Origin: Aquisphaera giovannonii
GTDB lineage: Bacteria; Planctomycetota; Planctomycetia; Isosphaerales; Isosphaeraceae
NCBI RefSeq assembly: GCF_008087625.1
Contig: NZ_CP042997.1
Coordinates: 2,170,001-2,234,000, forward strand
Direction: 5' to 3'
Length of the DNA: 64,000 bases
Part shown: positions 1 through 64,000 of the stretch, one piece after another
Position numbering within the stretch: the stretch's first letter is position 1
Layout: every line of letters begins with the position of its first letter
The notes under the pieces: model-generated
Seen by the model: the letters and a program-made list of their open reading frames with translations, nothing else
Told to the model about the DNA's origin: nothing
Database searches by the model: none
Program-made: the position numbers and the translations under genes

Positions 1-93
1 GGACATCATCATCCTCTTCCTTCCCGGATCCGGGGCCGAAGCACCGCCCCCATGCCGTTCCGGCCTGATCCGGGTACGTTCGGAGTTCCCTCC

Positions 94-1134
94 ATGAGAG
101 CGTTGCGCCGCGCGTTCACGCTGATCGAGCTCCTCGTCGTCATCGCGATCATCGCCGTCCTGATCGCGCTGCTCTTGCCCGCGGTCCAATCGGCCCGCGA
201 GGCGGCCCGGCGCATCCAGTGTACGAACAACCTGAAACAACTGGGCCTGGCGTTCCACAACTACCTGAACGCCCACAATAGCCTGCCGCCCGGGCGCATC
301 TGGGCCCCGCGGCCCGGCAAGTCGAGCACGGATTTCCCGACCATCTTCTCGGGCGTCCAGAACACCACCTGGTTCATCCTGATGCTCCCGCTCATCGAGC
401 AGACGAACCTTGCGAACTCGTTCAATTTCACGCTCGGTGCCGAGGGCTACTACGGGCCGGGGCTGGCGCCGGCGGCCGGCTTCTTCGCCAACTCCACCGT
501 GAGCGCCACCAAGATCTCGTCCTTCCAGTGCCCCAGCGACCGCGACGAGCACTTCCAGATCAACCCCGGCTATCAGGGCGGCGTCCTGAGCGGCCCGATC
601 CTGACGAAGGGCAACTATGCGGTGAGCTGGGGCAACACCGACTGGGGCCAGAATTACAGCTCCGACCTGGGCGCCCAGTACATGCGTTCCGCCTTCGGCC
701 ATGCCGGGAACATCTCGATCGCGTCGATCACCGACGGCACCAGCAATACTGTCTTCACCGCGGAGGTCCTTCAGGGGCAGACGAACGACATCCGCGGCGT
801 GATGTGGTCGATCGTGCCCGGCGGGTCGTCGTTCATGACGCGGTTCACGCCCAACGGGCTGAAGGACTACCTGAACCTCACCAACGGCGGCGACTACCTC
901 AACAACGACCCCGGGCTCTTCTGCACGAGCGAGCCGGTCCAGCAGCTCCCCTGCTTCCCGGGCGCCAGCGACCGCGGGGCGTTCTCGGGGGCCCGCAGCC
1001 GACACCCCGGCGGCATCAACGTGGGCATGGGGGACGGCTCCGTCCGGTTCATGAAGAACACGATCAACGCGCCGATCTGGATCGGCCTGAACACCATCGC
1101 CGGCGGCGAGGTGATCAGCGCCGACGCATACTGA
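94..1134 (+). CDS. DUF1559 prepilin-like secreted protein
   Basis: 346 aa. The N-terminus is a type II secretion/type IV pilin-like signal: basic MRALRRA, then FTLIE and a hydrophobic stretch to about residue 30. The residue before Phe is Ala rather than the usual Gly. The middle and C-terminal parts match the DUF1559 family that is greatly expanded in planctomycetes. They end with HPGGINVGMGDG, the H-X9-DG tag, at about residues 306-317. Such proteins are thought to be pseudopilin-like envelope proteins; the precise role is unknown. I chose the ATG at 94 rather than the one at 52 because it puts the prepilin signal at the N-terminus. A GC-rich hairpin follows the stop. Confidence 0.93.
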   Translation: MRALRRAFTLIELLVVIAIIAVLIALLLPAVQSAREAARRIQCTNNLKQLGLAFHNYLNAHNSLPPGRIWAPRPGKSSTDFPTIFSGVQNTTWFILMLPLIEQTNLANSFNFTLGAEGYYGPGLAPAAGFFANSTVSATKISSFQCPSDRDEHFQINPGYQGGVLSGPILTKGNYAVSWGNTDWGQNYSSDLGAQYMRSAFGHAGNISIASITDGTSNTVFTAEVLQGQTNDIRGVMWSIVPGGSSFMTRFTPNGLKDYLNLTNGGDYLNNDPGLFCTSEPVQQLPCFPGASDRGAFSGARSRHPGGINVGMGDGSVRFMKNTINAPIWIGLNTIAGGEVISADAY

Positions 1135-1149
1135 CCGCCGATCGTCCTT

Positions 1150-1187
1150 CGCCCGGGGGCCGGCCCGCCGGAGTGCCCCCCCGGGCG
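1150..1187 (+). terminator. GC hairpin after the DUF1559 gene
   Basis: CGCCCGGGGG at 1150-1159 is complementary to CCCCCGGGCG at 1178-1187. The loop contains a further CCGG/CCGG pairing. It lies just after the stop codon but has no clear T-tract, so it is only a possible terminator. Confidence 0.4.
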
Positions 1188-1410
1188 GTTCAGGGCCGCC
1201 CACGCCGAGCATCCCGGACAGCCCGAAAGCGATGAGGCGGGGCGGCGAGACTGTCCTTGCCAGGTGCTCCCGATTGGAGTAAGGTCCCCGCGCGAACGGC
1301 CCTGGTCCCGTCGAGCGGGGGACTCCCCGTCTCGAAGCCGGCGCACGGCGATGGCCATGACGGCCTCGGTCTCGGGCGCATGGCCGCCCGCGAGGAATGG
1401 GAGGATCCCT

Positions 1411-2700
1411 TTGAAACGCCGTCGTTTGTGCTGGCTGGGACGGCTCTCGATCCTGGGGCTGGGACTATCCCCGGGCCTGCTCTGGGTCCTGATCGTCCTC
1501 GTCGCGCCCACGAACTGGGCGCGCCGCCATGTCATCGCCGCGCTCGAAGCCTCCAGCGGCAGGGCGGTCGAGCTGGACAGCCTGGGCGTCTGCCTGGGGG
1601 GCAACGTCTCGCTCTCCGGGCTTCGCATCGCCTCGCCCTCCAGCCGGGACCGCCCCTGGCTGGATGCCCGGCAAGTCCAGCTCGACGTCAGCCTGATCCA
1701 GCTCCTCCGCGGGAGGTTCGATCCCACCTCGCTGGACGTCGAGGACGCCACCCTCAGGGTCTTGCGGCGACGGGACGGCAGCCTCGAGATCGCCGACTCC
1801 TCGCGTGAGGCACGCGCCCCGGCCAACGACCAGGCCGGCCGTGCAAGCTGCGCCCCGGCGAGGCTGGCGGCGAAGCTTCACAACCTCCGCCTCGAAGTCG
1901 TCGACGAGCCGGACTCGAGCGTCCTCGCCCTCGAGGACGTGAGCGGGGATGGCCTGTGGGAGCGTGAGGGGGGCCTCTCCACCAGCCTCTTCGGGCGCTG
2001 GAATCAGGGCACCTTCCAGCTCACCGCCCATCTGGGATGCGAGCGGAGCCGGCCGGTCTTCGAGGGCGAGCTGCGCGCCTCGGACGTCCTGCTGGATGAG
2101 AGGATGGGGCTTCTGTCCTTCGCCGTGCCCGTGCTGGCGGGCTCGAAGACGCCGGTGCAGGGGAAGCTCGCGCTGGACGTCTACATGCGCGGGGGCGGGG
2201 CGAGCGGCCCCGAGATCGCCCGGTCGCTCGTGGGTCACGGCCACCTGGCGATCGATCCGGTGAATCTGACCGGGACCCCGTTCATGGCCGAGCTCAGGAA
2301 GGTCGCCCAGGGGACCGTCGTCGATGAGGCCGCGTCCCTGAGGAGCGATTTCACCATCCAGTCGAGCCGGATCACCACCGAACGCATGGAGCTGGCGGCG
2401 GGCAGGCTGCCTATCGTCTTCTCGGGCTGGACCGATTTCACCGGCGCCCTGGATTACACGATCACGGTCGACGGTCTTGCCGATCGGGTGCCGGAGAAGG
2501 CCCGCCGGCTCTTCCAGCGGCTCGACGTCGACCTCAAGGGGCTCACCACCATCAAGCTCGCCGGCAACCTGGACCGCATTTCCATCCGCATGAACACCGC
2601 CGACGGGTCGTCCAGGCCGCTGGAGCAGCTCATCGACCCGGACGACCGGGCGAGACTCCGCATGCTCAGTCGCCAGTTTCGGAACAAGGTTGTGAAATAA
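1411..2700 (+). CDS. AsmA-like envelope protein
   Basis: 429 aa from a TTG start at 1411, preceded by GGGAGGA at 1400-1406. The open frame extends upstream to 1264, but that part is Arg/Pro-rich and not protein-like. A basic N-terminus (KRRRLCW) is followed by one membrane segment at about residues 9-33. The rest is beta-rich. The stretch LDARQVQLDVSLIQLL followed by RGRFDPTSLDVEDATLRVLR is typical of the N-terminal AsmA fold, and a second half resembles the C-terminal AsmA part (FTGALDYTITVDGL). AsmA-like proteins are envelope proteins linked to outer-membrane lipid homeostasis. Family assignment rests on pattern and could be a more general DUF748-like protein. Confidence 0.7.
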   Translation: MKRRRLCWLGRLSILGLGLSPGLLWVLIVLVAPTNWARRHVIAALEASSGRAVELDSLGVCLGGNVSLSGLRIASPSSRDRPWLDARQVQLDVSLIQLLRGRFDPTSLDVEDATLRVLRRRDGSLEIADSSREARAPANDQAGRASCAPARLAAKLHNLRLEVVDEPDSSVLALEDVSGDGLWEREGGLSTSLFGRWNQGTFQLTAHLGCERSRPVFEGELRASDVLLDERMGLLSFAVPVLAGSKTPVQGKLALDVYMRGGGASGPEIARSLVGHGHLAIDPVNLTGTPFMAELRKVAQGTVVDEAASLRSDFTIQSSRITTERMELAAGRLPIVFSGWTDFTGALDYTITVDGLADRVPEKARRLFQRLDVDLKGLTTIKLAGNLDRISIRMNTADGSSRPLEQLIDPDDRARLRMLSRQFRNKVVK

Positions 2701-3326
2701 CGACGGCGTCCGACCTTGCCGTTCGGGTTCGGATGAGGCGGTCCGGGCGATCACCCGCCAGGAGTCGGCCCCCGCGAACGGCCCTCGTGGGCCGCGAGTC
2801 CCCACCCTGCCGCGTGCCTGACGACGGCGGCCTGAAGCGATCACGCCGTCGGGCGCCTTTGTCGGTCCACCGCGACTCGCGGGGCCCTGCCGTCCTGGCC
2901 CTTCGAGTGGCCGGGATGGGGTGGGCGGGGCGGGAGATCTGGCGGAGTTGCGCTGCGGGAGGCGGCCCTGCTCCCGAATGCTCCGGATCGGCGGGGCGGG
3001 CCGTCCGGCGAACGGAAGTTGGGGTGGTGGTCCTTGCCTTTGCGAATTCCGGGCGAAAGATGATCTCGGGCGGTCCGGGGTTGCAGGCCAGCGGCCCCGC
3101 GTGGTTCTCTAGGACGATGCCGCGCTCCGTCCGGAGCGAACCGGATGAGCGGACCCGCGGGCGTGCTCACGAACCTTCAGGCAACCTGACTGGCCTCAAC
3201 ACCCGCCGGCTGCCGCGCATATAATAGAGGTGGGGAACTCGCGGATCGGGGACCTGGGAAAGATCGGCAGTCGGACGGGCCGGCACGCGGCCGCTCGCTG
3301 AGGAATGTCGGATCGGAGTAGACCGA
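2701..3326. other. intergenic region before clpC
   Basis: About 620 bases. The frames open here (plus 2733-3224 and several minus ones) are rich in Arg, Pro and Gly, have no ribosome-binding site and look like GC-bias artefacts. The only signal seen is a promoter-like element near 3220. Confidence 0.6.
3220..3225 (+). promoter_or_regulatory. -10 element upstream of clpC
   Basis: A perfect TATAAT lies about 100 bases before the clpC start. No good -35 hexamer sits 16-18 bases upstream, so the promoter may rely on an activator or an extended contact. Confidence 0.45.
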
Positions 3327-5861
3327 ATGTTTGAACGCTTCACCGACCGTGCTCGCAAGGTGATGCAACTGGCCAATCAAGAGGCCCAGCGCTTCAACCA
3401 CGAGTACGTCGGAACCGAACACGTCCTTCTCGGCCTCATCAAGGAAGGGAGCGGCGTCGCCGCGAACGTCCTGAGGAACCTGGACGTCGACCTCCGCAAG
3501 ATCCGCAACGAGGTCGAGAAGATCGTCCAGGCTGGGCCGGAAATGGTCACGATGGGCAAGCTGCCCCAGACACCTCGAGCCAAGAAGGTCATCGAGTACG
3601 CGATCGAGGAAGCCCGCAACCTGAACCACAATTACGTGGGGACCGAACACCTCCTGCTGGGGCTGTTGCGCGAGCAGGAAGGTGTGGCCGCCCAGGTCTT
3701 GATGAACCTGAACCTGAAGCTCGAAGAAGTGCGCGAGGAGGTGCTGAACTTGCTCGGTCACGGGATGGACGCTGGCGGCGAATCCGAACGCGGTGCCACG
3801 TCAAAAGGCAACAAGTCCAAGACTCCGGCCTTGGATTCTTTCGGACGCGACCTGACCGATCTGGCTCGGCAAGCAAAGCTGGATCCCGTCATCGGCCGCC
3901 AAAATGAAATCGAGCGCGTGATCCAGGTGCTCTCCCGCCGCACCAAGAACAACCCGGTGCTCCTGGGCGAGGCCGGCGTGGGCAAGACGGCGATCGTCGA
4001 GGGCCTGGCCCAGATGATCGTCGACGGCAACGTGCCCGAGCTGCTCCGCGACCGCCGGATCGTGGTGCTCGACCTGGCGATGATGGTCGCCGGGACCAAG
4101 TACCGCGGCCAGTTCGAGGAGCGGATCAAGGCCGTCATGAACGAGGTCCGGCGGGCCAAGAACACCATCCTGTTCATCGACGAGCTGCACACGCTCGTCG
4201 GGGCAGGCGGCGCGGAGGGGGCCATCGACGCCTCCAACGTCCTGAAGCCGGCGCTCGCCCGCGGCGAGGTCCAGTGCATCGGCGCGACGACGCTGGACGA
4301 GTATCGCAAGTACATCGAGAAGGACGGCGCCCTGGAGCGGCGGTTCCAGACGATCGTCGTCGAGCCGCCCAACAAGTCCGAGGCCCTGGAGATCCTCCGC
4401 GGCCTGCGCGACCGGTACGAGGCGCATCACCGCGTCCAGATCACCGACGACGCCCTCGAGGCGGCCGTCGAGCTCTCGGACCGCTACATCACGGGCCGCT
4501 GCCTGCCGGACAAGGCCATCGACGTGGTCGACGAGTCCGGCGCCCGGGTGCGGCTCAAGGCGATGACGCGGCCCCCGGACCTGAAGGAGCTCGACGAGCA
4601 GATCGAGCGCCTCAATCAGGACAAGGAAGAGGCCGTCGCCAACCAGGACTTCGAGCGGGCCGCGGCGCTCCGCGACCAGGCCGACAAGCTCAAGAAGAAG
4701 AAGGAGACGATCACCCGCGAGTGGCGTGAGCGCTCCAAGGAGGTCGACGGGACCGTCGACGAGGAGGTCATCGCCGAGGTCGTCAGCAAGATGACCGGCA
4801 TCCCCCTCACGCGGCTCGAGACCGAGGAGACCGCCCGCCTCCTCAAGATGGAAGATGAGCTCCGCAAGAAGGTCATCTCCCAGACCGAGGCCATCAAGCG
4901 GATCAGCGAGGCCGTCCGGCGCAGCCGGGCCGGGCTCAAGGATCCCAAGCGGCCGATCGGCAGCTTCGTCTTCGCCGGCCCCACCGGCGTGGGCAAGACG
5001 CACCTGGCCAAGGCCCTCGCCGAGTTCATGTTCGGCGACGCCGACGCCCTGATCCAGATCGACATGTCCGAGTACATGGAGAAGCACAACGTCTCGCGGC
5101 TCATCGGCGCCCCTCCGGGCTACGTGGGCTACGAGGAGGGCGGCCAGCTCACGGAGAAGATCCGCCGCCGCCCGTACGCCGTGGTGCTGCTCGACGAGAT
5201 CGAGAAGGCCCACCCGGACGTGTACAACATGCTCCTCCAGATCATGGAGGAGGGCCGGCTGACCGACAGCTTCGGCCGCAACGTCGACTTCAAGAACACG
5301 ATCATCATCATGACGACCAACGCCGGGGCCGAGGTCACGAGCGTCAACGCCGGATTCGGCTTCGAACGGGGCCGGAACCTCGACGACGCGACGACCTACG
5401 AGCAGATGAAGGAACGGCTCAAGGTCGCCATCGAGAAGTACTTCCGCCCCGAGTTCCTGAACCGGCTCGACGACGTGATCGTCTTCCACTCGCTCACCAA
5501 GAACGACCTGAAGACGATCGTCGACATCGAGCTCTCCAAGATCCGGGGCCGGATGGCCGACCGGGGCCTCGAGCTGGCGCTCACCGACGAGGCGAAGGAC
5601 TACATCATCGTCAAGGGCTACAACCCCGACTATGGTGCCCGCCCGCTCCGCCGCGCGATCGAGAACCTGATCGAGAACCCCCTCGCCGAGGAGCTCCTCC
5701 GGGGCCTCTTCACCGGCAAGGACAAGGTCATCGTCGAGGTCGAAGGGGACGAGGAGAATCGCAAGCTCAAGTTCCACGCGACCACCAAGGCCGAGTCCCA
5801 GGGCCCGGCCCTGGCCGGCGTGGGCGGCGAGTCCGCCGTCGGCAAGGGCGGCAACGGCTGA
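3327..5861 (+). CDS. clpC: ATP-dependent Clp protease ATPase ClpC
   Basis: 844 aa, normal ClpC length. It is the AAA+ unfoldase that feeds substrates to ClpP and acts in cytoplasmic protein quality control. Domains in order: a double Clp N repeat (about residues 1-150, with [12 protein letters not shown] and [12 protein letters not shown] as the paired repeats); AAA1 with Walker A GEAGVGKT near 213 and Walker [10 protein letters not shown]; a middle UVR-type coiled coil ([15 protein letters not shown], about 440-460) that marks ClpC rather than ClpB; AAA2 with Walker A GPTGVGKT near 551; and the C-terminal D2-small domain. GGAG lies 11 bases before the ATG. No clpP or mcsA/B lies beside it. 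A strong terminator follows. Confidence 0.98.
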
Positions 5862-5896
5862 GCGCCGTCCCCTTGCCACCGGGACCGATCACGACC

Positions 5897-5927
5897 AAGA
5901 TGGGGCCTTCGGGCCCCATCTTCGTTT
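5897..5927 (+). terminator. intrinsic terminator of clpC
   Basis: An 11-bp perfect stem (AAGATGGGGCC / GGCCCCATCTT) is closed by a TTCG tetraloop at 5908-5911, and TTCGTTT follows. It starts 35 bases after the clpC stop. Confidence 0.85.
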
Positions 5928-6011
5928 CCCGGCCGGACCGGCCGCGAACCCCCGCCACGGCGCCGTGTCGGGGTCTCCGAGGGGCCGATCCACGTCCCGC
6001 GGAGCGTCCCC

Positions 6012-6503
6012 ATGTCCGACGCCAGGCCGATCACGCTCGCCAAGGCGTTGTCGATCAGGAAACGCCTCGCCGGCAGGCTGGCCCAGGCGCGGTCGCTCAT
6101 CATCGAATACAACAGCGTCCTGTCCGGATTGTACGACGTGCTGGGCAAGAGCACGGTGGACGTGCGCGTGGAGTACGACCGCTTCCGCAAGATCCAGGAC
6201 GGCCTGATCGTGGTCAAGGCGCTCATCCAGCGCGCCAATCAGCCGATCGACGAGGACCTGCTCCAGCTCAGGGAGCTCAGGAGCCTGATCCGGTTGCTCA
6301 ACGAGCTGGACACCAGGCATGGCACGGAACCGGGCCTGAACGGCGTCGAATATCAATACATGGCCGTCTTCCGCAAGCCCGACGTCCTCGCGATGGTGCG
6401 CGACCTGGAAGTCCAGATGGACGCCCTCCAGGACCGGATCGACGAGTTCCAGAATGAGGCCCGGGTGGAGATCCCCTCCTGGATCCTCACCCTGGCCCAG
6501 TGA
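6012..6503 (+). CDS. DIP1984-like coiled-coil protein
   Basis: 163 aa, cytoplasmic, no signal. It is almost wholly helical and charged. It begins with a KALSIRKRLAGRLAQAR segment, has a central LRELRSLIRLLNEL stretch, and ends in a long helix LEVQMDALQDRIDEF. This layout resembles the DIP1984/septicolysin-like family of small helical proteins of unknown function: N-terminal helix, a linker, then a C-terminal helix ending near a Trp. The gene follows the clpC terminator and is probably transcribed on its own. The family call is by eye. Confidence 0.6.
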   Translation: MSDARPITLAKALSIRKRLAGRLAQARSLIIEYNSVLSGLYDVLGKSTVDVRVEYDRFRKIQDGLIVVKALIQRANQPIDEDLLQLRELRSLIRLLNELDTRHGTEPGLNGVEYQYMAVFRKPDVLAMVRDLEVQMDALQDRIDEFQNEARVEIPSWILTLAQ

Positions 6504-6683
6504 GCGTCCGCCCGGATGACTCTGCTATCCGGCCGGGGAGGTGGCGAGGCCCGAGCCGTCGGCCCTGTCGGGGCCGGCCTGGGCCTCGAAGTGCATCGGA
6601 TCAAGCGTCGGAAGCCGCGACTCCCGGGGCGGCCGCGTTCCTCACCGGCCCCACCTCGTTCGAGACACAAGAGGGCCTTCGAA

Positions 6684-7523
6684 GTGGACGTACGCCTGGC
6701 CTCCTCGCGGTTCCCGCGATCCTCCGCCTACCATCCGGATTGGGTCCTGAAGAACGCGGCCACCGGCTCCTCCAACCCGCTCTGGCTCGCCGAATGGCTG
6801 GCCGAGGCCATGGAGCTGAGGCCCGGCATGCGCGTGCTCGACCTGGGCTGCGGCCGCGCCATCACGTCGATCTTTCTGGCCCGGGAGTTCTCCGTTCAGG
6901 TCTGGGCGACCGACCTCTGGTTCCCGGCCTCGGGGAATGCCAGGCGGATCCGCGACGCCGGCCTGGAGGATCGCGTCTTCCCGATCCACGCCGACGCCCG
7001 TTCCCTCCCCTTCGCGGGGGAGTTCTTCGATGCGATCGTCTCCGTCGATTCGTACTACTACTACGGCACGGATGATCTTTACCTGAACTACCTGGCCCAC
7101 TTCGTGAAGCCGGCGGGCCAGATCGGGATCGCCGGCGCCGGGCTCGTCGGCGAGCTGGACGGGACCTTGCCCGAGCATCTGGCCGGCTTCTGGACGAACG
7201 ACCTCTGGAGCCTCCACTCCGCCGCCTGGTGGAGGCGGCACTGGGAGAGGTCCGGGATCGTCTCCGTCGAGGTCGCCGATGCGCTCGACGACGGGTGGCG
7301 CCGCTGGCTCGAGTGGCAGCGGATCGTCGCCCCGGACAATGGGCCGGAGATCGAGGCCGTGGAGGCGGACGCCGGGCGCACGCTGGCCCACGTGCGGGCC
7401 GTCGGTCGGCGGAAGGCGGATGCGGTCTTTCAGGATTATTGCTGGCCCGATACCCTGAGGTCCGTGCCCGACTCCTACGAACCTGAACCGCTGCTCCGCG
7501 AATCCGGGATCGATCCTCGATGA
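6684..7523 (+). CDS. class I SAM-dependent methyltransferase
   Basis: 279 aa from a GTG start at 6684, preceded by GAGGG at 6671-6675. The upstream open frame back to 6516 is Arg/Pro-rich and unlikely to be translated. SAM motif I is VLDLGCG at residues 51-57. An acidic strand end (VWATD) and a post-I motif follow, then the DAIVSVDSYYYYG segment. It belongs to the small-molecule methyltransferase group typified by AYHPDWVL near the N-terminus; the substrate is unknown. Its stop overlaps the start of the next gene (ATGA), so the two are probably translationally coupled. Confidence 0.85.
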   Translation: MDVRLASSRFPRSSAYHPDWVLKNAATGSSNPLWLAEWLAEAMELRPGMRVLDLGCGRAITSIFLAREFSVQVWATDLWFPASGNARRIRDAGLEDRVFPIHADARSLPFAGEFFDAIVSVDSYYYYGTDDLYLNYLAHFVKPAGQIGIAGAGLVGELDGTLPEHLAGFWTNDLWSLHSAAWWRRHWERSGIVSVEVADALDDGWRRWLEWQRIVAPDNGPEIEAVEADAGRTLAHVRAVGRRKADAVFQDYCWPDTLRSVPDSYEPEPLLRESGIDPR

Positions 7524-8395
7524 AGCACCCCGACGCGTCGTCCTCCTGGCGTCCGACGGTCTTGCCCTGCGTCATCCTGTTCTTCCTCGCGCGGTACCCG
7601 TCGGCGTCCTCGGGGGGGCCGCCATCCGCTCCGCCGGCCGACGCCGGGCCGCGGGGCTCGCTCGTGATCGTCGGCGGCGGGGGCATGCCCGCCTCGATCC
7701 GGAGCGCCTTCCTGGAGCGGGCGGGGGGCAAGGCGGCGAGGCTCGTCGTCATCCCGACGGCCAGCGAGGACGCGGACGGGCCGCCCGCGGCTCGGGAAGA
7801 GTTCCTGGAGCCGTGGAGGAAGGCGGGAGTCGAAGCCCCGACCCTCCTCCATACCCGATCGAGGGACGCGGCGAACGCGCCGGGCTTCTCGAAGCCGATC
7901 GAAGAGGCGACCGCGGTCTGGGTGAGCGGCGGAGACCAGTCCAGGGTGACCGACGCCTACCTCGGAACCGCCGTCGAGAGATCGCTCCGCTCCCTGCTGG
8001 ACCGAGGGGGCGTCATCGGCGGCACGTCGGCCGGCGCGGCCATCATGTCCCGCGTCATGATCACCGGCGGTCGCCGGAGGGCCACCGTCGGCACCGGCTT
8101 CGGATTCCTGCCCGGGGTCGTGGTGGACCAGCACGCCCTGAGGAGGAATCGGATCCCCCGCCTCCTCGGCGTCCTGGCCGAGCATCCGTCGCTCTCCGGG
8201 ATCGCGATCGACGAGCGGACCGCGTTCGTCGTGGACGGGTCGAGGTGGCGCGTCCTCGGCGATTCGTACGTCGTCGCGTGCCGGCGGAGGCCCGCCTGGG
8301 GGGACCTCGACATCGGCGTGTATCACGCGGGCGACGAGGGCGTCCTGAAGGACGGGGAAGCCGTCCTCACGACGACGACGATCGAGGACGATTGA
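7520..8395 (+). CDS. cyanophycinase-like S51 peptidase, exported
   Basis: 291 aa. Residues 11-30 form a hydrophobic signal-like segment, so it is probably exported, unlike classical cyanobacterial cyanophycinase. The S51 nucleophile elbow is GGTSAGAAIM with the catalytic Ser at residue 170. Upstream lies the family motif VWVSGGDQSR; the early strand SLVIVGGGGMP matches the N-terminal Gly-rich turn. S51 enzymes cleave beta-aspartyl dipeptide bonds. No cyanophycin synthetase is present nearby, so the substrate may be another isoaspartyl or beta-Asp peptide. Start ATG overlaps the methyltransferase stop by 4 bases. A long hairpin separates it from the convergent metallopeptidase. Confidence 0.87.
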   Translation: MKHPDASSSWRPTVLPCVILFFLARYPSASSGGPPSAPPADAGPRGSLVIVGGGGMPASIRSAFLERAGGKAARLVVIPTASEDADGPPAAREEFLEPWRKAGVEAPTLLHTRSRDAANAPGFSKPIEEATAVWVSGGDQSRVTDAYLGTAVERSLRSLLDRGGVIGGTSAGAAIMSRVMITGGRRRATVGTGFGFLPGVVVDQHALRRNRIPRLLGVLAEHPSLSGIAIDERTAFVVDGSRWRVLGDSYVVACRRRPAWGDLDIGVYHAGDEGVLKDGEAVLTTTTIEDD

Positions 8396-8400
8396 CGACG

Positions 8401-8444
8401 CGGGCGGGCCGCCGACCCGGAGTCGCGGGTTGGGCGCCCGCCCG
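8401..8444. terminator. hairpin between convergent genes
   Basis: CGGGCGGGC (8401-8409) pairs with GCCCGCCCG (8436-8444), and the loop can pair further. It lies between the ends of the cyanophycinase-like gene and the metallopeptidase, so it may stop transcription from both sides. There is no T-tract. Confidence 0.45.
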
Positions 8445-8453
8445 GCCTCATCG

Positions 8454-9584
8454 TCAGGCTTCGACCAGCTCCACCTTGATCCCGTTCACGGCCCCGGTCC
8501 GGCGGGCCGTCTCCGCCGACAGCCGGACGACCCTGTGGACGAACCGGAGCTTGTCCAGCACCGGCGTCGCCAGGACGAACGGGTAGGCGTCGGGCAGGCC
8601 CATGCACCGGTTCAGGTTGTTCATGGTGTAGGTGACCGCGAACCAGCCCTCCATGAGCTCGTCGAACGAGAAGTCCTGGTAGCCCGCGCCCGCGGCCTTC
8701 GGCTTCCAGGTCGGCTCGCCGGGGCTGCCGGGCTGGAGAGAGACGCCGGAGCGGATGGCCGTGTCCATCGTGGCCGTCATGTGCAGGTAGTGGGCCCAGG
8801 ACTCCGCCCAGTCCTCCCAGGGATGCGAGCTCGCGTAAGCCGAGATGAACTGCGAGGCCCAGTCCAGGCGAGGCCCGTTCGCATAGTGCCGCTTCAGGGC
8901 CTCGCCGTAATCCTCGCGGTCGTCGCCGAAGAGCCGGCGGCACTCGTCGAGCTGCGGCGAATCCTTGATCAGGAGGTCCCAGTAGTAGTGGCCCACCTCG
9001 TGGCGGAAGTGGCCGACGAGGGTGCGATAGGGCTCGTGCATGCCGACCCGACGCTTCTCGCGCTCCGCGTCGTCGGCCTCGGCGATGTTGATGGTGATGA
9101 CCCCGTTGGCGTGGCCGGTCAGCACCTTCGGCTCGGCCGAATCGTCGGGCGGGTCGGCGAGGAAGTCGAAGGCGAGCCCCCGCTCCGGCTCCTCGGCCTT
9201 CGTCGGCACCGGCAGTCCCAGGTAGAGGAGCGAGTAGAGCAGCCGGCGCTTGGCGGCCTCGAGCTTGGCCCAGGCCTCGGTCGTGCCCGGCTGGCTGAGG
9301 TTCGGGATGACCCGGTTCAGGCGGCAGGAGCGGCAGAAGGGGTCCGGGTCGTCGGCCGGGACCGCCCAGTTGCAGACGTTCTCGTGCGTGTAGTTCCGGC
9401 AGAGCTTATAGGTCAGCCCTTCGTTCCCGGCGCCGAGGACGTTCCAGTGATCGCCGTCGGCACGCTCGAGCGCGACCATGTCGATCCGGTCCGGCAGGAA
9501 GGCGAGCGTATGGCCGCAATTGGTGCAGGCGAAGTTTTCGAAGAAGATCAGGTGATCGCATTGCCCGCAGTGGAAGACCTTCAT
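8454..9584 (-). CDS. zinc-ribbon putative zinc metallopeptidase
   Basis: 376 aa, no signal peptide. An N-terminal zinc ribbon (CGQC near residue 6 and CTNC near 20) is followed by a second Cys pair (FCRSC). The core has HEVGH at residues 195-199, the zincin motif with catalytic Glu196, and a downstream DWAESWAHYLH helix that could give the third ligand. This matches the putative zinc-binding metallopeptidase family (PF15887 type), whose substrates are unknown. The gene stands alone and converges on the cyanophycinase-like gene. Confidence 0.85.
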   Translation of the reverse strand: MKVFHCGQCDHLIFFENFACTNCGHTLAFLPDRIDMVALERADGDHWNVLGAGNEGLTYKLCRNYTHENVCNWAVPADDPDPFCRSCRLNRVIPNLSQPGTTEAWAKLEAAKRRLLYSLLYLGLPVPTKAEEPERGLAFDFLADPPDDSAEPKVLTGHANGVITINIAEADDAEREKRRVGMHEPYRTLVGHFRHEVGHYYWDLLIKDSPQLDECRRLFGDDREDYGEALKRHYANGPRLDWASQFISAYASSHPWEDWAESWAHYLHMTATMDTAIRSGVSLQPGSPGEPTWKPKAAGAGYQDFSFDELMEGWFAVTYTMNNLNRCMGLPDAYPFVLATPVLDKLRFVHRVVRLSAETARRTGAVNGIKVELVEA

Positions 9585-9747
9585 CGCGCGACTCGCGCCC
9601 CCGTGTCAGTTGGTGTCATGAGGCATCAGGGCCGAGACGGACGGTATGCCCGCGACGACGTCGTCGTCGATCGACCCGGAGACGAGGCGGAGCGAAATGC
9701 AAACCCCGTTCCAATGCGGGATCGGGGCGGATGGTCCGAATCCTTCG

Positions 9748-12222
9748 TCAATCCTCGTAGATCTCGCCGAGGCAGGAGTCGATGGCGTCGGGATGGAGCC
9801 GGCCCTCGCCCTTGGGCGCGACGCCGGCCGGCTGGAACCGCGACTGGGGGGATCGCTGGTCGAGCGCGGCCGGGAGGGCTGCCGCGCGACCCATCGGCCG
9901 TTCGGCCCGGAGGCGTTCCATGACGACCACGAAGGCCGGCACGAGGATGGGCCGGACGAGGAACGTATCCAGGAGGATGCCCAGGCCGAGCGCGAATCCG
10001 AGCTCGCGGAGCGAGGTGAGGGTGCCGGTCAGCATCGAGCCGAAGGTCCCGGCCATGATGAGCCCGCAGGAGCTGATGATCCCGCCCGTGTGGGCGACGG
10101 CGAGGCGGGTCCCCTCGGTCACGCCGTGCTTCTCCTCCTCCTCGATCACCCGCGCCATCAGGAGGATGTTGTAGTCCTCGCCGACGGCCACCAGGATCAC
10201 GAACAGGAAGAATCCGACGGTCCAGTCGAGGCCGCCCCAGGGCTCGGTGCTGTGGTGCAGGGCGCGGAAGACCAGCTCGGTGACGCCCAGCGACGCGAGG
10301 TAGCCGAGCACGACCGTGAAGATCAGGTACAGGCAGATCCCCGGCCGGCGGAGCAGGGCGACGAGGATGGCGTACACGCCGAGCGTCACCAGGACGTACA
10401 TCCGCTGCTGGTCCGCCGTGGTCACGGTCTTCAGGTCGTTGACCGCGGACGTCGACCCGGCGAGCCCGATCGCGGCCGTCCCGTGGAGCGGCTGGCCGGA
10501 CCGGCTGGAGCTCACGAGGGCCTCGCGGACCTCCTCCAGTCCGTCGAGGCTGGCGGGGGAGAAGGGGTCGGACTTGAAGACGATGTCGAAGCGGGCGATG
10601 TGGTTGACGTCGGCGCGGTCGGCGGGGCGGACGCTGACGTAGCGGGAGTCGGCGACCGCCCGCAGCGCCTGGTCGGCCATCCGCTGGACGAGGGACATCT
10701 CGGCCTCGGGGACCGGCGGCCTGCCGAGCGGCTGGGTCAGCGACCGGACCTCGGCGACGGCGGGGATCGCGACGAGCCTCCGGGTCACCTCGCGGACGGC
10801 CGCACGGCCCTCCTCGGAGCGGAAATCCAGCCGGGTGTTGTGCACGAACGCCGAGGTGGGGCTGAGCTCGCCGACGGCGAAGTAGCGGCGGATCACGCTC
10901 GCCCCGACGACGCTCGGCCGGTCGGGGTCGAGGTCCGCGAGCTGGCTGTAATTCGCGGTCGTCCGGGCGCCCACGACGGCGAGGGGGACCAGGCCCGCCA
11001 GGCAGAGGGCCAGGATCGTCAGCGGATAGGTCACCACGAGGTCCGCCACGCGGAACCAGAAGCCGGAGAGCCAGGATCGGCCGCGGGCCTCCTCCTCGAT
11101 GTTCTTGCCCTGCTCGTGACGCGGCGCCCGGAACGGCCAGAAGATCGCCCCCCGGAGCCAGGACAGGAGGATGGGGGCCAGCGTGAGCGCCGCGATCAGC
11201 GCCACGGTCAGGCTGATCGCGATCGCGGGGCCGGTGTAGCGGATCTTGGCGAAGCTCGAGAAGTAGAGCATCCCGAGCCCCACGATCACCGTGCCCGCGC
11301 TGGCCATGAGCGCGCCGCCGACCTGGGTGATCGCCTCCCGGAGCGCCTCCGGCCGACTGTTGCCGCGGGCCAGCTCCTCGCGATACCTCGCGATCAGGAA
11401 GAGGCAGTAGTCCGTCCCCGCGCCGAAGAGGACGACGACGAGGAAGACCTTGGTGATGGTGATGACCTGGAAGGAGAGGCCCGGCACGACCGTCAGCAGC
11501 GCGATCACCTTCATCGAGGCGACGACGGAGAGGGCGATCGTCAGCAGCGGGATCATCGCCAGCAGCGGGGAGCGGTAGACGAGCAGCAGGATGATCACCA
11601 CCAGCGCGATGGTGGTCTTGGTCGTGCTGTCGATGCTGGCATTGGCGGCCGAGTTGATGTCGTGGCCGACGACCGCCGAGCCCGAGACGACCCGGCGGAG
11701 GCCCTGGGGCAGGGGGGGCGTGCCGTCTAGGTATTCGAGGATCTTGTCGACGGCGATCCGCGTCTTCCGCGCCAGGTACGTGCCGCGGAGCGAGACGATC
11801 GAGAGGACCGCCTGGCCGGGGCCGTCGGAGGCCTTGCCGATCAGCCGAGGCCCGATGACGGGCGTGCGGTGGGTGTCGATCTTCTTGACGCCCAGCTCCG
11901 GATCCCGCTGGCTGAACTCGTGGAACTTCGCGACCCTGTCCTCGACGACCGCGAGGTCCGCGGGGGTCAGCGGCCCGTCGGCCCGCTCGTGGATCAGGAC
12001 GACCTGGGAGCTCGCCGCATCCTGCGGGAATCCCCGCTCCAGCAACTCCTGGCCGATGACGCTCGGATAGTCGCGCGGGAAGAACCGGACGTCATCGTCG
12101 CGGGTGATCTGCTCCCAGAGCGGGGCGTACTGGAAGAGGATGTACGTGACCAGCGCCCAGGCCAGCAGGACGAACCAGGAATGCCGTTGGACGAGCCTGG
12201 CGAGGATGGAGAACATGGACAC
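9748..12222 (-). CDS. MMPL-family RND transporter
   Basis: 824 aa inner-membrane protein of the MMPL/RND class, which exports lipids or hydrophobic compounds using the proton gradient. It has two repeats of one membrane helix, a large periplasmic domain and a five-helix bundle. Each bundle carries the family's acidic motif: GAGTDYCLFLIARYREE in the first half, VGEDYNILLMARVIEEE in the second. The C-terminal tail after about residue 775 is hydrophilic. The start may be GTG at 12222 (GGAAG six bases upstream) or ATG at 12216. No adaptor or outer-membrane partner is adjacent, so it may work alone. Confidence 0.94.
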   Translation of the reverse strand: MSMFSILARLVQRHSWFVLLAWALVTYILFQYAPLWEQITRDDDVRFFPRDYPSVIGQELLERGFPQDAASSQVVLIHERADGPLTPADLAVVEDRVAKFHEFSQRDPELGVKKIDTHRTPVIGPRLIGKASDGPGQAVLSIVSLRGTYLARKTRIAVDKILEYLDGTPPLPQGLRRVVSGSAVVGHDINSAANASIDSTTKTTIALVVIILLLVYRSPLLAMIPLLTIALSVVASMKVIALLTVVPGLSFQVITITKVFLVVVLFGAGTDYCLFLIARYREELARGNSRPEALREAITQVGGALMASAGTVIVGLGMLYFSSFAKIRYTGPAIAISLTVALIAALTLAPILLSWLRGAIFWPFRAPRHEQGKNIEEEARGRSWLSGFWFRVADLVVTYPLTILALCLAGLVPLAVVGARTTANYSQLADLDPDRPSVVGASVIRRYFAVGELSPTSAFVHNTRLDFRSEEGRAAVREVTRRLVAIPAVAEVRSLTQPLGRPPVPEAEMSLVQRMADQALRAVADSRYVSVRPADRADVNHIARFDIVFKSDPFSPASLDGLEEVREALVSSSRSGQPLHGTAAIGLAGSTSAVNDLKTVTTADQQRMYVLVTLGVYAILVALLRRPGICLYLIFTVVLGYLASLGVTELVFRALHHSTEPWGGLDWTVGFFLFVILVAVGEDYNILLMARVIEEEEKHGVTEGTRLAVAHTGGIISSCGLIMAGTFGSMLTGTLTSLRELGFALGLGILLDTFLVRPILVPAFVVVMERLRAERPMGRAAALPAALDQRSPQSRFQPAGVAPKGEGRLHPDAIDSCLGEIYED

Positions 12223-12588
12223 GCATTCTTCCGGGAAATTAGGATTCGTGCGAGGATCGCGGCCGTCCGACCCCCGCGACGCCTGCTCATTCGTCGTCTC
12301 CTCGATGCCGCCGGCCCCCCGCGAATTGACGAGCCCCGAACATAGTCGTTCGCGATGCGCGTGTCAAAGAGGAAGCCCGGGCCGCGGGCCTCTCGGCCTC
12401 GCGCCCTCGTGACATCTTATCGGCCATTCCCGCCACCGCCATGATGTCGGAAAACCCCCGTGCATTGATGAATGCCCTCTCGTGGGGCAACGCACTTGTC
12501 GGGGCGCATATTATGAAGTAGTAAAACGATAGGTGCCTCGTCGGAACGGGCGCCGCGTCTCCTCTGGTCCCCGAGGGCTTTTCCATCC
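12223..12588. other. divergent intergenic region
   Basis: About 365 bases between the MMPL transporter and a small plus-strand gene. A TATTAT at 12509-12514 could be the -10 for the plus-strand gene, but no -35 fits. Minus-strand open frames here are Arg/Ala-rich shadows. Confidence 0.5.
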
Positions 12589-12996
12589 GTGCGTGACAAA
12601 CTGGCCCGCAAATTTCGAGAGAGCTGGAGCGGCCGGCTGTCCCATTACCGGATGCACCGCAACGACGAGCACCTCGCGGCGCTCTTCGAAGAGACGGTGC
12701 TCTACGTCGGCCTGCACCTGGAGAATGACCTGTGCCGGTCGGACCACTGGAGCGAGGTCCGGCTGGATCATGCCGCGGCGATCGTTCTGTTCCTCGTGGA
12801 CAAGGGCGTGGTCGAGCGGGCCACGCGATACGGCCGCCGCGTCTTCGAGCCCCTCCCGCACGCCGAGTCGTGGGTCTCTCAGCAGCCCGCCCTCCGGCGG
12901 TTCCAGGAGGAGCTCCTGGAGCTGATCTTGGCGCTCCGCCATGAGCTCGCCCGTCGCTCTTCTTCCCGTCGCTCCCGGCCCGAGCCGCGCGCCTGA
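12589..12996 (+). CDS. small charged protein of unknown function
   Basis: 135 aa from a GTG start; the ribosome-binding site (GAGGG, 12573-12577) is moderate. Mostly helical with many His, Glu and Arg residues. One hydrophobic helix, LDHAAAIVLFLVDKGVV (about residues 60-77), is followed by a strand-like ATRYGRRVFEPLP. The end is a basic Arg/Ser tail. The layout is compatible with a small winged-helix-like or adaptor protein, but I do not recognise a family. Its codon pattern fits the neighbours better than the overlapping frames do. Confidence 0.6.
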   Translation: MRDKLARKFRESWSGRLSHYRMHRNDEHLAALFEETVLYVGLHLENDLCRSDHWSEVRLDHAAAIVLFLVDKGVVERATRYGRRVFEPLPHAESWVSQQPALRRFQEELLELILALRHELARRSSSRRSRPEPRA

Positions 12997-13030
12997 GCCG
13001 CGGGGGCGAATTCCTGCCTCGGGGCGTTGA

Positions 13031-14068
13031 TCACATCCGCTCGCCCGCGAGGGTGCCGCATGCGGCGAGGATGTCCTTCCCGCCGGAGTAGCGGCGGACG
13101 ATCGGCTGGCCGACGTGTCGGGTCAGGGCGTCCCGGAACGCCTTCAGCTCCCCCGCGTCCGGGGCGCGGTAGATCCCGGTCGGGTCGGTGACCTCGATGA
13201 GGTCCAGCCGGACGGGGGTGTCGCCGATGAGCTCGCCCAGGGCCCGGGCGTCCTCCTCGGCCATGTTCTCCCCCGCGATGCAGACGTACGCCAGCGTCAC
13301 CCGATCTCGCCTGGCCAGCGCGTGGCGGCGTGCGGCGGCCATGACCTCCGCGACCGGCGTGCGCGCGGCCAGCGGGACGAGGCGTTCGCGCTTCGCGTCG
13401 GTCGCGGCGCCGAGGCTGACCGCCAGCCGATAGTTGTGCCCCTCCCGCGTGAACCGGTCGATCTCCGGGACCAGGCCCACGGTGCTGATCGTGATCCCCT
13501 TGGCCCCGATCGACGCGCCCCAGGAGCAGCGGAGCAGGTCCGCCGCGGCGAGCACCCGCTCGTAATTGAGGAACGGCTCCCCCATCCCCATGAAGACCAC
13601 GCCCGTGGGACGCCGGCCCGCCTGCCTCGCGACGTCGCGGGCCTGGATGAACTGGTCGAGGATCTCCCAGGTCCGCAGGTTCCTCCGCCGGGCCATCCTG
13701 GCCGTGGCGCAGAAGCGGCAGCCCATGGCGCAGCCGACCTGCGAGGAGACGCAGATGCTCGCCGCCCCGGGCTTGTGCAGCGGGATGATCACGGTCTCGA
13801 CGACCAGGTCGTCCCCCGTCCGGAAGCTCAGCTTCCGGAAGCCGTCCACCGGCGAGACGATCGAGCGCTCGAGCCGGAGCCTCTCCAATTCCCCGATGGC
13901 GCGGGTCAGTCGCTTCGGGACCTGGAGCGATCCGCTCCAGACCTCGGGGTCGAAGATCCCCCTCGCGAGGACGGCCGACGAGACCCTCCGGACGACCTCC
14001 GGGCCGACGCCCAGCGCCTCGGCCTCGCGCCGGAACTCGTCGGGGGCCAGGTCTCGGGGGTCCAGCAC
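13031..14068 (-). CDS. rlmN: RlmN/Cfr-family radical SAM RNA methyltransferase
   Basis: 345 aa. These enzymes methylate C2 of adenine in 23S rRNA (and some tRNAs) using a 4Fe-4S cluster and two catalytic cysteines. The cluster motif CAMGCRFC gives Cys113, Cys117 and Cys120. Cys106, seven residues before the first, and Cys337 near the C-terminus (AACGTLAGERM) occupy the places of the catalytic Cys118 and methyl-carrying Cys355 of E. coli RlmN. GMGEP and the RLAVSLGA strand are also present. It is shorter than E. coli RlmN (384 aa). A second RlmN-like paralogue elsewhere in the genome would be normal for this group. Confidence 0.9.
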   Translation of the reverse strand: MLDPRDLAPDEFRREAEALGVGPEVVRRVSSAVLARGIFDPEVWSGSLQVPKRLTRAIGELERLRLERSIVSPVDGFRKLSFRTGDDLVVETVIIPLHKPGAASICVSSQVGCAMGCRFCATARMARRRNLRTWEILDQFIQARDVARQAGRRPTGVVFMGMGEPFLNYERVLAAADLLRCSWGASIGAKGITISTVGLVPEIDRFTREGHNYRLAVSLGAATDAKRERLVPLAARTPVAEVMAAARRHALARRDRVTLAYVCIAGENMAEEDARALGELIGDTPVRLDLIEVTDPTGIYRAPDAGELKAFRDALTRHVGQPIVRRYSGGKDILAACGTLAGERM

Positions 14069-14461
14069 GGTGTCGGCCTCCGGGCGGAAAGTGGGGAGGT
14101 TTGGCTTGATAGTTCCACCAACTTAGCGAATACCTGGATGTCCGGGAATGTTGCCGGAGTCGACTTGACGGCTTTGGCCGATCGGTTCAAACAATTTGAA
14201 GAAGACACCCAACCTTCCCGGGAAATCCAGCGTAGGAAGAGGGCACCTGCCAAACGACGCCCGACGGCCCCCTTCATGAGGGCTGAAGTGCTGTCTGGCG
14301 ATGAGGTTACGCAGAAGAGAATTGGATCCCGAAGGGCCCGGCCGCGGGCGTCACGGGGCGGACGTACGGACTCCCGGACGAGTGGATTCCGGGGGACTCG
14401 GTTCGCCGCGGGTTGTCGGCGAGCGGGCGGATGCACATCGACACGAGGAGACGATCGACGC
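14069..14461. other. divergent region between rlmN and htrA
   Basis: About 390 bases with lower GC near 14090-14210. TTGACG at 14165 could be a -35 for htrA, but no clear -10 follows at the right distance. The open frame running into htrA from upstream is antisense to rlmN and not coding. Confidence 0.5.
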
Positions 14462-16024
14462 ATGAAACGAAATCCAGTCGCATGGGCGGCCCTGGTGGTC
14501 TCCACGGCGGCCCTGGTCAGCTCATCGGGCGCCCTCCGGCGGATGCCGGCGGCCCCCAACGTCCCGGCCGAAGGGCAGAAGACGGCGCAGGCGCTGTCGC
14601 AGGCCTTCGAGGCGGTGGCCGACTTCGTCCGCCCGTCGGTGGTCCAGGTCACCGTGACGAAGAAGGCGGCGCGGGTGCCGAACCTGAGGAACTTCCCGTT
14701 CCCGGGCCCCAACGGCCGTCCCAATCCGAACGCGCCCAACAACCCGAAGGACCTCGAGGAGCTCCTCAAGCGGTTCTTCGGCCCCGACGGGATGGTCGAG
14801 CCGCAGCAGTTCGGCCGGCAGTCGCACGGCACCGGGTCCGGCTTCGTGTACGACAATCGCGGCCACATCCTGACGAACAATCACGTCGTCGAGGGCGCCG
14901 AGAAGATCACCGTCACCTTCCATGACGGGATCGAGGCCGCCGCCACGGTCGTCGGGACCGACTCCAAGTCGGACGTCGCCGTGATCAAGGTGGACGTGAC
15001 GAATTACCCGGCGCTGCCCCGCGGCGACAGCTCCAAGCTCAAGGTCGGCGACCTGGTCATGGCCGTCGGCTCCCCGTTCGAGCTGAGCCAGAGCGTGACG
15101 ACCGGCATCATCTCCGCCACCGAGCGGAACGACGTCCAGATCAACGAGTTCGAGTCGTTCATCCAGACCGACGCGTCGATCAATCCGGGCAATTCCGGCG
15201 GCCCGCTGGTGAACATGAACGGCGAGGTCATCGGCGTCAATTCGGCGATCGTCACCGGCGGCCGCGGCAACGACGGCATCGGCTTCGCGATCCCCATCGA
15301 CATGGCCTCCGGCGTGGCCGACCAGCTCGTCAAGGACGGCAAGGTCCGTCGCGCCCGGATCGGCGTCCAGATGGCCCCGCTGACCCCGGTGCTCGCCCGG
15401 CAGCTCGGCCTGGACCCCACGACCAAGGGCATCCTGGTCAGCGAGGTCAAGGAGGGCAGCCCCGCCGACAAGGCCGGCCTGAAGCAGGGCGACGTGATCG
15501 TGGGCTTCGCGGGCGACAAGATCACCAGCATGCCTTCGTTCCGCCTCAAGGTCGCCACCAGCCCGCTCGGCAAGGGCTACGAGATCGAGTACTTCCGGGA
15601 CGGCAAGCGGCAGACCGCGACCATCACGCCCGCTCCGTACGAGGACGTCGTCTTCGACATGGAGAAGCAGCGGGGCTCGAAGGATGGCGGCGAGTCGCAG
15701 GACGGCCAGCCCAAGAGCACGGCGATCGGCGAGTTCGGCCTCGAGGTCCAGCCGCTCACGGCCGACCTGGCCAAGTCCCTCGGCCTCCCCGCGGGGGCGA
15801 CCGGCCTCCTGGTCAGCGAGGTGAAGGACAACAGCCCGGCCGAGGCCGAGGGGATCAAGGAGGGCGACCTGATCACCAAGGTGGTCAAGGACCGCAAGAT
15901 CCAGCCGCTGAAGACCGTGAAGGAGTTCCAGGACCTGGCCTCCAAGTCCAACGAGCTCTCCTTCTACGTCCAAACCGGCAAGGATCCTGGACGCTTCGTG
16001 ACCCTGGCCAAGGCCAAGAAGTGA
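14462..16024 (+). CDS. htrA: DegP/HtrA-type periplasmic serine protease
   Basis: 520 aa. An N-terminal membrane or signal segment (about residues 6-25) sends it to the cell envelope. The trypsin-like domain has the full triad: His141 in LTNNHVVEGA, Asp171 in TDSKSDVAVIK and Ser245 in INPGNSGGPLV. Two PDZ domains follow (about 290-385 and 415-510), each carrying the VSEVK-(D/E)-xSPAxxxG-(I/L)-K-x-GD pattern. An insert rich in Pro and Asn lies between the signal and the protease (PNGRPNPNAPNNP). It degrades or refolds damaged envelope proteins. Start ATG at 14462 is preceded by GAGGAG at 14445-14450. A strong 18-bp terminator follows. Confidence 0.96.
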   Translation: MKRNPVAWAALVVSTAALVSSSGALRRMPAAPNVPAEGQKTAQALSQAFEAVADFVRPSVVQVTVTKKAARVPNLRNFPFPGPNGRPNPNAPNNPKDLEELLKRFFGPDGMVEPQQFGRQSHGTGSGFVYDNRGHILTNNHVVEGAEKITVTFHDGIEAAATVVGTDSKSDVAVIKVDVTNYPALPRGDSSKLKVGDLVMAVGSPFELSQSVTTGIISATERNDVQINEFESFIQTDASINPGNSGGPLVNMNGEVIGVNSAIVTGGRGNDGIGFAIPIDMASGVADQLVKDGKVRRARIGVQMAPLTPVLARQLGLDPTTKGILVSEVKEGSPADKAGLKQGDVIVGFAGDKITSMPSFRLKVATSPLGKGYEIEYFRDGKRQTATITPAPYEDVVFDMEKQRGSKDGGESQDGQPKSTAIGEFGLEVQPLTADLAKSLGLPAGATGLLVSEVKDNSPAEAEGIKEGDLITKVVKDRKIQPLKTVKEFQDLASKSNELSFYVQTGKDPGRFVTLAKAKK

Positions 16025-16085
16025 CCCCGACCGGCGCCCGGCCCCTCGAGGGCGGCCCGGGCGCCGCGAGGCAGGTAGCTTGAAC

Positions 16086-16129
16086 GAACGAGGGCGGCGG
16101 GGATCACTCCCCGCCGCCCTCGTTCTTTA
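16086..16129. terminator. strong terminator after htrA
   Basis: An 18-bp perfect stem (arms 16086-16103 and 16108-16125) has a 4-base loop TCAC and is followed by TTTAT. The mirrored arm starts GAACGA, so only the plus strand has a useful T-rich tail. Confidence 0.88.
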
Positions 16130-16501
16130 TCAATATCCAGTTGCCCCGGTCCGTGGGGCCAATCTCGTCGTGCGTCACGATGTCGGTGGGGCGGCCTGGT
16201 GGTACCTGGAGTATCGACGCGGATCCGGGCCAAAGTTTCCTAAAAAGTTGCGTGAAAGCATTGGAGCCCCCGGGGGCGAGCTTGCCGCCCCTCGCGGGTG
16301 CGGTCGTGCGGGAAACGCTCAAGATTCAAGTTCCAACCGGGGGGGCGTGAAGTATCATGAAGGGAGCGGAGGACGCGAGAGCGGCGGCATAGGATCGCCC
16401 CGCTTCCAACGAGTTCGAGGGACGGGATCGGCGACTTCGCCCGCGGATCGACGCGGCGGGCGCCGGAGGACCCGTGCCCGTGGCAGAAGGCGACGCAGGC
16501 G
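16130..16501. other. intergenic region before the aminotransferase
   Basis: About 370 bases with some AT-richer patches (16225-16265). I see no gene, repeat or confident promoter. Confidence 0.5.
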
Positions 16502-17752
16502 ATGGTGGATCCCACGACCAATCCCGGCTCCGAGGAGCACGAATCGACCGAGCACTACGACCTGGAAGTGGCGCCCCGCGTCCGCAACCTGCCCGCCTAC
16601 CTGTTCGGCAAGATCAATGAGCTGAAGTACCGCAAGCGGCGCGACGGCGTCGACGTCATCGACCTCGGCATGGGCAATCCGACGGACCCGCCGGAGGAGT
16701 GGGTCATCGACAAGCTCTGCGAGGCCGCCCGGGATTCGCGGAACCATCGGTACAGCGTCGCCACCGGGGTGTATAACCTCCGCCGCGAGGTCGCGGCCCG
16801 GTACGAGCGGCGGTTCGGAGTCGGCCTCGACCCCGACCAGGAGGTCGTCGCGACGATCGGCTCGAAGGAGGGCTTCAGCCACATGTGCCTGGCCCTGCTC
16901 GGGCCCGGCGACACGGCGCTCGTCCCGGCGCCGAGCTTCCCGATCCACGTCCACGCCATCGCCCTGGCCTCGGCCAACGTCATCTCGCTGGACGTCCGCG
17001 ACTCGCAATCCTTCCTCGCGAACATCGCCCGGGTCTGCGAGAGCCTCTTCCCCAGGCCCAAGATCCTCGTCCTGAACTACCCCCACAATCCCTCCTCGAC
17101 GGTCGTGGACGAGGCGTTCTTCGAGGAGATCGTGGCGCTCGCGAAGAAGTATCGCTTCTTCGTCATCCACGACTTCGCGTACGGCGACATCGGCTTCGAG
17201 GGGTACCAGCCGCCGAGCTTCCTTTCCGTGAAGGGGGCCAAGAGCGTCGGCTGCGAGTTCACGACGATGTCCAAGGGCTACAACATGGCGGGCTGGCGCG
17301 TCGGCTTCGCCGCCGGCAACCGCGACATGCTCGGCGCCCTGAAGGCGATCAAGGGCTACTACGACTACGGCATCTTCCAGGCCGTCCAGGTCGCCGCCAT
17401 CGTGGCGCTCCGGCACGGCGAGGAGAGCCGCATCGCCCAGGTCGCCGAGTACCAGGACCGCCGGGATGTCCTGGTCCGCGGCCTCCGCCGGCTGGGCTGG
17501 GATCCGGTCGTCCCGAAGGCCGGGATGTTCGTCTGGACTCCGGTCCCGGAGCCCTGGAACTCCCAGATGGGCTCCATGGACTTCGGCATGAAGCTCCTGG
17601 AGGAGGCCAACGTGGTCGTCAGCCCCGGCCGCGGGTTTGGCGAGTCGGGCGAGGGCTGCCTCCGGCTCGCGCTGGTCGAGAACGCCCACCGACTCCGCCA
17701 GGCCGTCCGCCAGATCGGACGCTGCCTCAAGGGCGAGCAGGCCGTCCACTGA
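16502..17752 (+). CDS. class I/II PLP aminotransferase (AlaC/DapL-like)
   Basis: 416 aa cytoplasmic fold-type I enzyme. The PLP lysine is Lys258 in [16 protein letters not shown]. Other family marks are [14 protein letters not shown] near the N-terminus, [11 protein letters not shown] (Asn that binds the PLP ring oxygen), [12 protein letters not shown] (Asp pairing with the ring nitrogen) and the C-terminal Arg in CLRLALVEN. The closest recognised groups are alanine transaminase AlaC/YfdZ and LL-diaminopimelate aminotransferase. The exact substrate cannot be fixed from sequence alone. It is followed 60 bases later by a tiny zinc-ribbon gene in the same direction. Confidence 0.9.
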
Positions 17753-17812
17753 GCGACCGGCGGGCCGCGGGGCTGGGGCCGGTCCGGCCCTCGGCCCTCG
17801 AGGGAGGCCGCG

Positions 17813-18031
17813 ATGATCGACTGCGCGTATTGCGAACGACCCCTCCTCTGCGACGGCTGCGGCACGCCCTTCGTGCCCTCGTCGCCGGAGGAGTATCAGG
17901 CCCTCTCGTGGCGCGACACCCCCATCCGATGCCCGGGGTGCGGCATGCTGCTGGTCTGCCGGTGGTGCAAGAGCCCCTACGACGGGCGCGACGGACAGCC
18001 CGAAGGCGAGGACGGCGATCCGACATCCTGA
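17813..18031 (+). CDS. small double zinc-ribbon protein
   Basis: 72 aa. Nine cysteines, most in paired knuckles: CAYC, CDGC, CPGC and CRWC. This suggests two zinc ribbons, or one four-Cys treble plus an extra pair. No membrane segment; the C-terminal tail is acidic. A ribosome-binding site GAGGGAGG (17799-17806) precedes the ATG. It probably forms a unit with the aminotransferase just upstream. Role unknown. Confidence 0.75.
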   Translation: MIDCAYCERPLLCDGCGTPFVPSSPEEYQALSWRDTPIRCPGCGMLLVCRWCKSPYDGRDGQPEGEDGDPTS

Positions 18032-18058
18032 CGCGGAGTGCCCCGGGGGCCCCCGCGG

Positions 18059-19162
18059 TCAGGAGTTCTGGGGCCTGCCGGAGGCGTGCGAGGGGCCCTC
18101 ATGGTGGCCCGGGGCGTTGACCAGGTTCCCCGCGCGGGGGCCCGGGCCCGGGGCGTCGATCCGCCCGAAGATCATCCGCCCGGCGCTCGTCTGGAGCACG
18201 CTGGTGACGGTGATGCGGACGATCTCTCCGATGTGGAACGAGCCCTGTTCGGCGACGACCATGGTGCCGTCGTCGAGGTAGCCGACACCCTGTCCCTGCT
18301 CCTCGCCCCGCTTGATGAGCTTGACCTGGATGCCCTCGCCCGGCAGGACGATGGGCTTCATGGCGTTGGCGAGGTCGTTGAGGTTGATCACCTCCACCCC
18401 CTGGAGCTTGGCGATCTTGTTCAGGTTGTAGTCGTTGGTGACGACCTTGCCCCCGAGGTGCTTGGCCAGGATCACCAGCTTCTGGTCGACCTCGCGGATC
18501 CCAGCCAGCTCGGGGACCTCGCCGTCATGGATGCGGACCTCGACGCCGGGGGATTTCTGGAGCCGGTTGAGGATGTCGAGGCCCCGCCGGCCCCGGTTGC
18601 GCCTGAGCTTGTCGGAGCTGTCGGCGATGTTCTGGAGCTCCTGGAGGACGAATCGGGGGACCACCATCGGCTGGTCGATGACCCGGGTCTCCGCGACGTC
18701 GGCGATCCGCCCGTCGATGACCACGGACGTATCCAGCACGAGCGGGCGCGAACCCTTCACCTCCTTCGAGAATTCGACGTAGGGGATGATGAAGCGGAAG
18801 TCGTCCTTGGTCTGGAGCAGCGTGGATACGCAGATGTAGCACATCAGGATCATCAGCACGCTCGAGATCGCCATGTGCACCTTCTGGTGCAGATAGAGCT
18901 GCATCGCCGGCTGGATCGCGTCGTTGATCAGGTTGCTCAGGAAGACCCCGACGATGACCCCGAAGTAGAGCGCGGAGATCGTCTGGATCCGCTTCCTCGG
19001 GGTGAGGAGGTCGGCGACGACGATCCCGATGGCGGCGATCATCACGCCGACGAAGACGAGGTACGGATTGGCCAGCTCGTTCTCGCCCACGATTTTGGCC
19101 AGGCGGACGCCCAGGCTGGCGACGACCAGGATGAAGGTAGCCCGGATAAGGATCAGGAGCAT
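18059..19162 (-). CDS. membrane PIN-TRAM domain protein (YacL-like)
   Basis: 367 aa. About four membrane helices fill residues 1-120. A PIN domain follows, with acidic active-site residues in LVLDTSVVIDGRIADV and VVTNDYNLNKIA. The TRAM RNA-binding domain lies at the end (about 285-345). This is the architecture of B. subtilis YacL, an inner-membrane protein with a putative RNase domain on the cytoplasmic side. The extreme C-terminus is Pro/Gly-rich. It converges with the zinc-ribbon gene, with only about 27 GC-rich bases between them. Confidence 0.92.
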   Translation of the reverse strand: MLLILIRATFILVVASLGVRLAKIVGENELANPYLVFVGVMIAAIGIVVADLLTPRKRIQTISALYFGVIVGVFLSNLINDAIQPAMQLYLHQKVHMAISSVLMILMCYICVSTLLQTKDDFRFIIPYVEFSKEVKGSRPLVLDTSVVIDGRIADVAETRVIDQPMVVPRFVLQELQNIADSSDKLRRNRGRRGLDILNRLQKSPGVEVRIHDGEVPELAGIREVDQKLVILAKHLGGKVVTNDYNLNKIAKLQGVEVINLNDLANAMKPIVLPGEGIQVKLIKRGEEQGQGVGYLDDGTMVVAEQGSFHIGEIVRITVTSVLQTSAGRMIFGRIDAPGPGPRAGNLVNAPGHHEGPSHASGRPQNS

Positions 19163-19246
19163 GGGTGGGATGCCTCGAAAAATTAGGCGAACCCGCGGTC
19201 GGCCGGATCGAGGCCGGCGGCGTGGAGGCGGTGGTCGGGGTCGTGC

Positions 19247-19753
19247 CTACGGGAGGTCCTCGCGGATCTCCGCGGCGAGCCGGTCGTAGAAATCCAGCAG
19301 GCTCTCGACGATCACCTTGGCATTCCCCAGCACGGGCATGAAGTTGGTGTCCCCATCCCAGCGCGGCACGACATGCCAGTGGAGGTGGCCGGGGAGGCCG
19401 GCCCCGGCACTCTTGCCCAGGTTCAGCCCCACATTATAACCCTGGGGGCGGAGCATCCGGTCGAGGATCTTCACCATCCGCCGGACGGTTTCCAGCGGCT
19501 CGACGAGGTCGAGCCCGCTCAGGCCGCCCAGCGTCCCCTCGTGCACGCGGGGCGCGACCAGGAGATGCCCGTTGTTGTAAGGGTAACGATTGAGGACGAC
19601 GACCGAGTGGGCCCCGCGCCAGACGACGAGGTTGGACCGATCATCGGACCCCTCGATCCCGCGGCACAGGAAGCATGCGTCGCCCGGGGGGGGCCGATCG
19701 GCCGAGTCCATGATGTATTGGGCTCGCCAGGGAGCCCAGATGCGCTCAAGCAC
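19247..19753 (-). CDS. HIT-family nucleotide hydrolase/transferase
   Basis: 168 aa from a GTG start at 19753 preceded by GGAGAGGG. The open frame further upstream is not protein-like. The histidine triad is GHLHWHVVPRW. The N-terminal ERIWAPWRAQYI and the zinc-type Cys pair CFLC mark the Ap4A phosphorylase/HIT branch seen in actinobacteria and planctomycetes. It likely cleaves or transfers adenylyl groups from dinucleoside polyphosphates. The next gene on the same strand, PIN-TRAM, begins about 85 bases downstream and may be co-transcribed. Confidence 0.92.
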   Translation of the reverse strand: MLERIWAPWRAQYIMDSADRPPPGDACFLCRGIEGSDDRSNLVVWRGAHSVVVLNRYPYNNGHLLVAPRVHEGTLGGLSGLDLVEPLETVRRMVKILDRMLRPQGYNVGLNLGKSAGAGLPGHLHWHVVPRWDGDTNFMPVLGNAKVIVESLLDFYDRLAAEIREDLP

Positions 19754-19960
19754 AGGCCCTCTCCGGTAGGGACGCGACCGCGATCGGTCGCCGGCGTGCG
19801 GATTGCCTTTCCCTTCCAGAATAACAGACTTGGGGCGACTCGCACGCGGCGAGCATGCCATTTTTCCTGTTATTGCGGGGCTGCGGGTGCCCGCCGATGG
19901 GCGGGAGGGGACGGCTAACTCGCTAATACGCAGGGGCCGCCGTCCCATGACGGGGCAGGC

Positions 19961-20734
19961 TCAGAGGAAGGTGCGTTCCCAGAACGGGGAGCATTTGACC
20001 CAGGCGCGGCCGACGACCTGGTCGCGGCCGACGATGAGGATGGGGGAGGCGACCGCGGGGTCGGGCCCCGGGCCCTCGGGCCCGATCAGGAGGCAGCCCC
20101 GGGGGATCGAGAAGCGCCAGCCGGCCGGGTAGTAGGGGAGCGACCCGGGGTGGGCCGTGAGGTCGTGGCCATCGACCTGCCACCGCCTGCCCGTCCATTC
20201 GACCTCCTGCCCCTCGGTGGCGAGGACCTGGCCCGCCCGCCCGCCCAGGTGCTGGGAGATGCGGAACCAGACCCATTCGCCCGGGGCGGGGCTCGCCGCC
20301 CTGTAGGCGATGCGGTTGATCAGGTAACCCGCCCCCGGCCCTGCCGATCCGACCGGCGACGCCAGGAGGTAGAGCGATAGCGAGAGGGGGATGTAGACCC
20401 CCGCGGCTAGGCCGAGCGCGGAGGCCGAGAGGGCCACGAACGGGCGGAAGACCGGGAAGGCCAATTGCCGCAGGACGTCGAGCGAGGACGCGATGTGCGT
20501 GAGGAAAGCCATGGCCAGGAAGCCCCATCCGAGGAGGCTGCCCCAGCAGAACACCGTCATCAGGAGCGAGGCCAGGAAGGTCCCGAGCAGGACCAGCCCG
20601 CGCTCCCTCTGGGCCCATCGCCACTGGGCCATGCCCGGGATCAGGTCCGCAAGCCTCGCATAGTGGCCCGCCCCGAGCGTGGCGGGGCCCGGCACCAGTC
20701 TGGCCCCGCTCGAGACATAGCATGAAACGGACAT
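19961..20734 (-). CDS. membrane protein with degenerate signal-peptidase-I-like domain
   Basis: 257 aa from ATG 20734; the longer frame to 21007 lacks a ribosome-binding site and reads as non-protein. Three or so membrane helices lie at about residues 47-125. The C-terminal part aligns by eye with the core of S26 signal peptidases: GYLINRIAYRAASPAPGEWVWFR (one run, residues about 136-158) corresponds to the strand GDrVLVnKxxYrxxxPxRGDvVvF, then EGQEVEWTGRRWQVDG and the late VGRDQVVGRAW. The catalytic SMxPT motif and the general-base Lys (VKR) are absent (PVGSAGPGAG and VLAT stand there). So it is probably a non-catalytic relative. Function unknown. Confidence 0.65.
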   Translation of the reverse strand: MSVSCYVSSGARLVPGPATLGAGHYARLADLIPGMAQWRWAQRERGLVLLGTFLASLLMTVFCWGSLLGWGFLAMAFLTHIASSLDVLRQLAFPVFRPFVALSASALGLAAGVYIPLSLSLYLLASPVGSAGPGAGYLINRIAYRAASPAPGEWVWFRISQHLGGRAGQVLATEGQEVEWTGRRWQVDGHDLTAHPGSLPYYPAGWRFSIPRGCLLIGPEGPGPDPAVASPILIVGRDQVVGRAWVKCSPFWERTFL

Positions 20735-21301
20735 CAGGGCCGGCTCCCGGGCGGGCATGAACGGTTGTTGTCGCGAGCGGGACGCGGATCGGGTGCGTGT
20801 CGACGACGCTTTCGGAGTGAGGATGCTCGGACCGAGCTGCCGGCGAGGATATCGTGGCAAGCGGACCCCGAAGAATTCTAACCCCGCGGCCCCAGCAAGT
20901 CTCGCATGTTTCAGCGAGTTTTTGGACGAAATTGTCCCCCAAAAATCGACGAAATGAGTCCGGAGCCGCGCGGAGACGTTCCGCAGTGCGGTCGCGGCGA
21001 GTCCCATGGGCTACGCGGGCCGAGGTCCCTGCGCGGTCTTGACGCCGGACTGCACGGGGGTATGATAGTTTACCTTTACCTCTAGCCTCCTCGGACTCTT
21101 CGCATGCGCCACACCAAACGAGATTAGTCTACCTGATCGACGAGCTTGGTGTGCCTCCGTCGCGACTCCCCGGCATGCCTCCCAACCCGTGCTGGAACTG
21201 CGGGTTGAACTCCCCCGGGTTCTCCTCCTTCTCCGTCGTGTGACTCGTGGCCCGTGTGGAAGGCGTTCCACCTTCCGCCCGCGGCTGAGTAGACCTGGAT
21301 C
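20735..21301. other. intergenic region before fusA
   Basis: About 565 bases, divergent. It holds a good promoter near 21039-21066 and then a roughly 230-base leader before fusA. The leader has no clear ribosome-binding site next to the ATG. Confidence 0.55.
21039..21066 (+). promoter_or_regulatory. sigma-70-like promoter of fusA
   Basis: TTGACG (21039-21044), 16-base spacer, TATGAT (21061-21066). Predicted transcription starts near 21073, giving a long 5' leader. Confidence 0.7.
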
Positions 21302-23392
<2,091 letters not shown>

Positions 23393-23418
23393 TCGAGACC
23401 CTTGTGAGCGGAGTCAAC

Positions 23419-23457
23419 GGAGGGCCCCCCGAGTCCAATCGGGGGGCCCTCCTTTTT
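23419..23457 (+). terminator. intrinsic terminator of fusA
   Basis: A 14-bp perfect stem (GGAGGGCCCCCCGA / TCGGGGGGCCCTCC) with loop GTCCAA is followed by TTTTT. It begins 27 bases after the fusA stop. Confidence 0.92.
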
Positions 23458-24863
23458 GTAGATGGCCCTTACATCTGTCTGTGGACGAGGGCGCCCGGGC
23501 CGGCCCCGACGTGGACGTCCGTCGATCCTCATCCGTCCCCCGGTGGGCGGCGGCGCCGGAGGGGTCGAGCCGGCCTTGGATCGACGAGGAGAGGATCCGC
23601 ATGCGTCACCACTCCGGGCCGTGCCGGCCGACCCGAGAGGGGGACGGAGCCGAGGTCGGCGATCCCGCCCGATGAGGCGCGTCGGAGCGAGCGGCGAGGA
23701 GTGCAGGGCGGTCCCATTGCGAGACCTGCGGCGGTTCGACTCCCGTCGAAATCGAGGAAACGGAGGGGTGGGCCGCGGAAACGGGGAAACATGGCGCTAG
23801 TCATCTATAGGGAGGGCGCGATTCGCCATGCTCCTCGAATCGATGGTCGCGGAGGGCCTGGGCCGAAGGATGTCGTCCCCGGGCGCTTTCCATTCGCCCC
23901 GCCGAAATGGGAGACTGCCTTCAGCGGAGCGTATTCCGGGGGGGCGGCGTGGGACATTCGTCCTCCCGCGATCGGAATGCGAATTCCACGTGGCCGCGAA
24001 GCACAGGGCATCCCTGGCAATCCGATATGCGGAGCGGTGAGGCAATCGCCAGCGGCCTGCGAGGGGTAGGCAGCGCAGCGAATACCGTCGATTGGGGGGT
24101 GGCGAAGCCAGTTTTTTCTCGCCACAAACCTCAGTTGTGGTGAATGATGCGTCAAGAACGCCGCGACAGCCTGGCGCGACGAGCGGACCCACGCGGCGGA
24201 GTTGCCTCGATCGTCGGGCAGGGTCTCGACCGCTGCGATGGCCTGCCCACCGCGGTGCCGCCGCGAGGCCATCGCCTCCAGTGGCGGCACCGCCCTTCCC
24301 GGAAGAATGCCACAGCAATTCTCCATCTTTTAAATCGTTGTGAATACTAGGGTTGTGGTGGGATCGTTGCGGTGGATGGGGCGACGACGAAGTCTAAGCC
24401 CGGTCTTCTCCAGGGGCGTGCGGCTGGACGCAGTCGAAAGCGGCCGGGCGAGCCATCGACCCCGGGTGATCTGGATGACATCGAGAGACCTCTCGGGGCG
24501 ACGAGGAGCAGAAGCGGTGGGGGGCGTTCGGGCCGGCCAAGGCTTGCGCCGTCGCGCGGGTGACGAGGTATCGACTCGGTGATCGGCGGCCGACCGGGAT
24601 GCCGGAAGCGGGGACGCGGGACGTGATGCGGTGGACGCCCCGATGACTGTGCCGGGCCGGTTCCTCGCCCGGAGTCGTTCGCGCGTACCGGGTTCAGGCG
24701 TCCCGGCAGAGGATCCTTGACTCGCCCCCGCTTCCTCGTTAAGTTGGTACTTAACAAGGGATTACGATTTGATCATGTCCCGCCCGGGACCCCCGTGCGA
24801 GGTTTTGCGCGAAGTTGCCGCCACCTCGACTTCCGTGACCTGTTTCAGGAGCCTTTCAGAGCG
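23458..24863. other. 1.4-kb region without a credible gene
   Basis: Between the fusA terminator and ppdK. Several frames are open (minus 23797-24326 in two frames), but their translations are rich in Pro, Arg, Ser and Cys with no domain-like pattern and no ribosome-binding site. Visible structure: a small hairpin TGGC-GAA-GCCA followed by G and six T at 24100-24117, an inverted repeat CCACAA-N7-TTGTGG at 24122-24140, and AT-rich patches near 24315-24350. It could hold a small RNA or decayed sequence. I cannot decide. Confidence 0.5.
24717..24755 (+). promoter_or_regulatory. putative ppdK promoter with overlapping inverted repeat
   Basis: TTGACT (24717-24722), 17-base spacer, TAAGTT (24740-24745). 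A perfect inverted repeat GTTAAGT-TGGT-ACTTAAC (24738-24755) covers the -10 and start region, which suggests an operator or an early RNA hairpin. Confidence 0.5.
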
Positions 24864-27539
24864 ATGTCTACGAAGACGAAATATGTGTATTCTTTTGGTA
24901 GCGGCAAGGCCGACGGTCGGGCCGACATGAAAGAGCTGCTTGGCGGCAAGGGTGCCAACCTCGCGGAGATGAGCTCGATCGGGATCCCGGTGCCCCCCGG
25001 GTTCACGATCACCACGGAAGTGTGCCACGACTACTACGAGGCCGGGCGGAAGCTGCCGGAGTCGGTGAAGCCCGAGGTCGAGGCGGCGCTGAAGAAGGTG
25101 GAGGAGCAGGTCGGCAAGAAGTTCGGCGACTCCTCCGACCCGCTGCTGGTGAGCGTCCGCTCCGGCGCGGCGCTGTCGATGCCCGGCATGATGAACACCA
25201 TCCTCAACCTGGGCCTGACGGACGCCTCGGTGGAGGGCCTGGCGAAGAAGACCGACAACCCCCGGTTCGCCTATGACGGATACCGCCGCCTGATTGACAT
25301 GTTCGGCTCGACGGCGATGGGCGTGGAGCACGAGCTCTTCGAGCACGAGCTCAGCAAGCTGAAGGACGAGAAGAAGGTCAAGCTCGACACCGACCTGAGC
25401 GCGGCCGACCTGAAGGAGCTGGTGAAGCGGTACAAGGCCGTGTACGAGAAGGCCACCGGCGAGCCGTTCCCGCAGGACCCCAAGGACCAGCTCTGGAAGG
25501 CCATCATGGCGGTCTTCAATAGCTGGATGGGCAACAAGGCGGTGGAGTATCGCCGCATCGAGCGGATCACGGGCCTGAAGGGGACCGCGGTCAACGTCCA
25601 GTCGATGGTCTTCGGCAACACGGGGACCAACTCCGGCACCGGCGTCGCGTTCACCCGCGACCCGAACACCGGCGAGAATACCTTCTACGGCGACTACCTC
25701 ATCAACGCCCAGGGCGAGGACGTCGTCGCGGGCATCCGCACGCCGGAGCCGATCACCCGGCTGCACGAGGAGATGCCCAAGGTCTACGAGCAGCTGATGG
25801 ACATCCGCCAGAAGCTCGAGAAGCACTACAAGGAGATGCAGGACATCGAGTTCACCGTCGAGGACGGCACTCTGTTCATGCTCCAGACCCGGACCGGCAA
25901 GCGGACCGGGACCTCGGCCGTCCGGATCGCGGTGGAGCTGGTGAAGGAGGGCTTCATCGACGAGAAGGCCGCCATCTCCCGCGTTAACCCCGAGAGCCTG
26001 AACCACCTGCTCCTGCCGCAGCTCGACCCCAAGAGCAAGAACAAGCCGGTCGCCCAGGGCATCGCCGCCAGCCCCGGCGCCGCCTCCGGCAAGATCGTCC
26101 TCACCGCCGAGGCCGCCGTCGCCCACGCCGAGAAGCACCCCGACGAGCCGATCATGCTCGTCCGCAAGGAGACCAGCCCGGAGGACGTCGCCGGCATGCA
26201 CCTGGCGAAGGGCATCCTCACCTCGACCGGCGGCAAGGCCAGCCACGCGGCGGTCGTCGCCCGCGGCTGGGGCAAGCCCTGCGTCGTCGGCTGCGAGGCG
26301 ATGAAGATCGACGAGAAGGCGGGCACGATCACCATCGCCGGCAAGACGCTGAAGGTGGGCGACTACCTCACCATCAACGGCTCGACGGGCGACGTTATGA
26401 TCGGCCAGGTCGAGACGATCGATCCGTCCGTCTCCGGCGACTTCGCCACCCTCATGGGGTGGGCGGACAAGGCCCGGAAGCTCAAGGTCCGCACCAACGC
26501 GGACACGCCGGCGGACGCCGCCAAGGCCCGGGAGTTCGGCGCCGAGGGCATCGGCCTCTGCCGGACCGAGCACATGTTCTTCGGCGACGAGCGGATCGTC
26601 GCGATGCGGAAGATGATCCTCGCCGACGACGTCGAGGGCCGAAAGGCCGCGCTCGCCCAGCTGGAGCCGTTCCAGAAGAAGGACTTCGTCGGCATCTTCG
26701 AGGCGATGGACGGCCTGCCGGTCACCATCCGCCTCCTCGACCCGCCGCTCCACGAGTTCCTCCCCCACGACGAGAAGGGGCAGGAGACGGTCGCCAAGGA
26801 GCTCGGGATCCCCGTCCAGAAGGTGAAGGACCGAGTGGAGCAGCTCCACGAGTTCAACCCGATGCTGGGGTTCCGCGGCTGCCGCCTGCCGATCGTCTAC
26901 CCCGAGATCGGCGACATGCAGGTCCGCGCGATCATCTCCGCGGCGATCGACGTCAAGAAGGCGGGCAAGAGCGTCCTGCCGGAGATCATGATCCCGCTGA
27001 TCGGGACCGTCGCCGAGCTGAAGATCCTCAAGGAGCGGGCCATCAAGCTCGCCGATGAGCTGATCGCGGCCTCGGGCGTGAAGGTCGAGTACCTGGTCGG
27101 CACGATGATCGAGATCCCCCGCGCGGCGCTGGTCGCGGACAAGGTGGCGGAGGAGGCCCAGTTCTTCTCGTTCGGCACCAACGACCTGACGCAGATGACG
27201 TTCGGCTTCAGCCGCGACGACATCAAGTCGTTCATGGGCACTTACCTGAAGGAGAAGATCCTGCCCGTCGACCCGTTCCAGTCGATCGACGTGGAGGGCG
27301 TCGGGCAGCTCATCGAGATGGGCGTCAAGAAGGGCCGCGAGGGCCGGAAGGCGAAGCACGGCGAGCACCTCAAGGTCGGCATCTGCGGCGAGCACGGCGG
27401 CGACCCGGACAGCGTCGCGTTCTGCCACAAGGTCGGCATGGACTACGTGTCCTGCTCGCCCTTCCGCGTGCCGATCGCCCGCCTCGCCGCGGCCCAGGCT
27501 TCACTGGCCGAGGGCGGCAAGATCGCCCGCGACAAGTAA
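24864..27539 (+). CDS. ppdK: pyruvate, phosphate dikinase
   Basis: 891 aa, normal family length. It interconverts pyruvate, ATP and phosphate with PEP, AMP and pyrophosphate. The N-terminal ATP-grasp domain starts with VYSFGSGKAD and includes MPGMMNTILNLGL. The swivelling domain carries the phospho-His at residue 461 in GGKASHAAVVARGWGKP. The C-terminal PEP-binding TIM barrel has GLCRTEHMFF, and the catalytic Cys841 lies in GICGEHGGDP. I chose ATG 24864 because the family N-terminus begins there and CAGGAGC lies upstream. It probably supports gluconeogenesis or pyrophosphate-linked glycolysis. A terminator follows. Confidence 0.97.
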   Translation: MSTKTKYVYSFGSGKADGRADMKELLGGKGANLAEMSSIGIPVPPGFTITTEVCHDYYEAGRKLPESVKPEVEAALKKVEEQVGKKFGDSSDPLLVSVRSGAALSMPGMMNTILNLGLTDASVEGLAKKTDNPRFAYDGYRRLIDMFGSTAMGVEHELFEHELSKLKDEKKVKLDTDLSAADLKELVKRYKAVYEKATGEPFPQDPKDQLWKAIMAVFNSWMGNKAVEYRRIERITGLKGTAVNVQSMVFGNTGTNSGTGVAFTRDPNTGENTFYGDYLINAQGEDVVAGIRTPEPITRLHEEMPKVYEQLMDIRQKLEKHYKEMQDIEFTVEDGTLFMLQTRTGKRTGTSAVRIAVELVKEGFIDEKAAISRVNPESLNHLLLPQLDPKSKNKPVAQGIAASPGAASGKIVLTAEAAVAHAEKHPDEPIMLVRKETSPEDVAGMHLAKGILTSTGGKASHAAVVARGWGKPCVVGCEAMKIDEKAGTITIAGKTLKVGDYLTINGSTGDVMIGQVETIDPSVSGDFATLMGWADKARKLKVRTNADTPADAAKAREFGAEGIGLCRTEHMFFGDERIVAMRKMILADDVEGRKAALAQLEPFQKKDFVGIFEAMDGLPVTIRLLDPPLHEFLPHDEKGQETVAKELGIPVQKVKDRVEQLHEFNPMLGFRGCRLPIVYPEIGDMQVRAIISAAIDVKKAGKSVLPEIMIPLIGTVAELKILKERAIKLADELIAASGVKVEYLVGTMIEIPRAALVADKVAEEAQFFSFGTNDLTQMTFGFSRDDIKSFMGTYLKEKILPVDPFQSIDVEGVGQLIEMGVKKGREGRKAKHGEHLKVGICGEHGGDPDSVAFCHKVGMDYVSCSPFRVPIARLAAAQASLAEGGKIARDK

Positions 27540-27594
27540 GCCCACGCGGCCGACCGCCTCGGGGTGAGGCGGGCGCCGAGGACAAGCAAGACGA

Positions 27595-27627
27595 GGCCGC
27601 CCGGGTCGATGCCCGGGCGGCCTTTTT
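27595..27627 (+). terminator. intrinsic terminator of ppdK
   Basis: An 11-bp stem (GGCCGCCCGGG / CCCGGGCGGCC) with loop TCGATG is followed by TTTTT. Confidence 0.92.
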
Positions 27628-27661
27628 CGTGAGGGAACCGACGACGCCCCGGAGGAAACGC

Positions 27662-28972
27662 ATGCCGCACGAGGGATCGCCGATGGACGATGGGGCGGAG
27701 GCCGGGCCGGCGTTGCGGGAGCGGCCGCCGGTCGGCCTGGAGTCCGACGGCCTGCAACGGCACGAGATCGTCCTGCTGCTCATCCTGGCCTCGATTCAAT
27801 TCATCAGCATCGTCGACTTCATGGTCGTGATGCCCCTGGGCCCGCAGCTCGAGCGGAAGCTGGAGCTGGACGCCAGCCGGTTCGGCCTGATCGTCTCGGC
27901 CTACACGGTGAGCGCGGGGATCGCCGCGGTCCTCGCCTCGACGATCCTGGACCGCTTCGACCGCAAGCGGGCCTTCCTGGCCCTCTTCATCGGCTTCCTG
28001 CTCGGCACGCTGCTCTGCGGGCTCTCGGACAGCTACATGACGCTCCTCCTGGCCCGGATCGCCACGGGGGCCTTCGGCGGCATCCTCGGCGGCATGGCCC
28101 TGGCCATCGTCGGCGACGTCTTCCCCGAGTCGCGGCGAGGGCGGGCCACGGGGGTCCTCATGTCGGCGTTCGCCCTGGCCTCCGTCATGGGCGTGCCGAT
28201 CTGCCTGGAGCTTGGAACCCGGTTCGGGTGGCAATCCCCGTTCCTGGCGCTCGCCGCCCTTGGGGTGCCGATCCTCGCCCTGGCCGTCTATCGCCTGCCT
28301 CGGATGAGCGGCCACCTCAAGGGCCAGGTCCGCTCTCGCCCTCTGGCCCAGGTCCTGGAGACGTTCAGCCGCCCGAACCACCTCCGCGCCTTCCTCTTCA
28401 CGTTCACATTGATGTTCGGCGCCTTCGCGGTCATCCCCTACATGAGCCTCTACCTCGTGGGCAACGCCGGGATCGCCGAGGCCCAGCTCCCGTGGATCTA
28501 CTTCACGGGGGGGCTGCTCACCCTCTTCGGCGCCCCCATCGCCGGGCGCATGGCCGACCGGGTGGGCAAGCAGCCGGTATACCGGATCATGGGCGTGGCC
28601 GTCTCGGTGATGATGCTGGTGACCACCAACCTGCCTAGGGTCTCGCTGGCGGTGGCCGCGGTCTGCACGGGGGTCTTCATGTTCTGCAACGCCGGCCGCA
28701 TGGTGGCCGGCATGGCGATCGTCACCGGGAGCGTCGAGCCGCGGCGCCGGGGCGGGTTCATGAGCGCCAACTCCGCGGTGCAGCACCTGGCGGCCGGCAT
28801 CGGTGCCTGGGTCGGCGGCAAGATCATCGAGTCTGGCCCGGGCGGGTCGATCGCGCATTACGGACGGGTCGGCCTCCTCGCGGTGGCCGCCACGATGCTG
28901 ACTCTCTGGCTGGTGGGGAAGGTCCGGGTGCTCTCCGATGCACCCGCGGCCACCCTCACTGCGGCCGAGTGA
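27662..28972 (+). CDS. MFS transporter
   Basis: 436 aa with twelve predicted membrane helices. Start ATG 27662 has a strong GGAGGAA (27651-27657); the frame before it lies within the terminator tail. Family marks: FMVVMPLGPQL in helix 1, a degenerate loop 2-3 motif LDRFDRKRAFL, and the second-half copy GRMADRVGKQPVY. It looks like a drug or metabolite exporter of the DHA1/AraJ group; the substrate cannot be read from sequence. The N-terminal cytoplasmic extension (about 35 residues) is acidic. Confidence 0.9.
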   Translation: MPHEGSPMDDGAEAGPALRERPPVGLESDGLQRHEIVLLLILASIQFISIVDFMVVMPLGPQLERKLELDASRFGLIVSAYTVSAGIAAVLASTILDRFDRKRAFLALFIGFLLGTLLCGLSDSYMTLLLARIATGAFGGILGGMALAIVGDVFPESRRGRATGVLMSAFALASVMGVPICLELGTRFGWQSPFLALAALGVPILALAVYRLPRMSGHLKGQVRSRPLAQVLETFSRPNHLRAFLFTFTLMFGAFAVIPYMSLYLVGNAGIAEAQLPWIYFTGGLLTLFGAPIAGRMADRVGKQPVYRIMGVAVSVMMLVTTNLPRVSLAVAAVCTGVFMFCNAGRMVAGMAIVTGSVEPRRRGGFMSANSAVQHLAAGIGAWVGGKIIESGPGGSIAHYGRVGLLAVAATMLTLWLVGKVRVLSDAPAATLTAAE

Positions 28973-29123
28973 CGGGCCCGCATGGTGAAGGGTACCCTGG
29001 AGAATCGGCGAATAATCTGGCCGACGGACCGAATGCCATGACATAGGGCGGCGCCGGCCGAGGTGTCGGCGGACGTCCGCGCTGGATCAGGCGCTCCGGT
29101 CCCTGCCAGGAAGGATGTAACCC

Positions 29124-29567
29124 ATGAATGAAGGCGTCCTCATCCCCATTTTCGCCCTGCTGGTGCCGATCACGGTCGCCCCAACCGCGATCCTCGCCAA
29201 GCAACGGCAGAGGAAGCGGGAGTTGCTGCATCGGGAGCGGATGAGGGCCATCGAGCTCGGGATGCCGGTCCCGCCCCCGGAGCACGGGCTGGGGCAGGCC
29301 GTGGCCCTGGTCGGTGGAGGCGTGCCGATCGTCACGGCCCTGGCCGCGTTCCTCACCTCGATGAGCGCGTCCAACCTGGCAGACGACCCGGTCCCGGTGC
29401 TCGGGGTGATCTGGGGCTGCGCGACCATGATCTCGATGGTCGCCCTGCTCACGGCGATCATCCTGGGGTTCATGGCGGCCCGATCAAGCCGGCCGGTCGA
29501 GCAGTCGGCCTCGCTGAAGCCCGCCTACGATCCCGACGCGTACGACGTCGTCAGCCGTCGCGGTTGA
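29124..29567 (+). CDS. small membrane protein, DUF6249-like
   Basis: 147 aa. One N-terminal helix (residues 4-25), a basic cytoplasmic segment KQRQRKRELLHRERMRAIE, then two helices at about 58-80 and 93-118 and a polar tail. Strong ribosome-binding site AGGAAGGA ahead of the ATG. The layout (helix, HRERMRAIELG-type amphipathic segment, two helices) is like DUF6249-type proteins of unknown function. The last 84 bases overlap the end of the convergent glycosyltransferase gene. Confidence 0.75.
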   Translation: MNEGVLIPIFALLVPITVAPTAILAKQRQRKRELLHRERMRAIELGMPVPPPEHGLGQAVALVGGGVPIVTALAAFLTSMSASNLADDPVPVLGVIWGCATMISMVALLTAIILGFMAARSSRPVEQSASLKPAYDPDAYDVVSRRG

Positions 29568-30896
29568 CATGGAGCCGAAGGGCATCCTCCGGGCGAGCCC
29601 CGCGCCGGCCCAGACGGCCATCAGGGGCTCGATCGGGAGGTGGAACCGGGCCGAGACGATGGTCATCGCGTGGAACGCGGAGATCAGCCCGGCCGTGAGG
29701 AAGAGCGGCGCCAGCCGCCTCCGCACGTCGGCCGTGGCCATGCACAGGCCGAGCAGGGCCAGCGCGAGCAGGCCGCCGTGGCTCACGCGATAGATCAGGC
29801 TGCGGGTCTTGGGATTGGTCTCGTCGAAGAGCCAGAAGTAGCGAAGCCGGCGGAGGCAGAGCCCGGGGTATCTCCAGGGCTGCTCGCGCAGCTCCGCCAG
29901 GGCCCGGCGGAAGAGGATGCGCGACCGCTCCGGCTCGGAGGCCCGCGCCAGGAGCCGGCGATCCTCCGCGGTCAGGGCGACGTCGTCGATGTACCCGGCC
30001 TCATGCCTCGCCGCCCACAGCGTCCGGTTCCAGGCCGCGAGGCCCGCCCCGGCGCCGCCCTCGAGGACCTTCTCCACCGAGGCGCGGACGACCTTGTCGG
30101 TCCCCTCGCTGATCGAGCAGTTCCCCTGCCAGAACGCGTAGCCGAAGGTGCTCTTGATCGCCACGAACTCGCCGTGGACGATCGCGTTGCGGATGATCCA
30201 GGGGGCCACGCAGAGGGCGGCGACGAGTAGCATCGAGGCGGAGAGCCCCAGGTGCCGCCCGAAGGCAGGTGCCGTCGGCCCCGCGCGACGTCCCCCCCAG
30301 ATGGCCACCAGCATGCCCCCGGCGCAGAGCGAGAGGATGGGGTCCGTCAGGGCCGTCAGGGCCAGCAGGATACCGGCGAGGACGGCGTCCCGAGCCCGGC
30401 CGCTCGAACCGGCCCGGGTGGCGGCGACGAGCGACCAGGTGACCAGGGTCGCGCCCAGGAGCGCGACCTGGACGTGGCTGGCCGCATACACGAGCGTGGG
30501 ATGCAGGGCCGCGATGAGCCCGGCCGCGAGCACCGCCGGGGGGTGGTCGCCGACCACCTGCCTCGCCAGGGCGAGGACACCCAGCGTCAGCAGGCCGCCC
30601 AGGACCGCTTGCCCGAGTTCCAGGATGAGCAGCGAACGCGGCGACTCGATTCCGCCGATCAGGTACGCCGCCGCGACGATCGCCGGGTACACCGGGGCCT
30701 GCTGCGAGGTCGGGCCGTCGGTGCCCAGGAAGCGGATCGAGAACCCGCGGCCGGCGACGAGGTTCGCGGCGATCTCCCCGTGCTCGTACGTGCTCCTCGA
30801 GACGAGATGGCTCTGCAGGACCAGGACGCAGGCGCATCGGGCGGCCACGGCGAGGAGGATCAGGGCTGCCCCGAGGTGTCCGTTCCGGCTCGCCAT
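29484..30896 (-). CDS. GT39-like integral membrane glycosyltransferase
   Basis: 470 aa from ATG 30896; the open frame upstream is not protein-like. About nine to eleven membrane helices. The first periplasmic loop STYEHGEIAANLVAGRGF then APVYP resembles the loop of PMT/ArnT-type enzymes, where an acidic residue acts in catalysis; these use polyprenyl-phosphate sugars on the outer face of the membrane. A middle soluble loop (FWQGNCSISEGTDKVVR and onward) is also typical. The acceptor is unknown. The gene starts about 270 bases from the divergent phosphatase and ends inside the convergent small membrane protein gene. Confidence 0.82.
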   Translation of the reverse strand: MASRNGHLGAALILLAVAARCACVLVLQSHLVSRSTYEHGEIAANLVAGRGFSIRFLGTDGPTSQQAPVYPAIVAAAYLIGGIESPRSLLILELGQAVLGGLLTLGVLALARQVVGDHPPAVLAAGLIAALHPTLVYAASHVQVALLGATLVTWSLVAATRAGSSGRARDAVLAGILLALTALTDPILSLCAGGMLVAIWGGRRAGPTAPAFGRHLGLSASMLLVAALCVAPWIIRNAIVHGEFVAIKSTFGYAFWQGNCSISEGTDKVVRASVEKVLEGGAGAGLAAWNRTLWAARHEAGYIDDVALTAEDRRLLARASEPERSRILFRRALAELREQPWRYPGLCLRRLRYFWLFDETNPKTRSLIYRVSHGGLLALALLGLCMATADVRRRLAPLFLTAGLISAFHAMTIVSARFHLPIEPLMAVWAGAGLARRMPFGSMSTATADDVVRVGIVGGLQRGRLLDRPA

Positions 30897-31166
30897 GCTG
30901 GTCCCTACTCCCGCGACGGCCTCCCAGGGCCGCACGCGGCCGGGATTCTGCGGGAACCGCCGCGACCCGTCAATGCGAGCACGGGGCGTGCAGCGTTGCA
31001 GCGTGGGGCGTGCGGGGGTTGGACTTGCCCGGATCTGCCGCGCCGTTAGAATCCTGCGGGGCCCAGGGTGCCTCGCCGTGCCCTTCGACCCTCGTTTCGG
31101 ACCGGTGACCAGGACGCACGTCGCCGGTTGTGACCCGATCACGATCCTCGAGCGAGGAACGCTCGC

Positions 31167-31952
31167 GTGAAGCTTCGGCCCCTATCCTCCCTGTTCCTTG
31201 CGGGCACGATCGCCGGCGTCGTCTCCGCGACCACGTGGATCGTGCTCGACCACGACCGCTGGATGGAGAAGCGCGTGAAGGTCATCGTCCCCGGGCAGCT
31301 CGTCCGGGGCGCCTGGCAGGGCCCCGGCCCGCTCCGCCGGATCGTCGAGCGCGAGAAGATCCGGACGGTGGTGACCCTGACGGCCATCAATTCCACGGAC
31401 CGGAAGTTCACGGGGCAGGAGCAGGTGCTCCGGGAGCGGGGGGTCCGCTGGATGATCATCCCCATGCGGGGATCGCGGGCCACCCCGGAGCAGATGGCGC
31501 TGGCCGCCGACCTGTTGGCCGATCCGGAGGCGCAGCCGGTGTTCTTCCACTGCGTCGCCGGCCACCATCGGACGAGCCTGGCCCACGCGGCCTACCTGAT
31601 CCGGCACGCGGGCTACACGGCGGATCAGGCGTGGAAAGAGATCTCGACGTTGCCCTGGAGCCGGCCGGACTCGGTCGTCGACCGCAACGACCGGTTCCTG
31701 ATCGAGGAGTTCGCGAGGATGCAGTCCTCGCTGATCCCGTCGCGGGAGCGCGGCGTCTGGGAGATGGGAAATGGGAGCTGGTCGCAGGCGGCGGATCCGC
31801 CAGTTCATCCTGCTGATCGCGGCGGCCTCGCTGGCCCCGGCGGGCTGGATCGCCTGGAATCAGGCGACGCACAACTTCGCGGTGATCCGTCCCGGGCGGC
31901 TCTACCGATCCGGGCAGATGTCCCCGGCCGCGCTGGGCCGGGCTCTTCGTGA
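31167..31952 (+). CDS. dual-specificity-like Cys phosphatase, copy 1
   Basis: 261 aa as read. An N-terminal membrane helix (residues 5-27) anchors a phosphatase domain that begins VKVIVPGQLVRGAWQGPGPL. The P-loop is HCVAGHHRTS with Cys129 and Arg135, fitting CX5R. The domain ends near residue 200. The remaining 60 residues are read out of frame across the start of the next gene and are Gly/Pro/Arg-rich. That tail may be a real overlap or the result of a lost stop. The substrate could be a protein phospho-residue, phosphoinositide-like lipid or other phosphoester. It pairs with the next gene, a paralogue. Confidence 0.82.
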   Translation: MKLRPLSSLFLAGTIAGVVSATTWIVLDHDRWMEKRVKVIVPGQLVRGAWQGPGPLRRIVEREKIRTVVTLTAINSTDRKFTGQEQVLRERGVRWMIIPMRGSRATPEQMALAADLLADPEAQPVFFHCVAGHHRTSLAHAAYLIRHAGYTADQAWKEISTLPWSRPDSVVDRNDRFLIEEFARMQSSLIPSRERGVWEMGNGSWSQAADPPVHPADRGGLAGPGGLDRLESGDAQLRGDPSRAALPIRADVPGRAGPGSS

Positions 31953-32520
31953 GCACCGCATCCGGACGGTGCTCAACCTCCGCGGCCCGAACCCGCGCGA
32001 GCGTTGGTACCGGGATGAGCTCCGGACGACGCTCGAGTCCGGCGCCACGCAGGTGGACGTGCCGCTGTCGTCGTGCGTCTGGATGTCGAGGGTGCAGCTC
32101 CGCGGCCTCATCCGCATCCTGGAGGCGAGCGAGTACCCGCTGATCGTCCACTGCGCCTGGGGATCGGAGCGGACGGGGCTGACGGCCGCGATCTCCGAGC
32201 TCCTCCGCCCCGGGGGCACGCTGGAATCCGCACGCGGCCAGCTCGCGATCCGATACCTGTACGTGCCGCTCGGCGACGGCAGGATCATGGGCGAGTTCGT
32301 CGAGCAGTATGCCGATTGGCTGAGGGCTCGGGGGCTCGCCCACGACCCGGTGGCCTTCCGCCGCTGGGCCGAGGAGGGTTATTCTCCGGGGAACCCGAGT
32401 CGCGAGGCCTGGCCCTATGATCCGACGCCGCTGTCGGTCGAGACCCGGCCCGGCGGCCCGACTCAACAAGTCGCCGGGGCCACGCCCGACCCTCGGCGGC
32501 CGTCCTCGGCACGCCGCTAG
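31771..32520 (+). CDS. dual-specificity-like Cys phosphatase, copy 2
   Basis: 249 aa. Same layout as the preceding gene: an N-terminal membrane helix (residues 10-29), the strand FAVIRPGRLYRSGQMSPAAL, the strand IRTVLNLRG and a P-loop HCAWGSERTG with Cys128 and Arg134. A Pro/Arg-rich tail ends the protein. GGGAG at 31759 serves as ribosome-binding site. The two genes are likely a tandem duplication: the spacing from membrane helix to P-loop is nearly identical (129 and 128). It overlaps the preceding frame by 182 bases. Confidence 0.85.
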   Translation: MGAGRRRRIRQFILLIAAASLAPAGWIAWNQATHNFAVIRPGRLYRSGQMSPAALGRALREHRIRTVLNLRGPNPRERWYRDELRTTLESGATQVDVPLSSCVWMSRVQLRGLIRILEASEYPLIVHCAWGSERTGLTAAISELLRPGGTLESARGQLAIRYLYVPLGDGRIMGEFVEQYADWLRARGLAHDPVAFRRWAEEGYSPGNPSREAWPYDPTPLSVETRPGGPTQQVAGATPDPRRPSSARR

Positions 32521-32575
32521 CGGGAGCCTCCCGCTCAACTCAGGTCGTCCGGAACGGCTGGGAGAACGTCCGAGA

Positions 32576-32962
32576 ATGAGCGACATCCGCGAGCACGACA
32601 CGCAGATCCGCGTCCGCTACGCCGAGACCGATCGGATGGGCCTGCTCCACCACGCGAATTACTTCGTCTACTTCGAGATCGGGCGGACGGAGCTGCTGCG
32701 GGCGAGGGGGCTGACTTACAAGGAGGTCGAGGACGCCGGGCACTTCCTGGTGATCATCGAGATCGCCTGCAAGTTCAAGCGCCCCGCCCATTACGACGAC
32801 CTGCTCACCCTCAGGACGACGGCGGCCAAGGTCACGCACGTGAAGATCGTCCACGAGTACCGGCTCTATCGGGGCGAGACGCTGCTCGCCGAGGGGCACT
32901 CCGTGCTCGCCTGCGTCGATCGCGAGGGCAAGCCGCAGGCGCTCCCCGAGGTGCTCCGCTGA
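32576..32962 (+). CDS. hotdog-fold acyl-CoA thioesterase (YbgC/4HBT family)
   Basis: 128 aa. Family signature RVRYAETDRMGLLHHANYF carries the catalytic Asp (YAETD, residue 18), and the helix RTELLRARGL follows. YbgC-type enzymes hydrolyse acyl-CoA esters and are often tied to the Tol-Pal envelope system, but no tol genes are near. I chose ATG 32576 with GGGAG upstream. It lies 55 bases after the second phosphatase gene and could share its transcript. Confidence 0.92.
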   Translation: MSDIREHDTQIRVRYAETDRMGLLHHANYFVYFEIGRTELLRARGLTYKEVEDAGHFLVIIEIACKFKRPAHYDDLLTLRTTAAKVTHVKIVHEYRLYRGETLLAEGHSVLACVDREGKPQALPEVLR

Positions 32963-33024
32963 GGCCGGCCGCCCGGTAGTCGAAGCGACGGCGGCGGCCC
33001 CCGCGACGGCACGCGTAGGATCGC

Positions 33025-33504
33025 TCAGCCCTCGTCCTTGATGGGCGCCCCGAAGACCGCCTCGGCCTCGGCGACGATGTCGTGCAGGACCTTCACCGCC
33101 TCCTCCTCGGGGATGTTCATCAGGTCCCTCGCCAGGTCGATGCGGCGGTGCTCCTGCTCGGAGAAGACGCGGTCCGCGACCGCCCGCCGGACGAGGAGGG
33201 CCAGGGCCTCCAGGTGCCTCTCGTGGAGCCAGGCCGGCTCGAGATGGAGCGCATGGGCGTCCTGCATGAGGTCCGCCCAGCGGGGCCGGGACTCGGGCAG
33301 CTCATCGACGATCCGCTGCAGCCGCTTCTGCCACTGCGATCGGTCGTACGCCGAGGCGTCCGCCCCGACGGTGGCGGAGGGGGATGCCCCGGGTTCCTCC
33401 TCGTCGAGGCCCCAGAGGTCGCGGATCCGACGCGTCGCGTCGTCGTCCGCCTCCTTCCGGCCCTCGTGAGTGAGCACGCGCTTCAGTGCGTTGAAGAATC
33501 CCAT
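33025..33504 (-). CDS. TerB-like acidic helical protein
   Basis: 159 aa from ATG 33504 with GGAGG upstream. It begins MGFFNALKRVLTHEG, then an acidic linker (about residues 20-55), then a helical domain with ALALLVRRAVADRVFSEQEH and a last helix EAVKVLHDIVAEAEAVFG. The Asp/Glu in the hairpin between helices recalls TerB domains. That similarity is weak and by eye only. Possibly co-transcribed with the upstream beta-lactamase-like gene (55-base gap). Confidence 0.6.
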   Translation of the reverse strand: MGFFNALKRVLTHEGRKEADDDATRRIRDLWGLDEEEPGASPSATVGADASAYDRSQWQKRLQRIVDELPESRPRWADLMQDAHALHLEPAWLHERHLEALALLVRRAVADRVFSEQEHRRIDLARDLMNIPEEEAVKVLHDIVAEAEAVFGAPIKDEG

Positions 33505-33558
33505 GGCCGAAACCTCCAGCGGCGGTCGGGGAAGCCCCCCGAAGGACCTCAATCGGTG

Positions 33559-34527
33559 TCATCTCGCGGCGGACGGGGCCGCCCCGGGTTGCGAGAAGTG
33601 GGCGAAGACCGCCCGGGCCACGTCAGCGCAGAGCACGTTCCCGGCGTTGTCGGGGACCCATCGACGATCCTGATTCTCGCACGTCAAAACGCAGAGGGCC
33701 ACCGTCCCGTCGGGGCAATCGATCAGCCCGGCCGCCGTCCGAGCCTCGTCCACGCTCCCGGTCTTGAAGGCGACCTTGGTGCCGTACGGCAGCCCCTTCG
33801 GGAACTTGTCGCGGTCGTCGCAGGTCCTGAGGTGCTCGATCATCCGGTCGCAGGCCGAGGGGCTCGCCAGCCGATGCGCGTGGAGCGCCTCGAGGAGCCG
33901 CACCATCTCGTCGGCGGTCGTGCTGCCGAGGCCGTACGCCTTCGATCGTTCGGGAAAGACCGAGGTATCCCGCCGGAAGACCTTCGAGTGGATCTTGGTG
34001 TTCGGGTAGCCCATCGATTCCATGGTTGCCGCCGTCGCGCCGATCCCGATGGCGTCGAGGACCAGGTTCGTGGCGGTGTTATCCGAGCTCATGATCATCA
34101 GGCGGATGGCATCCTTGAGGGCGATCTGGTCCCCGGCGGAGAAGTGATCGGTGAGGATGCCGGAGCCGGGGACCTTGTCCTCCGCCCTCAGGGTGATGCG
34201 GGCGTCCAGGTCCACCTTCCCCTCCGCGGCCTGGCGATAGGCCTCGACCATGACCGGGAACTTGATGAGGCTCGCCGTGGGCTGGACTTCCGCCCCGCGG
34301 TGGTGGAATTCCTCGCCGGTCTTCAGGTTCTTGACCGCGATCGCGACCTTCCCCTTGTGGGCCCGGATGAGCGGCTCGAGTCGGGAGGTCAGCGTCGGGG
34401 CCGAGGGCGTCGCCCGGGCGTCCTCGCCGGCGGCCCGCGAGCGCGTCTCGCCAACGATCGCGGCGATCGCGGTGAAGAGCAGGGCGGCCCGGACGAGCCT
34501 GTTCGAGATCATTTGCGTCGGGATCAT
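33559..34527 (-). CDS. class A beta-lactamase-like serine hydrolase, exported
   Basis: 322 aa from ATG 34527 with GAGGAA upstream. Signal peptide at about residues 6-30. The Ser-x-x-Lys motif is SLIK in TASLIKFPVM, the second motif is SDN in MSSDNTATN, and the third is KTG in FKTGSVDE. The ExxLN omega-loop with the deacylating Glu166 of class A enzymes is not seen; the region reads RRDTSVFPERSKAYGLGS. It may therefore be a PBP-like or peptide hydrolase rather than an effective beta-lactamase. The gene faces the amidase across a region with a tandem repeat. Confidence 0.82.
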   Translation of the reverse strand: MIPTQMISNRLVRAALLFTAIAAIVGETRSRAAGEDARATPSAPTLTSRLEPLIRAHKGKVAIAVKNLKTGEEFHHRGAEVQPTASLIKFPVMVEAYRQAAEGKVDLDARITLRAEDKVPGSGILTDHFSAGDQIALKDAIRLMIMSSDNTATNLVLDAIGIGATAATMESMGYPNTKIHSKVFRRDTSVFPERSKAYGLGSTTADEMVRLLEALHAHRLASPSACDRMIEHLRTCDDRDKFPKGLPYGTKVAFKTGSVDEARTAAGLIDCPDGTVALCVLTCENQDRRWVPDNAGNVLCADVARAVFAHFSQPGAAPSAAR

Positions 34528-34606
34528 CGGCTTCCTCACGGTTCATCGGCGTCGGTCGCACCCCGGTTGCGCCGGGGATTGTCCCAATTCCGGACGCCCG
34601 GGCCAA

Positions 34607-34733
34607 TCCGCCTCCGACTTTCGCGTCGCCGAGCGGGTATCATGGGGCCGCGCGGCTCCCCCCGCGCTCCGCCTCCGACTTTCGCGTCGCCGAGCGGGTA
34701 TCATGGGGCCGCGCGGCTCCCCCCGCGCTCCGC
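34607..34733. repeat. 61-bp tandem direct repeat, two copies
   Basis: Copy 1 is 34607-34667 and copy 2 starts at 34668. The match continues for 5 more bases, to 34733, with no mismatch seen. Each unit holds GGGTATCATGGGG and a GC-rich near-palindrome GGGGCCGCGCGGCTCCCC. It lies directly upstream of the amidase gene. Confidence 0.95.
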
Positions 34734-34771
34734 ATGATCTTGCAAGCAAGTCCTTTCATGAGGAGAGAGCG

Positions 34772-35836
34772 ATGCTCGGTGATGACCAACGCCGGGGCCC
34801 ACGCCGAGTCGGCCGGACGCTGCTCGCCGCGGCTATGATCCTGGCTGCGCACGGCTCGGCGCCCGCCGACGAGCCGGCGGCGCATGCGGGCCTGAAGCCC
34901 GGATCTCGGCTGGAGCGCCGGGGGGACGAGATCGCGGTCTGCGGGCAGCTCTACCACACCACGACGCCCGTGGTCCTCTGGTCCGACCCGGGCGGGTACG
35001 ACGCCTACCGGCTGGAGCCCCGCTTCAAGCCGCTCAGCGATTCGATCCCGCCGGCCAGGAAGGAGGACACGCAGCCCGCGCTCCGCAGCACCTTCGGGCT
35101 CCGCCGCCGCAACCTGTCCGCGGACGACCTGGAGCGCGTCAGGGGGGGCGGCTGGGACCTCCCCACGCTCCGGAAGGCGGTGGACCAGTTCGTGATCCAT
35201 TACGACGTCTGCGGGACGAGCCGCCGCTGCTTCCAGGTCCTCCACGACCAGCGCAACCTGAGCGTCCACTTCATGCTGGACGCGGACGGCACGATCTACC
35301 AGACGCTCGACCTCAAGGAGCAGGCCTGGCACGCCACGATCGCGAATGCGCGGTCGATCGGCATCGAGATCGCCAACATGGGGGCCTATCCGCCGGCCTC
35401 GGCACAGGCCCTGGATCGCTGGTATCGGACGACGCCGGGGGGCGACACGTTCCTCACCATCCCGGATGCGGAGCTGCCATTCCTGCGCGACCGCGACGCG
35501 GTCCTCCGGCCCGCGCGTGCCGCCCGGATCGGGGGCAACATCCAGGGGCAGGACCTCGTCCAGTACGACCTCACGGAGCGGCAGTACCAGGCGCTCATCC
35601 GACTGACCGCGACGCTCTGCACGCTGTTCCCCGGGATCCGCTGCGACTACCCGAAGGACGCGTCCGGGAAGCTCATCCCGGTCAAGATCCCCAACGACCA
35701 GCTCGACCGCTACCGCGGCATCGTCGGGCACTTCCACGTCCAGACGAACAAGACGGATCCGGGCCCGGCTTTCCAGTGGGACAAGCTCGTGGACGGGACG
35801 AAAGCCCTCCTGTCCGGCTCGGGGGTGACGCCATGA
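34772..35836 (+). CDS. N-acetylmuramoyl-L-alanine amidase (amidase_2 type)
   Basis: 354 aa from ATG 34772 with AGGAGAGAG upstream. Signal peptide residues about 14-32, so it acts in the envelope. The zinc amidase core begins VIHYDVCG (first His ligand), continues HFMLDADGTIYQTLD and AWHATIANARSIGIEIAN (second His), and ends HFHVQTNKTDPGPAFQW (third His and the catalytic-type Lys/Asp). It likely cuts the bond between MurNAc and the stem peptide. An insert around 220-260 (between the core strands) is longer than usual. Its stop overlaps the start of the next gene by 4 bases. Confidence 0.93.
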   Translation: MLGDDQRRGPRRVGRTLLAAAMILAAHGSAPADEPAAHAGLKPGSRLERRGDEIAVCGQLYHTTTPVVLWSDPGGYDAYRLEPRFKPLSDSIPPARKEDTQPALRSTFGLRRRNLSADDLERVRGGGWDLPTLRKAVDQFVIHYDVCGTSRRCFQVLHDQRNLSVHFMLDADGTIYQTLDLKEQAWHATIANARSIGIEIANMGAYPPASAQALDRWYRTTPGGDTFLTIPDAELPFLRDRDAVLRPARAARIGGNIQGQDLVQYDLTERQYQALIRLTATLCTLFPGIRCDYPKDASGKLIPVKIPNDQLDRYRGIVGHFHVQTNKTDPGPAFQWDKLVDGTKALLSGSGVTP

Positions 35837-36735
35837 ACATCGCCGTCACGGGGGCGACCGGCTTCCTGGGGCGTTACATCGTCGCCCGCCTCGCCGGGGC
35901 GGGCCACCGCCTCCGCTGCTGGCACCGGCCGTCCAGCGACCGGTCCCACTTCCCCGGCGCGGTCCCCGAGGGCGCCGTGACCTGGATCGAGGGCGGCCTC
36001 GGGGATCCCGGGGCCGTGGATCGGCTGCTGGACGGGGCCGACGCCGTCGTCCACTCGGCCCTGTCCCGCACGGGCGGGTTCCAGGCCCCTCCCGCGGACC
36101 TGACGGGCTATCTCCAGCTCAATCTGATGGGCTCGCTGGCCCTGATGGACGCGGCCCGACGCGCAGGGCTGTCGCGATTCGTCTTCGTCTCCACCTGCGC
36201 CGTGTACGACCGCATCCTGCCCGACCGGCCGCTCGATGAGGCCCATCCCGCGTGGCCGGCGAGCGATTATGGGGCCCACAAGGCGGCGATCGAGGCTTTC
36301 GTGCACAGCTTCGGCTTCGGGCACGGCTTCCCGGCTTGCGCCCTGAGGCCGACGGGCATCTACGGCCTCGCGCATCCGGCCCACGCGAGCAAGTGGTACG
36401 GCCTGGTGCGGAGCGTGGCCCGGGGCGAGCCGGTCCGGGTCTCGAAGGGAGGCAAGGAGGTCCACGCGGCGGACGTCGCCCGGGCCGTGGAGATCCTCCT
36501 GCTGGCCGAGGAGGGCCGGATCCTGGGCGAGTCGTTCAACTGCTACGACCGGTACGTGTCGGAGCGGGAGGTCGCCGAGATCGCTCGGCGGCTGACGGGG
36601 AGCGCCTCGGACATCACGGGCCCGGCCCCGTCGCCCCGGAACCAGATCGCCGTCGGCAAGCTGGCCGCGCTCGGGATGGAGTATGGGGGGCTCACCCTGC
36701 TGGAGGGCACGATCGCCCGGATGATCGAGGCCTGA
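35833..36735 (+). CDS. NAD(P)-dependent epimerase/dehydratase (SDR)
   Basis: 300 aa extended SDR. GATGFLG near residue 7 is the GxxGxxG nucleotide motif. The catalytic Tyr and Lys are in SDYGAHKAAIEAF, and Ser/Thr is in FVSTCAVYD. It likely acts on a nucleotide sugar or similar. The ATG overlaps the amidase stop (ATGA), so it is coupled to the amidase and may serve cell-wall or polysaccharide metabolism. This link is inference. Confidence 0.9.
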   Translation: MNIAVTGATGFLGRYIVARLAGAGHRLRCWHRPSSDRSHFPGAVPEGAVTWIEGGLGDPGAVDRLLDGADAVVHSALSRTGGFQAPPADLTGYLQLNLMGSLALMDAARRAGLSRFVFVSTCAVYDRILPDRPLDEAHPAWPASDYGAHKAAIEAFVHSFGFGHGFPACALRPTGIYGLAHPAHASKWYGLVRSVARGEPVRVSKGGKEVHAADVARAVEILLLAEEGRILGESFNCYDRYVSEREVAEIARRLTGSASDITGPAPSPRNQIAVGKLAALGMEYGGLTLLEGTIARMIEA

Positions 36736-36758
36736 CCACCCGGGCTCGTGGCCGTCGC

Positions 36759-38837
36759 TCAGGGATTCGTCGAGGCCGTCGCGACCGACGGCGGTGCGTC
36801 CGGCCCGATCGGCGCCGATGCCGGGGCCGGCAGCGCGTGGGGGTTGGCGACGACCCGGTCGCCCTGCTTCAGGCCCGCGACCACCTCCACGTAGTCGGCG
36901 TCGCTGGCTCCGAGCCGGATGGGCTTCCAGTCCCAGGCGTCCTTGGGCGTGGAGGAGCCCCGATGGACGGCGGCGTAATGCCGGTCGCCGAAGCTCCGGA
37001 TCGCGGTGACCGGGATCCGAGTGACGTTCGGGTGGGTGTCGGTCTTGAAGAAGACCTCCGCCGTCAGGCCCGGGCGGAGGTCGTCGAAGCCCTCCGCGAT
37101 CCTCACGCTGGCGAAGTAGATGCGGACGTCGGAAAACGGGCCGTTGACGGGCGTCGAGATGGCGGTCACCGCTTCCACCACGCCGCGGATGGTGCGATCG
37201 GGGAAGGCGTCGATCCGAATGATGGCCGGCTGGCCGACCTTGACGAATGCAACCTTCGTCTCGTTGATCCGCGTCTTGACCCGCATGTTCTTGGGATCGG
37301 GCAGCTCGAAGATCGGCTGGTCCTGCCGCACGGTGACGCCCTGCTCGATCTGCGCCTCCACGCGGCCCCAGGGATTGGTCGTCGGCTTGTAGACGACCGT
37401 CCCGTCGATCGGCGCCCTCATCGTGCAGTTGTCGATGCACTTCTGGAGCCTCGCCAGGCGCTGCTTCTCGAGCTCGAAGGCGGCTTCCTGAGTCTTCTTG
37501 TCGGCCTGGATGGCCATCAGCTTCGCCTCGAGCTGCTTCAGGTTCTTCGGGCCGGTGTACTTCTCGAGGCGTTCCAGCATGCCCTGGGCTTCCTCGAGGG
37601 CGATGCCGGCCTGCTGGTCGCTCAGCTCGTCGGCGCGGAGCTGCGAGGAGGCACGGAAGCCCTTCTTCGCCATGTCCCTCGACCATGCGAGATTCCGGCT
37701 CGTCTGCTCCTTCGTGATCTCGCAGGTCTTGATGTATTGCTTGATCAGCCCGAGGTCCTGGGGCAGGATGCCGTCGCGATACTCCCTGAGCGTGATCTCC
37801 GTCACTTCGAAGATCGCGCGGGCCTGTTCCACCCACGCCTTCGCCTGGGCGTAGCGGATGAGCTGCGACTTCACCTCGTCCTGGAAGGCCGAGCTGTCGA
37901 GTTCGCAGACCACGTCTCCCTTGCGGACCTTGCTGCCCTCCGGGACGATGCTGATGATGCGGGTCGCGCCCGGCTTCTCCTCTTCCATGGAGCCCCCGCC
38001 CCCGCGGCCTCCGCGTCCGCCGCCACGCCCTCCCCCGCCTCCGCCGCCTGAAGAGGACGACTGGGAACCCTTCGCGGCCGTGGTCGTCGTGCTCTTCGCG
38101 GAGCCACGCAGGGGGGTATGGGGAGTGACCATGTAACTGAAGCTACGGATGCTCGGCTTCATGGTGGCCGTCGACCCGGATGCGTCGCCGCTCGACGATC
38201 CGGAACCGTCGGAGGAGCTTCCGCCTCCGGAGGAGCTGCCGCTCCCGCTGCCACCGCTCGATCCACTCCCGGACGAGGAGCCGCTGCTGGAGGAGGTCGC
38301 ACTCCCAGATGACTTGCTCTTGGACGAACCCTTGGTGCCGGAACCGCCCGCCTTGGACTTCGCCTTGGATGTTGCAGTCGTCTGCGTCGTCTGGGCTGCT
38401 GACGTGCCCCCCGCCGCCGTGCCCCCCGCCGTCGTCCCTCCCGCCGTGGTGCCGCCGGCGGTCGTCCCATTCGACCCCGAGCCCGTGCCCGTGCCGGTCT
38501 TGTTCCCAGAACCCGTACCCGAGGTGCCCGAGCCACCGCCGACCATGCCGAGCAGGGCCTCCACCTCGCATTTCACGACCGTATTGGAGGCGCTCTCCAG
38601 CGAGCCGTTCTCCACCACGTACTCGATCACGTCGCCCTGGTCGATCTCCACCAGGGGGAGCATCTCCGCGGACGCCTGTGCGGCCAACAGCGGCGGACGG
38701 TAGCCGACGGCCCAGGCCCACCCCAGCCCGCCTACGGCCGCGATCGCGGCCAGCGCGGTGAGCCTCCCCAGCATACGGTTTCGCGGCTCGGGCCGCTCAA
38801 GCAGGATGCGGTCGTCGGAGCTCTTGATTTCGGCCAT
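36759..38837 (-). CDS. HlyD-like adaptor with large Ser/Gly-rich insert
   Basis: 692 aa from ATG 38837. A membrane helix at 25-45 is followed by the first lipoyl strand (DVIEYVVENGSLESAS, about 70-84). From about residue 97 to 290 comes a low-complexity run of Ser, Gly, Thr and Lys. The second part ATRIISIVPEG starts at 291, followed by KVRKGDVVCELDS, a long coiled coil (about 310-450) and a barrel plus membrane-proximal domain. Such adaptors link inner-membrane pumps to outer channels. No pump or channel gene is adjacent; it resembles the adaptor in the 46.7-48.6 kb operon. The 690 bases upstream hold no gene. Confidence 0.9.
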   Translation of the reverse strand: MAEIKSSDDRILLERPEPRNRMLGRLTALAAIAAVGGLGWAWAVGYRPPLLAAQASAEMLPLVEIDQGDVIEYVVENGSLESASNTVVKCEVEALLGMVGGGSGTSGTGSGNKTGTGTGSGSNGTTAGGTTAGGTTAGGTAAGGTSAAQTTQTTATSKAKSKAGGSGTKGSSKSKSSGSATSSSSGSSSGSGSSGGSGSGSSSGGGSSSDGSGSSSGDASGSTATMKPSIRSFSYMVTPHTPLRGSAKSTTTTAAKGSQSSSSGGGGGGGRGGGRGGRGGGGSMEEEKPGATRIISIVPEGSKVRKGDVVCELDSSAFQDEVKSQLIRYAQAKAWVEQARAIFEVTEITLREYRDGILPQDLGLIKQYIKTCEITKEQTSRNLAWSRDMAKKGFRASSQLRADELSDQQAGIALEEAQGMLERLEKYTGPKNLKQLEAKLMAIQADKKTQEAAFELEKQRLARLQKCIDNCTMRAPIDGTVVYKPTTNPWGRVEAQIEQGVTVRQDQPIFELPDPKNMRVKTRINETKVAFVKVGQPAIIRIDAFPDRTIRGVVEAVTAISTPVNGPFSDVRIYFASVRIAEGFDDLRPGLTAEVFFKTDTHPNVTRIPVTAIRSFGDRHYAAVHRGSSTPKDAWDWKPIRLGASDADYVEVVAGLKQGDRVVANPHALPAPASAPIGPDAPPSVATASTNP

Positions 38838-39527
38838 GGTGTTTCTGGTCGGGCCAGGGGTGAAGGATGGATGCCATGGCGGCATGCTGCCTAAGGCCGA
38901 TTGCCTCATGCCGTCGCCGGAGGGCCGGGCAAGGGGGGGAGCATGTATGCCGTGGCTTACGGTCGATTTTCCTCTTTATCGGTCGGAACGGCAAGCGATC
39001 CATGTTGGGACCGCGAAATCAATCCCCCTATAAAGAAGCGACATGGACCCGCTCCATGGACCAGGAATCGCCTCTCGAACGAGTCCGGGTGGGCAGAAGA
39101 TCGCTGCCCGATTCCGGCCGCATTCGTATTCGCATCCCGCCAAGCAGGCAACGCTTCGACCCGGGTTTTGGGGTGCGATGGTGACGATCGATCCGGTCGG
39201 AAGGCCACCGCCCTTAACTTGAGTTTTTTCGGCGAAACGGAGCTAGGTTTTCCCTGGCCACCGGAATAATCTGGTCGCTTGCCATGACCGGCTCGGACGA
39301 TCCCATGCCGTCGATTGGAATCGTCGAAAGGTCAGTCAAACTCGAGAATTGCATCAGCGAGGAGCTAGCGCAGTCCGGGCGAGAGGAGAGGAGGGGCTTC
39401 CCGGCAAGCGCCGGGGCGCTGACAGGGATGGGATGCAGCCGGTGAAGGGCGCGAGGGGTGCTCAAGCACCCCGAGGCCGCCCGATCACTCCCACCCTCGT
39501 CGCGCCCTTTGCTTGCCGGAGGGATGA
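38838..39527. other. intergenic region with structured leader
   Basis: About 690 bases without a credible gene. Seen: TTGGGA (39005-39010), 18-base spacer, TATAAA (39029-39034) as a possible plus-strand promoter; a palindrome CATGGA-N5-TCCATG at 39042-39058; and the hairpin listed at 39445-39509. Confidence 0.5.
39445..39509 (+). promoter_or_regulatory. nested hairpin in the matrixin leader
   Basis: Outer arms AAGGGCGCGA (39445-39454) and TCGCGCCCTT (39500-39509) are complementary. An inner perfect hairpin GGGGTGC-TCAA-GCACCCC lies at 39455-39472. A T follows the outer right arm. It precedes the matrixin ribosome-binding site by 9 bases and could act on its translation or transcription. Confidence 0.5.
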
Positions 39528-41318
39528 ATGGTCTGGCCCGCGGCCGATGCGCTCGGAGAGCGCATCGGGATTGTCGTCAGGGAAGGGCTCCTCCATCGGA
39601 GACGAGCGGACCGCGATCGCCCGAATCGACCGCGGCGGGAGGCTCGGCCCCGCGTATTCGACCGACTCGAAGCTCGCGAGCTGCTGGCCGTCGTGCCGGG
39701 CAACGACTACGTCCTCTCCGGCTACAAATGGTCGAATCCCGGGCACATCACCTACAGCATCGCCCCCGACGGCGTGCTCTGGGATCACGGCGTCAATGAT
39801 CTGAACGCCGTGTTCAACGCCAAGTTCGGCACCGACGGCGCCTGGCAGGCAGCGATCGCGCGGGCCCTCGCGACGTGGGAGTCCGTGGCGAACATCAACA
39901 TCGTGCCCACGACCGACGGGCCCTACAGCGAGGATGTTTTCGGGTACTCCCAGGGGGATGCCCGTTTCGGTGACATCCGCCTGGGCGGCTATTCCTTCCC
40001 GGGAAAGTCGAGCACGCTCGCCCAGACGTACTTCCCGCCTCCCAACGGCTCGACCGCGGCCGGGGACGTGGAGGTCAACACCTCGATGAATTTCGGCATG
40101 GGGAGCGATTACGACTTTTACAGCGTCATCCTCCACGAACTGGGCCATTCCCTCGGGCTGGACCACGCCAAGAACCCGGCGGACGTCATGTACGCCAACT
40201 ATCAGGGCGTGCGGACGGGCCTGGCCGAGGGGGACATCGCCGGGATCCAGGCGATCTACGGCGCGCGGACGCTCGACGCCTATCAGGCGAAGGGGCAGGG
40301 CCTCGGTTATTCATCCGCCATCGACGTGTCCGCCGGGCTGGCCGGCGCGAACAGCCTGGGCCTCTCGAACCTCTCCCTGGCGGCCATCGGCGACGCCGAG
40401 TACTTCACCTTCACCGCGCCGAGCTACGCCTCGGGGGTCATCCGGGTCACGGCCTCCGCGGCGAACGTCAGCATGCTCAGCCCCGAGGTTCGACTCTACG
40501 ATGCGGCCGGGAATCTCCTGGCGTCCGCATCGAACCCCGCGGCCTGGAGCGACGGGGTCACGGCTGAGGCGGCGAGCGTCGTTCCGGGCCAGAAATACTA
40601 CGCCGTGGTCTCCGGCGCGACGGGAGACGTCTTCTCCGTCGGCTCGTACAACCTGACCGTCGCCCTCCCTGCCAGTGCGCCGCCGCCGCCGTCGACACCA
40701 ACGCCCCCGGCGAGTCCCGGCTCCGGCACTTCCGGGTCCTCCGGCATCACTCCGACGTCGACCACATCTCCGTCACCGGATCGCCTGGAGCCCAACGATA
40801 CGCCCGGGGCCGCCACCGGCCTGGGGCGACTCACGCACGTGACGGTGGGCGGGCTCACGCTGTCGAGTGCCGCGGACGTGGACGACTTCACGTTCCGGGT
40901 GGGCTCCTCGGGACGCTATCTGGTGGGCGCGGCCGGCGTGAAGATCCAGGTCTATAACGCGCGGGGCCGCCTCATCGCCGGCGGGACCGACGCCGTCAAC
41001 CTGCCCCCGTCCAGGGCCGGCACCCCCTTCCTCGTCCGCATCTCGTCGGCGACCGGGGCGCCGGTCTCGGCATACTCGCTGACCGTGAGCACGGTCTCCC
41101 CATTCGCGGCCCGGCGGACGGTCAGGACGGTCCGGCATCAGCTGACCGACCTCGCGGCGGTGACCGGGGCGTCGGCATCGGCGGCGAAAAGCCGGCCCGC
41201 GCCGATCTCGACTCCCGTCCGGGAGCTGGCGGTCCGCGTCGCCCTCGGTTTCAGGGCCGGCATGCTGCGCGGGCACCTCACGGGGCTGGCTCGGAGGAGG
41301 CCTCCCGGCGGCGGGTGA
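39528..41318 (+). CDS. secreted matrixin-type zinc metalloprotease with PPC domains
   Basis: 596 aa. Ribosome-binding site GGAGGG at 39518. The basic N-terminus ends in [10 protein letters not shown], the planctomycete LEPR-XLL-like motif, so it is likely exported. The protease domain opens with [11 protein letters not shown] and has [11 protein letters not shown] with zinc ligands His203, His207 and His213, followed by the Met-turn in PADVMYANY. Two beta-rich pre-peptidase C-terminal (PPC) repeats follow, around residues 260-385 and 425-520, separated by a Pro/Ser-rich linker. The end is Arg-rich. It probably degrades extracellular protein. Confidence 0.92.
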
Positions 41319-41389
41319 GGCCCGATCCCGGGGCGGGGCGCCCGGGCGATGCCGCCGGCCTCCGCCCTGCCGGCTCCCCGTGCTCGGAT

Positions 41390-41418
41390 TTGAAGGACGC
41401 GCCCTCTCGTGGTAGTTT
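41390..41418 (+). promoter_or_regulatory. putative sod promoter
   Basis: TTGAAG (41390-41395), 17-base spacer, TAGTTT (41413-41418), about 110 bases before the sod start. Confidence 0.5.
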
Positions 41419-41527
41419 GAGCGGGACGCATTCCCCCCTTCCGCATGAAGGGCCTTTCCTCCCGACTCCGGGGGGGCATGGAGCCTCAGGCGGGAACTCT
41501 CGCGACCATCACCAGAGGAGCGACACC

Positions 41528-42145
41528 GTGGCCGACTACACCCTTCCCCCGCTGCCGTACGACTCCGGAGCTCTGGAGCCTCACATCGACGCCAAGACGA
41601 TGGAGATCCACCACGACAAGCACCACGCGGCGTACGTCAACAACCTGAACGCGGCGTTGAAGGACCACCCCAACCTCCAGGGCAAGACGATCGAGGCGCT
41701 GATCTCCGACCTCAACGCCGTCCCCGAGGCCATCCGCACCGCGGTGCGGAACAATGGCGGCGGCCACGCCAATCATTCGCTCTTCTGGCAGGTGATGAAG
41801 CCCGGCGGGGGCGGCGAGCCGACCGGGGCGGTCGGGAAGGCCATCGAGGGCGAGCTGGGCGGGTTCGCCGCGTTCAAGGAGGCCTTCACGAAGGCGGCCA
41901 CCACGCGGTTCGGGTCGGGCTGGGCCTGGCTCGTCGTCGGGAAGGACGGGAAGCTGAGCGTCACGTCGACGGCCAATCAAGACAACCCCATCATGGAAGG
42001 CACGACGCCCCTCCTGGGCCTCGACGTCTGGGAGCACGCCTACTACCTCAAGTATCAGAACCGCCGTCCGGATTACATCGGCGCCTGGTGGAACACGATC
42101 AACTGGGACGAGGTCAATCGTCGGTACGAGTCCGCGAAGGGCTGA
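41528..42145 (+). CDS. sodA: Fe/Mn superoxide dismutase
   Basis: 205 aa from GTG 41528 with GAGGAG at 41515-41520. It removes superoxide. Metal ligands sit in IHHDKHH (His28), NHSLFW and LDVWEHAYY (Asp and His). [11 protein letters not shown] and TANQDNP, with the Gln in the latter place, fit the manganese type more than the iron type. No signal peptide, so cytoplasmic. The metal choice is inference from these positions. Confidence 0.95.
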
Positions 42146-42199
42146 TCCGCCCGGCGCAGTCAGGCCGCCAGCCCGGCCCGGGGCCGCCGACGGTCAGAC

Positions 42200-42227
42200 T
42201 TGACCGAATGCCTCGCTTCCCTAAGAT
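42200..42227 (+). promoter_or_regulatory. putative promoter of the lipoprotein gene
   Basis: TTGACC (42200-42205), 16-base spacer, TAAGAT (42222-42227), about 70 bases before the ATG at 42295. Confidence 0.55.
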
Positions 42228-42294
42228 CCGGACGTCGCGACGCCTCGACGTCCTCGGGCGTCCGGATCTCATTTCTCTTGAACCGGGGCAGGTC

Positions 42295-42786
42295 ATGGAT
42301 GGACGAGTCCTCGTCCGACGGATCGGGGGCGGCGCGCTGCTTGTCGGGGGGATCTTCCTGGCCGCGGCGGGTTGCCGATCGTTGAAGAGTGAGGTCCCCG
42401 CGGGCAAGCCCTATCAGACGATGGGGGGGGCACCACCGACGGTCGGCTTCAGCTCGGAATCGCATCCGGCCTCGAATGCCGGCATGTCCAACCTCTATGG
42501 CGATCGGGGCCCCGGCTCCGGCTCGCTGGATGGGCCTCCCTCCTCGAGGCAGGATGCGGCCTTCGGCACGCCGACGCCGGGGAGCGAGCGCATGGGGGCG
42601 CCGACCGATCATCGCTACGGGGCGCCCGGGACATCGGGGCTGGCGTCGACGGAGGGCGGGTCGGCGGGGCTGACGAACTCGCTGCTTCAGTCCCAGCCGA
42701 CCGCATCGGAGACCCTGAGCAAGGATCCCGCCGCGTCCTCCAAGATCCCGGGGAGCGACGGCGGCCCGGGAGGCTCCTATCCCTGA
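42295..42786 (+). CDS. small Gly/Ser/Pro-rich lipoprotein
   Basis: 163 aa. Basic start, hydrophobic segment (residues 12-25) and lipobox AAAGC with the lipid-modified Cys at 26. The rest is low in structure: Gly, Ser, Pro and Thr rich, with no domain I recognise. A good promoter precedes it. A pseudouridine synthase follows 43 bases later in the same direction. Confidence 0.8.
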   Translation: MDGRVLVRRIGGGALLVGGIFLAAAGCRSLKSEVPAGKPYQTMGGAPPTVGFSSESHPASNAGMSNLYGDRGPGSGSLDGPPSSRQDAAFGTPTPGSERMGAPTDHRYGAPGTSGLASTEGGSAGLTNSLLQSQPTASETLSKDPAASSKIPGSDGGPGGSYP

Positions 42787-42829
42787 CGAACCGGCCGCCG
42801 GGCCGGGGCCCGGTCCCGGCGTCCCTCCC

Positions 42830-43573
42830 ATGATCGACGTGCCGACCATCCTCTTCGAGGACGAGCACTGCCTGGCCCTCTGGAAGCGGCCGGGCCAGTT
42901 CACGCAAGGCGACTGGGCCCCGCCCGGGGATCGGACCCTGGAGCAGGAGGTCCGCCGATACGTCGCGCCGGACAATCCGGGCTCGGCGTACGTCGGGATC
43001 GTGCACAGGTTGGACCGCCCGGTTTCGGGGGTGCTGCTGTGGGCGAAGACCTCCCGCGCCGCCCGCCGGCTGTCGGGCCAGTTCGAGCGCCGGACCGTGG
43101 AGAAGGAGTACTGGGCCGTCGTGGAAGACGCCCGCGACGAGGCGGCCGGGCGCGACGGCCCATCGCAGGCCGTCCGAGGGACCTGGACGGATTGGCTGAC
43201 CAGGGCCGGGGTGGAGGGAGTCGTACGTTCGCTGCCGCAGGGAAGTCCCGGGGTCCGGGAGGCGATCACGGACTACGAGCGGGGCACGCCCGACGCGATC
43301 CCCGCCGGCCTGGCCTGGCTGCGGCTCCGGCCTCGGACGGGCCGGACGCACCAGCTGCGGGTCCAGGCCGCCCTCCGCGGGATGCCCATCGTGGGGGATT
43401 CCAACTACGGATCGACCCGTCCCTTCCCGGACGGGATCGCGCTGCACGCGCGCGTGTTGCGGGTGAGCCACCCGATCCTGCATACCCCCCTGATCCTGAC
43501 GGCCCCCCTGCCGCAGGGCTGGGCCACGCTCGGGGTCCGGATCGGTGGGCCGGCCGCAGGATCCCCCGGATAG
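42830..43573 (+). CDS. RluA-family RNA pseudouridine synthase
   Basis: 247 aa. Catalytic motif HRLDRPVSG with Asp62. Also EKEYWAVV and RTGRTHQLRVQ, the RluA-group motifs II and III. It lacks an S4 domain. It likely modifies a uridine in rRNA or tRNA; the site cannot be told from this sequence. Confidence 0.93.
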   Translation: MIDVPTILFEDEHCLALWKRPGQFTQGDWAPPGDRTLEQEVRRYVAPDNPGSAYVGIVHRLDRPVSGVLLWAKTSRAARRLSGQFERRTVEKEYWAVVEDARDEAAGRDGPSQAVRGTWTDWLTRAGVEGVVRSLPQGSPGVREAITDYERGTPDAIPAGLAWLRLRPRTGRTHQLRVQAALRGMPIVGDSNYGSTRPFPDGIALHARVLRVSHPILHTPLILTAPLPQGWATLGVRIGGPAAGSPG

Positions 43574-43604
43574 CGGGGGCCGCAGCCGCGCCGGACGGGC
43601 CGGC

Positions 43605-44084
43605 TCAGCCGACCCCGATCTCGACGATCTTCAGCTTCAGCGTGCCGACGGGGATCGGCACCTCGACCTCGTCGCCGACCTTCTTGCCGACGAGGCCCTG
43701 GCCGATGGGGCTGGTGAGGAGGATCTTGTTCTGGTCGTAATCCTCGTCCCCCGGCCCGACCAGTATGAAATCCTCCTCCTCATTGAGATCCAGATCCAGG
43801 ACCCGGACCTTGGACCCGAACACGACCCGATCGGTGGGCAGGGTCGTCTTGTCGACGATGAAGGCACGCCCGAGCTTCTCCTGCAGGTCGTTGATCTTCG
43901 CCTGCAGCATCCCCTGGGCCTCGACGGCGGCGTCGAACTCGGCGTTCTCGGAGAGGTCCCCATAGCCCCTCGCCTGCGCGATCTGCTCGGCGATGCGGGG
44001 CATGTCGTCATTCTTCATCCGGTCGAGCAACGCCTTCTGCTTCTCGTAGCCTTCCTTCGACATCGGTATACGGTCGCTGGACAT
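43605..44084 (-). CDS. greA: transcription elongation factor GreA
   Basis: 159 aa, normal length. N-terminal coiled coil (residues 1-78) starting MSSDRIPMSKEGYEK and carrying the acidic tip ARGYGDLSENAEFDAA, whose Asp and Glu act at the RNA polymerase active site. C-terminal FKBP-like domain ends SPIGQGLVGKKVGDEVEV. It rescues backtracked RNA polymerase. I chose ATG 44084; a later ATG at 44063 would shorten it by seven residues. Confidence 0.97.
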   Translation of the reverse strand: MSSDRIPMSKEGYEKQKALLDRMKNDDMPRIAEQIAQARGYGDLSENAEFDAAVEAQGMLQAKINDLQEKLGRAFIVDKTTLPTDRVVFGSKVRVLDLDLNEEEDFILVGPGDEDYDQNKILLTSPIGQGLVGKKVGDEVEVPIPVGTLKLKIVEIGVG

Positions 44085-44528
44085 CCCGATCTGCTCCCAC
44101 CACGGCTCTGAGTTGATGCACGAACCTGTCCGGTCGACGCCGAATCCGTCCGGCACGCGCCGGGTCGATTCGGCCGCGCGGGACCGCAGCGCGACCCCGC
44201 GACCGTCGGGGCCTCACCGCGCGCGGGAGGCCCGGGTACAGGAACCGGCGCACTCGGGAAATGAAGTCATCAAGGTATCTCCGGATATCGAATCCCATGA
44301 CCCGGGATGCGACCGCGAGATCGAAGAAAAAAACGCGACTCCGGGTGTCCCGGCGTCGCGCTCATCCCATATCTCGCCGGTTCAAGCCTAGTCTCCCCGG
44401 TTGGCCCACGCAAGGCCAATCACGGGCCGGTCAAGCGTCCGAAAAAGTCCCGCCGCCGGGGCCCCGCCGGGGGGGCGTGGCGATGGGTCGGGTCCAGACG
44501 TGCCAGGCATGTTCACGGGCGAGAGGTC
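44085..44528. other. region between the efflux operon end and greA
   Basis: About 445 bases with no gene. It holds the minus-strand terminator described at 44327-44360 and must hold the greA promoter, which I could not identify. Confidence 0.6.
44327..44360 (-). terminator. intrinsic terminator of the efflux operon
   Basis: On the minus strand a stem CGCGAC-G-CCGGG / CCCGG-A-GTCGCG (one internal mismatch) with loop ACA is followed by seven T. It lies about 170 bases after the permease stop. Confidence 0.85.
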
Positions 44529-45806
44529 TTATTCGTGGCGGAGCGCCTCGATCGGGTCCATCATCGCGGCGCGTCGGGCCGGATAGAGGCCGAAGAGGAT
44601 GCCGATTCCCACCGAGATGCTGAAGGCGAGGATCACCGAAAAGGGGGTCACGAACGCCTTCTGGTCGGGGATGAAGTACACAATCATGTAGGGGATGACG
44701 ATGCCCAGGGTGACCCCCAGCACGCCGCCGACCCCCGAGAGCACGACGGTCTCGATGAGGAACTGCTGGGTGATGTCCTTCCGCTTGGCGCCCAGGGCGC
44801 GGCGGATGCCGATCTCCCGCGTCCGCTCGGTGACGGTCGCCAGCATGATGTTCATGATGCCGATGCCGCCGACGAGCAGCGAGATCGCCGCGATGGTCCC
44901 GAGGATGATGTTGAACTGGCGGGCCGTCTGCTGGGCCGCGACGAGCAGGTCGTACGGGACCGTCATCTCGACGTCCTTGCGGGGGTGCCAGGGCTCGTAG
45001 GCCGCCTTGATGATCGGCACGGTCGGCCGGACCTCGTCGGTCGAGCCCACCTTGAGGGTGATCTGCGAGAGCTGGGTCTCCTCGGCCTCCATCGAGCCGG
45101 AGCGGTTGTTCACGATCTTCTCGCCGAACCGCACCTTGCAGGTGTTCAGCGGGATGTACACGTCCTTGTTGAAGTCCTGGGCGGCGAGGCTGCCGGAGGT
45201 GCCGGCGGTGCTCTGCCGCTCCTTCGTGACCCCGACCACGGTGTAGTAGTCGGAGCCCAGCTTCACGGAGAGCCCGATCGGGTCCTCGTAGGGGAAGAGG
45301 GTCTTCGCCGTGGTGGCGGCGAGCACGGCGTAGTTCTGGAACCGCTCGTTGTCCGCGGCCGTGAGGAACCGGCCGCGGTCGATCTCGAGCATGCTGAAGT
45401 CCGCGTAGTCCTCCGTGGTGCCGACGACCCGGCCGTCCAGGAAGTACTGGTAGCGCCGGATCTGCTTGCGGATCTCGCGGATCGGCAGCACCTTGCGGAT
45501 CGTCGGCACGGTCTCCACGATCCGATCGTAGTCGTTGTACTTGATGCCGTAGTTGAGGATCCGGGACGGCCTGCCGCCGGTGGCCTGGGCCTCGTCGCTG
45601 GGCTTGACCGAGCGGATGATGATGTTCGTGGCGCCCAGGGCCCGGATGCGCTCCAGCGCGTCCCGGCTGGAGCCCTCGGCGATCGCCAGCATGGAGATCA
45701 CGGCCGCGACGCCGAAGACCGTGCCCAGCACCGTCAACCCGGAGCGGAGCTTGTGCAGCAGCAGGCTCTTCATCCCCAGCCGCAAGGCCCGCCAGATGCG
45801 TCCCAT
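44529..45806 (-). CDS. MacB-like ABC transporter permease (FtsX fold)
   Basis: 425 aa. One N-terminal membrane helix (about 20-42), a large periplasmic MacB_PCD domain (about 50-290) and three C-terminal helices with IGIMNIMLATVTERTREIGIRRALGAKRKDI, quoted here as two runs: IGIMNIMLATVTER and TREIGIRRALGAK. This is the mechanotransmission type of permease used in tripartite export. Last gene of the operon, 50 bases after the ATPase gene. Confidence 0.95.
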   Translation of the reverse strand: MGRIWRALRLGMKSLLLHKLRSGLTVLGTVFGVAAVISMLAIAEGSSRDALERIRALGATNIIIRSVKPSDEAQATGGRPSRILNYGIKYNDYDRIVETVPTIRKVLPIREIRKQIRRYQYFLDGRVVGTTEDYADFSMLEIDRGRFLTAADNERFQNYAVLAATTAKTLFPYEDPIGLSVKLGSDYYTVVGVTKERQSTAGTSGSLAAQDFNKDVYIPLNTCKVRFGEKIVNNRSGSMEAEETQLSQITLKVGSTDEVRPTVPIIKAAYEPWHPRKDVEMTVPYDLLVAAQQTARQFNIILGTIAAISLLVGGIGIMNIMLATVTERTREIGIRRALGAKRKDITQQFLIETVVLSGVGGVLGVTLGIVIPYMIVYFIPDQKAFVTPFSVILAFSISVGIGILFGLYPARRAAMMDPIEALRHE

Positions 45807-45856
45807 GTCAGCGCCTTCCCCTTCGGCAAACTACGGACGACCCCCCGCGCGGGGGG

Positions 45857-46699
45857 TCACTCGGTCTCCCACACCTCGCCCGGCGCCCCGCCGTCGGTGA
45901 CGGCCACGGCGCCCTGGCCCTGCATCATCCTCGGGCTCGGCCCGTCCTCGACGATCCGGCCGTCCTGCATGCGGATGATCCGCTTGGCGTGCTCGGCGAT
46001 GTCCTGCTCGTGCGTCACCATGATGATGGTCTTGCCGGCGTCGTTGAGCCGGCCGAGCATCGCCATGATCTCGTGGCTGGTCTTCGTGTCCAGGTTCCCG
46101 GTCGCCTCGTCGGCGAGGATGATGTACGGGTCGTTGATCAGCGAGCGGGCGATGGCGACGCGCTGCTGCTGGCCGCCGGAGAGCTGGGTGGGGCGGTGGT
46201 CGAACCGGTCGCCGAGCCCGACGAGCTTGGCCAGCTCGAGCGAACGCTCGTGGGCCTCGGGGCTGATCTCCCCGCCGCCCTGGTACGTCAGCGGGAGCTG
46301 GATGTTCTCCAGCACCGTGTACTGCTGGATCAGGTTGTACGACTGGAAGATGAAGCCGAGGTACCGGCTGCGGACCTCCGAGAGCTCGTCGTCGTCGAGC
46401 CGGGAGACGTCACGCCCCCCCAGCAGGTACTGGCCGCTGCTCGGCCGGTCGAGGCAGCCGAGCAGGTTCAGCATCGTGCTCTTGCCGGAGCCGGACGCCC
46501 CCATGATGGCGATGTACTCGCCGGGGTAGAAGTCCACGGACACGCCCCGGAGGGCGTGCACCGTGACCGCGGTGGTGTTCTTGTTGCGGCTGAAGAGGCC
46601 GCCGGACGTGTGATGCCCCATCACATACGTCTTCTTGACGTCGATGATGCTGACGATGGGCTCGTCGCCGCGTCCGTTCCCGTTGCCGGTGAAATCCAC
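45857..46699 (-). CDS. ABC transporter ATP-binding protein (MacB/LolD type)
   Basis: 280 aa from GTG 46699. Walker A GASGSGKST (residues 67-75), signature LSGGQQQRVAIAR, Walker B YIILADEATGNLD, H-loop MVTHEQD. A short insert near residues 29-45 (GHHTSGGLFSRNKNTTA) separates strands 1 and 2. The start follows the adaptor stop by 2 bases (TAG-CC-GTG) with GGGAGG just before, so translation is coupled. The C-terminal tail after residue 255 is polar. Confidence 0.96.
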   Translation of the reverse strand: MDFTGNGNGRGDEPIVSIIDVKKTYVMGHHTSGGLFSRNKNTTAVTVHALRGVSVDFYPGEYIAIMGASGSGKSTMLNLLGCLDRPSSGQYLLGGRDVSRLDDDELSEVRSRYLGFIFQSYNLIQQYTVLENIQLPLTYQGGGEISPEAHERSLELAKLVGLGDRFDHRPTQLSGGQQQRVAIARSLINDPYIILADEATGNLDTKTSHEIMAMLGRLNDAGKTIIMVTHEQDIAEHAKRIIRMQDGRIVEDGPSPRMMQGQGAVAVTDGGAPGEVWETE

Positions 46700-46701
46700 G
46701 G

Positions 46702-48597
46702 CTAGTTCCCTCCCCCGCCGCCCGGAGGGCCGCCGCCGAAGCCGCCGCCCGGCGGGCCGCCGCCCTGGCGCATCTGCTCGCGCATCTGCCGCATCTGATC
46801 CAGCTCCTCGTCCGTGAAGCCGGCCTTCTTCATGATGGCGGCCCGCTCCTCCTCGGAGGCGCCCTTGAGCTTGGCGCGGTCCTCGGCGGGGATGTTCTTC
46901 ATCTTCTCGAAGAGCGCCCCGCCGGCCCCGCCGCGGCCGCGCGCCCCCTTGGCCTTGGCCTTGCCGGGCTCGCCGCCCTTGGCCAGCTCGGCCTTGCCCG
47001 GAGGCCCGCCGGCGCCGGCCTTGCCGGGCTCGCCCGCCGGGCCGGCCGCCTCGCCCTCCTTGCCCTTGGCCGCCCCCCAGTCCTTCTTGCTGGCCCCGCG
47101 GCTGCCGTTGCCGGCGATCTCGCGCCGCTGCTCCTCGGTCAGGAGGACCGTCGGGTTGAGGGCCACGACCGTGCCGTTGGTCAGCCCCTTGGTCACCTCG
47201 ACGAACTTGTCGTTGGTCACGCCCAGCTCGATCTCACGCCGCTCGAAGCCGGCGGGCGTGCGCACCATCAGGTGGTCCTTCCCGCCGTACTCCAGGATCG
47301 CCTGCACGGGGACGCTGAGGACGTTCTCCTTGCGATCGACCAGGATGGTCACCTCCGCGTTCATGCCCGGCCGCAGGCCAGGCAGCGGGTTCTCGATCCG
47401 GACCTTCGTGGTGTAGACCTTGATGTCCGAGCTGAAGAAGCTGGACGGGTCGGGCAGGGGGGCCACCTCCTGGACCGTGCCCTCCAGCTCCATGTCGGCG
47501 AAGGCGTCCACGCGGATCCGGGCCTTCATGCCCGAGGCGATCTTGTCGATCTGGGATTCGTGGACCTTGGCGTTCACCTGCATCTTCTGGATGTCGGGGA
47601 GGCTGAAGATCTTCTGACGCTCGCGGACGGTGGCCCCCTCCTCGATCTGGGGCGCGGTGCTGCCGAAGTTCTTCCCCGGATCATTGGCGTAGACCACGAT
47701 CCCGTCGCCGGGCGCGAACAGCTTGCAGTTGGCGATCTGCTTCTCGAGCTTGGCCTCCTTGGTCTTCTCGAGCTCCCAGGCCTGCTGCTTGGCGTACTCG
47801 TCGGACTTGGCCTTCTCGACCTCGGAGGTCAGCTCCTTGATCGTCTTGTTCTTCGTATACTCCTCCAGGACCTTCAGCTTGGTCTGGGCCTGCTCCAGGG
47901 CGAACTTGGCCTTCTGATAGGTCAGCTCCTCGGAGACCTTCGAGGCCTTCGAGACGTAGCCCTTCTCCCACATCCGGTTGGACCAGTCCACGCGGTCCTC
48001 GGACCGCTTCAGGTCGGACTCCGCGAGCTTGATCTCGCCCTGGATCGTCGCCTGGTCCTGGAGGTAGATGCCCTCCATGTACTCCTTGACGGCGATCTGG
48101 GCGACCTCGCGGGTGAGCTTGGCGTTCTGGAAGGAGGCCTCGGCGGACTGGGTCGAGATCTTCTGATTCGTGAACGAGTCCCGCAGCGAGGCGGAGTCGA
48201 GCTCGCAGACCAGCTCGCCCTTCTTGACCTTCGTGCCCTCGGGGACGATGGAGATGATCGTCGTGGAGCCCTCGACCTGGCAGAGGACGTCCTGATTCTT
48301 GGAGCTCTCCAGCGACCCCTTGTCGGCGACGGTGATCGGCAGCACGCCGGTCTTCACCTCGAAGGGGATGACGTCCACGTCGGCCGGCTTGAAGAAGCCG
48401 CGGATCGGCTTGCTCAGCCCCGGGACGCTGATGACCGTGATCCCCCCCAGGGCGAGCAGCGCGACGAGCCCGATGACCAGGAGCTTACCGACGGGGGCCC
48501 TGCGCCGGCTGGGGCGCTGGAGCGGAGGCAGGTCGTGCGGAGGCGCCGCCGCCTTGGCTGAGGATGGGTCCCCGGTATTCTGAAGGGAAAAGTTCAC
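46702..48597 (-). CDS. MacA/HlyD-like periplasmic adaptor
   Basis: 631 aa from GTG 48597 with GGGAGG 7 bases upstream. Cytoplasmic basic segment, membrane helix at about 38-58, then lipoyl halves TVADKGSLESSKN and TTIISIVPEGTKVKKGELVCELD flanking a coiled coil (about 140-275), a barrel (NPLPGLRPGMNAEVTI) and a membrane-proximal domain. The C-terminal 120 residues are an extra Gly/Ala/Lys/Pro-rich tail containing a short charged helix ELDQMRQMREQMRQ and ending in a Gly/Pro run. It overlaps the upstream TolC-like gene by 113 bases. Confidence 0.94.
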   Translation of the reverse strand: MNFSLQNTGDPSSAKAAAPPHDLPPLQRPSRRRAPVGKLLVIGLVALLALGGITVISVPGLSKPIRGFFKPADVDVIPFEVKTGVLPITVADKGSLESSKNQDVLCQVEGSTTIISIVPEGTKVKKGELVCELDSASLRDSFTNQKISTQSAEASFQNAKLTREVAQIAVKEYMEGIYLQDQATIQGEIKLAESDLKRSEDRVDWSNRMWEKGYVSKASKVSEELTYQKAKFALEQAQTKLKVLEEYTKNKTIKELTSEVEKAKSDEYAKQQAWELEKTKEAKLEKQIANCKLFAPGDGIVVYANDPGKNFGSTAPQIEEGATVRERQKIFSLPDIQKMQVNAKVHESQIDKIASGMKARIRVDAFADMELEGTVQEVAPLPDPSSFFSSDIKVYTTKVRIENPLPGLRPGMNAEVTILVDRKENVLSVPVQAILEYGGKDHLMVRTPAGFERREIELGVTNDKFVEVTKGLTNGTVVALNPTVLLTEEQRREIAGNGSRGASKKDWGAAKGKEGEAAGPAGEPGKAGAGGPPGKAELAKGGEPGKAKAKGARGRGGAGGALFEKMKNIPAEDRAKLKGASEEERAAIMKKAGFTDEELDQMRQMREQMRQGGGPPGGGFGGGPPGGGGGN

Positions 48598-51418
48598 TGA
48601 AAGCCTCCCATTCGTCGTAGGGCAGGGTGCCGATGTCGCGATACACCGTCAGGCGGGCTGCTTGATAGGACTGATAGGCGGAGAGGAGGGCCTGCTCGCT
48701 CCGGATCAGGTTGTTGTGGAAGTTGACCAGGTTGTTGGTCTGCGTCGCCGCGTTGGCCGCCAGGCCGACGCCGCCGGCGGCCCCGCCCTGGGGCGGGGCG
48801 ATGATCTGCTCGAACGCCTGGTCCTTCAGCTGGATGTTGAGGATCAGGTTGCGCTTCGTGATCTCGTAGCCGATGTACTGGACCTGCATGGCACGGATGT
48901 CGGATCGCAACTGATACTTGACGAAGTCCTCCTGGGACATGAGCTGGCGGCGGGCCTGTTCGTAGGCGATGATCGCCTGGCGGAAGGAATTCCGCTCCGC
49001 CACGCGGATGAGCGGCAGCTCCGCGTTGAGCACCAGCCGGAACTGCTTCGCCTGATCCACGAACGCGAAGGGGTTCGAGGTCGTCGGCGGGGTGAATATC
49101 TGGTTGGTGATGGCGACGTTCAGGTAGCCCCTCAGCGCGTTGGCCCTGACCCGGATCTGCCGCCATGCATCGTAAAGCGCCGCTCGGTTGTTCATCAAGT
49201 CCAGGCGGAACTCGGCGGCGATCCGGACGGCGGCCTGGAGGGTTGCCTCCAGCTCGTCCTCGTTGTCGTAGGTCGTGCTCCCCTTGTACATGCCCAGGAC
49301 CGAGCTGCCGTCGAGCACGATGTCCTCGAGCTCGGGGAGCCTGTTGACGATGCGGGGGATGTCGTCCAGCCGGCGGTTGGCCGACCGCTGCCAGTCGTCG
49401 ATCGCCTCGTAGACGTCCAGGTACGCCTGCACGAGGCTCAGGTCCGGCACCATGGGGGTGTCCGGCGGCATGCCGAGCTGCTGCTTGAACTGGTCAAGCT
49501 GGTTCCGCAGGGTGAGGATGTCGCCGATCAGCGTCTGCCGGGCCCCCAGGACCGACGAGCGGATCTGGTCCACCTGGAGCTTCGTCAGGCCCGACGACTC
49601 GCCCTCGATCAGCTCCTCGTAGAGCGCCGCGAGCTGCTCGAAGTAGGCGAGGTTCCGCCGGTCGATGATGACCTGGGCGAAGTTGACGACGACCGGGATG
49701 AAGCCCAGCGTCGGGTCGCTGTTGCCGCCGCCCGAGAACCCCTGGGCGGCCAGGCCGGTCCCGAAGTTGGTGATCGTGCCGCCGGTCAGCGAGACGACGA
49801 TGAACTCCTGGCGGAACTTGGCGAACGAGCGGGTCTGATAGACCAGGTTGCGCTCGGCCTGAGTCAGGTTCTCCAGCACCACGGCCCGGCCGGCGCCCCG
49901 GAGGAACGGCTGGATGAAGGAGAGCGGGAGGGACGACTGGACGGTCGGCTGGATCGGGTTCTTGCCGACGAAGTTGAACACGACCTGGTTGGCGAACCCC
50001 ATCAGGAGCTGGCCGCCCGAGCTGAAGAGCTTGCCGACGCCGGCGACCTCCCCCATCGTGAGCGAGGAGATCTGGCCGCCGGGAGACTTCCGGGTGGAGT
50101 ACAGGAACTGGTTCGCCGGGTTCACTCCCGCCGCGAACCCCGCGCCGATGGGCGTGGTCAGCGGCGACATCCCCGCGTAGAACTGGGGCTCGAACTGGAA
50201 CCTCTGCAGGGTGACGGCCAGTGCGGACGCGTACAGGTTCTCCAGCTGCGTCTGATAGACGCGTGAGTTGATGAGCGCGACCGTGAATGCCTGCTGCATC
50301 GTCACTACGTACGGCCTGGCATTGCGAGGCAGGCCGGCGACCTGGGCGACGTTGAGCGGCGGGACCCTCGGCACGAGGATGCCGGCGAGCTCGGCGGCCT
50401 GCTCCTGGTTGAAGCCGCCGGACGGGCCCGCGGGGGCGATGCGCTGGAGTTCTCGCCGGGTCTCTTCGGACATCTCTCTCTGGCTGTCGCGGGATTCGAG
50501 GGGGATCCGGGGGCCGGGGGGCAGCGGCTGCTGCACGGCCTGGTCCGGGGGCTGGGCCGTTTTGACGACGGCGAGGTCCCTTAACCCCGGCTTCCGCGTC
50601 GATCCCTTGCGCACGATGGTCTCGACGGGTTTGGGGGGCGGGATGGCCTTCGACTGCCGACCTGGCCGTGTCGAGGCAATCTGTTTAGGCGATGAAGCGG
50701 CCGCCTTGGTCCGCGGATTCGCGCCCGAATTCCTGGCGGAGGGGCCGCCCGGCGGGGTGCCGCCGGGGGTGGCGCCGCCCGGCGGGGCCGGCTCGATGGA
50801 CGACGGGTCGGGGCCGGGCAAGGACCCGCCGCGTCCCGGGGTGGCGCCTCCGGCCGCCGGGTCCGGGCCCGGTCCCGAGGTGCCGGGGGCGGGGTTGTCC
50901 GGGTTCCCCGTGCCGGGTGCGAAGGGCGACGCGGCCGACGGCGGCTGGACGGTGCCTCGCACGTTGGGCGTCGGGAAGCCGACGGCCGCATCGGCCGGCC
51001 TGGGCCCCGGGGGCAGGCTGAAGTTCGGGTCGTTCGACTCCCGCTCGGTCCGCCAGCGCTCGAGCAGCTCGAGGTACCCCGTCCCCTCCACCGGGACCAG
51101 GACGCGGTTGTCCGGCCACTGCGGCACCGGCGAGAGGGCCGCGGTCGCCGGATCGTCCGGAGGCGCCGGGGGGAATTCGGGATCATAGGGGGACGCGAAC
51201 CGGGACATGGCCGGCGGCTCGACCGAGAAGACGTCCAGGCGCCAGCGCGGGTCGCGGCTCTTCTCGAAGACGGCCTCCGAGACGTCCTGGTTCGCCCATT
51301 CCCGGTAGAACTCGCGCGTGCAGCCCACCTGGGTCCCCGCCGCGAGGATGGTGAGGATGGCTCCCCGTCGCAGACCTCTCCGGAGAGCACGCGGGGAAGA
51401 TTGGCCTATCCTGAACAT
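48485..51418 (-). CDS. TolC-like outer-membrane lipoprotein with long N-terminal linker
   Basis: 977 aa from ATG 51418, about twice the length of ordinary TolC. A lipobox TQVGC (Cys near residue 32) directs it to the outer membrane. Residues about 75-330 are Pro/Gly/Ser/Thr-rich with no clear fold. The TolC-type region begins near 370 (PYVVTMQQAFTVALINSR), has long helices and two beta-strand pairs, and ends with QAARLTVYRDIGTLPYDEW. Such channels work with an adaptor and a pump; all three partners follow in this operon. Its last 113 bases overlap the adaptor start. Confidence 0.9.
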   Translation of the reverse strand: MFRIGQSSPRALRRGLRRGAILTILAAGTQVGCTREFYREWANQDVSEAVFEKSRDPRWRLDVFSVEPPAMSRFASPYDPEFPPAPPDDPATAALSPVPQWPDNRVLVPVEGTGYLELLERWRTERESNDPNFSLPPGPRPADAAVGFPTPNVRGTVQPPSAASPFAPGTGNPDNPAPGTSGPGPDPAAGGATPGRGGSLPGPDPSSIEPAPPGGATPGGTPPGGPSARNSGANPRTKAAASSPKQIASTRPGRQSKAIPPPKPVETIVRKGSTRKPGLRDLAVVKTAQPPDQAVQQPLPPGPRIPLESRDSQREMSEETRRELQRIAPAGPSGGFNQEQAAELAGILVPRVPPLNVAQVAGLPRNARPYVVTMQQAFTVALINSRVYQTQLENLYASALAVTLQRFQFEPQFYAGMSPLTTPIGAGFAAGVNPANQFLYSTRKSPGGQISSLTMGEVAGVGKLFSSGGQLLMGFANQVVFNFVGKNPIQPTVQSSLPLSFIQPFLRGAGRAVVLENLTQAERNLVYQTRSFAKFRQEFIVVSLTGGTITNFGTGLAAQGFSGGGNSDPTLGFIPVVVNFAQVIIDRRNLAYFEQLAALYEELIEGESSGLTKLQVDQIRSSVLGARQTLIGDILTLRNQLDQFKQQLGMPPDTPMVPDLSLVQAYLDVYEAIDDWQRSANRRLDDIPRIVNRLPELEDIVLDGSSVLGMYKGSTTYDNEDELEATLQAAVRIAAEFRLDLMNNRAALYDAWRQIRVRANALRGYLNVAITNQIFTPPTTSNPFAFVDQAKQFRLVLNAELPLIRVAERNSFRQAIIAYEQARRQLMSQEDFVKYQLRSDIRAMQVQYIGYEITKRNLILNIQLKDQAFEQIIAPPQGGAAGGVGLAANAATQTNNLVNFHNNLIRSEQALLSAYQSYQAARLTVYRDIGTLPYDEWEAFSELFPSEYRGPILSQGGGASARPASAPAPQPAQGPRR

Positions 51419-51878
51419 GGACTTCACCTCGTCACCAAGCGGCCTCTGAGCCGCGGACAGGCTGATATAATGGCCGGGATGCGCGGCCGGCCCGGCAGGT
51501 CCGCTCGCCGAGCGCGCCCTCCACGACGCTCGTCCGGACCAGATCGGGCCTGCCCTGGCGGCGCAGGCCGGGTATCGGCCGGGGGCCGACTCACGGGTTG
51601 TATCGGACGTGCCGGTCGCTCCAGTTGAGCGGAAAGGGGCGCCCGGCGGCGTGGTGCCGGTCGCGTCCCGCCCCGTTTTCATGCAGCGGGGCGGGCCCGG
51701 GGGCCGAAATTGGTCACATCACAGGGAAGCCCTGGCGGCGGACTTGCGCCGGATCGTCGGAGGACTGGGCCGCGAGGCGGGCCCGACGGTCGGGAAACCA
51801 GGGCCCCGCCGCCGCCGGCTCGATCGTCGTGGCCGGGGGCGGATGGCGGATCCTGGCTCGTGGAGAAGGGAGTCTCCG
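51419..51878. other. divergent region between the TolC-like and FG-GAP genes
   Basis: About 460 bases. On the plus strand TGATATAAT (51463-51471) is an extended -10 element; no strong -35 goes with it. The promoter of the minus-strand operon is not identified. Open frames in this stretch are Arg/Pro-rich extensions. Confidence 0.5.
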
Positions 51879-54317
51879 ATGCGGTTTGTCAATCGCGGGT
51901 CTGAATCGTCGGCCAGGGGGCCGCGCACGAGCGGGGCCTATCGGCCCAATGCCGAGGGGCTGGAGGATCGCTGGCTCATGGCCCTGCTCCGGCTCGGGGC
52001 CGGCACGCCGTTCAACCTCGCCGGCCAGACGACCACGGCCCCCAATGGCCCCCAGACGATCGGCGGCCAGCTCCCCTTCATCGCCGATTCGTCGGGCACC
52101 GCCCAGACGCAGGGGAACCAGACGACCGACCCCGGCCTCGGCATCCTCCAGGTGGGGAACGTCCAGGCGCAGGGGGCGGGCTACTCCGTCGCGGCGCTGG
52201 GCGACATGAACGGCGACGGCAGCAACGACTACCTCATCGGCGCGCCGACCGTCACTCGGAACGGGAGCACGATCACCGCCTCGACCGGGATCGGCAACAC
52301 CGCCTACCTGCTCTTCGGCGACCGATCCGCGAGCATCCCGACGATCCAGAGCTGGCTCTCGGCGACCCCCGAGCAGAGGGTCGGCGTGCTCTCCAACCTG
52401 GGCGGGACCCTCAACTTCGACCCGTTCACGAACCGGGGCACGCCCTTCGGCTACAACTTCGACGGTGTGTCGTTCATCACGAGTCAGTCCACCAATTCCG
52501 GCCTGGGCACGTTCGTCGCCGCGGCGGGCAACAACGCCTTCTTCATCGGGGCCCCGAACTATGCGGGGGGCGGCCGCCTATACCTCGTCACCGCGACGTC
52601 GAACTTCAACCTCGGGACCCTTCGCTCGGCCCCGATCGACCTGGATAGCCCGCAGAACTACGCGGGGCTTACGATCATCACCTTCGAGGACACGGCCAAT
52701 CCCAATTCCGGGCTAGGCCGGTCCGCGACGCTGGCCACGAACATCTTCGGCGACGGCAGCGGCGACGTCGTCATCGGCGAGCCGACCGCCTCGCTGAACG
52801 GGAAGACCACAAACGGCGGCGTCTTCGTGTTCCAGGCCTCGTCGCTGCCCCAGACCGTCGGCGCGGCCAATATCGTCCAGGTCCAGTCCGGCTCCCAGTT
52901 CACGATTGCCGGCGCCACCTCGGGCGACCAGGCGGGCTTCTCGGTCGCCGACGCGGGGGACGTGAACGGGGACGGCTCGAACGACCTCCTCATCGGTGCG
53001 CCGGCGCACAACAGCAACGCGGGTGCGGCCTACCTGCTCTACGGGGGCACGCCGCTCACGTCGGGGCTCCTGAACGGGATCGTGGACCTCAGCCGCCTGC
53101 AGATCACGCCGAACACAACCACCGACCCGACGCCCCCGCAGGGTGCGGTCTTCTTCGGAACCGGGACGGACCAGGCGGGCTACACCGTCAGCACCGCCGG
53201 CAACTTCAACAACGGCGTCGACTCCCTCTCCGACTTCATGATCGGCTCCCCCGGCGCCAACGGCACGGCCGGCCGCGTGACTGTCTTCTACGGCGCGACG
53301 ACCGGTGCCCTGAACTCGACCGGGCAGTTCACCGGGGGCCTGATCGCCAATGCGACGAACCCGATCCAGCTCAGCACCCCAACCGCGGCCCTGAACCTGA
53401 CCGGCGTCTCGCCCCTGGCGGCCTCTTTCACCGGGGCCAGCACCGGATTCCGCGCGGGCACGTCGGTCTCCTACTACAACGCCCAGTCGTCCGGGACATC
53501 CAGCGTCATCCTCGTCGGCGCACCGGGCGACACGTCGCAGAGCGGCTCCGGCAGCGTCTATGAGCTCCAGGGCGCTTCCACGGGCACGTTCCAGACCCTC
53601 AACACGCAGCTGAACAGCACGAACGCCCGCCAGTACACCCTGACGTTCCCCACCACGTTCCAGAGCGCGGACGCCATCGGCTACGGCATCTCGGTCTCCG
53701 CGCTCCCGAGTGGGACCGGGGACTTCATCGCCGGGGCGCCCGGGTATACGGGGACGTTGAACACGTCGACGTCCACCCCGCCGACCCCGCTGGTCGGTGC
53801 CGCGGCCGTCGTCCTGAACGCCCTCCAGCCCAACAACACGCTGCCGATCCTCGGCGGTAGCGGCGGCGGTGGCGGCGGCGGCGGCGGCGGCGGTGGCGGC
53901 ACCTTCAGCGGGTTCGCCGGGGCGACCCCGCCGGGGGTGGTGAACCTGACCTACACCGTCCCCACGTTCGGCAGCAGCTTCGTGCCGTCGGTGTCGGACC
54001 TGTCCACATACAACTACTCGCCGATCCCCCTGCGGGCCGCCCTCCAGCAGTACAAGGTGCCTCCCGGGTTCGCCCAGCGGTTCTACGCGTACTACCACCC
54101 GCGCGGCAAGGTCCCCGGCCGCGGCCAGGGGCAGAGCCGGAACACCTTCGACGGGTCGGGCGCGTTCACGCTCGGCAGCAAGGTCGCGACGCGAGGCCGG
54201 TTCCACCCGGGCAAGACCTACCAGTGGACGCACAGCACCAGGGCCGGGCTCATCGTCCCCCCCTCGTCGCTTCGCCAGCGGTACACCAGCCAGGGGAACC
54301 CGCTGGGCAGGGTCTGA
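51879..54317 (+). CDS. FG-GAP repeat surface protein
   Basis: 812 aa from ATG 51879 with GGAGAAGGGAG upstream. The N-terminal EGLEDRWLMALLRLG is an LEPR-XLL-like sorting/anchor motif of planctomycete secreted proteins. Integrin-alpha-type FG-GAP repeats follow, with calcium-loop patterns such as GDMNGDGSNDYLIGAP (near 110), GDVNGDGSNDLLIGAP and GNFNNGVDSLSDFMIGSPGA. After about residue 660 comes a 13-Gly linker, then a C-terminal basic domain (YKVPPGFAQRFYAYYHPRGK). Probably an extracellular beta-propeller protein for adhesion or binding. Divergent from the efflux operon. Confidence 0.88.
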   Translation: MRFVNRGSESSARGPRTSGAYRPNAEGLEDRWLMALLRLGAGTPFNLAGQTTTAPNGPQTIGGQLPFIADSSGTAQTQGNQTTDPGLGILQVGNVQAQGAGYSVAALGDMNGDGSNDYLIGAPTVTRNGSTITASTGIGNTAYLLFGDRSASIPTIQSWLSATPEQRVGVLSNLGGTLNFDPFTNRGTPFGYNFDGVSFITSQSTNSGLGTFVAAAGNNAFFIGAPNYAGGGRLYLVTATSNFNLGTLRSAPIDLDSPQNYAGLTIITFEDTANPNSGLGRSATLATNIFGDGSGDVVIGEPTASLNGKTTNGGVFVFQASSLPQTVGAANIVQVQSGSQFTIAGATSGDQAGFSVADAGDVNGDGSNDLLIGAPAHNSNAGAAYLLYGGTPLTSGLLNGIVDLSRLQITPNTTTDPTPPQGAVFFGTGTDQAGYTVSTAGNFNNGVDSLSDFMIGSPGANGTAGRVTVFYGATTGALNSTGQFTGGLIANATNPIQLSTPTAALNLTGVSPLAASFTGASTGFRAGTSVSYYNAQSSGTSSVILVGAPGDTSQSGSGSVYELQGASTGTFQTLNTQLNSTNARQYTLTFPTTFQSADAIGYGISVSALPSGTGDFIAGAPGYTGTLNTSTSTPPTPLVGAAAVVLNALQPNNTLPILGGSGGGGGGGGGGGGGTFSGFAGATPPGVVNLTYTVPTFGSSFVPSVSDLSTYNYSPIPLRAALQQYKVPPGFAQRFYAYYHPRGKVPGRGQGQSRNTFDGSGAFTLGSKVATRGRFHPGKTYQWTHSTRAGLIVPPSSLRQRYTSQGNPLGRV

Positions 54318-54414
54318 CGCCAGGCCCCCAGACCCGCATCCGCGCGACGACCCGCGCGCATCGGCCCCGAGCCGGCGCGGGCGGGTCGCGTCGTTCCCGC
54401 CGGTGTGCGGCCCC

Positions 54415-56118
54415 TCAGCGGCCCCGATTGTCCACGATCCGCGAGAGCCGGCTGGCCAGACGCTCCAGGGCCGGGCTGCGGTCGTACGGGTCCAGGTGGA
54501 CGTTGAGCAGGCTGAATGAGTCGGCGTTGGACCAGGCCGCCTCCAGCGCCCTTTCGAGCTCCCCGACCGTCCGGACCTCGACTCCCATCCCCACGCCGAG
54601 CACCTCGGGGATCTTGTGGTACGCCCAGCCGTGGACGTCGTTGAACGAGCCCTCGAGGAGGAATCGCTCGGTCGTGTAGCCGTGGTTGTTCAGGACGACC
54701 ACGATCGGATTGAGCCCGTGCCGGGCGATCGTCGAGAGTTCCATGCCCGTCATCTGGAACGCGCCGTCGCCCACGATCACCAGCGTGCGCGTCGAGGGCC
54801 CGGCCATACCCGCCCCCACCGCCGCGGGCACGCTGAAGCCCATCGAGGTGTAGTAGGCCGGGCTGAGGAACTCGGTCTGCCGGTGGATCTCCAGGTCCGC
54901 GGCGCCGAAGAGCGAGTCGCCAACGTCCGCGATCACCGTGACCTCCCGGTGGCGGGCGAGCAGCGCGTTGAGGCGGGCGAAGAGGAGCGAGGAGGTCACG
55001 GCCGACTCGGGGGTGGCCTCCGCGGCCTCGAAGGGGCTGGTCCGGCGGGGCACGGGGGTCCTCGCCGGCTTGAGGTCGCGGCGGATCAGGCCCTCCAGGA
55101 AGTCGTCCAGGCGGACGTCGCGGTAGTGGTGGTGCCGGATCCGCAGGTCCTCGCTCGTCGCGTCGATGCAGCGGGAGGGGTCCAGCTTGGCCGTGAAGAT
55201 GCCCAGGTTGATGTCCGTCAGGAAGCAGCCGAGCATGAGCAGGCAGTCGGCCGACTCGACGAGCTCGGTGACCTCGGGGCGGCCGAGGGCCCCCTCGTAG
55301 ATGCCCGCGAACTGCGGATGCGCCTCCGAGATCACGCTCTTGCCCAGGATGGTCGTCGCGATCGGCATCCCCGTGGATTCGGCCAGCGCGATCAGACGGT
55401 CCTGGAGCCGGAACCGGTGGATCTCCACGTCCGCCAGGATCACCGGCCGCCTGGCCGCCGAGAGGAGCGCGGCCGCCTCGTCGATCGCCTCCCGCAGCGC
55501 GTCGGGGTCGCTCGGTGGCAGGCCCTCGGTCGGGCGGTGCGGGCCGACCTGGCTCGCGTGCGTCTGGTCGCGCGGCAGCTCCAAGTAGACCGGCCGCTTG
55601 TACCGCAGCGCCGCCTCGAAGACGCGGTCGATCTCCGCGAAGGCCGTCTCCGGGCGGTCGAGCACCGCCGAGGCCGCGGTGATGTTGCGGAAGACCTCGA
55701 ACTGGGTGTCGAAGCCCTTCACCTTGTGGTGGAGGAGGGGGTTCCGGGCCCGCTCGCCCATCCCCGGGGATCCGCTGAGGACGATGACCGGGGACTTCTC
55801 CGCGAAGGCGCCGGCGATGCTGTTGCAGGTGCTCAGCCCGCCGACGCAGTACGTCACGCAGACGCAGCCGAGGCCTTTAATCCGCGCGTAGGCGTCGGCC
55901 GCGAAGCCCGCGCTGTCCTCGCGGGTCATGCCGACGAGGCGGATCGGGCTCTCCTCCAGCAGCTTGTACAGGCCGAGCACGTAGTCGCCCGGGATGCCGA
56001 AGACGTGGCCGACCCCGTTCGCCCGGAGGCGGTCGATGATGTAGCCCCCGACCGTAAAGACGTCGGGGGCGGCCGCTGGCACGGAGGGGCGATCGGTCGG
56101 GGACGAAGGGACGTTCAT
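54415..56118 (-). CDS. ThDP-dependent 2-keto acid decarboxylase
   Basis: 567 aa from ATG 56118 with AGGAGAA upstream. Three-domain ThDP enzyme: PYR domain with the MTREDSAGFAADAYAR segment (catalytic Glu place), the HH motif in NPLLHHKVKGFD, then a central domain, then the ThDP/Mg motif GDGAFQMTGMEL...NNHGYTTE. The HH pair fits pyruvate, indolepyruvate or phenylpyruvate decarboxylase rather than acetolactate synthase. It would give an aldehyde and CO2. Its ATG overlaps the stop of the upstream cyclotransferase-like gene. Confidence 0.92.
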   Translation of the reverse strand: MNVPSSPTDRPSVPAAAPDVFTVGGYIIDRLRANGVGHVFGIPGDYVLGLYKLLEESPIRLVGMTREDSAGFAADAYARIKGLGCVCVTYCVGGLSTCNSIAGAFAEKSPVIVLSGSPGMGERARNPLLHHKVKGFDTQFEVFRNITAASAVLDRPETAFAEIDRVFEAALRYKRPVYLELPRDQTHASQVGPHRPTEGLPPSDPDALREAIDEAAALLSAARRPVILADVEIHRFRLQDRLIALAESTGMPIATTILGKSVISEAHPQFAGIYEGALGRPEVTELVESADCLLMLGCFLTDINLGIFTAKLDPSRCIDATSEDLRIRHHHYRDVRLDDFLEGLIRRDLKPARTPVPRRTSPFEAAEATPESAVTSSLLFARLNALLARHREVTVIADVGDSLFGAADLEIHRQTEFLSPAYYTSMGFSVPAAVGAGMAGPSTRTLVIVGDGAFQMTGMELSTIARHGLNPIVVVLNNHGYTTERFLLEGSFNDVHGWAYHKIPEVLGVGMGVEVRTVGELERALEAAWSNADSFSLLNVHLDPYDRSPALERLASRLSRIVDNRGR

Positions 56119-56513
56119 CGCGGTTCTCCTGGCGGGCGGATCGGTGTTTCGAGCAGCCGCACGCGCCTGGTGCCCAGCCAGCGTCCGACGGGGCCGGTCG
56201 CGGACGCCGGGATCGGCCTCGCGTAGGCGTACACCCAGGCGCGCGGGCCGCCCCGCGTGGCGGCCTCGACGCGGCGAAATAGGCCTTCGGACACGCCCTC
56301 GTAGTCGTCCAGCACGTCCCGAAGGTGCTCCGCGGAGACGGGCCGGACGAAGCCCTCCACCCATCCGGCGGACGGGTCGTCGGGGTCGACCAGGGCGGGG
56401 TACGGGCCCAGGTCGTAGAGGCGACCCCGGACGGCGTCCGCCGTGCGGCCCCCGGCCGCGGCCGACTCGGGCCCTTCGGGGGAGAGCGTGCCGTAGGCGA
56501 AGAGCATTTCCAT
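56115..56513 (-). CDS. gamma-glutamylcyclotransferase-like (AIG2) protein
   Basis: 132 aa from ATG 56513. It begins MEMLFAYGTL, the YGTL motif of the GGCT/AIG2 family, and has the catalytic-type Glu in YEGVSEGLFRR. The C-terminal part is Arg/Pro-rich. These enzymes release 5-oxoproline from gamma-glutamyl groups; family members often have other roles. Overlaps the decarboxylase start by 4 bases (ATGA). Confidence 0.88.
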   Translation of the reverse strand: MEMLFAYGTLSPEGPESAAAGGRTADAVRGRLYDLGPYPALVDPDDPSAGWVEGFVRPVSAEHLRDVLDDYEGVSEGLFRRVEAATRGGPRAWVYAYARPIPASATGPVGRWLGTRRVRLLETPIRPPGEPR

Positions 56514-56554
56514 CGAGGTCCCTCCAGGTCCCCGGCGGTCCCCCCGTGCGGCGG

Positions 56555-57592
56555 TCAAGCCCGCCCCCGCGCGTTGATCAGCCCGGACAGGTCGTGGAAG
56601 AGGGACTCGAGCACCACCGGCAGGTAGAGGTTGCGCCTGAGGTGGTAGGCCGCATTCAGGCAGCGGTCCAGCAGCGCGAAGACATCCTCGGGCTCCAGGC
56701 GGTTCGCGAGCTCGAGCGCGGCGGCGCGGTCGCCGGGATCGGGACTCGGCGGCTCCAGCCCCGCCGTCTGCCAGAGCACGCCGCGGAAGAGGCGTGCCAG
56801 CTCGCCGATGAGCAACGCGGCCCGGCGGCGGCGGTCCGCGGCCTCCTTTCCCGCCTGGCCCACGAAGGCATTGAAACGCTGGGCGACGACGGAGGGGTCG
56901 AAGCCCCTCGCGACGGCCAGCTCGTCGATCAGCTCGCGGCGGAAGCGCTCCAGCTCCGGGTCCGCCAGGCCGATGGCCCGGCTCATGCTCCCCTCGCCGA
57001 GGGCCGCCAGCCGGGCGGCGTCGTCCGGGCCGCTCGCCACGCCCTGCTCCTCGAGCAGCTCGGCGAGGAGCGGCTCGGGGAGCGAGCCGAACCGGACCAC
57101 CTGGCATCGGGAGACGATCGTGTCGAGCTGCAGCTCGGGCGAGGTGCCGATCAGGATCAGGACCGCCCCCGGCGGCGGCTCCTCCAGCGTCTTGAGGAAG
57201 GCGTTGGCCGCCTCCTCGCTCATCGAGTCCACGTCATCCACGATGGCGACCTTCCGCCGCCCCCTCGCCGGCTTCAGCCCGAACTCGGAGCAGAGGTCGC
57301 GCACCACCTGGATCGGCAACTCGGAGCGCTCGGCGGGCCGGGCGAATTGCAGGAGGTCGGGGTGCGTGTCGGCCTCGGCCTGGAGGCAGCCCGGGCAGGT
57401 GCCGCACGGATCCAGATCCTCCTCGGGCATCGTCTCGCAGAGCAGGGCCCCGGCGAGGACCCTGGCGAACGACCTCTTGCCCACGCCCTCCGGTCCGACG
57501 AAGAGGAACGCGTGCGGCAGCCGCCCCGCCCTGGCCGCGGCGCGGAGCGTGGCCAGGATCCGATCATGCCCGCGGACCGATTCCCAGGACAC
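56555..57592 (-). CDS. holB: DNA polymerase III delta-prime subunit
   Basis: 345 aa from GTG 57592. Clamp-loader AAA+ fold: Walker A GPEGVGKRS, zinc knuckle with Cys in PCGTCPGC, sensor-type VDDVDSMSEEAANAFLKTLEE, and the SRC motif in IVSRCQVVRF. It is a subunit of the sliding-clamp loader. The gene starts inside the end of tmk (29-base overlap), the usual tmk-holB pairing. Confidence 0.93.
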   Translation of the reverse strand: MSWESVRGHDRILATLRAAARAGRLPHAFLFVGPEGVGKRSFARVLAGALLCETMPEEDLDPCGTCPGCLQAEADTHPDLLQFARPAERSELPIQVVRDLCSEFGLKPARGRRKVAIVDDVDSMSEEAANAFLKTLEEPPPGAVLILIGTSPELQLDTIVSRCQVVRFGSLPEPLLAELLEEQGVASGPDDAARLAALGEGSMSRAIGLADPELERFRRELIDELAVARGFDPSVVAQRFNAFVGQAGKEAADRRRRAALLIGELARLFRGVLWQTAGLEPPSPDPGDRAAALELANRLEPEDVFALLDRCLNAAYHLRRNLYLPVVLESLFHDLSGLINARGRA

Positions 57593-58262
57593 GTCCCACC
57601 TCGCTCTTGATCCGATCGAAGACGGCCTCGGCATCCTGCTGCGCGTCCAGGACGGCGACCGGGGCCGCGTATGCGGCCGGCTCCACGCCGCCTCCCCGGC
57701 CCGCGACGTCGAGGAAGCCCTCGCGGACGAGCCGTCGGTACGAGTCGGGCCGGTCCTCGATCCGGTCTCGCCCGGGCCCGACGCGCCGCCTCGCGGCGTC
57801 GAGCGGGACGTCCAGGATTAGGGTCAGGTCGGGGAGGAGCCCGTCGGTCGCGGCCCGGCCGAGATCCGCGACCAGGCCCAGCGGCAGGCCGCCGGCGTAT
57901 CCCTGGTACACGAGGCTGGAAAGCAGGAAACGGTCGGTCACCACGACCCTCCCGGCCGCCAGCGACGGCCGGATCACCTCATCCACGAGCTGCGCCCGGC
58001 TCGCCATGTAGATGAAGACTTCGGCGCGGATCGAGAGGTGGACCGAGGCCCGGTCCAGGACGATCTGGCGGAGCCGCTCGCCCACGACCGTGCTCCCGGG
58101 GTCGTGGCAGGCGACCACGTCCAGGCCGGCCTCGCGCAGCCATGCGACCAGGCGGGCGGCCTGCGTGGTCTTGCCCCCGCCGTCGGGCCCCTCCAGGGCC
58201 AGGAAGAAGCCCGGATGCGGGTGGGGGCGCGGCGTCGATGGGGCCGTCGATTCCTCGGGCAT
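57564..58262 (-). CDS. tmk: thymidylate kinase
   Basis: 232 aa from ATG 58262 with GGGAGGA upstream. P-loop EGPDGGGKTT (about residues 24-33), DR-type motif VVTDRFLLSS, then the LID region GRDRIED. It phosphorylates dTMP to dTDP. The ATP loop keeps Lys. The N-terminal 18 residues (Pro/His-rich) are an extension before the P-loop strand. Confidence 0.95.
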   Translation of the reverse strand: MPEESTAPSTPRPHPHPGFFLALEGPDGGGKTTQAARLVAWLREAGLDVVACHDPGSTVVGERLRQIVLDRASVHLSIRAEVFIYMASRAQLVDEVIRPSLAAGRVVVTDRFLLSSLVYQGYAGGLPLGLVADLGRAATDGLLPDLTLILDVPLDAARRRVGPGRDRIEDRPDSYRRLVREGFLDVAGRGGGVEPAAYAAPVAVLDAQQDAEAVFDRIKSEVGRVLGIGPRA

Positions 58263-58344
58263 CGTCTCGTGGATCCTCCCCCATCATCCTAACCGGCCGC
58301 GGCCGCGGAGGACACACGGCTCCGCCCGCGACGGCCGCTCGGGC

Positions 58345-58824
58345 TCAGGGGGACCGGTCGGCCGCCCCTTCGCCCAGCCAGGCGTGGGCCTCGGCGAAGA
58401 CCTGGCGGATCTTGGTGTGGTACAGGAGCTGATTGATCTGCTCGAAGCTCCCCCACTGGAACCACTTCCCCTGCGCGTCCTCGACGTGCTCCTCCGAGCG
58501 CGTCGGGTCGTCGGCGTGGCTGACCTCCACGAGGTAGTAGGTCACGGTCTTCACGACCTTCCGGCCGCGGCGGACGTAGGTGTAGGAGAGGCTGCGCTCG
58601 AACCCGTCCACGAAGTTCCATCCCGTCAGCCCGGTCTCCTCCTGGAACTCCCGGGCCGCCGTCTGCCGCGTGGTCTCGCCCTGCTCCACGCCGCCTTTGG
58701 GGAACTCCCATTTCGCCCGGGGATTGCGGACGGTGGCCGAATGGAGCACCAGGTAGGCGAGCCCCTCGTCCCCTAGCCGTCGGTAGGGGATGACCCCGGC
58801 AGATCGCTCATGGAACGTCGTCAT
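58345..58824 (-). CDS. NUDIX hydrolase
   Basis: 159 aa. The NUDIX box GX5EX7REUXEEXGU is complete (residues about 44-66, GGVEQGETTRQTAAREF then QEETGL). AVIxxxxxYL-type strands and a polar C-terminal helix surround it. It resembles diadenosine-polyphosphate hydrolases. Its ATG overlaps the stop of the upstream lipoyl-like gene (ATGA). Confidence 0.93.
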   Translation of the reverse strand: MTTFHERSAGVIPYRRLGDEGLAYLVLHSATVRNPRAKWEFPKGGVEQGETTRQTAAREFQEETGLTGWNFVDGFERSLSYTYVRRGRKVVKTVTYYLVEVSHADDPTRSEEHVEDAQGKWFQWGSFEQINQLLYHTKIRQVFAEAHAWLGEGAADRSP

Positions 58825-59171
58825 GTGGCGCGAGGACCTGGACGCGGGGGGACATCGCCCGGGCCGCCGCCCCGCCCCCGGTCCCCTCGGGCCGGACCTC
58901 CGCTGGATTCGTCGTCGCTCCCCTCGCCGCGGACCGCGAGCCGGCCGAGCAGGTCACCCGGGAGGACCTGATCATCCTCACGCGCGCGGATCTCCACGAG
59001 GCGTCCGGTGGCCGGCGCGGGGACGTCGAAGGTTGCGGGGCCGACCAGTACTTCGACCAGCCGCTCCCCCTCCCAGACGGTCTCCCCCCGCGAGGCGAAC
59101 CAGTAGCTGACGACGATCGGTGTGTCCGGACCGGTGCCCAGGTCGGGAACGGTCACTGCCGCCATTCGCAT
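58821..59171 (-). CDS. lipoyl/biotinyl-like domain protein without the modified lysine
   Basis: 116 aa. The first 75 residues form a lipoyl-type beta-barrel (YWFASRGETVWEGERLVEV, then GPATFDVPAPATGRLVEI). The usual ETDKA turn that carries the modified Lys reads VGPATF, so the lysine place holds Pro. The C-terminal 40 residues are Gly/Asp/Pro/Arg-rich. It may act as a plain structural domain or partner. Probably co-transcribed with the NUDIX gene by the 4-base overlap. Confidence 0.78.
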   Translation of the reverse strand: MRMAAVTVPDLGTGPDTPIVVSYWFASRGETVWEGERLVEVLVGPATFDVPAPATGRLVEIRAREDDQVLPGDLLGRLAVRGEGSDDESSGGPARGDRGRGGGPGDVPPRPGPRAT

Positions 59172-59306
59172 GGCGTGTCCCGTCACGTCTGTTGCCTGAC
59201 CGTCGATCGTTGAAGCGGGCGACGACCCGGATCGGATCGCCCCCCGCTCACTTCATCCCCTAGCTTATCTTGGCCCATCCTCTTTGGCCAGAGCGATTTG
59301 AAGTGC

Positions 59307-60941
59307 TCAGTAGCGGCCCGGCCGATCGGCCGCCTTCCCCGCCACGGACGGCCCCCCGGCCCGCGGCACCAGCTCGAGCACCTCGTAGGCGTCCCGGAGC
59401 CACTCCTCCCCGGGCTTGCCCGGCTGGACCTCGTACGAGCTCCGCCGCCGGACCTGGAAGCCACGCCGGAGCTCGTCCAGCCTCGCGTCGAAGCCGGGCT
59501 GGCCCTCCGGCAGCCCGCCGAAGGCGACCAGCCTCAGCGGCCGGTCCGCCGAGTAATGGGACGGGTCGAGGTCCGCGACGCCCCGGCCGCGATGGCGATC
59601 CGAGAACATGCGCTGGTGGAACAGGTACACCGCCGACATCCCGACCCGCCAGAGGTCGGGGCCGGCCGAGAGCCCCAGGTCGGTCTTCACGCAGGCGACG
59701 CCCCCGCGCGGGGACTGGCCCGTCCAGATCCAGCGGGCGAACTCCCGGGTCTTCACGTCCTCGACCACGCGATAGGGCTTCGCCACGTCCCGGGCGATCA
59801 GCCCGAGCCCCAGCGCCGCCGGGGCCAGGGCGCACGCGGCGGAGATCGCGGCCCGCCTGCGGGGCAGCCGGATCCGCTCGAGGAGCCGGGATAGCCCGAG
59901 GCCCGCCAGCAGGCAGATGGAGGGGGCCAGGTAGAGCATCACCCGCTGGGCCCCCCCGAACGGGTAACGCCCGAGGAAGGCCGCGGCCAGGCCGAGCCCG
60001 AACGGTGCCAGGAGCACGGCCAGGGGGGCCCTGTCCCGCCCCTTCCACATCCCGATCGCCCCGACGAGGAAGCAGATCAGCGTCGCCGCGCTGCCGCCGT
60101 GGCGATCGCCCGCCGGGTAGGCCATCATCACGCCCGAGCCGACGTCGGCCAGCCAGAGCGGGATCATGTAGGGGCGGTCCAGCGGCGGGAAGGCCTCGGC
60201 CCAGCAGCCCGTCCGGTACTGATCCCGCATCGCGTCGGCCTGGAATTGCGTGCAGGCGAAGTAGACCGACAGGAAGGCGGCCGCGATCACGAGGTTGCTC
60301 GTGATCCAGCCCAGCCGGACGCGACGCTCCGGCGCGCCGAGGATCCTCGGCGCCGTCGCCAAGGCCACGCCGCCCATCACGAAGACGACGGGATACGAGA
60401 CGGCGATCAGGACCGGCGAGATCCCCGCCAGGGCCCACCACCAACGACTCTGCCCGGGCGCCCTGAGCCACCTCGCGACCAGGTCCAGGACGAGGATCGC
60501 CGCCAGCAGGTCCCCCGCATACGGCTTGATCTCGGCGCCGTGGCGCACGGGGTAGATGGACGTCGCGAAGACCGCGACGGCGAACAGCCGGGCCTTGCCC
60601 TTCAGGAGCTGCCCCGACAGGTCGTAGAAGGCGACCATGCTGGCCAGGCTGCAGGCCGTCGGGAAGAGGCGGAGCGTCCATTCGGAATACCCCAGCCAGC
60701 CCACGGCCGCGCGCTCGACGACCAGGAAGAGCCACGGGGCGATCTGCCCGTATTCCAGGGGGCGGAACAGGTCCACGTAGCTCCGGTCCCAGAAGCTCGC
60801 GGCGAGGAAGGCCTCGTCGTGCCAGATCGGATAGACCACGAGGTATCGCGTCAGCCGAATCAGGAGCCCGAGGGCCAGGAAGGCCCCGGTCGCGATGGCG
60901 ACCCGGCGCCCCGCCGCCGAATGTCCGGTGCGCTCATCCAT
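59307..60941 (-). CDS. membrane glycosyltransferase-like protein (ArnT/GT39 group)
   Basis: 544 aa from ATG 60941. Nine to eleven membrane helices in the first 420 residues. The first periplasmic loop PIWHDEAFLAASFW has the acidic pair found in ArnT/PMT-type enzymes. A soluble C-terminal domain (about 430-540) is basic and polar. Likely uses a lipid-linked sugar. Substrate unknown. It is the first gene of the minus-strand run and divergent from the redoxin gene. Confidence 0.8.
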   Translation of the reverse strand: MDERTGHSAAGRRVAIATGAFLALGLLIRLTRYLVVYPIWHDEAFLAASFWDRSYVDLFRPLEYGQIAPWLFLVVERAAVGWLGYSEWTLRLFPTACSLASMVAFYDLSGQLLKGKARLFAVAVFATSIYPVRHGAEIKPYAGDLLAAILVLDLVARWLRAPGQSRWWWALAGISPVLIAVSYPVVFVMGGVALATAPRILGAPERRVRLGWITSNLVIAAAFLSVYFACTQFQADAMRDQYRTGCWAEAFPPLDRPYMIPLWLADVGSGVMMAYPAGDRHGGSAATLICFLVGAIGMWKGRDRAPLAVLLAPFGLGLAAAFLGRYPFGGAQRVMLYLAPSICLLAGLGLSRLLERIRLPRRRAAISAACALAPAALGLGLIARDVAKPYRVVEDVKTREFARWIWTGQSPRGGVACVKTDLGLSAGPDLWRVGMSAVYLFHQRMFSDRHRGRGVADLDPSHYSADRPLRLVAFGGLPEGQPGFDARLDELRRGFQVRRRSSYEVQPGKPGEEWLRDAYEVLELVPRAGGPSVAGKAADRPGRY

Positions 60942-61173
60942 GAGACCCGGCCGCCTCCTTGCATGCTTGTGTATGGCTGCGCCCCGTCGTCGTCGAGGGA
61001 CGCCGCGGACTATATCAGAAGGCTGCCGGCTTGCCACGCCAGTCGCCCCGGCCGGTCATCGTCGTCACGATCTTCCCCGGACTTGAAACCTGGCGTTGAT
61101 ATGCGGGGTGTTAGCGGACAGAGTGGTCTGGGGGCCCCGAGCGGCCGCGAATCCCATGGAGTGAGGCGTTGGC

Positions 61174-63198
61174 ATGACCTGGAGACGAGACGAGGGTGCG
61201 TCGGCGTTGCGCCTGGCCCGGATGGCGATCGTCGTTTCCGCACTGGCGGCCTGGCCGGCCGCGATGGCCCGCGGGGCCGCCCTCGGCGGGGACCCTGGGG
61301 GCGGCTCGCTGCCGATCGACCGCGGCGTCGGCCAGCGGATGGGGAATTTCACCCTGAAGGACGCGGCCACGGGCCGTCCGGTGTCGCTCTTCGGCTACGC
61401 CGGCAAGAAGGCGGCCGTCCTCGTGTTCATGGGCACCGAGTGCCCGCTGGCCGAGGTGTACGCCCCGCGGCTGAAGGAGCTGAACGCCTCCTATCGCTCG
61501 CGAGGGGTCGTCTTCCTGGGGATCGATCCGAACGCGGGCGACTCGGCCGCGGCCATCGCGGAGCAGGCCCGGAAGCACGGCCTGGAGTTCCCGATGCTCA
61601 AGGACGAAGGGAACGTCGTCGCCGACATGGCCATGGCGGAGCGGACGCCGGAGGTCGTCGTCCTCGACGGCCGGGCGAAGATCCGCTACCGGGGGGCGAT
61701 CGACGACCAGTACGGCGAGGGGACGCGGAAGCCCGAGCCCTCGCGTCGCTACCTGGTCGACGCCCTCGACGCGATGCTGGCCGGCAAGGAGGTCGCGGTG
61801 GCGGCGAGCCCGGTCGCCGGGTGCCTCATCGATCGGGTCGAGCCGCGGCCCGCGAAGGCGGATCGGCCGAGGGTCCGGCCGGCGGCGCCGGAGATCCTCT
61901 CCGGGATCCGGGAGGCCGCCGGGGAGAAGTCGCCCGACGTCGGCCAGGTGACGTTCGCCGCGGCCGGGCGCATCATCCGGGACAAATGCCAGTCGTGCCA
62001 CCGGCCCGGCCAGGTCGGCCCGTTCCCGCTCGAGGGCTACGACGACGCGAAGAAGCACGCGGCGATGATCGGCGAGGTGGTGGACAACCGGCGGATGCCC
62101 CCCTGGCACGCGGATCCTCGCCACGGCCGGTTCTCCAACGACCGCAGCCTGACGCCCCGCGAGCGTGCCACGCTCCTGGCCTGGGTGGGGCAGGGGGCCC
62201 GGCTCGGGGATCCCAAGGAGGCCCCGCCGCCTCGGGCCTTCCCCGAGGGGTGGTCCATCGGCAGGCCCGACGCCGTGCTGGAGATGCCGGAAGACTATCT
62301 CGTCCCCGCCCAGGGCGTCCTGGACTACGTCCGCATCCGGGTCCCCGCGAACTTCCGCGAGGACCGCTGGGTGCAGGCGGCGGAGGCCCAGCCCGGCGAC
62401 CGGGCGGTCGTCCACCACATCATCGCCTACGTCGTCCCGCCCAAGGGCAAGGACGCCAAGGAATCCCGCGGCGACCATGAGCACCTCGTCGCGTACGCGC
62501 CGGGGGACCTGCCCAGCGTCTACGCACCGGGGACGGCCAAGCGGATCCCGGCCGGCTCCGACTTCCTCTTCGAGATCCACTACACGCCCAACGGTAAGGC
62601 GCGGCGCGACCGTTCGCGGGTGGGCCTGATCTTCGCGAAGGAGCCCGTCACGCGCGAGGCCCGCACGATCGGCATCGCCGAGATGAACTTCCTGATCCCG
62701 CCGGGGAAGGACGACGTCCCCGTGTCGTCCTCCCTGACCCTGGACCGGGACGCCCGCCTCCTCAGCTTCATGCCCCACATGCACCTCAGGGGCAAGGATT
62801 TTCGGTACACCGTGACGCGACCCGGGCGGGCCCCCGAGGTCGTGCTCTCGGTCCCGGCCTACGACTTCGGCTGGCAGAGCGTCTACACGCTGGCCGCCCC
62901 CATGGAATTGCCGGCCGGCACCCGGATCGATTGCCTGGCGCACTACGATAACTCCGTCGGGAACCCGAGCAATCCCGACCCCGGCAAGCTCGTCCGCTGG
63001 GGCGACCAGACGACCGACGAGATGATGATCGGCTACATCGACGTGGACTTCCCCCGCGGCCAGTCCTCGGGGCCCGGCGACGGCCCGAGGGAGGCGCGGG
63101 CGGGGGGGCGGGCCGGCGTCGGCCGGACCCTGGGCGCCCTCCTCCGCAACCGGGAGGCCCGGAATGCCCGGCCGGGCGGCACGAAACCCTCCCCCTGA
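61174..63198 (+). CDS. secreted redoxin - cytochrome c - copper monooxygenase-like fusion
   Basis: 674 aa. Signal segment about residues 13-34. Redoxin domain (about 50-210) with a single Cys in GTECPLAEVYAPRL, so not a CxxC thioredoxin. A c-type haem motif CQSCH at 272-276 follows. The third part resembles the copper type II PHM/DBH fold: HHIIAYV, EIHYTPNG, and HMHLRGKDF (copper His ligands). It is probably a periplasmic redox or monooxygenase protein. Start ATG 61174 has GGAG/GAGG upstream. A Gly/Arg-rich tail ends it. Confidence 0.88.
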   Translation: MTWRRDEGASALRLARMAIVVSALAAWPAAMARGAALGGDPGGGSLPIDRGVGQRMGNFTLKDAATGRPVSLFGYAGKKAAVLVFMGTECPLAEVYAPRLKELNASYRSRGVVFLGIDPNAGDSAAAIAEQARKHGLEFPMLKDEGNVVADMAMAERTPEVVVLDGRAKIRYRGAIDDQYGEGTRKPEPSRRYLVDALDAMLAGKEVAVAASPVAGCLIDRVEPRPAKADRPRVRPAAPEILSGIREAAGEKSPDVGQVTFAAAGRIIRDKCQSCHRPGQVGPFPLEGYDDAKKHAAMIGEVVDNRRMPPWHADPRHGRFSNDRSLTPRERATLLAWVGQGARLGDPKEAPPPRAFPEGWSIGRPDAVLEMPEDYLVPAQGVLDYVRIRVPANFREDRWVQAAEAQPGDRAVVHHIIAYVVPPKGKDAKESRGDHEHLVAYAPGDLPSVYAPGTAKRIPAGSDFLFEIHYTPNGKARRDRSRVGLIFAKEPVTREARTIGIAEMNFLIPPGKDDVPVSSSLTLDRDARLLSFMPHMHLRGKDFRYTVTRPGRAPEVVLSVPAYDFGWQSVYTLAAPMELPAGTRIDCLAHYDNSVGNPSNPDPGKLVRWGDQTTDEMMIGYIDVDFPRGQSSGPGDGPREARAGGRAGVGRTLGALLRNREARNARPGGTKPSP

Positions 63199-63214
63199 TC
63201 CCCTGGGGCTCGCC

Positions 63215-64000
63215 ATGAGACGGACACTCCGCTGCGGCATCATCCCGGCGATCCTGATGATCGGCTCGGCCCTCGGGCGGGCGGCCGAGCCGGCCCGCGA
63301 GCTGCCCCCCGCGCTCGCGCCCCTGGAGTTCCTGGTCGGCACGTGGAAGGGGCAGGGGGTCCCCAAGGACGACCCGTCGCAGCGGTTCCGCGGCTGGACC
63401 GAGACGCACACCTGGGCCTGGGCGTTCGAGAAGGGGAAGCCGGTCGCGCTGACCGTCTCCATCCGGGCCGGCAAGGTCCTGTCCGAGGGGCGATTGACGC
63501 CCGGCGGCGAGGCCGGCCGCTATCGCCTCGAAGGCAAGGAACCCGGCGAGCGCGGCAAGCCGGTCGCCTTCGCGGGGACGCTCGACGCCTCCGGCAAGCT
63601 GCTGAAGCTGGAGCGTCCGGCGCCGGGCGGGGGGATCCAGCGGCTCTCGATCCGGGCCAACGGCAACTACATCCGCTACGTCATGACGGTCGACCAGAAG
63701 CCCGCCGGCTCGCAGGTCTTCGCCCCGAAGCTCGAGGTCGGCCTCACTCGGGAGGGCGAGTCGTTCGCCGCCGGCTCGTCCTCCGCGGATCGCCCGCGAT
63801 GCGTCGTCACCGGCGGTGCCGCGACGATGTCCGTCTCCTACAACGGCCAGTCCTATCCGGTCTGCTGCACCGGCTGCGTGGACGAGTTCAAGGAGAACCC
63901 GGCCAAGTACCTGAAGAAGCTCGCCGCCAGCGGCGACGGTGCGAGCAAGGGGACGCCGTCCAAACCCTCGGCCGTGAGCCGGTTCGAAGACGCCTTCGCG
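63215..64000 (+). CDS. secreted YHS-like protein, cut by the window edge
   Basis: 262 codons open to the last base; no stop inside the window. Signal segment in the first 23 residues, then a lipocalin-like region APLEFLVGTWKGQG (as in DUF1579-type proteins) and, after residue 200, a YHS/TRASH-like metal site: CVVTGG...YNGQSYPVCCTGCVDEFKEN. It directly follows the redoxin fusion gene (16-base gap) in the same direction, so the pair may be co-expressed for envelope redox or metal handling. That link is inference. Confidence 0.8.
   Translation, partial: MRRTLRCGIIPAILMIGSALGRAAEPARELPPALAPLEFLVGTWKGQGVPKDDPSQRFRGWTETHTWAWAFEKGKPVALTVSIRAGKVLSEGRLTPGGEAGRYRLEGKEPGERGKPVAFAGTLDASGKLLKLERPAPGGGIQRLSIRANGNYIRYVMTVDQKPAGSQVFAPKLEVGLTREGESFAAGSSSADRPRCVVTGGAATMSVSYNGQSYPVCCTGCVDEFKENPAKYLKKLAASGDGASKGTPSKPSAVSRFEDAFA

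Follow-up and report, generated by a model that had tools for sequence, protein, structure and literature searches.

A conserved peptide between variable linkers inside the lipoyl domain of an HlyD-superfamily adaptor of the Isosphaeraceae

A long insert in a lone adaptor

What does a tract of about 190 Gly/Ser/Thr-rich residues do inside the lipoyl domain of a periplasmic adaptor? The question arises from a gene that we call ADAPTOR1 (36759..38837, minus strand of the window, the 64,000-nucleotide stretch of the Aquisphaera giovannonii genome analysed here), which encodes 692 residues from a Met at 38837 within an ORF that opens at 38909; residues are numbered from this Met, the start suggested by orthologues. 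By Pfam, ADAPTOR1 is an HlyD-superfamily adaptor, passing the curated cut-offs of both HlyD_D23 (43.5 vs 30 bits) and HlyD_3 (43.5 vs 22.2 bits), and its predicted model and a fold search agree with the HlyD/periplasmic adaptor (membrane fusion) superfamily, with lipoyl halves around an alpha-hairpin, followed by a beta-barrel. We do not call it MacA, because it fails the NCBIfam cut-offs, narrowly for RND_mfp (TIGR01730; 91.8 against 94.9, with its paralogue ADAPTOR2 scoring 118.4) and by far for the MacA equivalog NF008606 (51.6 bits against 342), and because the adjacent MacB next to which a MacA is encoded is absent, no transporter gene adjoining ADAPTOR1. Its predicted fold may nevertheless be described as MacA/EmrA-like.

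The original prediction placed a 190-residue Ser/Gly/Thr insert at residues 97-290, and alignment with ADAPTOR2, an insert-less paralogous adaptor (46702..48597, minus strand), bears this out at exactly that place: the first lipoyl half of ADAPTOR1 is split at 38549-37968, and the two proteins are 39% identical past the insert (382 columns) and 33% identical ahead of it (85 columns). At the insertion site ADAPTOR2 reads CQVEG-STTIISIVPEG, gapless, and indeed passes straight from CQVEG to TTIISIVPEG as had been claimed. The insert, all of it on the minus strand, is entered through a conserved segment, VKCEVEALLGMVGG (residues 88-101, 38535..38576), in which C90, V92, E93 and G97 are invariant in a 26-row alignment. 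Linker 1 follows (residues 98-226, 38160..38546), composed of Gly/Ser/Thr/Ala with Lys clusters, then a peptide, KPSIRSFSYMVTPHTPLR (residues 227-244, 38106..38159), and finally the Gly-rich linker 2 (residues 245-290, 37968..38105), which carries RGG units and ends in EEEKPG. The peptide had been overlooked in the original prediction; it is conserved and not of low complexity. The predicted Gly/Ser repeats are real, in the form of a 15-bp tandem repeat inside linker 1 (38403..38468; 4.4 copies, 80% matches) encoding GGTTA-type units, and besides this unit the tract holds only two short two-copy repeats. The reading frame stays open throughout. Beyond the insert lies the rest of the adaptor (36762..37967, minus strand), comprising a lipoyl strand, the alpha-hairpin (residues 316-391 and 397-470), the second lipoyl half, the beta-barrel and a membrane-proximal part, as given by AlphaFold2 secondary structure and by fold matches to 4tko, 4dk0 and 5nik, the domain names being assigned by analogy. 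On the plus strand of the window, a pair of overlapping antisense ORFs (184 and 193 aa) runs across the insert at 38149-38761, probably as a consequence of the skewed composition there.

The ADAPTOR1 gene stands alone. A convergent epimerase lies downstream, and genes for a Matrixin-type metallopeptidase and an Fe/Mn superoxide dismutase (window 39528-42145), divergent from ADAPTOR1, lie upstream. The nearest transporter genes seen (44529..46699, minus strand), about 6 kb away and accompanied by their own adaptor, ADAPTOR2, encode a MacB-like permease (44529-45806) and an ABC ATPase (45857-46699), recognised by the Pfam families MacB_PCD, FtsX and ABC_tran; a long ORF past ADAPTOR2, which has no Pfam match, was taken by eye as an outer-membrane factor. 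Among 30 loci from named genomes, which vary in length, the dismutase is found near ADAPTOR1 in 22, the MacB-like permease in 10, many of the loci being too short for the flank to reveal one, and ADAPTOR2 in 7. A search of 36600-39700 gave no promoter-like site, and three terminator-like sites vs 1.7 in shuffles. Further along, an exact 61-bp tandem repeat occupies window positions 34607-34733 (2.1 copies, 100% matches).

Conservation and distribution of the architecture

The in-frame C-terminal 402 residues of ADAPTOR1, used as query, matched in all 45 genomes of the family, which we took to be the Isosphaeraceae judging from named relatives. Reading the loci with the best ADAPTOR1-type match gave 45 loci from 44 genomes, G003 contributing two and G060 having paralogue-type matches only. 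At two loci (L074 and L075) the contig begins inside the gene, leaving 43 that are readable at the motif, and in G017, the genome of L074, the missing N-terminal half including the motif is present on another contig. All 44 readable orthologous copies, which come from 43 of the 45 family genomes, show the order linker 1, motif, linker 2; the other two genomes, G059, whose contig starts inside the gene, and G060, are not readable, and the motif profile finds no match in either. Looking for the insert in related genomes, as the original prediction had proposed, thus recovered it in every readable orthologous copy, and a search for orthologues lacking it found none. One of the two ADAPTOR1 copies in G003 (L056 and L061) carries the shortest linkers of all, 58 and 22 aa.

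The 18-residue motif (window 38159-38106) has the consensus [KR]PxIRSF[ST]YxVxPHxPLR. A strict version of this pattern fits 42 of the 43 readable loci, the remaining one (L072) lacking only the leading Lys/Arg. In a 22-column block spanning the motif, the 43 copies never vary at P3, S7 and F8; next come R6 (40/43), V12 (38/43), I5 and Y10 (36/43 each) and P17 (35/43). The motif codons look to be under purifying selection: pooled over 15 pairs, which share rows and for which the comparison of the body was ungapped, pN/pS comes to 0.17 in the motif and 0.25 in the body, and motif pN lies under body pN in 10 of the 15. The linkers on either side are hypervariable. Linker 1 ranges from 58 to 193 aa (median 97, 37 copies) and linker 2 from 22 to 68 aa (median 46, 42 copies), and both are made up of Gly/Ser/Thr/Ala with few acids, are almost free of aromatics and are mostly net positive. 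The net charge of linker 1 is +1 to +10 in 35 of 37 copies and negative in the other two, Asp and Glu together making up 0.7% of its residues; linker 2 contains RGG in 35 of 43 copies and has a zero or negative net charge in five of 43.

How far does this architecture extend? Among the 30 named loci, headed by Aquisphaera insulae at 77% and followed by Paludisphaera, Singulisphaera, Tautonia and various metagenome bins, the motif is present in all 30; by their identical values, many of these genomes are the same as those among the 45 family genomes. A whole-protein profile matched 246 of the 248 genomes of the class, and among the matches listed, those outside the family start at model position 245-278, past the insert. 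In other families of the class, none of the 19 adaptors sampled has the insert, the turn being longer by zero to about 7 residues (20 regions were retrieved, one an empty placeholder). The same holds for paralogues: in the window's own genome, where 17 matches including ADAPTOR1 itself were obtained and 10 regions retrieved, 7 of 7 with a readable site lack it, and 17 of 17 ADAPTOR2-type or other paralogues in family genomes are uninterrupted there, so that in all 24 of 24 readable family paralogues are without the insert and have at most about 14 extra residues. Across 294 phylum genomes, moreover, the motif profile matches in one alone, that of the window, and under an E of 0.01 it finds only ADAPTOR1 genes in the 45 family genomes, two matches on other contigs being pieces of ADAPTOR1. 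We therefore rejected the idea of the motif as a reusable module. In an unrooted tree of 69 rows (28 ADAPTOR1, 22 paralogues, 19 other-family), ADAPTOR1 falls on one side of a branch with 100/100 support. Among the genomes searched, the insert architecture is restricted to one family. This leaves a suggested role in the thick planctomycete periplasm unsupported, the insert being missing from all the other-family adaptors sampled and the motif from all but one of the phylum genomes.

Two further observations may be added. A distant adaptor paralogue, L208 (G000:C1:2434500-2438500), is lengthened at this lipoyl turn by about 14 residues, possibly a small analogue at the insertion site. At another locus of the family (L079:497-5264, minus strand; G000:C1 about 910496-915263), two ORFs lie side by side (880 and 754 aa), and in each of them Pfam finds sigma-70 regions 2 and 4 together with an HlyD adaptor domain; we read their sigma-70 parts as ECF-like, by eye L077 and L078 have similar N-termini, and a literature search on ECF sigma factors and HlyD in Planctomycetes found nothing.

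Predicted order of the peptide and a candidate docking loop

Two AlphaFold2 monomer models, of ADAPTOR1 on the 26-row alignment and of the orthologue L102 (linkers of 58 and 22 aa) on 25 rows, both with a pTM of 0.50-0.52, separate the peptide from its surroundings: linkers are predicted disordered (pLDDT 32-44) and the motif core ordered (82-89). In ADAPTOR1, residues 98-224 and 248-284 fall under pLDDT 50, with blocks at 32-36 for residues 101-220, and residues 231-240 average 89, the half-linker blocks on either side reaching 62 and 64. In L102 the motif blocks reach 84 and 82, and the linkers 33-44. At RSFS both models form a short helical turn, and neither has a strand in this stretch, leaving the alternative of a beta-strand, prompted by the alternating hydrophobics, unsupported. 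A short conserved motif amid variable linkers with predicted disorder is one mark of a tethered docking peptide, a functional class rather than a protein family; for the other mark, a binding site, the pointers are pLDDT and co-variation. Since even monomer models give the motif high confidence while its linkers stay disordered, the simplest reading is that the peptide packs on the rest of its own chain; the models thus suggest docking on the adaptor itself.

So where would it dock? Twenty-three columns, spread over the protein, are conserved in ADAPTOR1 and not in paralogues or other families. Two of them fall in a loop of the second lipoyl half (residues 484-496, 37350..37388, minus strand), a candidate contact that contains N488, W490 and R492: N488 is present in 91% of orthologues vs 18% and 11% in paralogues and other families, and W490 in 93% vs 14% and 0%. 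The alpha-hairpin has ortholog-specific residues of its own (Y368, C372, M420 and R423), and this docking layer could serve as an alternative site for the motif.

What points to the lipoyl loop is co-variation. The motif Tyr is replaced in seven of 43 rows (one by Phe), through six changes on the tree, and R492 is lost in 6 of these 7 rows vs 3 of the 36 with Tyr (p 9e-5), the exceptions being L050, a non-Tyr row that keeps Arg492, and the Tyr rows L040, L046 and L052, which are without it. When 214 body columns were each scored as consensus or non-consensus, R492 was the one most strongly associated with lack of the motif Tyr, and the adjacent column 491 the next; an earlier scan, in which single residues were tested and Phe was grouped with Tyr, had put 667 and 452 ahead of R492 in third place. 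In two cases (L044/L045 and L064/L066) Tyr and R492 changed together between congeneric rows, and for four independent pairs on well-supported branches an average of 3.7 agree (sign test p 0.125). As a control, none of 35 comparably scattered body columns has a partner at p 9e-5, though three come within a factor of two (1.2e-4, 1.2e-4 and 1.7e-4). Other motif columns also reach low p values elsewhere, namely m17 with 357 (3e-7) and with 332 and 450 (6e-5 each), m18 with 320 (1e-5) and 311 (7e-5), and m2 with 508 (9e-5); the m17 and m18 signals rest on only three to four changes, and several of these positions are clade-confounded. Taken on its sequence statistics, a contact between the motif Tyr and the R492 loop is suggestive.

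Known adaptors offer both parallels and differences. The best PDB sequence relatives of ADAPTOR1 are structures of MacA from MacAB-TolC (4dk0, 5nik, 3fpp, 9qgy), and 4dk0 shares the adaptor fold of the model (VIA Z 15.9, rmsd 7.3, 316 residues); since 316 of its 324 residues align, it has no comparable insert, and unlike MacA, ADAPTOR1 stands apart from MacB. The top fold match is 4tko (Z 18.1, rmsd 8.2, 312 residues), a structure of EmrA from EmrAB-TolC (also 8zal and 8zar); these comparisons were confined to Foldseek's own candidates, and the absence of a family from that set carries no meaning. A segment of EmrA that folds back to engage the neighbouring lipoyl domain (PMC13139468) is a precedent for docking of this kind, but in EmrA the elements are a coil after the beta-barrel and a long loop within it, whereas the internal peptide of ADAPTOR1 sits within the first lipoyl half and is tethered at either end. 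In MacA and in Spr0693, the MacA-like adaptor of Streptococcus pneumoniae (PDB 5xu0), lipoyl loops build a gating ring, formed in Spr0693 by the flexible loops Asn211-Val224, according to the accessible parts of PMC5768738 and PMC8277102. Spr0693 is thus a precedent for lipoyl loops that shape the pore, although its loop has about 14 residues and those parts describe no separate tethered peptide such as ADAPTOR1 has. The loop at 484-496 would lie beside the turn equivalent to the MacA/Spr0693 gating turn; the MacA alignment has an 8-residue gap just ahead of this region, which makes any residue-by-residue match to the MacA lipoyl gating residue Gln209 tentative. ADAPTOR2, of the same family and locus, differs in lacking the insert and in adjoining a MacB-like ATPase and permease. 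Titles and abstract openings on adaptors, MacA lipoyl domains, disordered linkers and planctomycete HlyD mention no such insert, and the words 'insertion' and 'planctomycet' are absent from the main text of a 2026 adaptor review (PMC13328181).

Readings of the insert

The reading to which we tentatively lean, at a little under an even chance, is that the insert is a doubly tethered cis-docking peptide, a staple or latch on the lipoyl ring. An HlyD-type adaptor would have acquired a flexible arm at a tight turn of its first lipoyl half, running from linker 1 through the 18-residue peptide to linker 2. The linkers, widely variable in length and sequence, would serve as tethers, and the peptide would fold back onto the adaptor, most likely onto the lipoyl ring of the same or a neighbouring protomer. 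From prediction and co-variation, its Tyr would then sit close to W490-G-R492, a loop in the second of the lipoyl halves, and the docked peptide would staple or latch the ring beside the pore, putatively steadying or gating the channel. In a bolder form, which we consider unlikely, six such peptides beside the lipoyl gating turns would make a reversible pore latch that is displaced for transport, and ADAPTOR1 would be an autoinhibited efflux adaptor, released by a ligand or partner, that evolved in one family.

The main rival, which we find doubtful, has the peptide dock in trans, as bait on a flexible arm that binds the periplasmic domain of a MacB-like protein, an outer-membrane factor, the second adaptor (ADAPTOR2) or the cell wall, and so recruits an orphan adaptor to a pump. 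Long linkers are suited to fishing for partners, and ADAPTOR1 has no adjoining transporter, yet a MacB-like pair with its own adaptor is not far off, as is a permease within the retrieved flank of a third of the named loci, many of them too short to reveal one. On the other hand, the motif core is already ordered in monomer models, and the motif Tyr weakly co-varies with a loop of the same protein. It is improbable, in our view, that the linkers are the working part, forming a brush or sieve of positive Gly/Ser/RGG arms at the lipoyl ring with the motif merely as anchor; the prevailing positive charge and scarcity of acids in linker 1 and the frequent RGG of linker 2 would fit, but linker length varies threefold, the sequence can barely be aligned, and some copies of either linker are not positive at all.

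Still less credit is due to a functionless, neutrally tolerated loop expanded by repeat slippage. The tandem repeats of linker 1, the hypervariability of both linkers and the extra residues of L208 at the same turn speak for it, while the retention of the motif in every readable copy and its low pN/pS speak against it, and for the motif we rejected pure filler on these grounds. The original prediction had left the choice between a tolerated disordered loop and a role of the insert's own: a role of its own is upheld for the conserved middle peptide, kept in all 44 orthologues and ordered in both models, and the tolerated loop may still fit the linkers. An error of assembly or frame, conceivable in a low-complexity, high-GC tract, has a negligible chance and was rejected, since orthologues from 43 genomes share the architecture and the frame is open through the tract.

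An adaptor of this build, present throughout the family and carrying a conserved 18-residue peptide on long disordered tethers in its lipoyl domain, would be a novel means of controlling or putting together a tripartite pump. The locus also illustrates that a low-complexity tract can conceal a conserved element.
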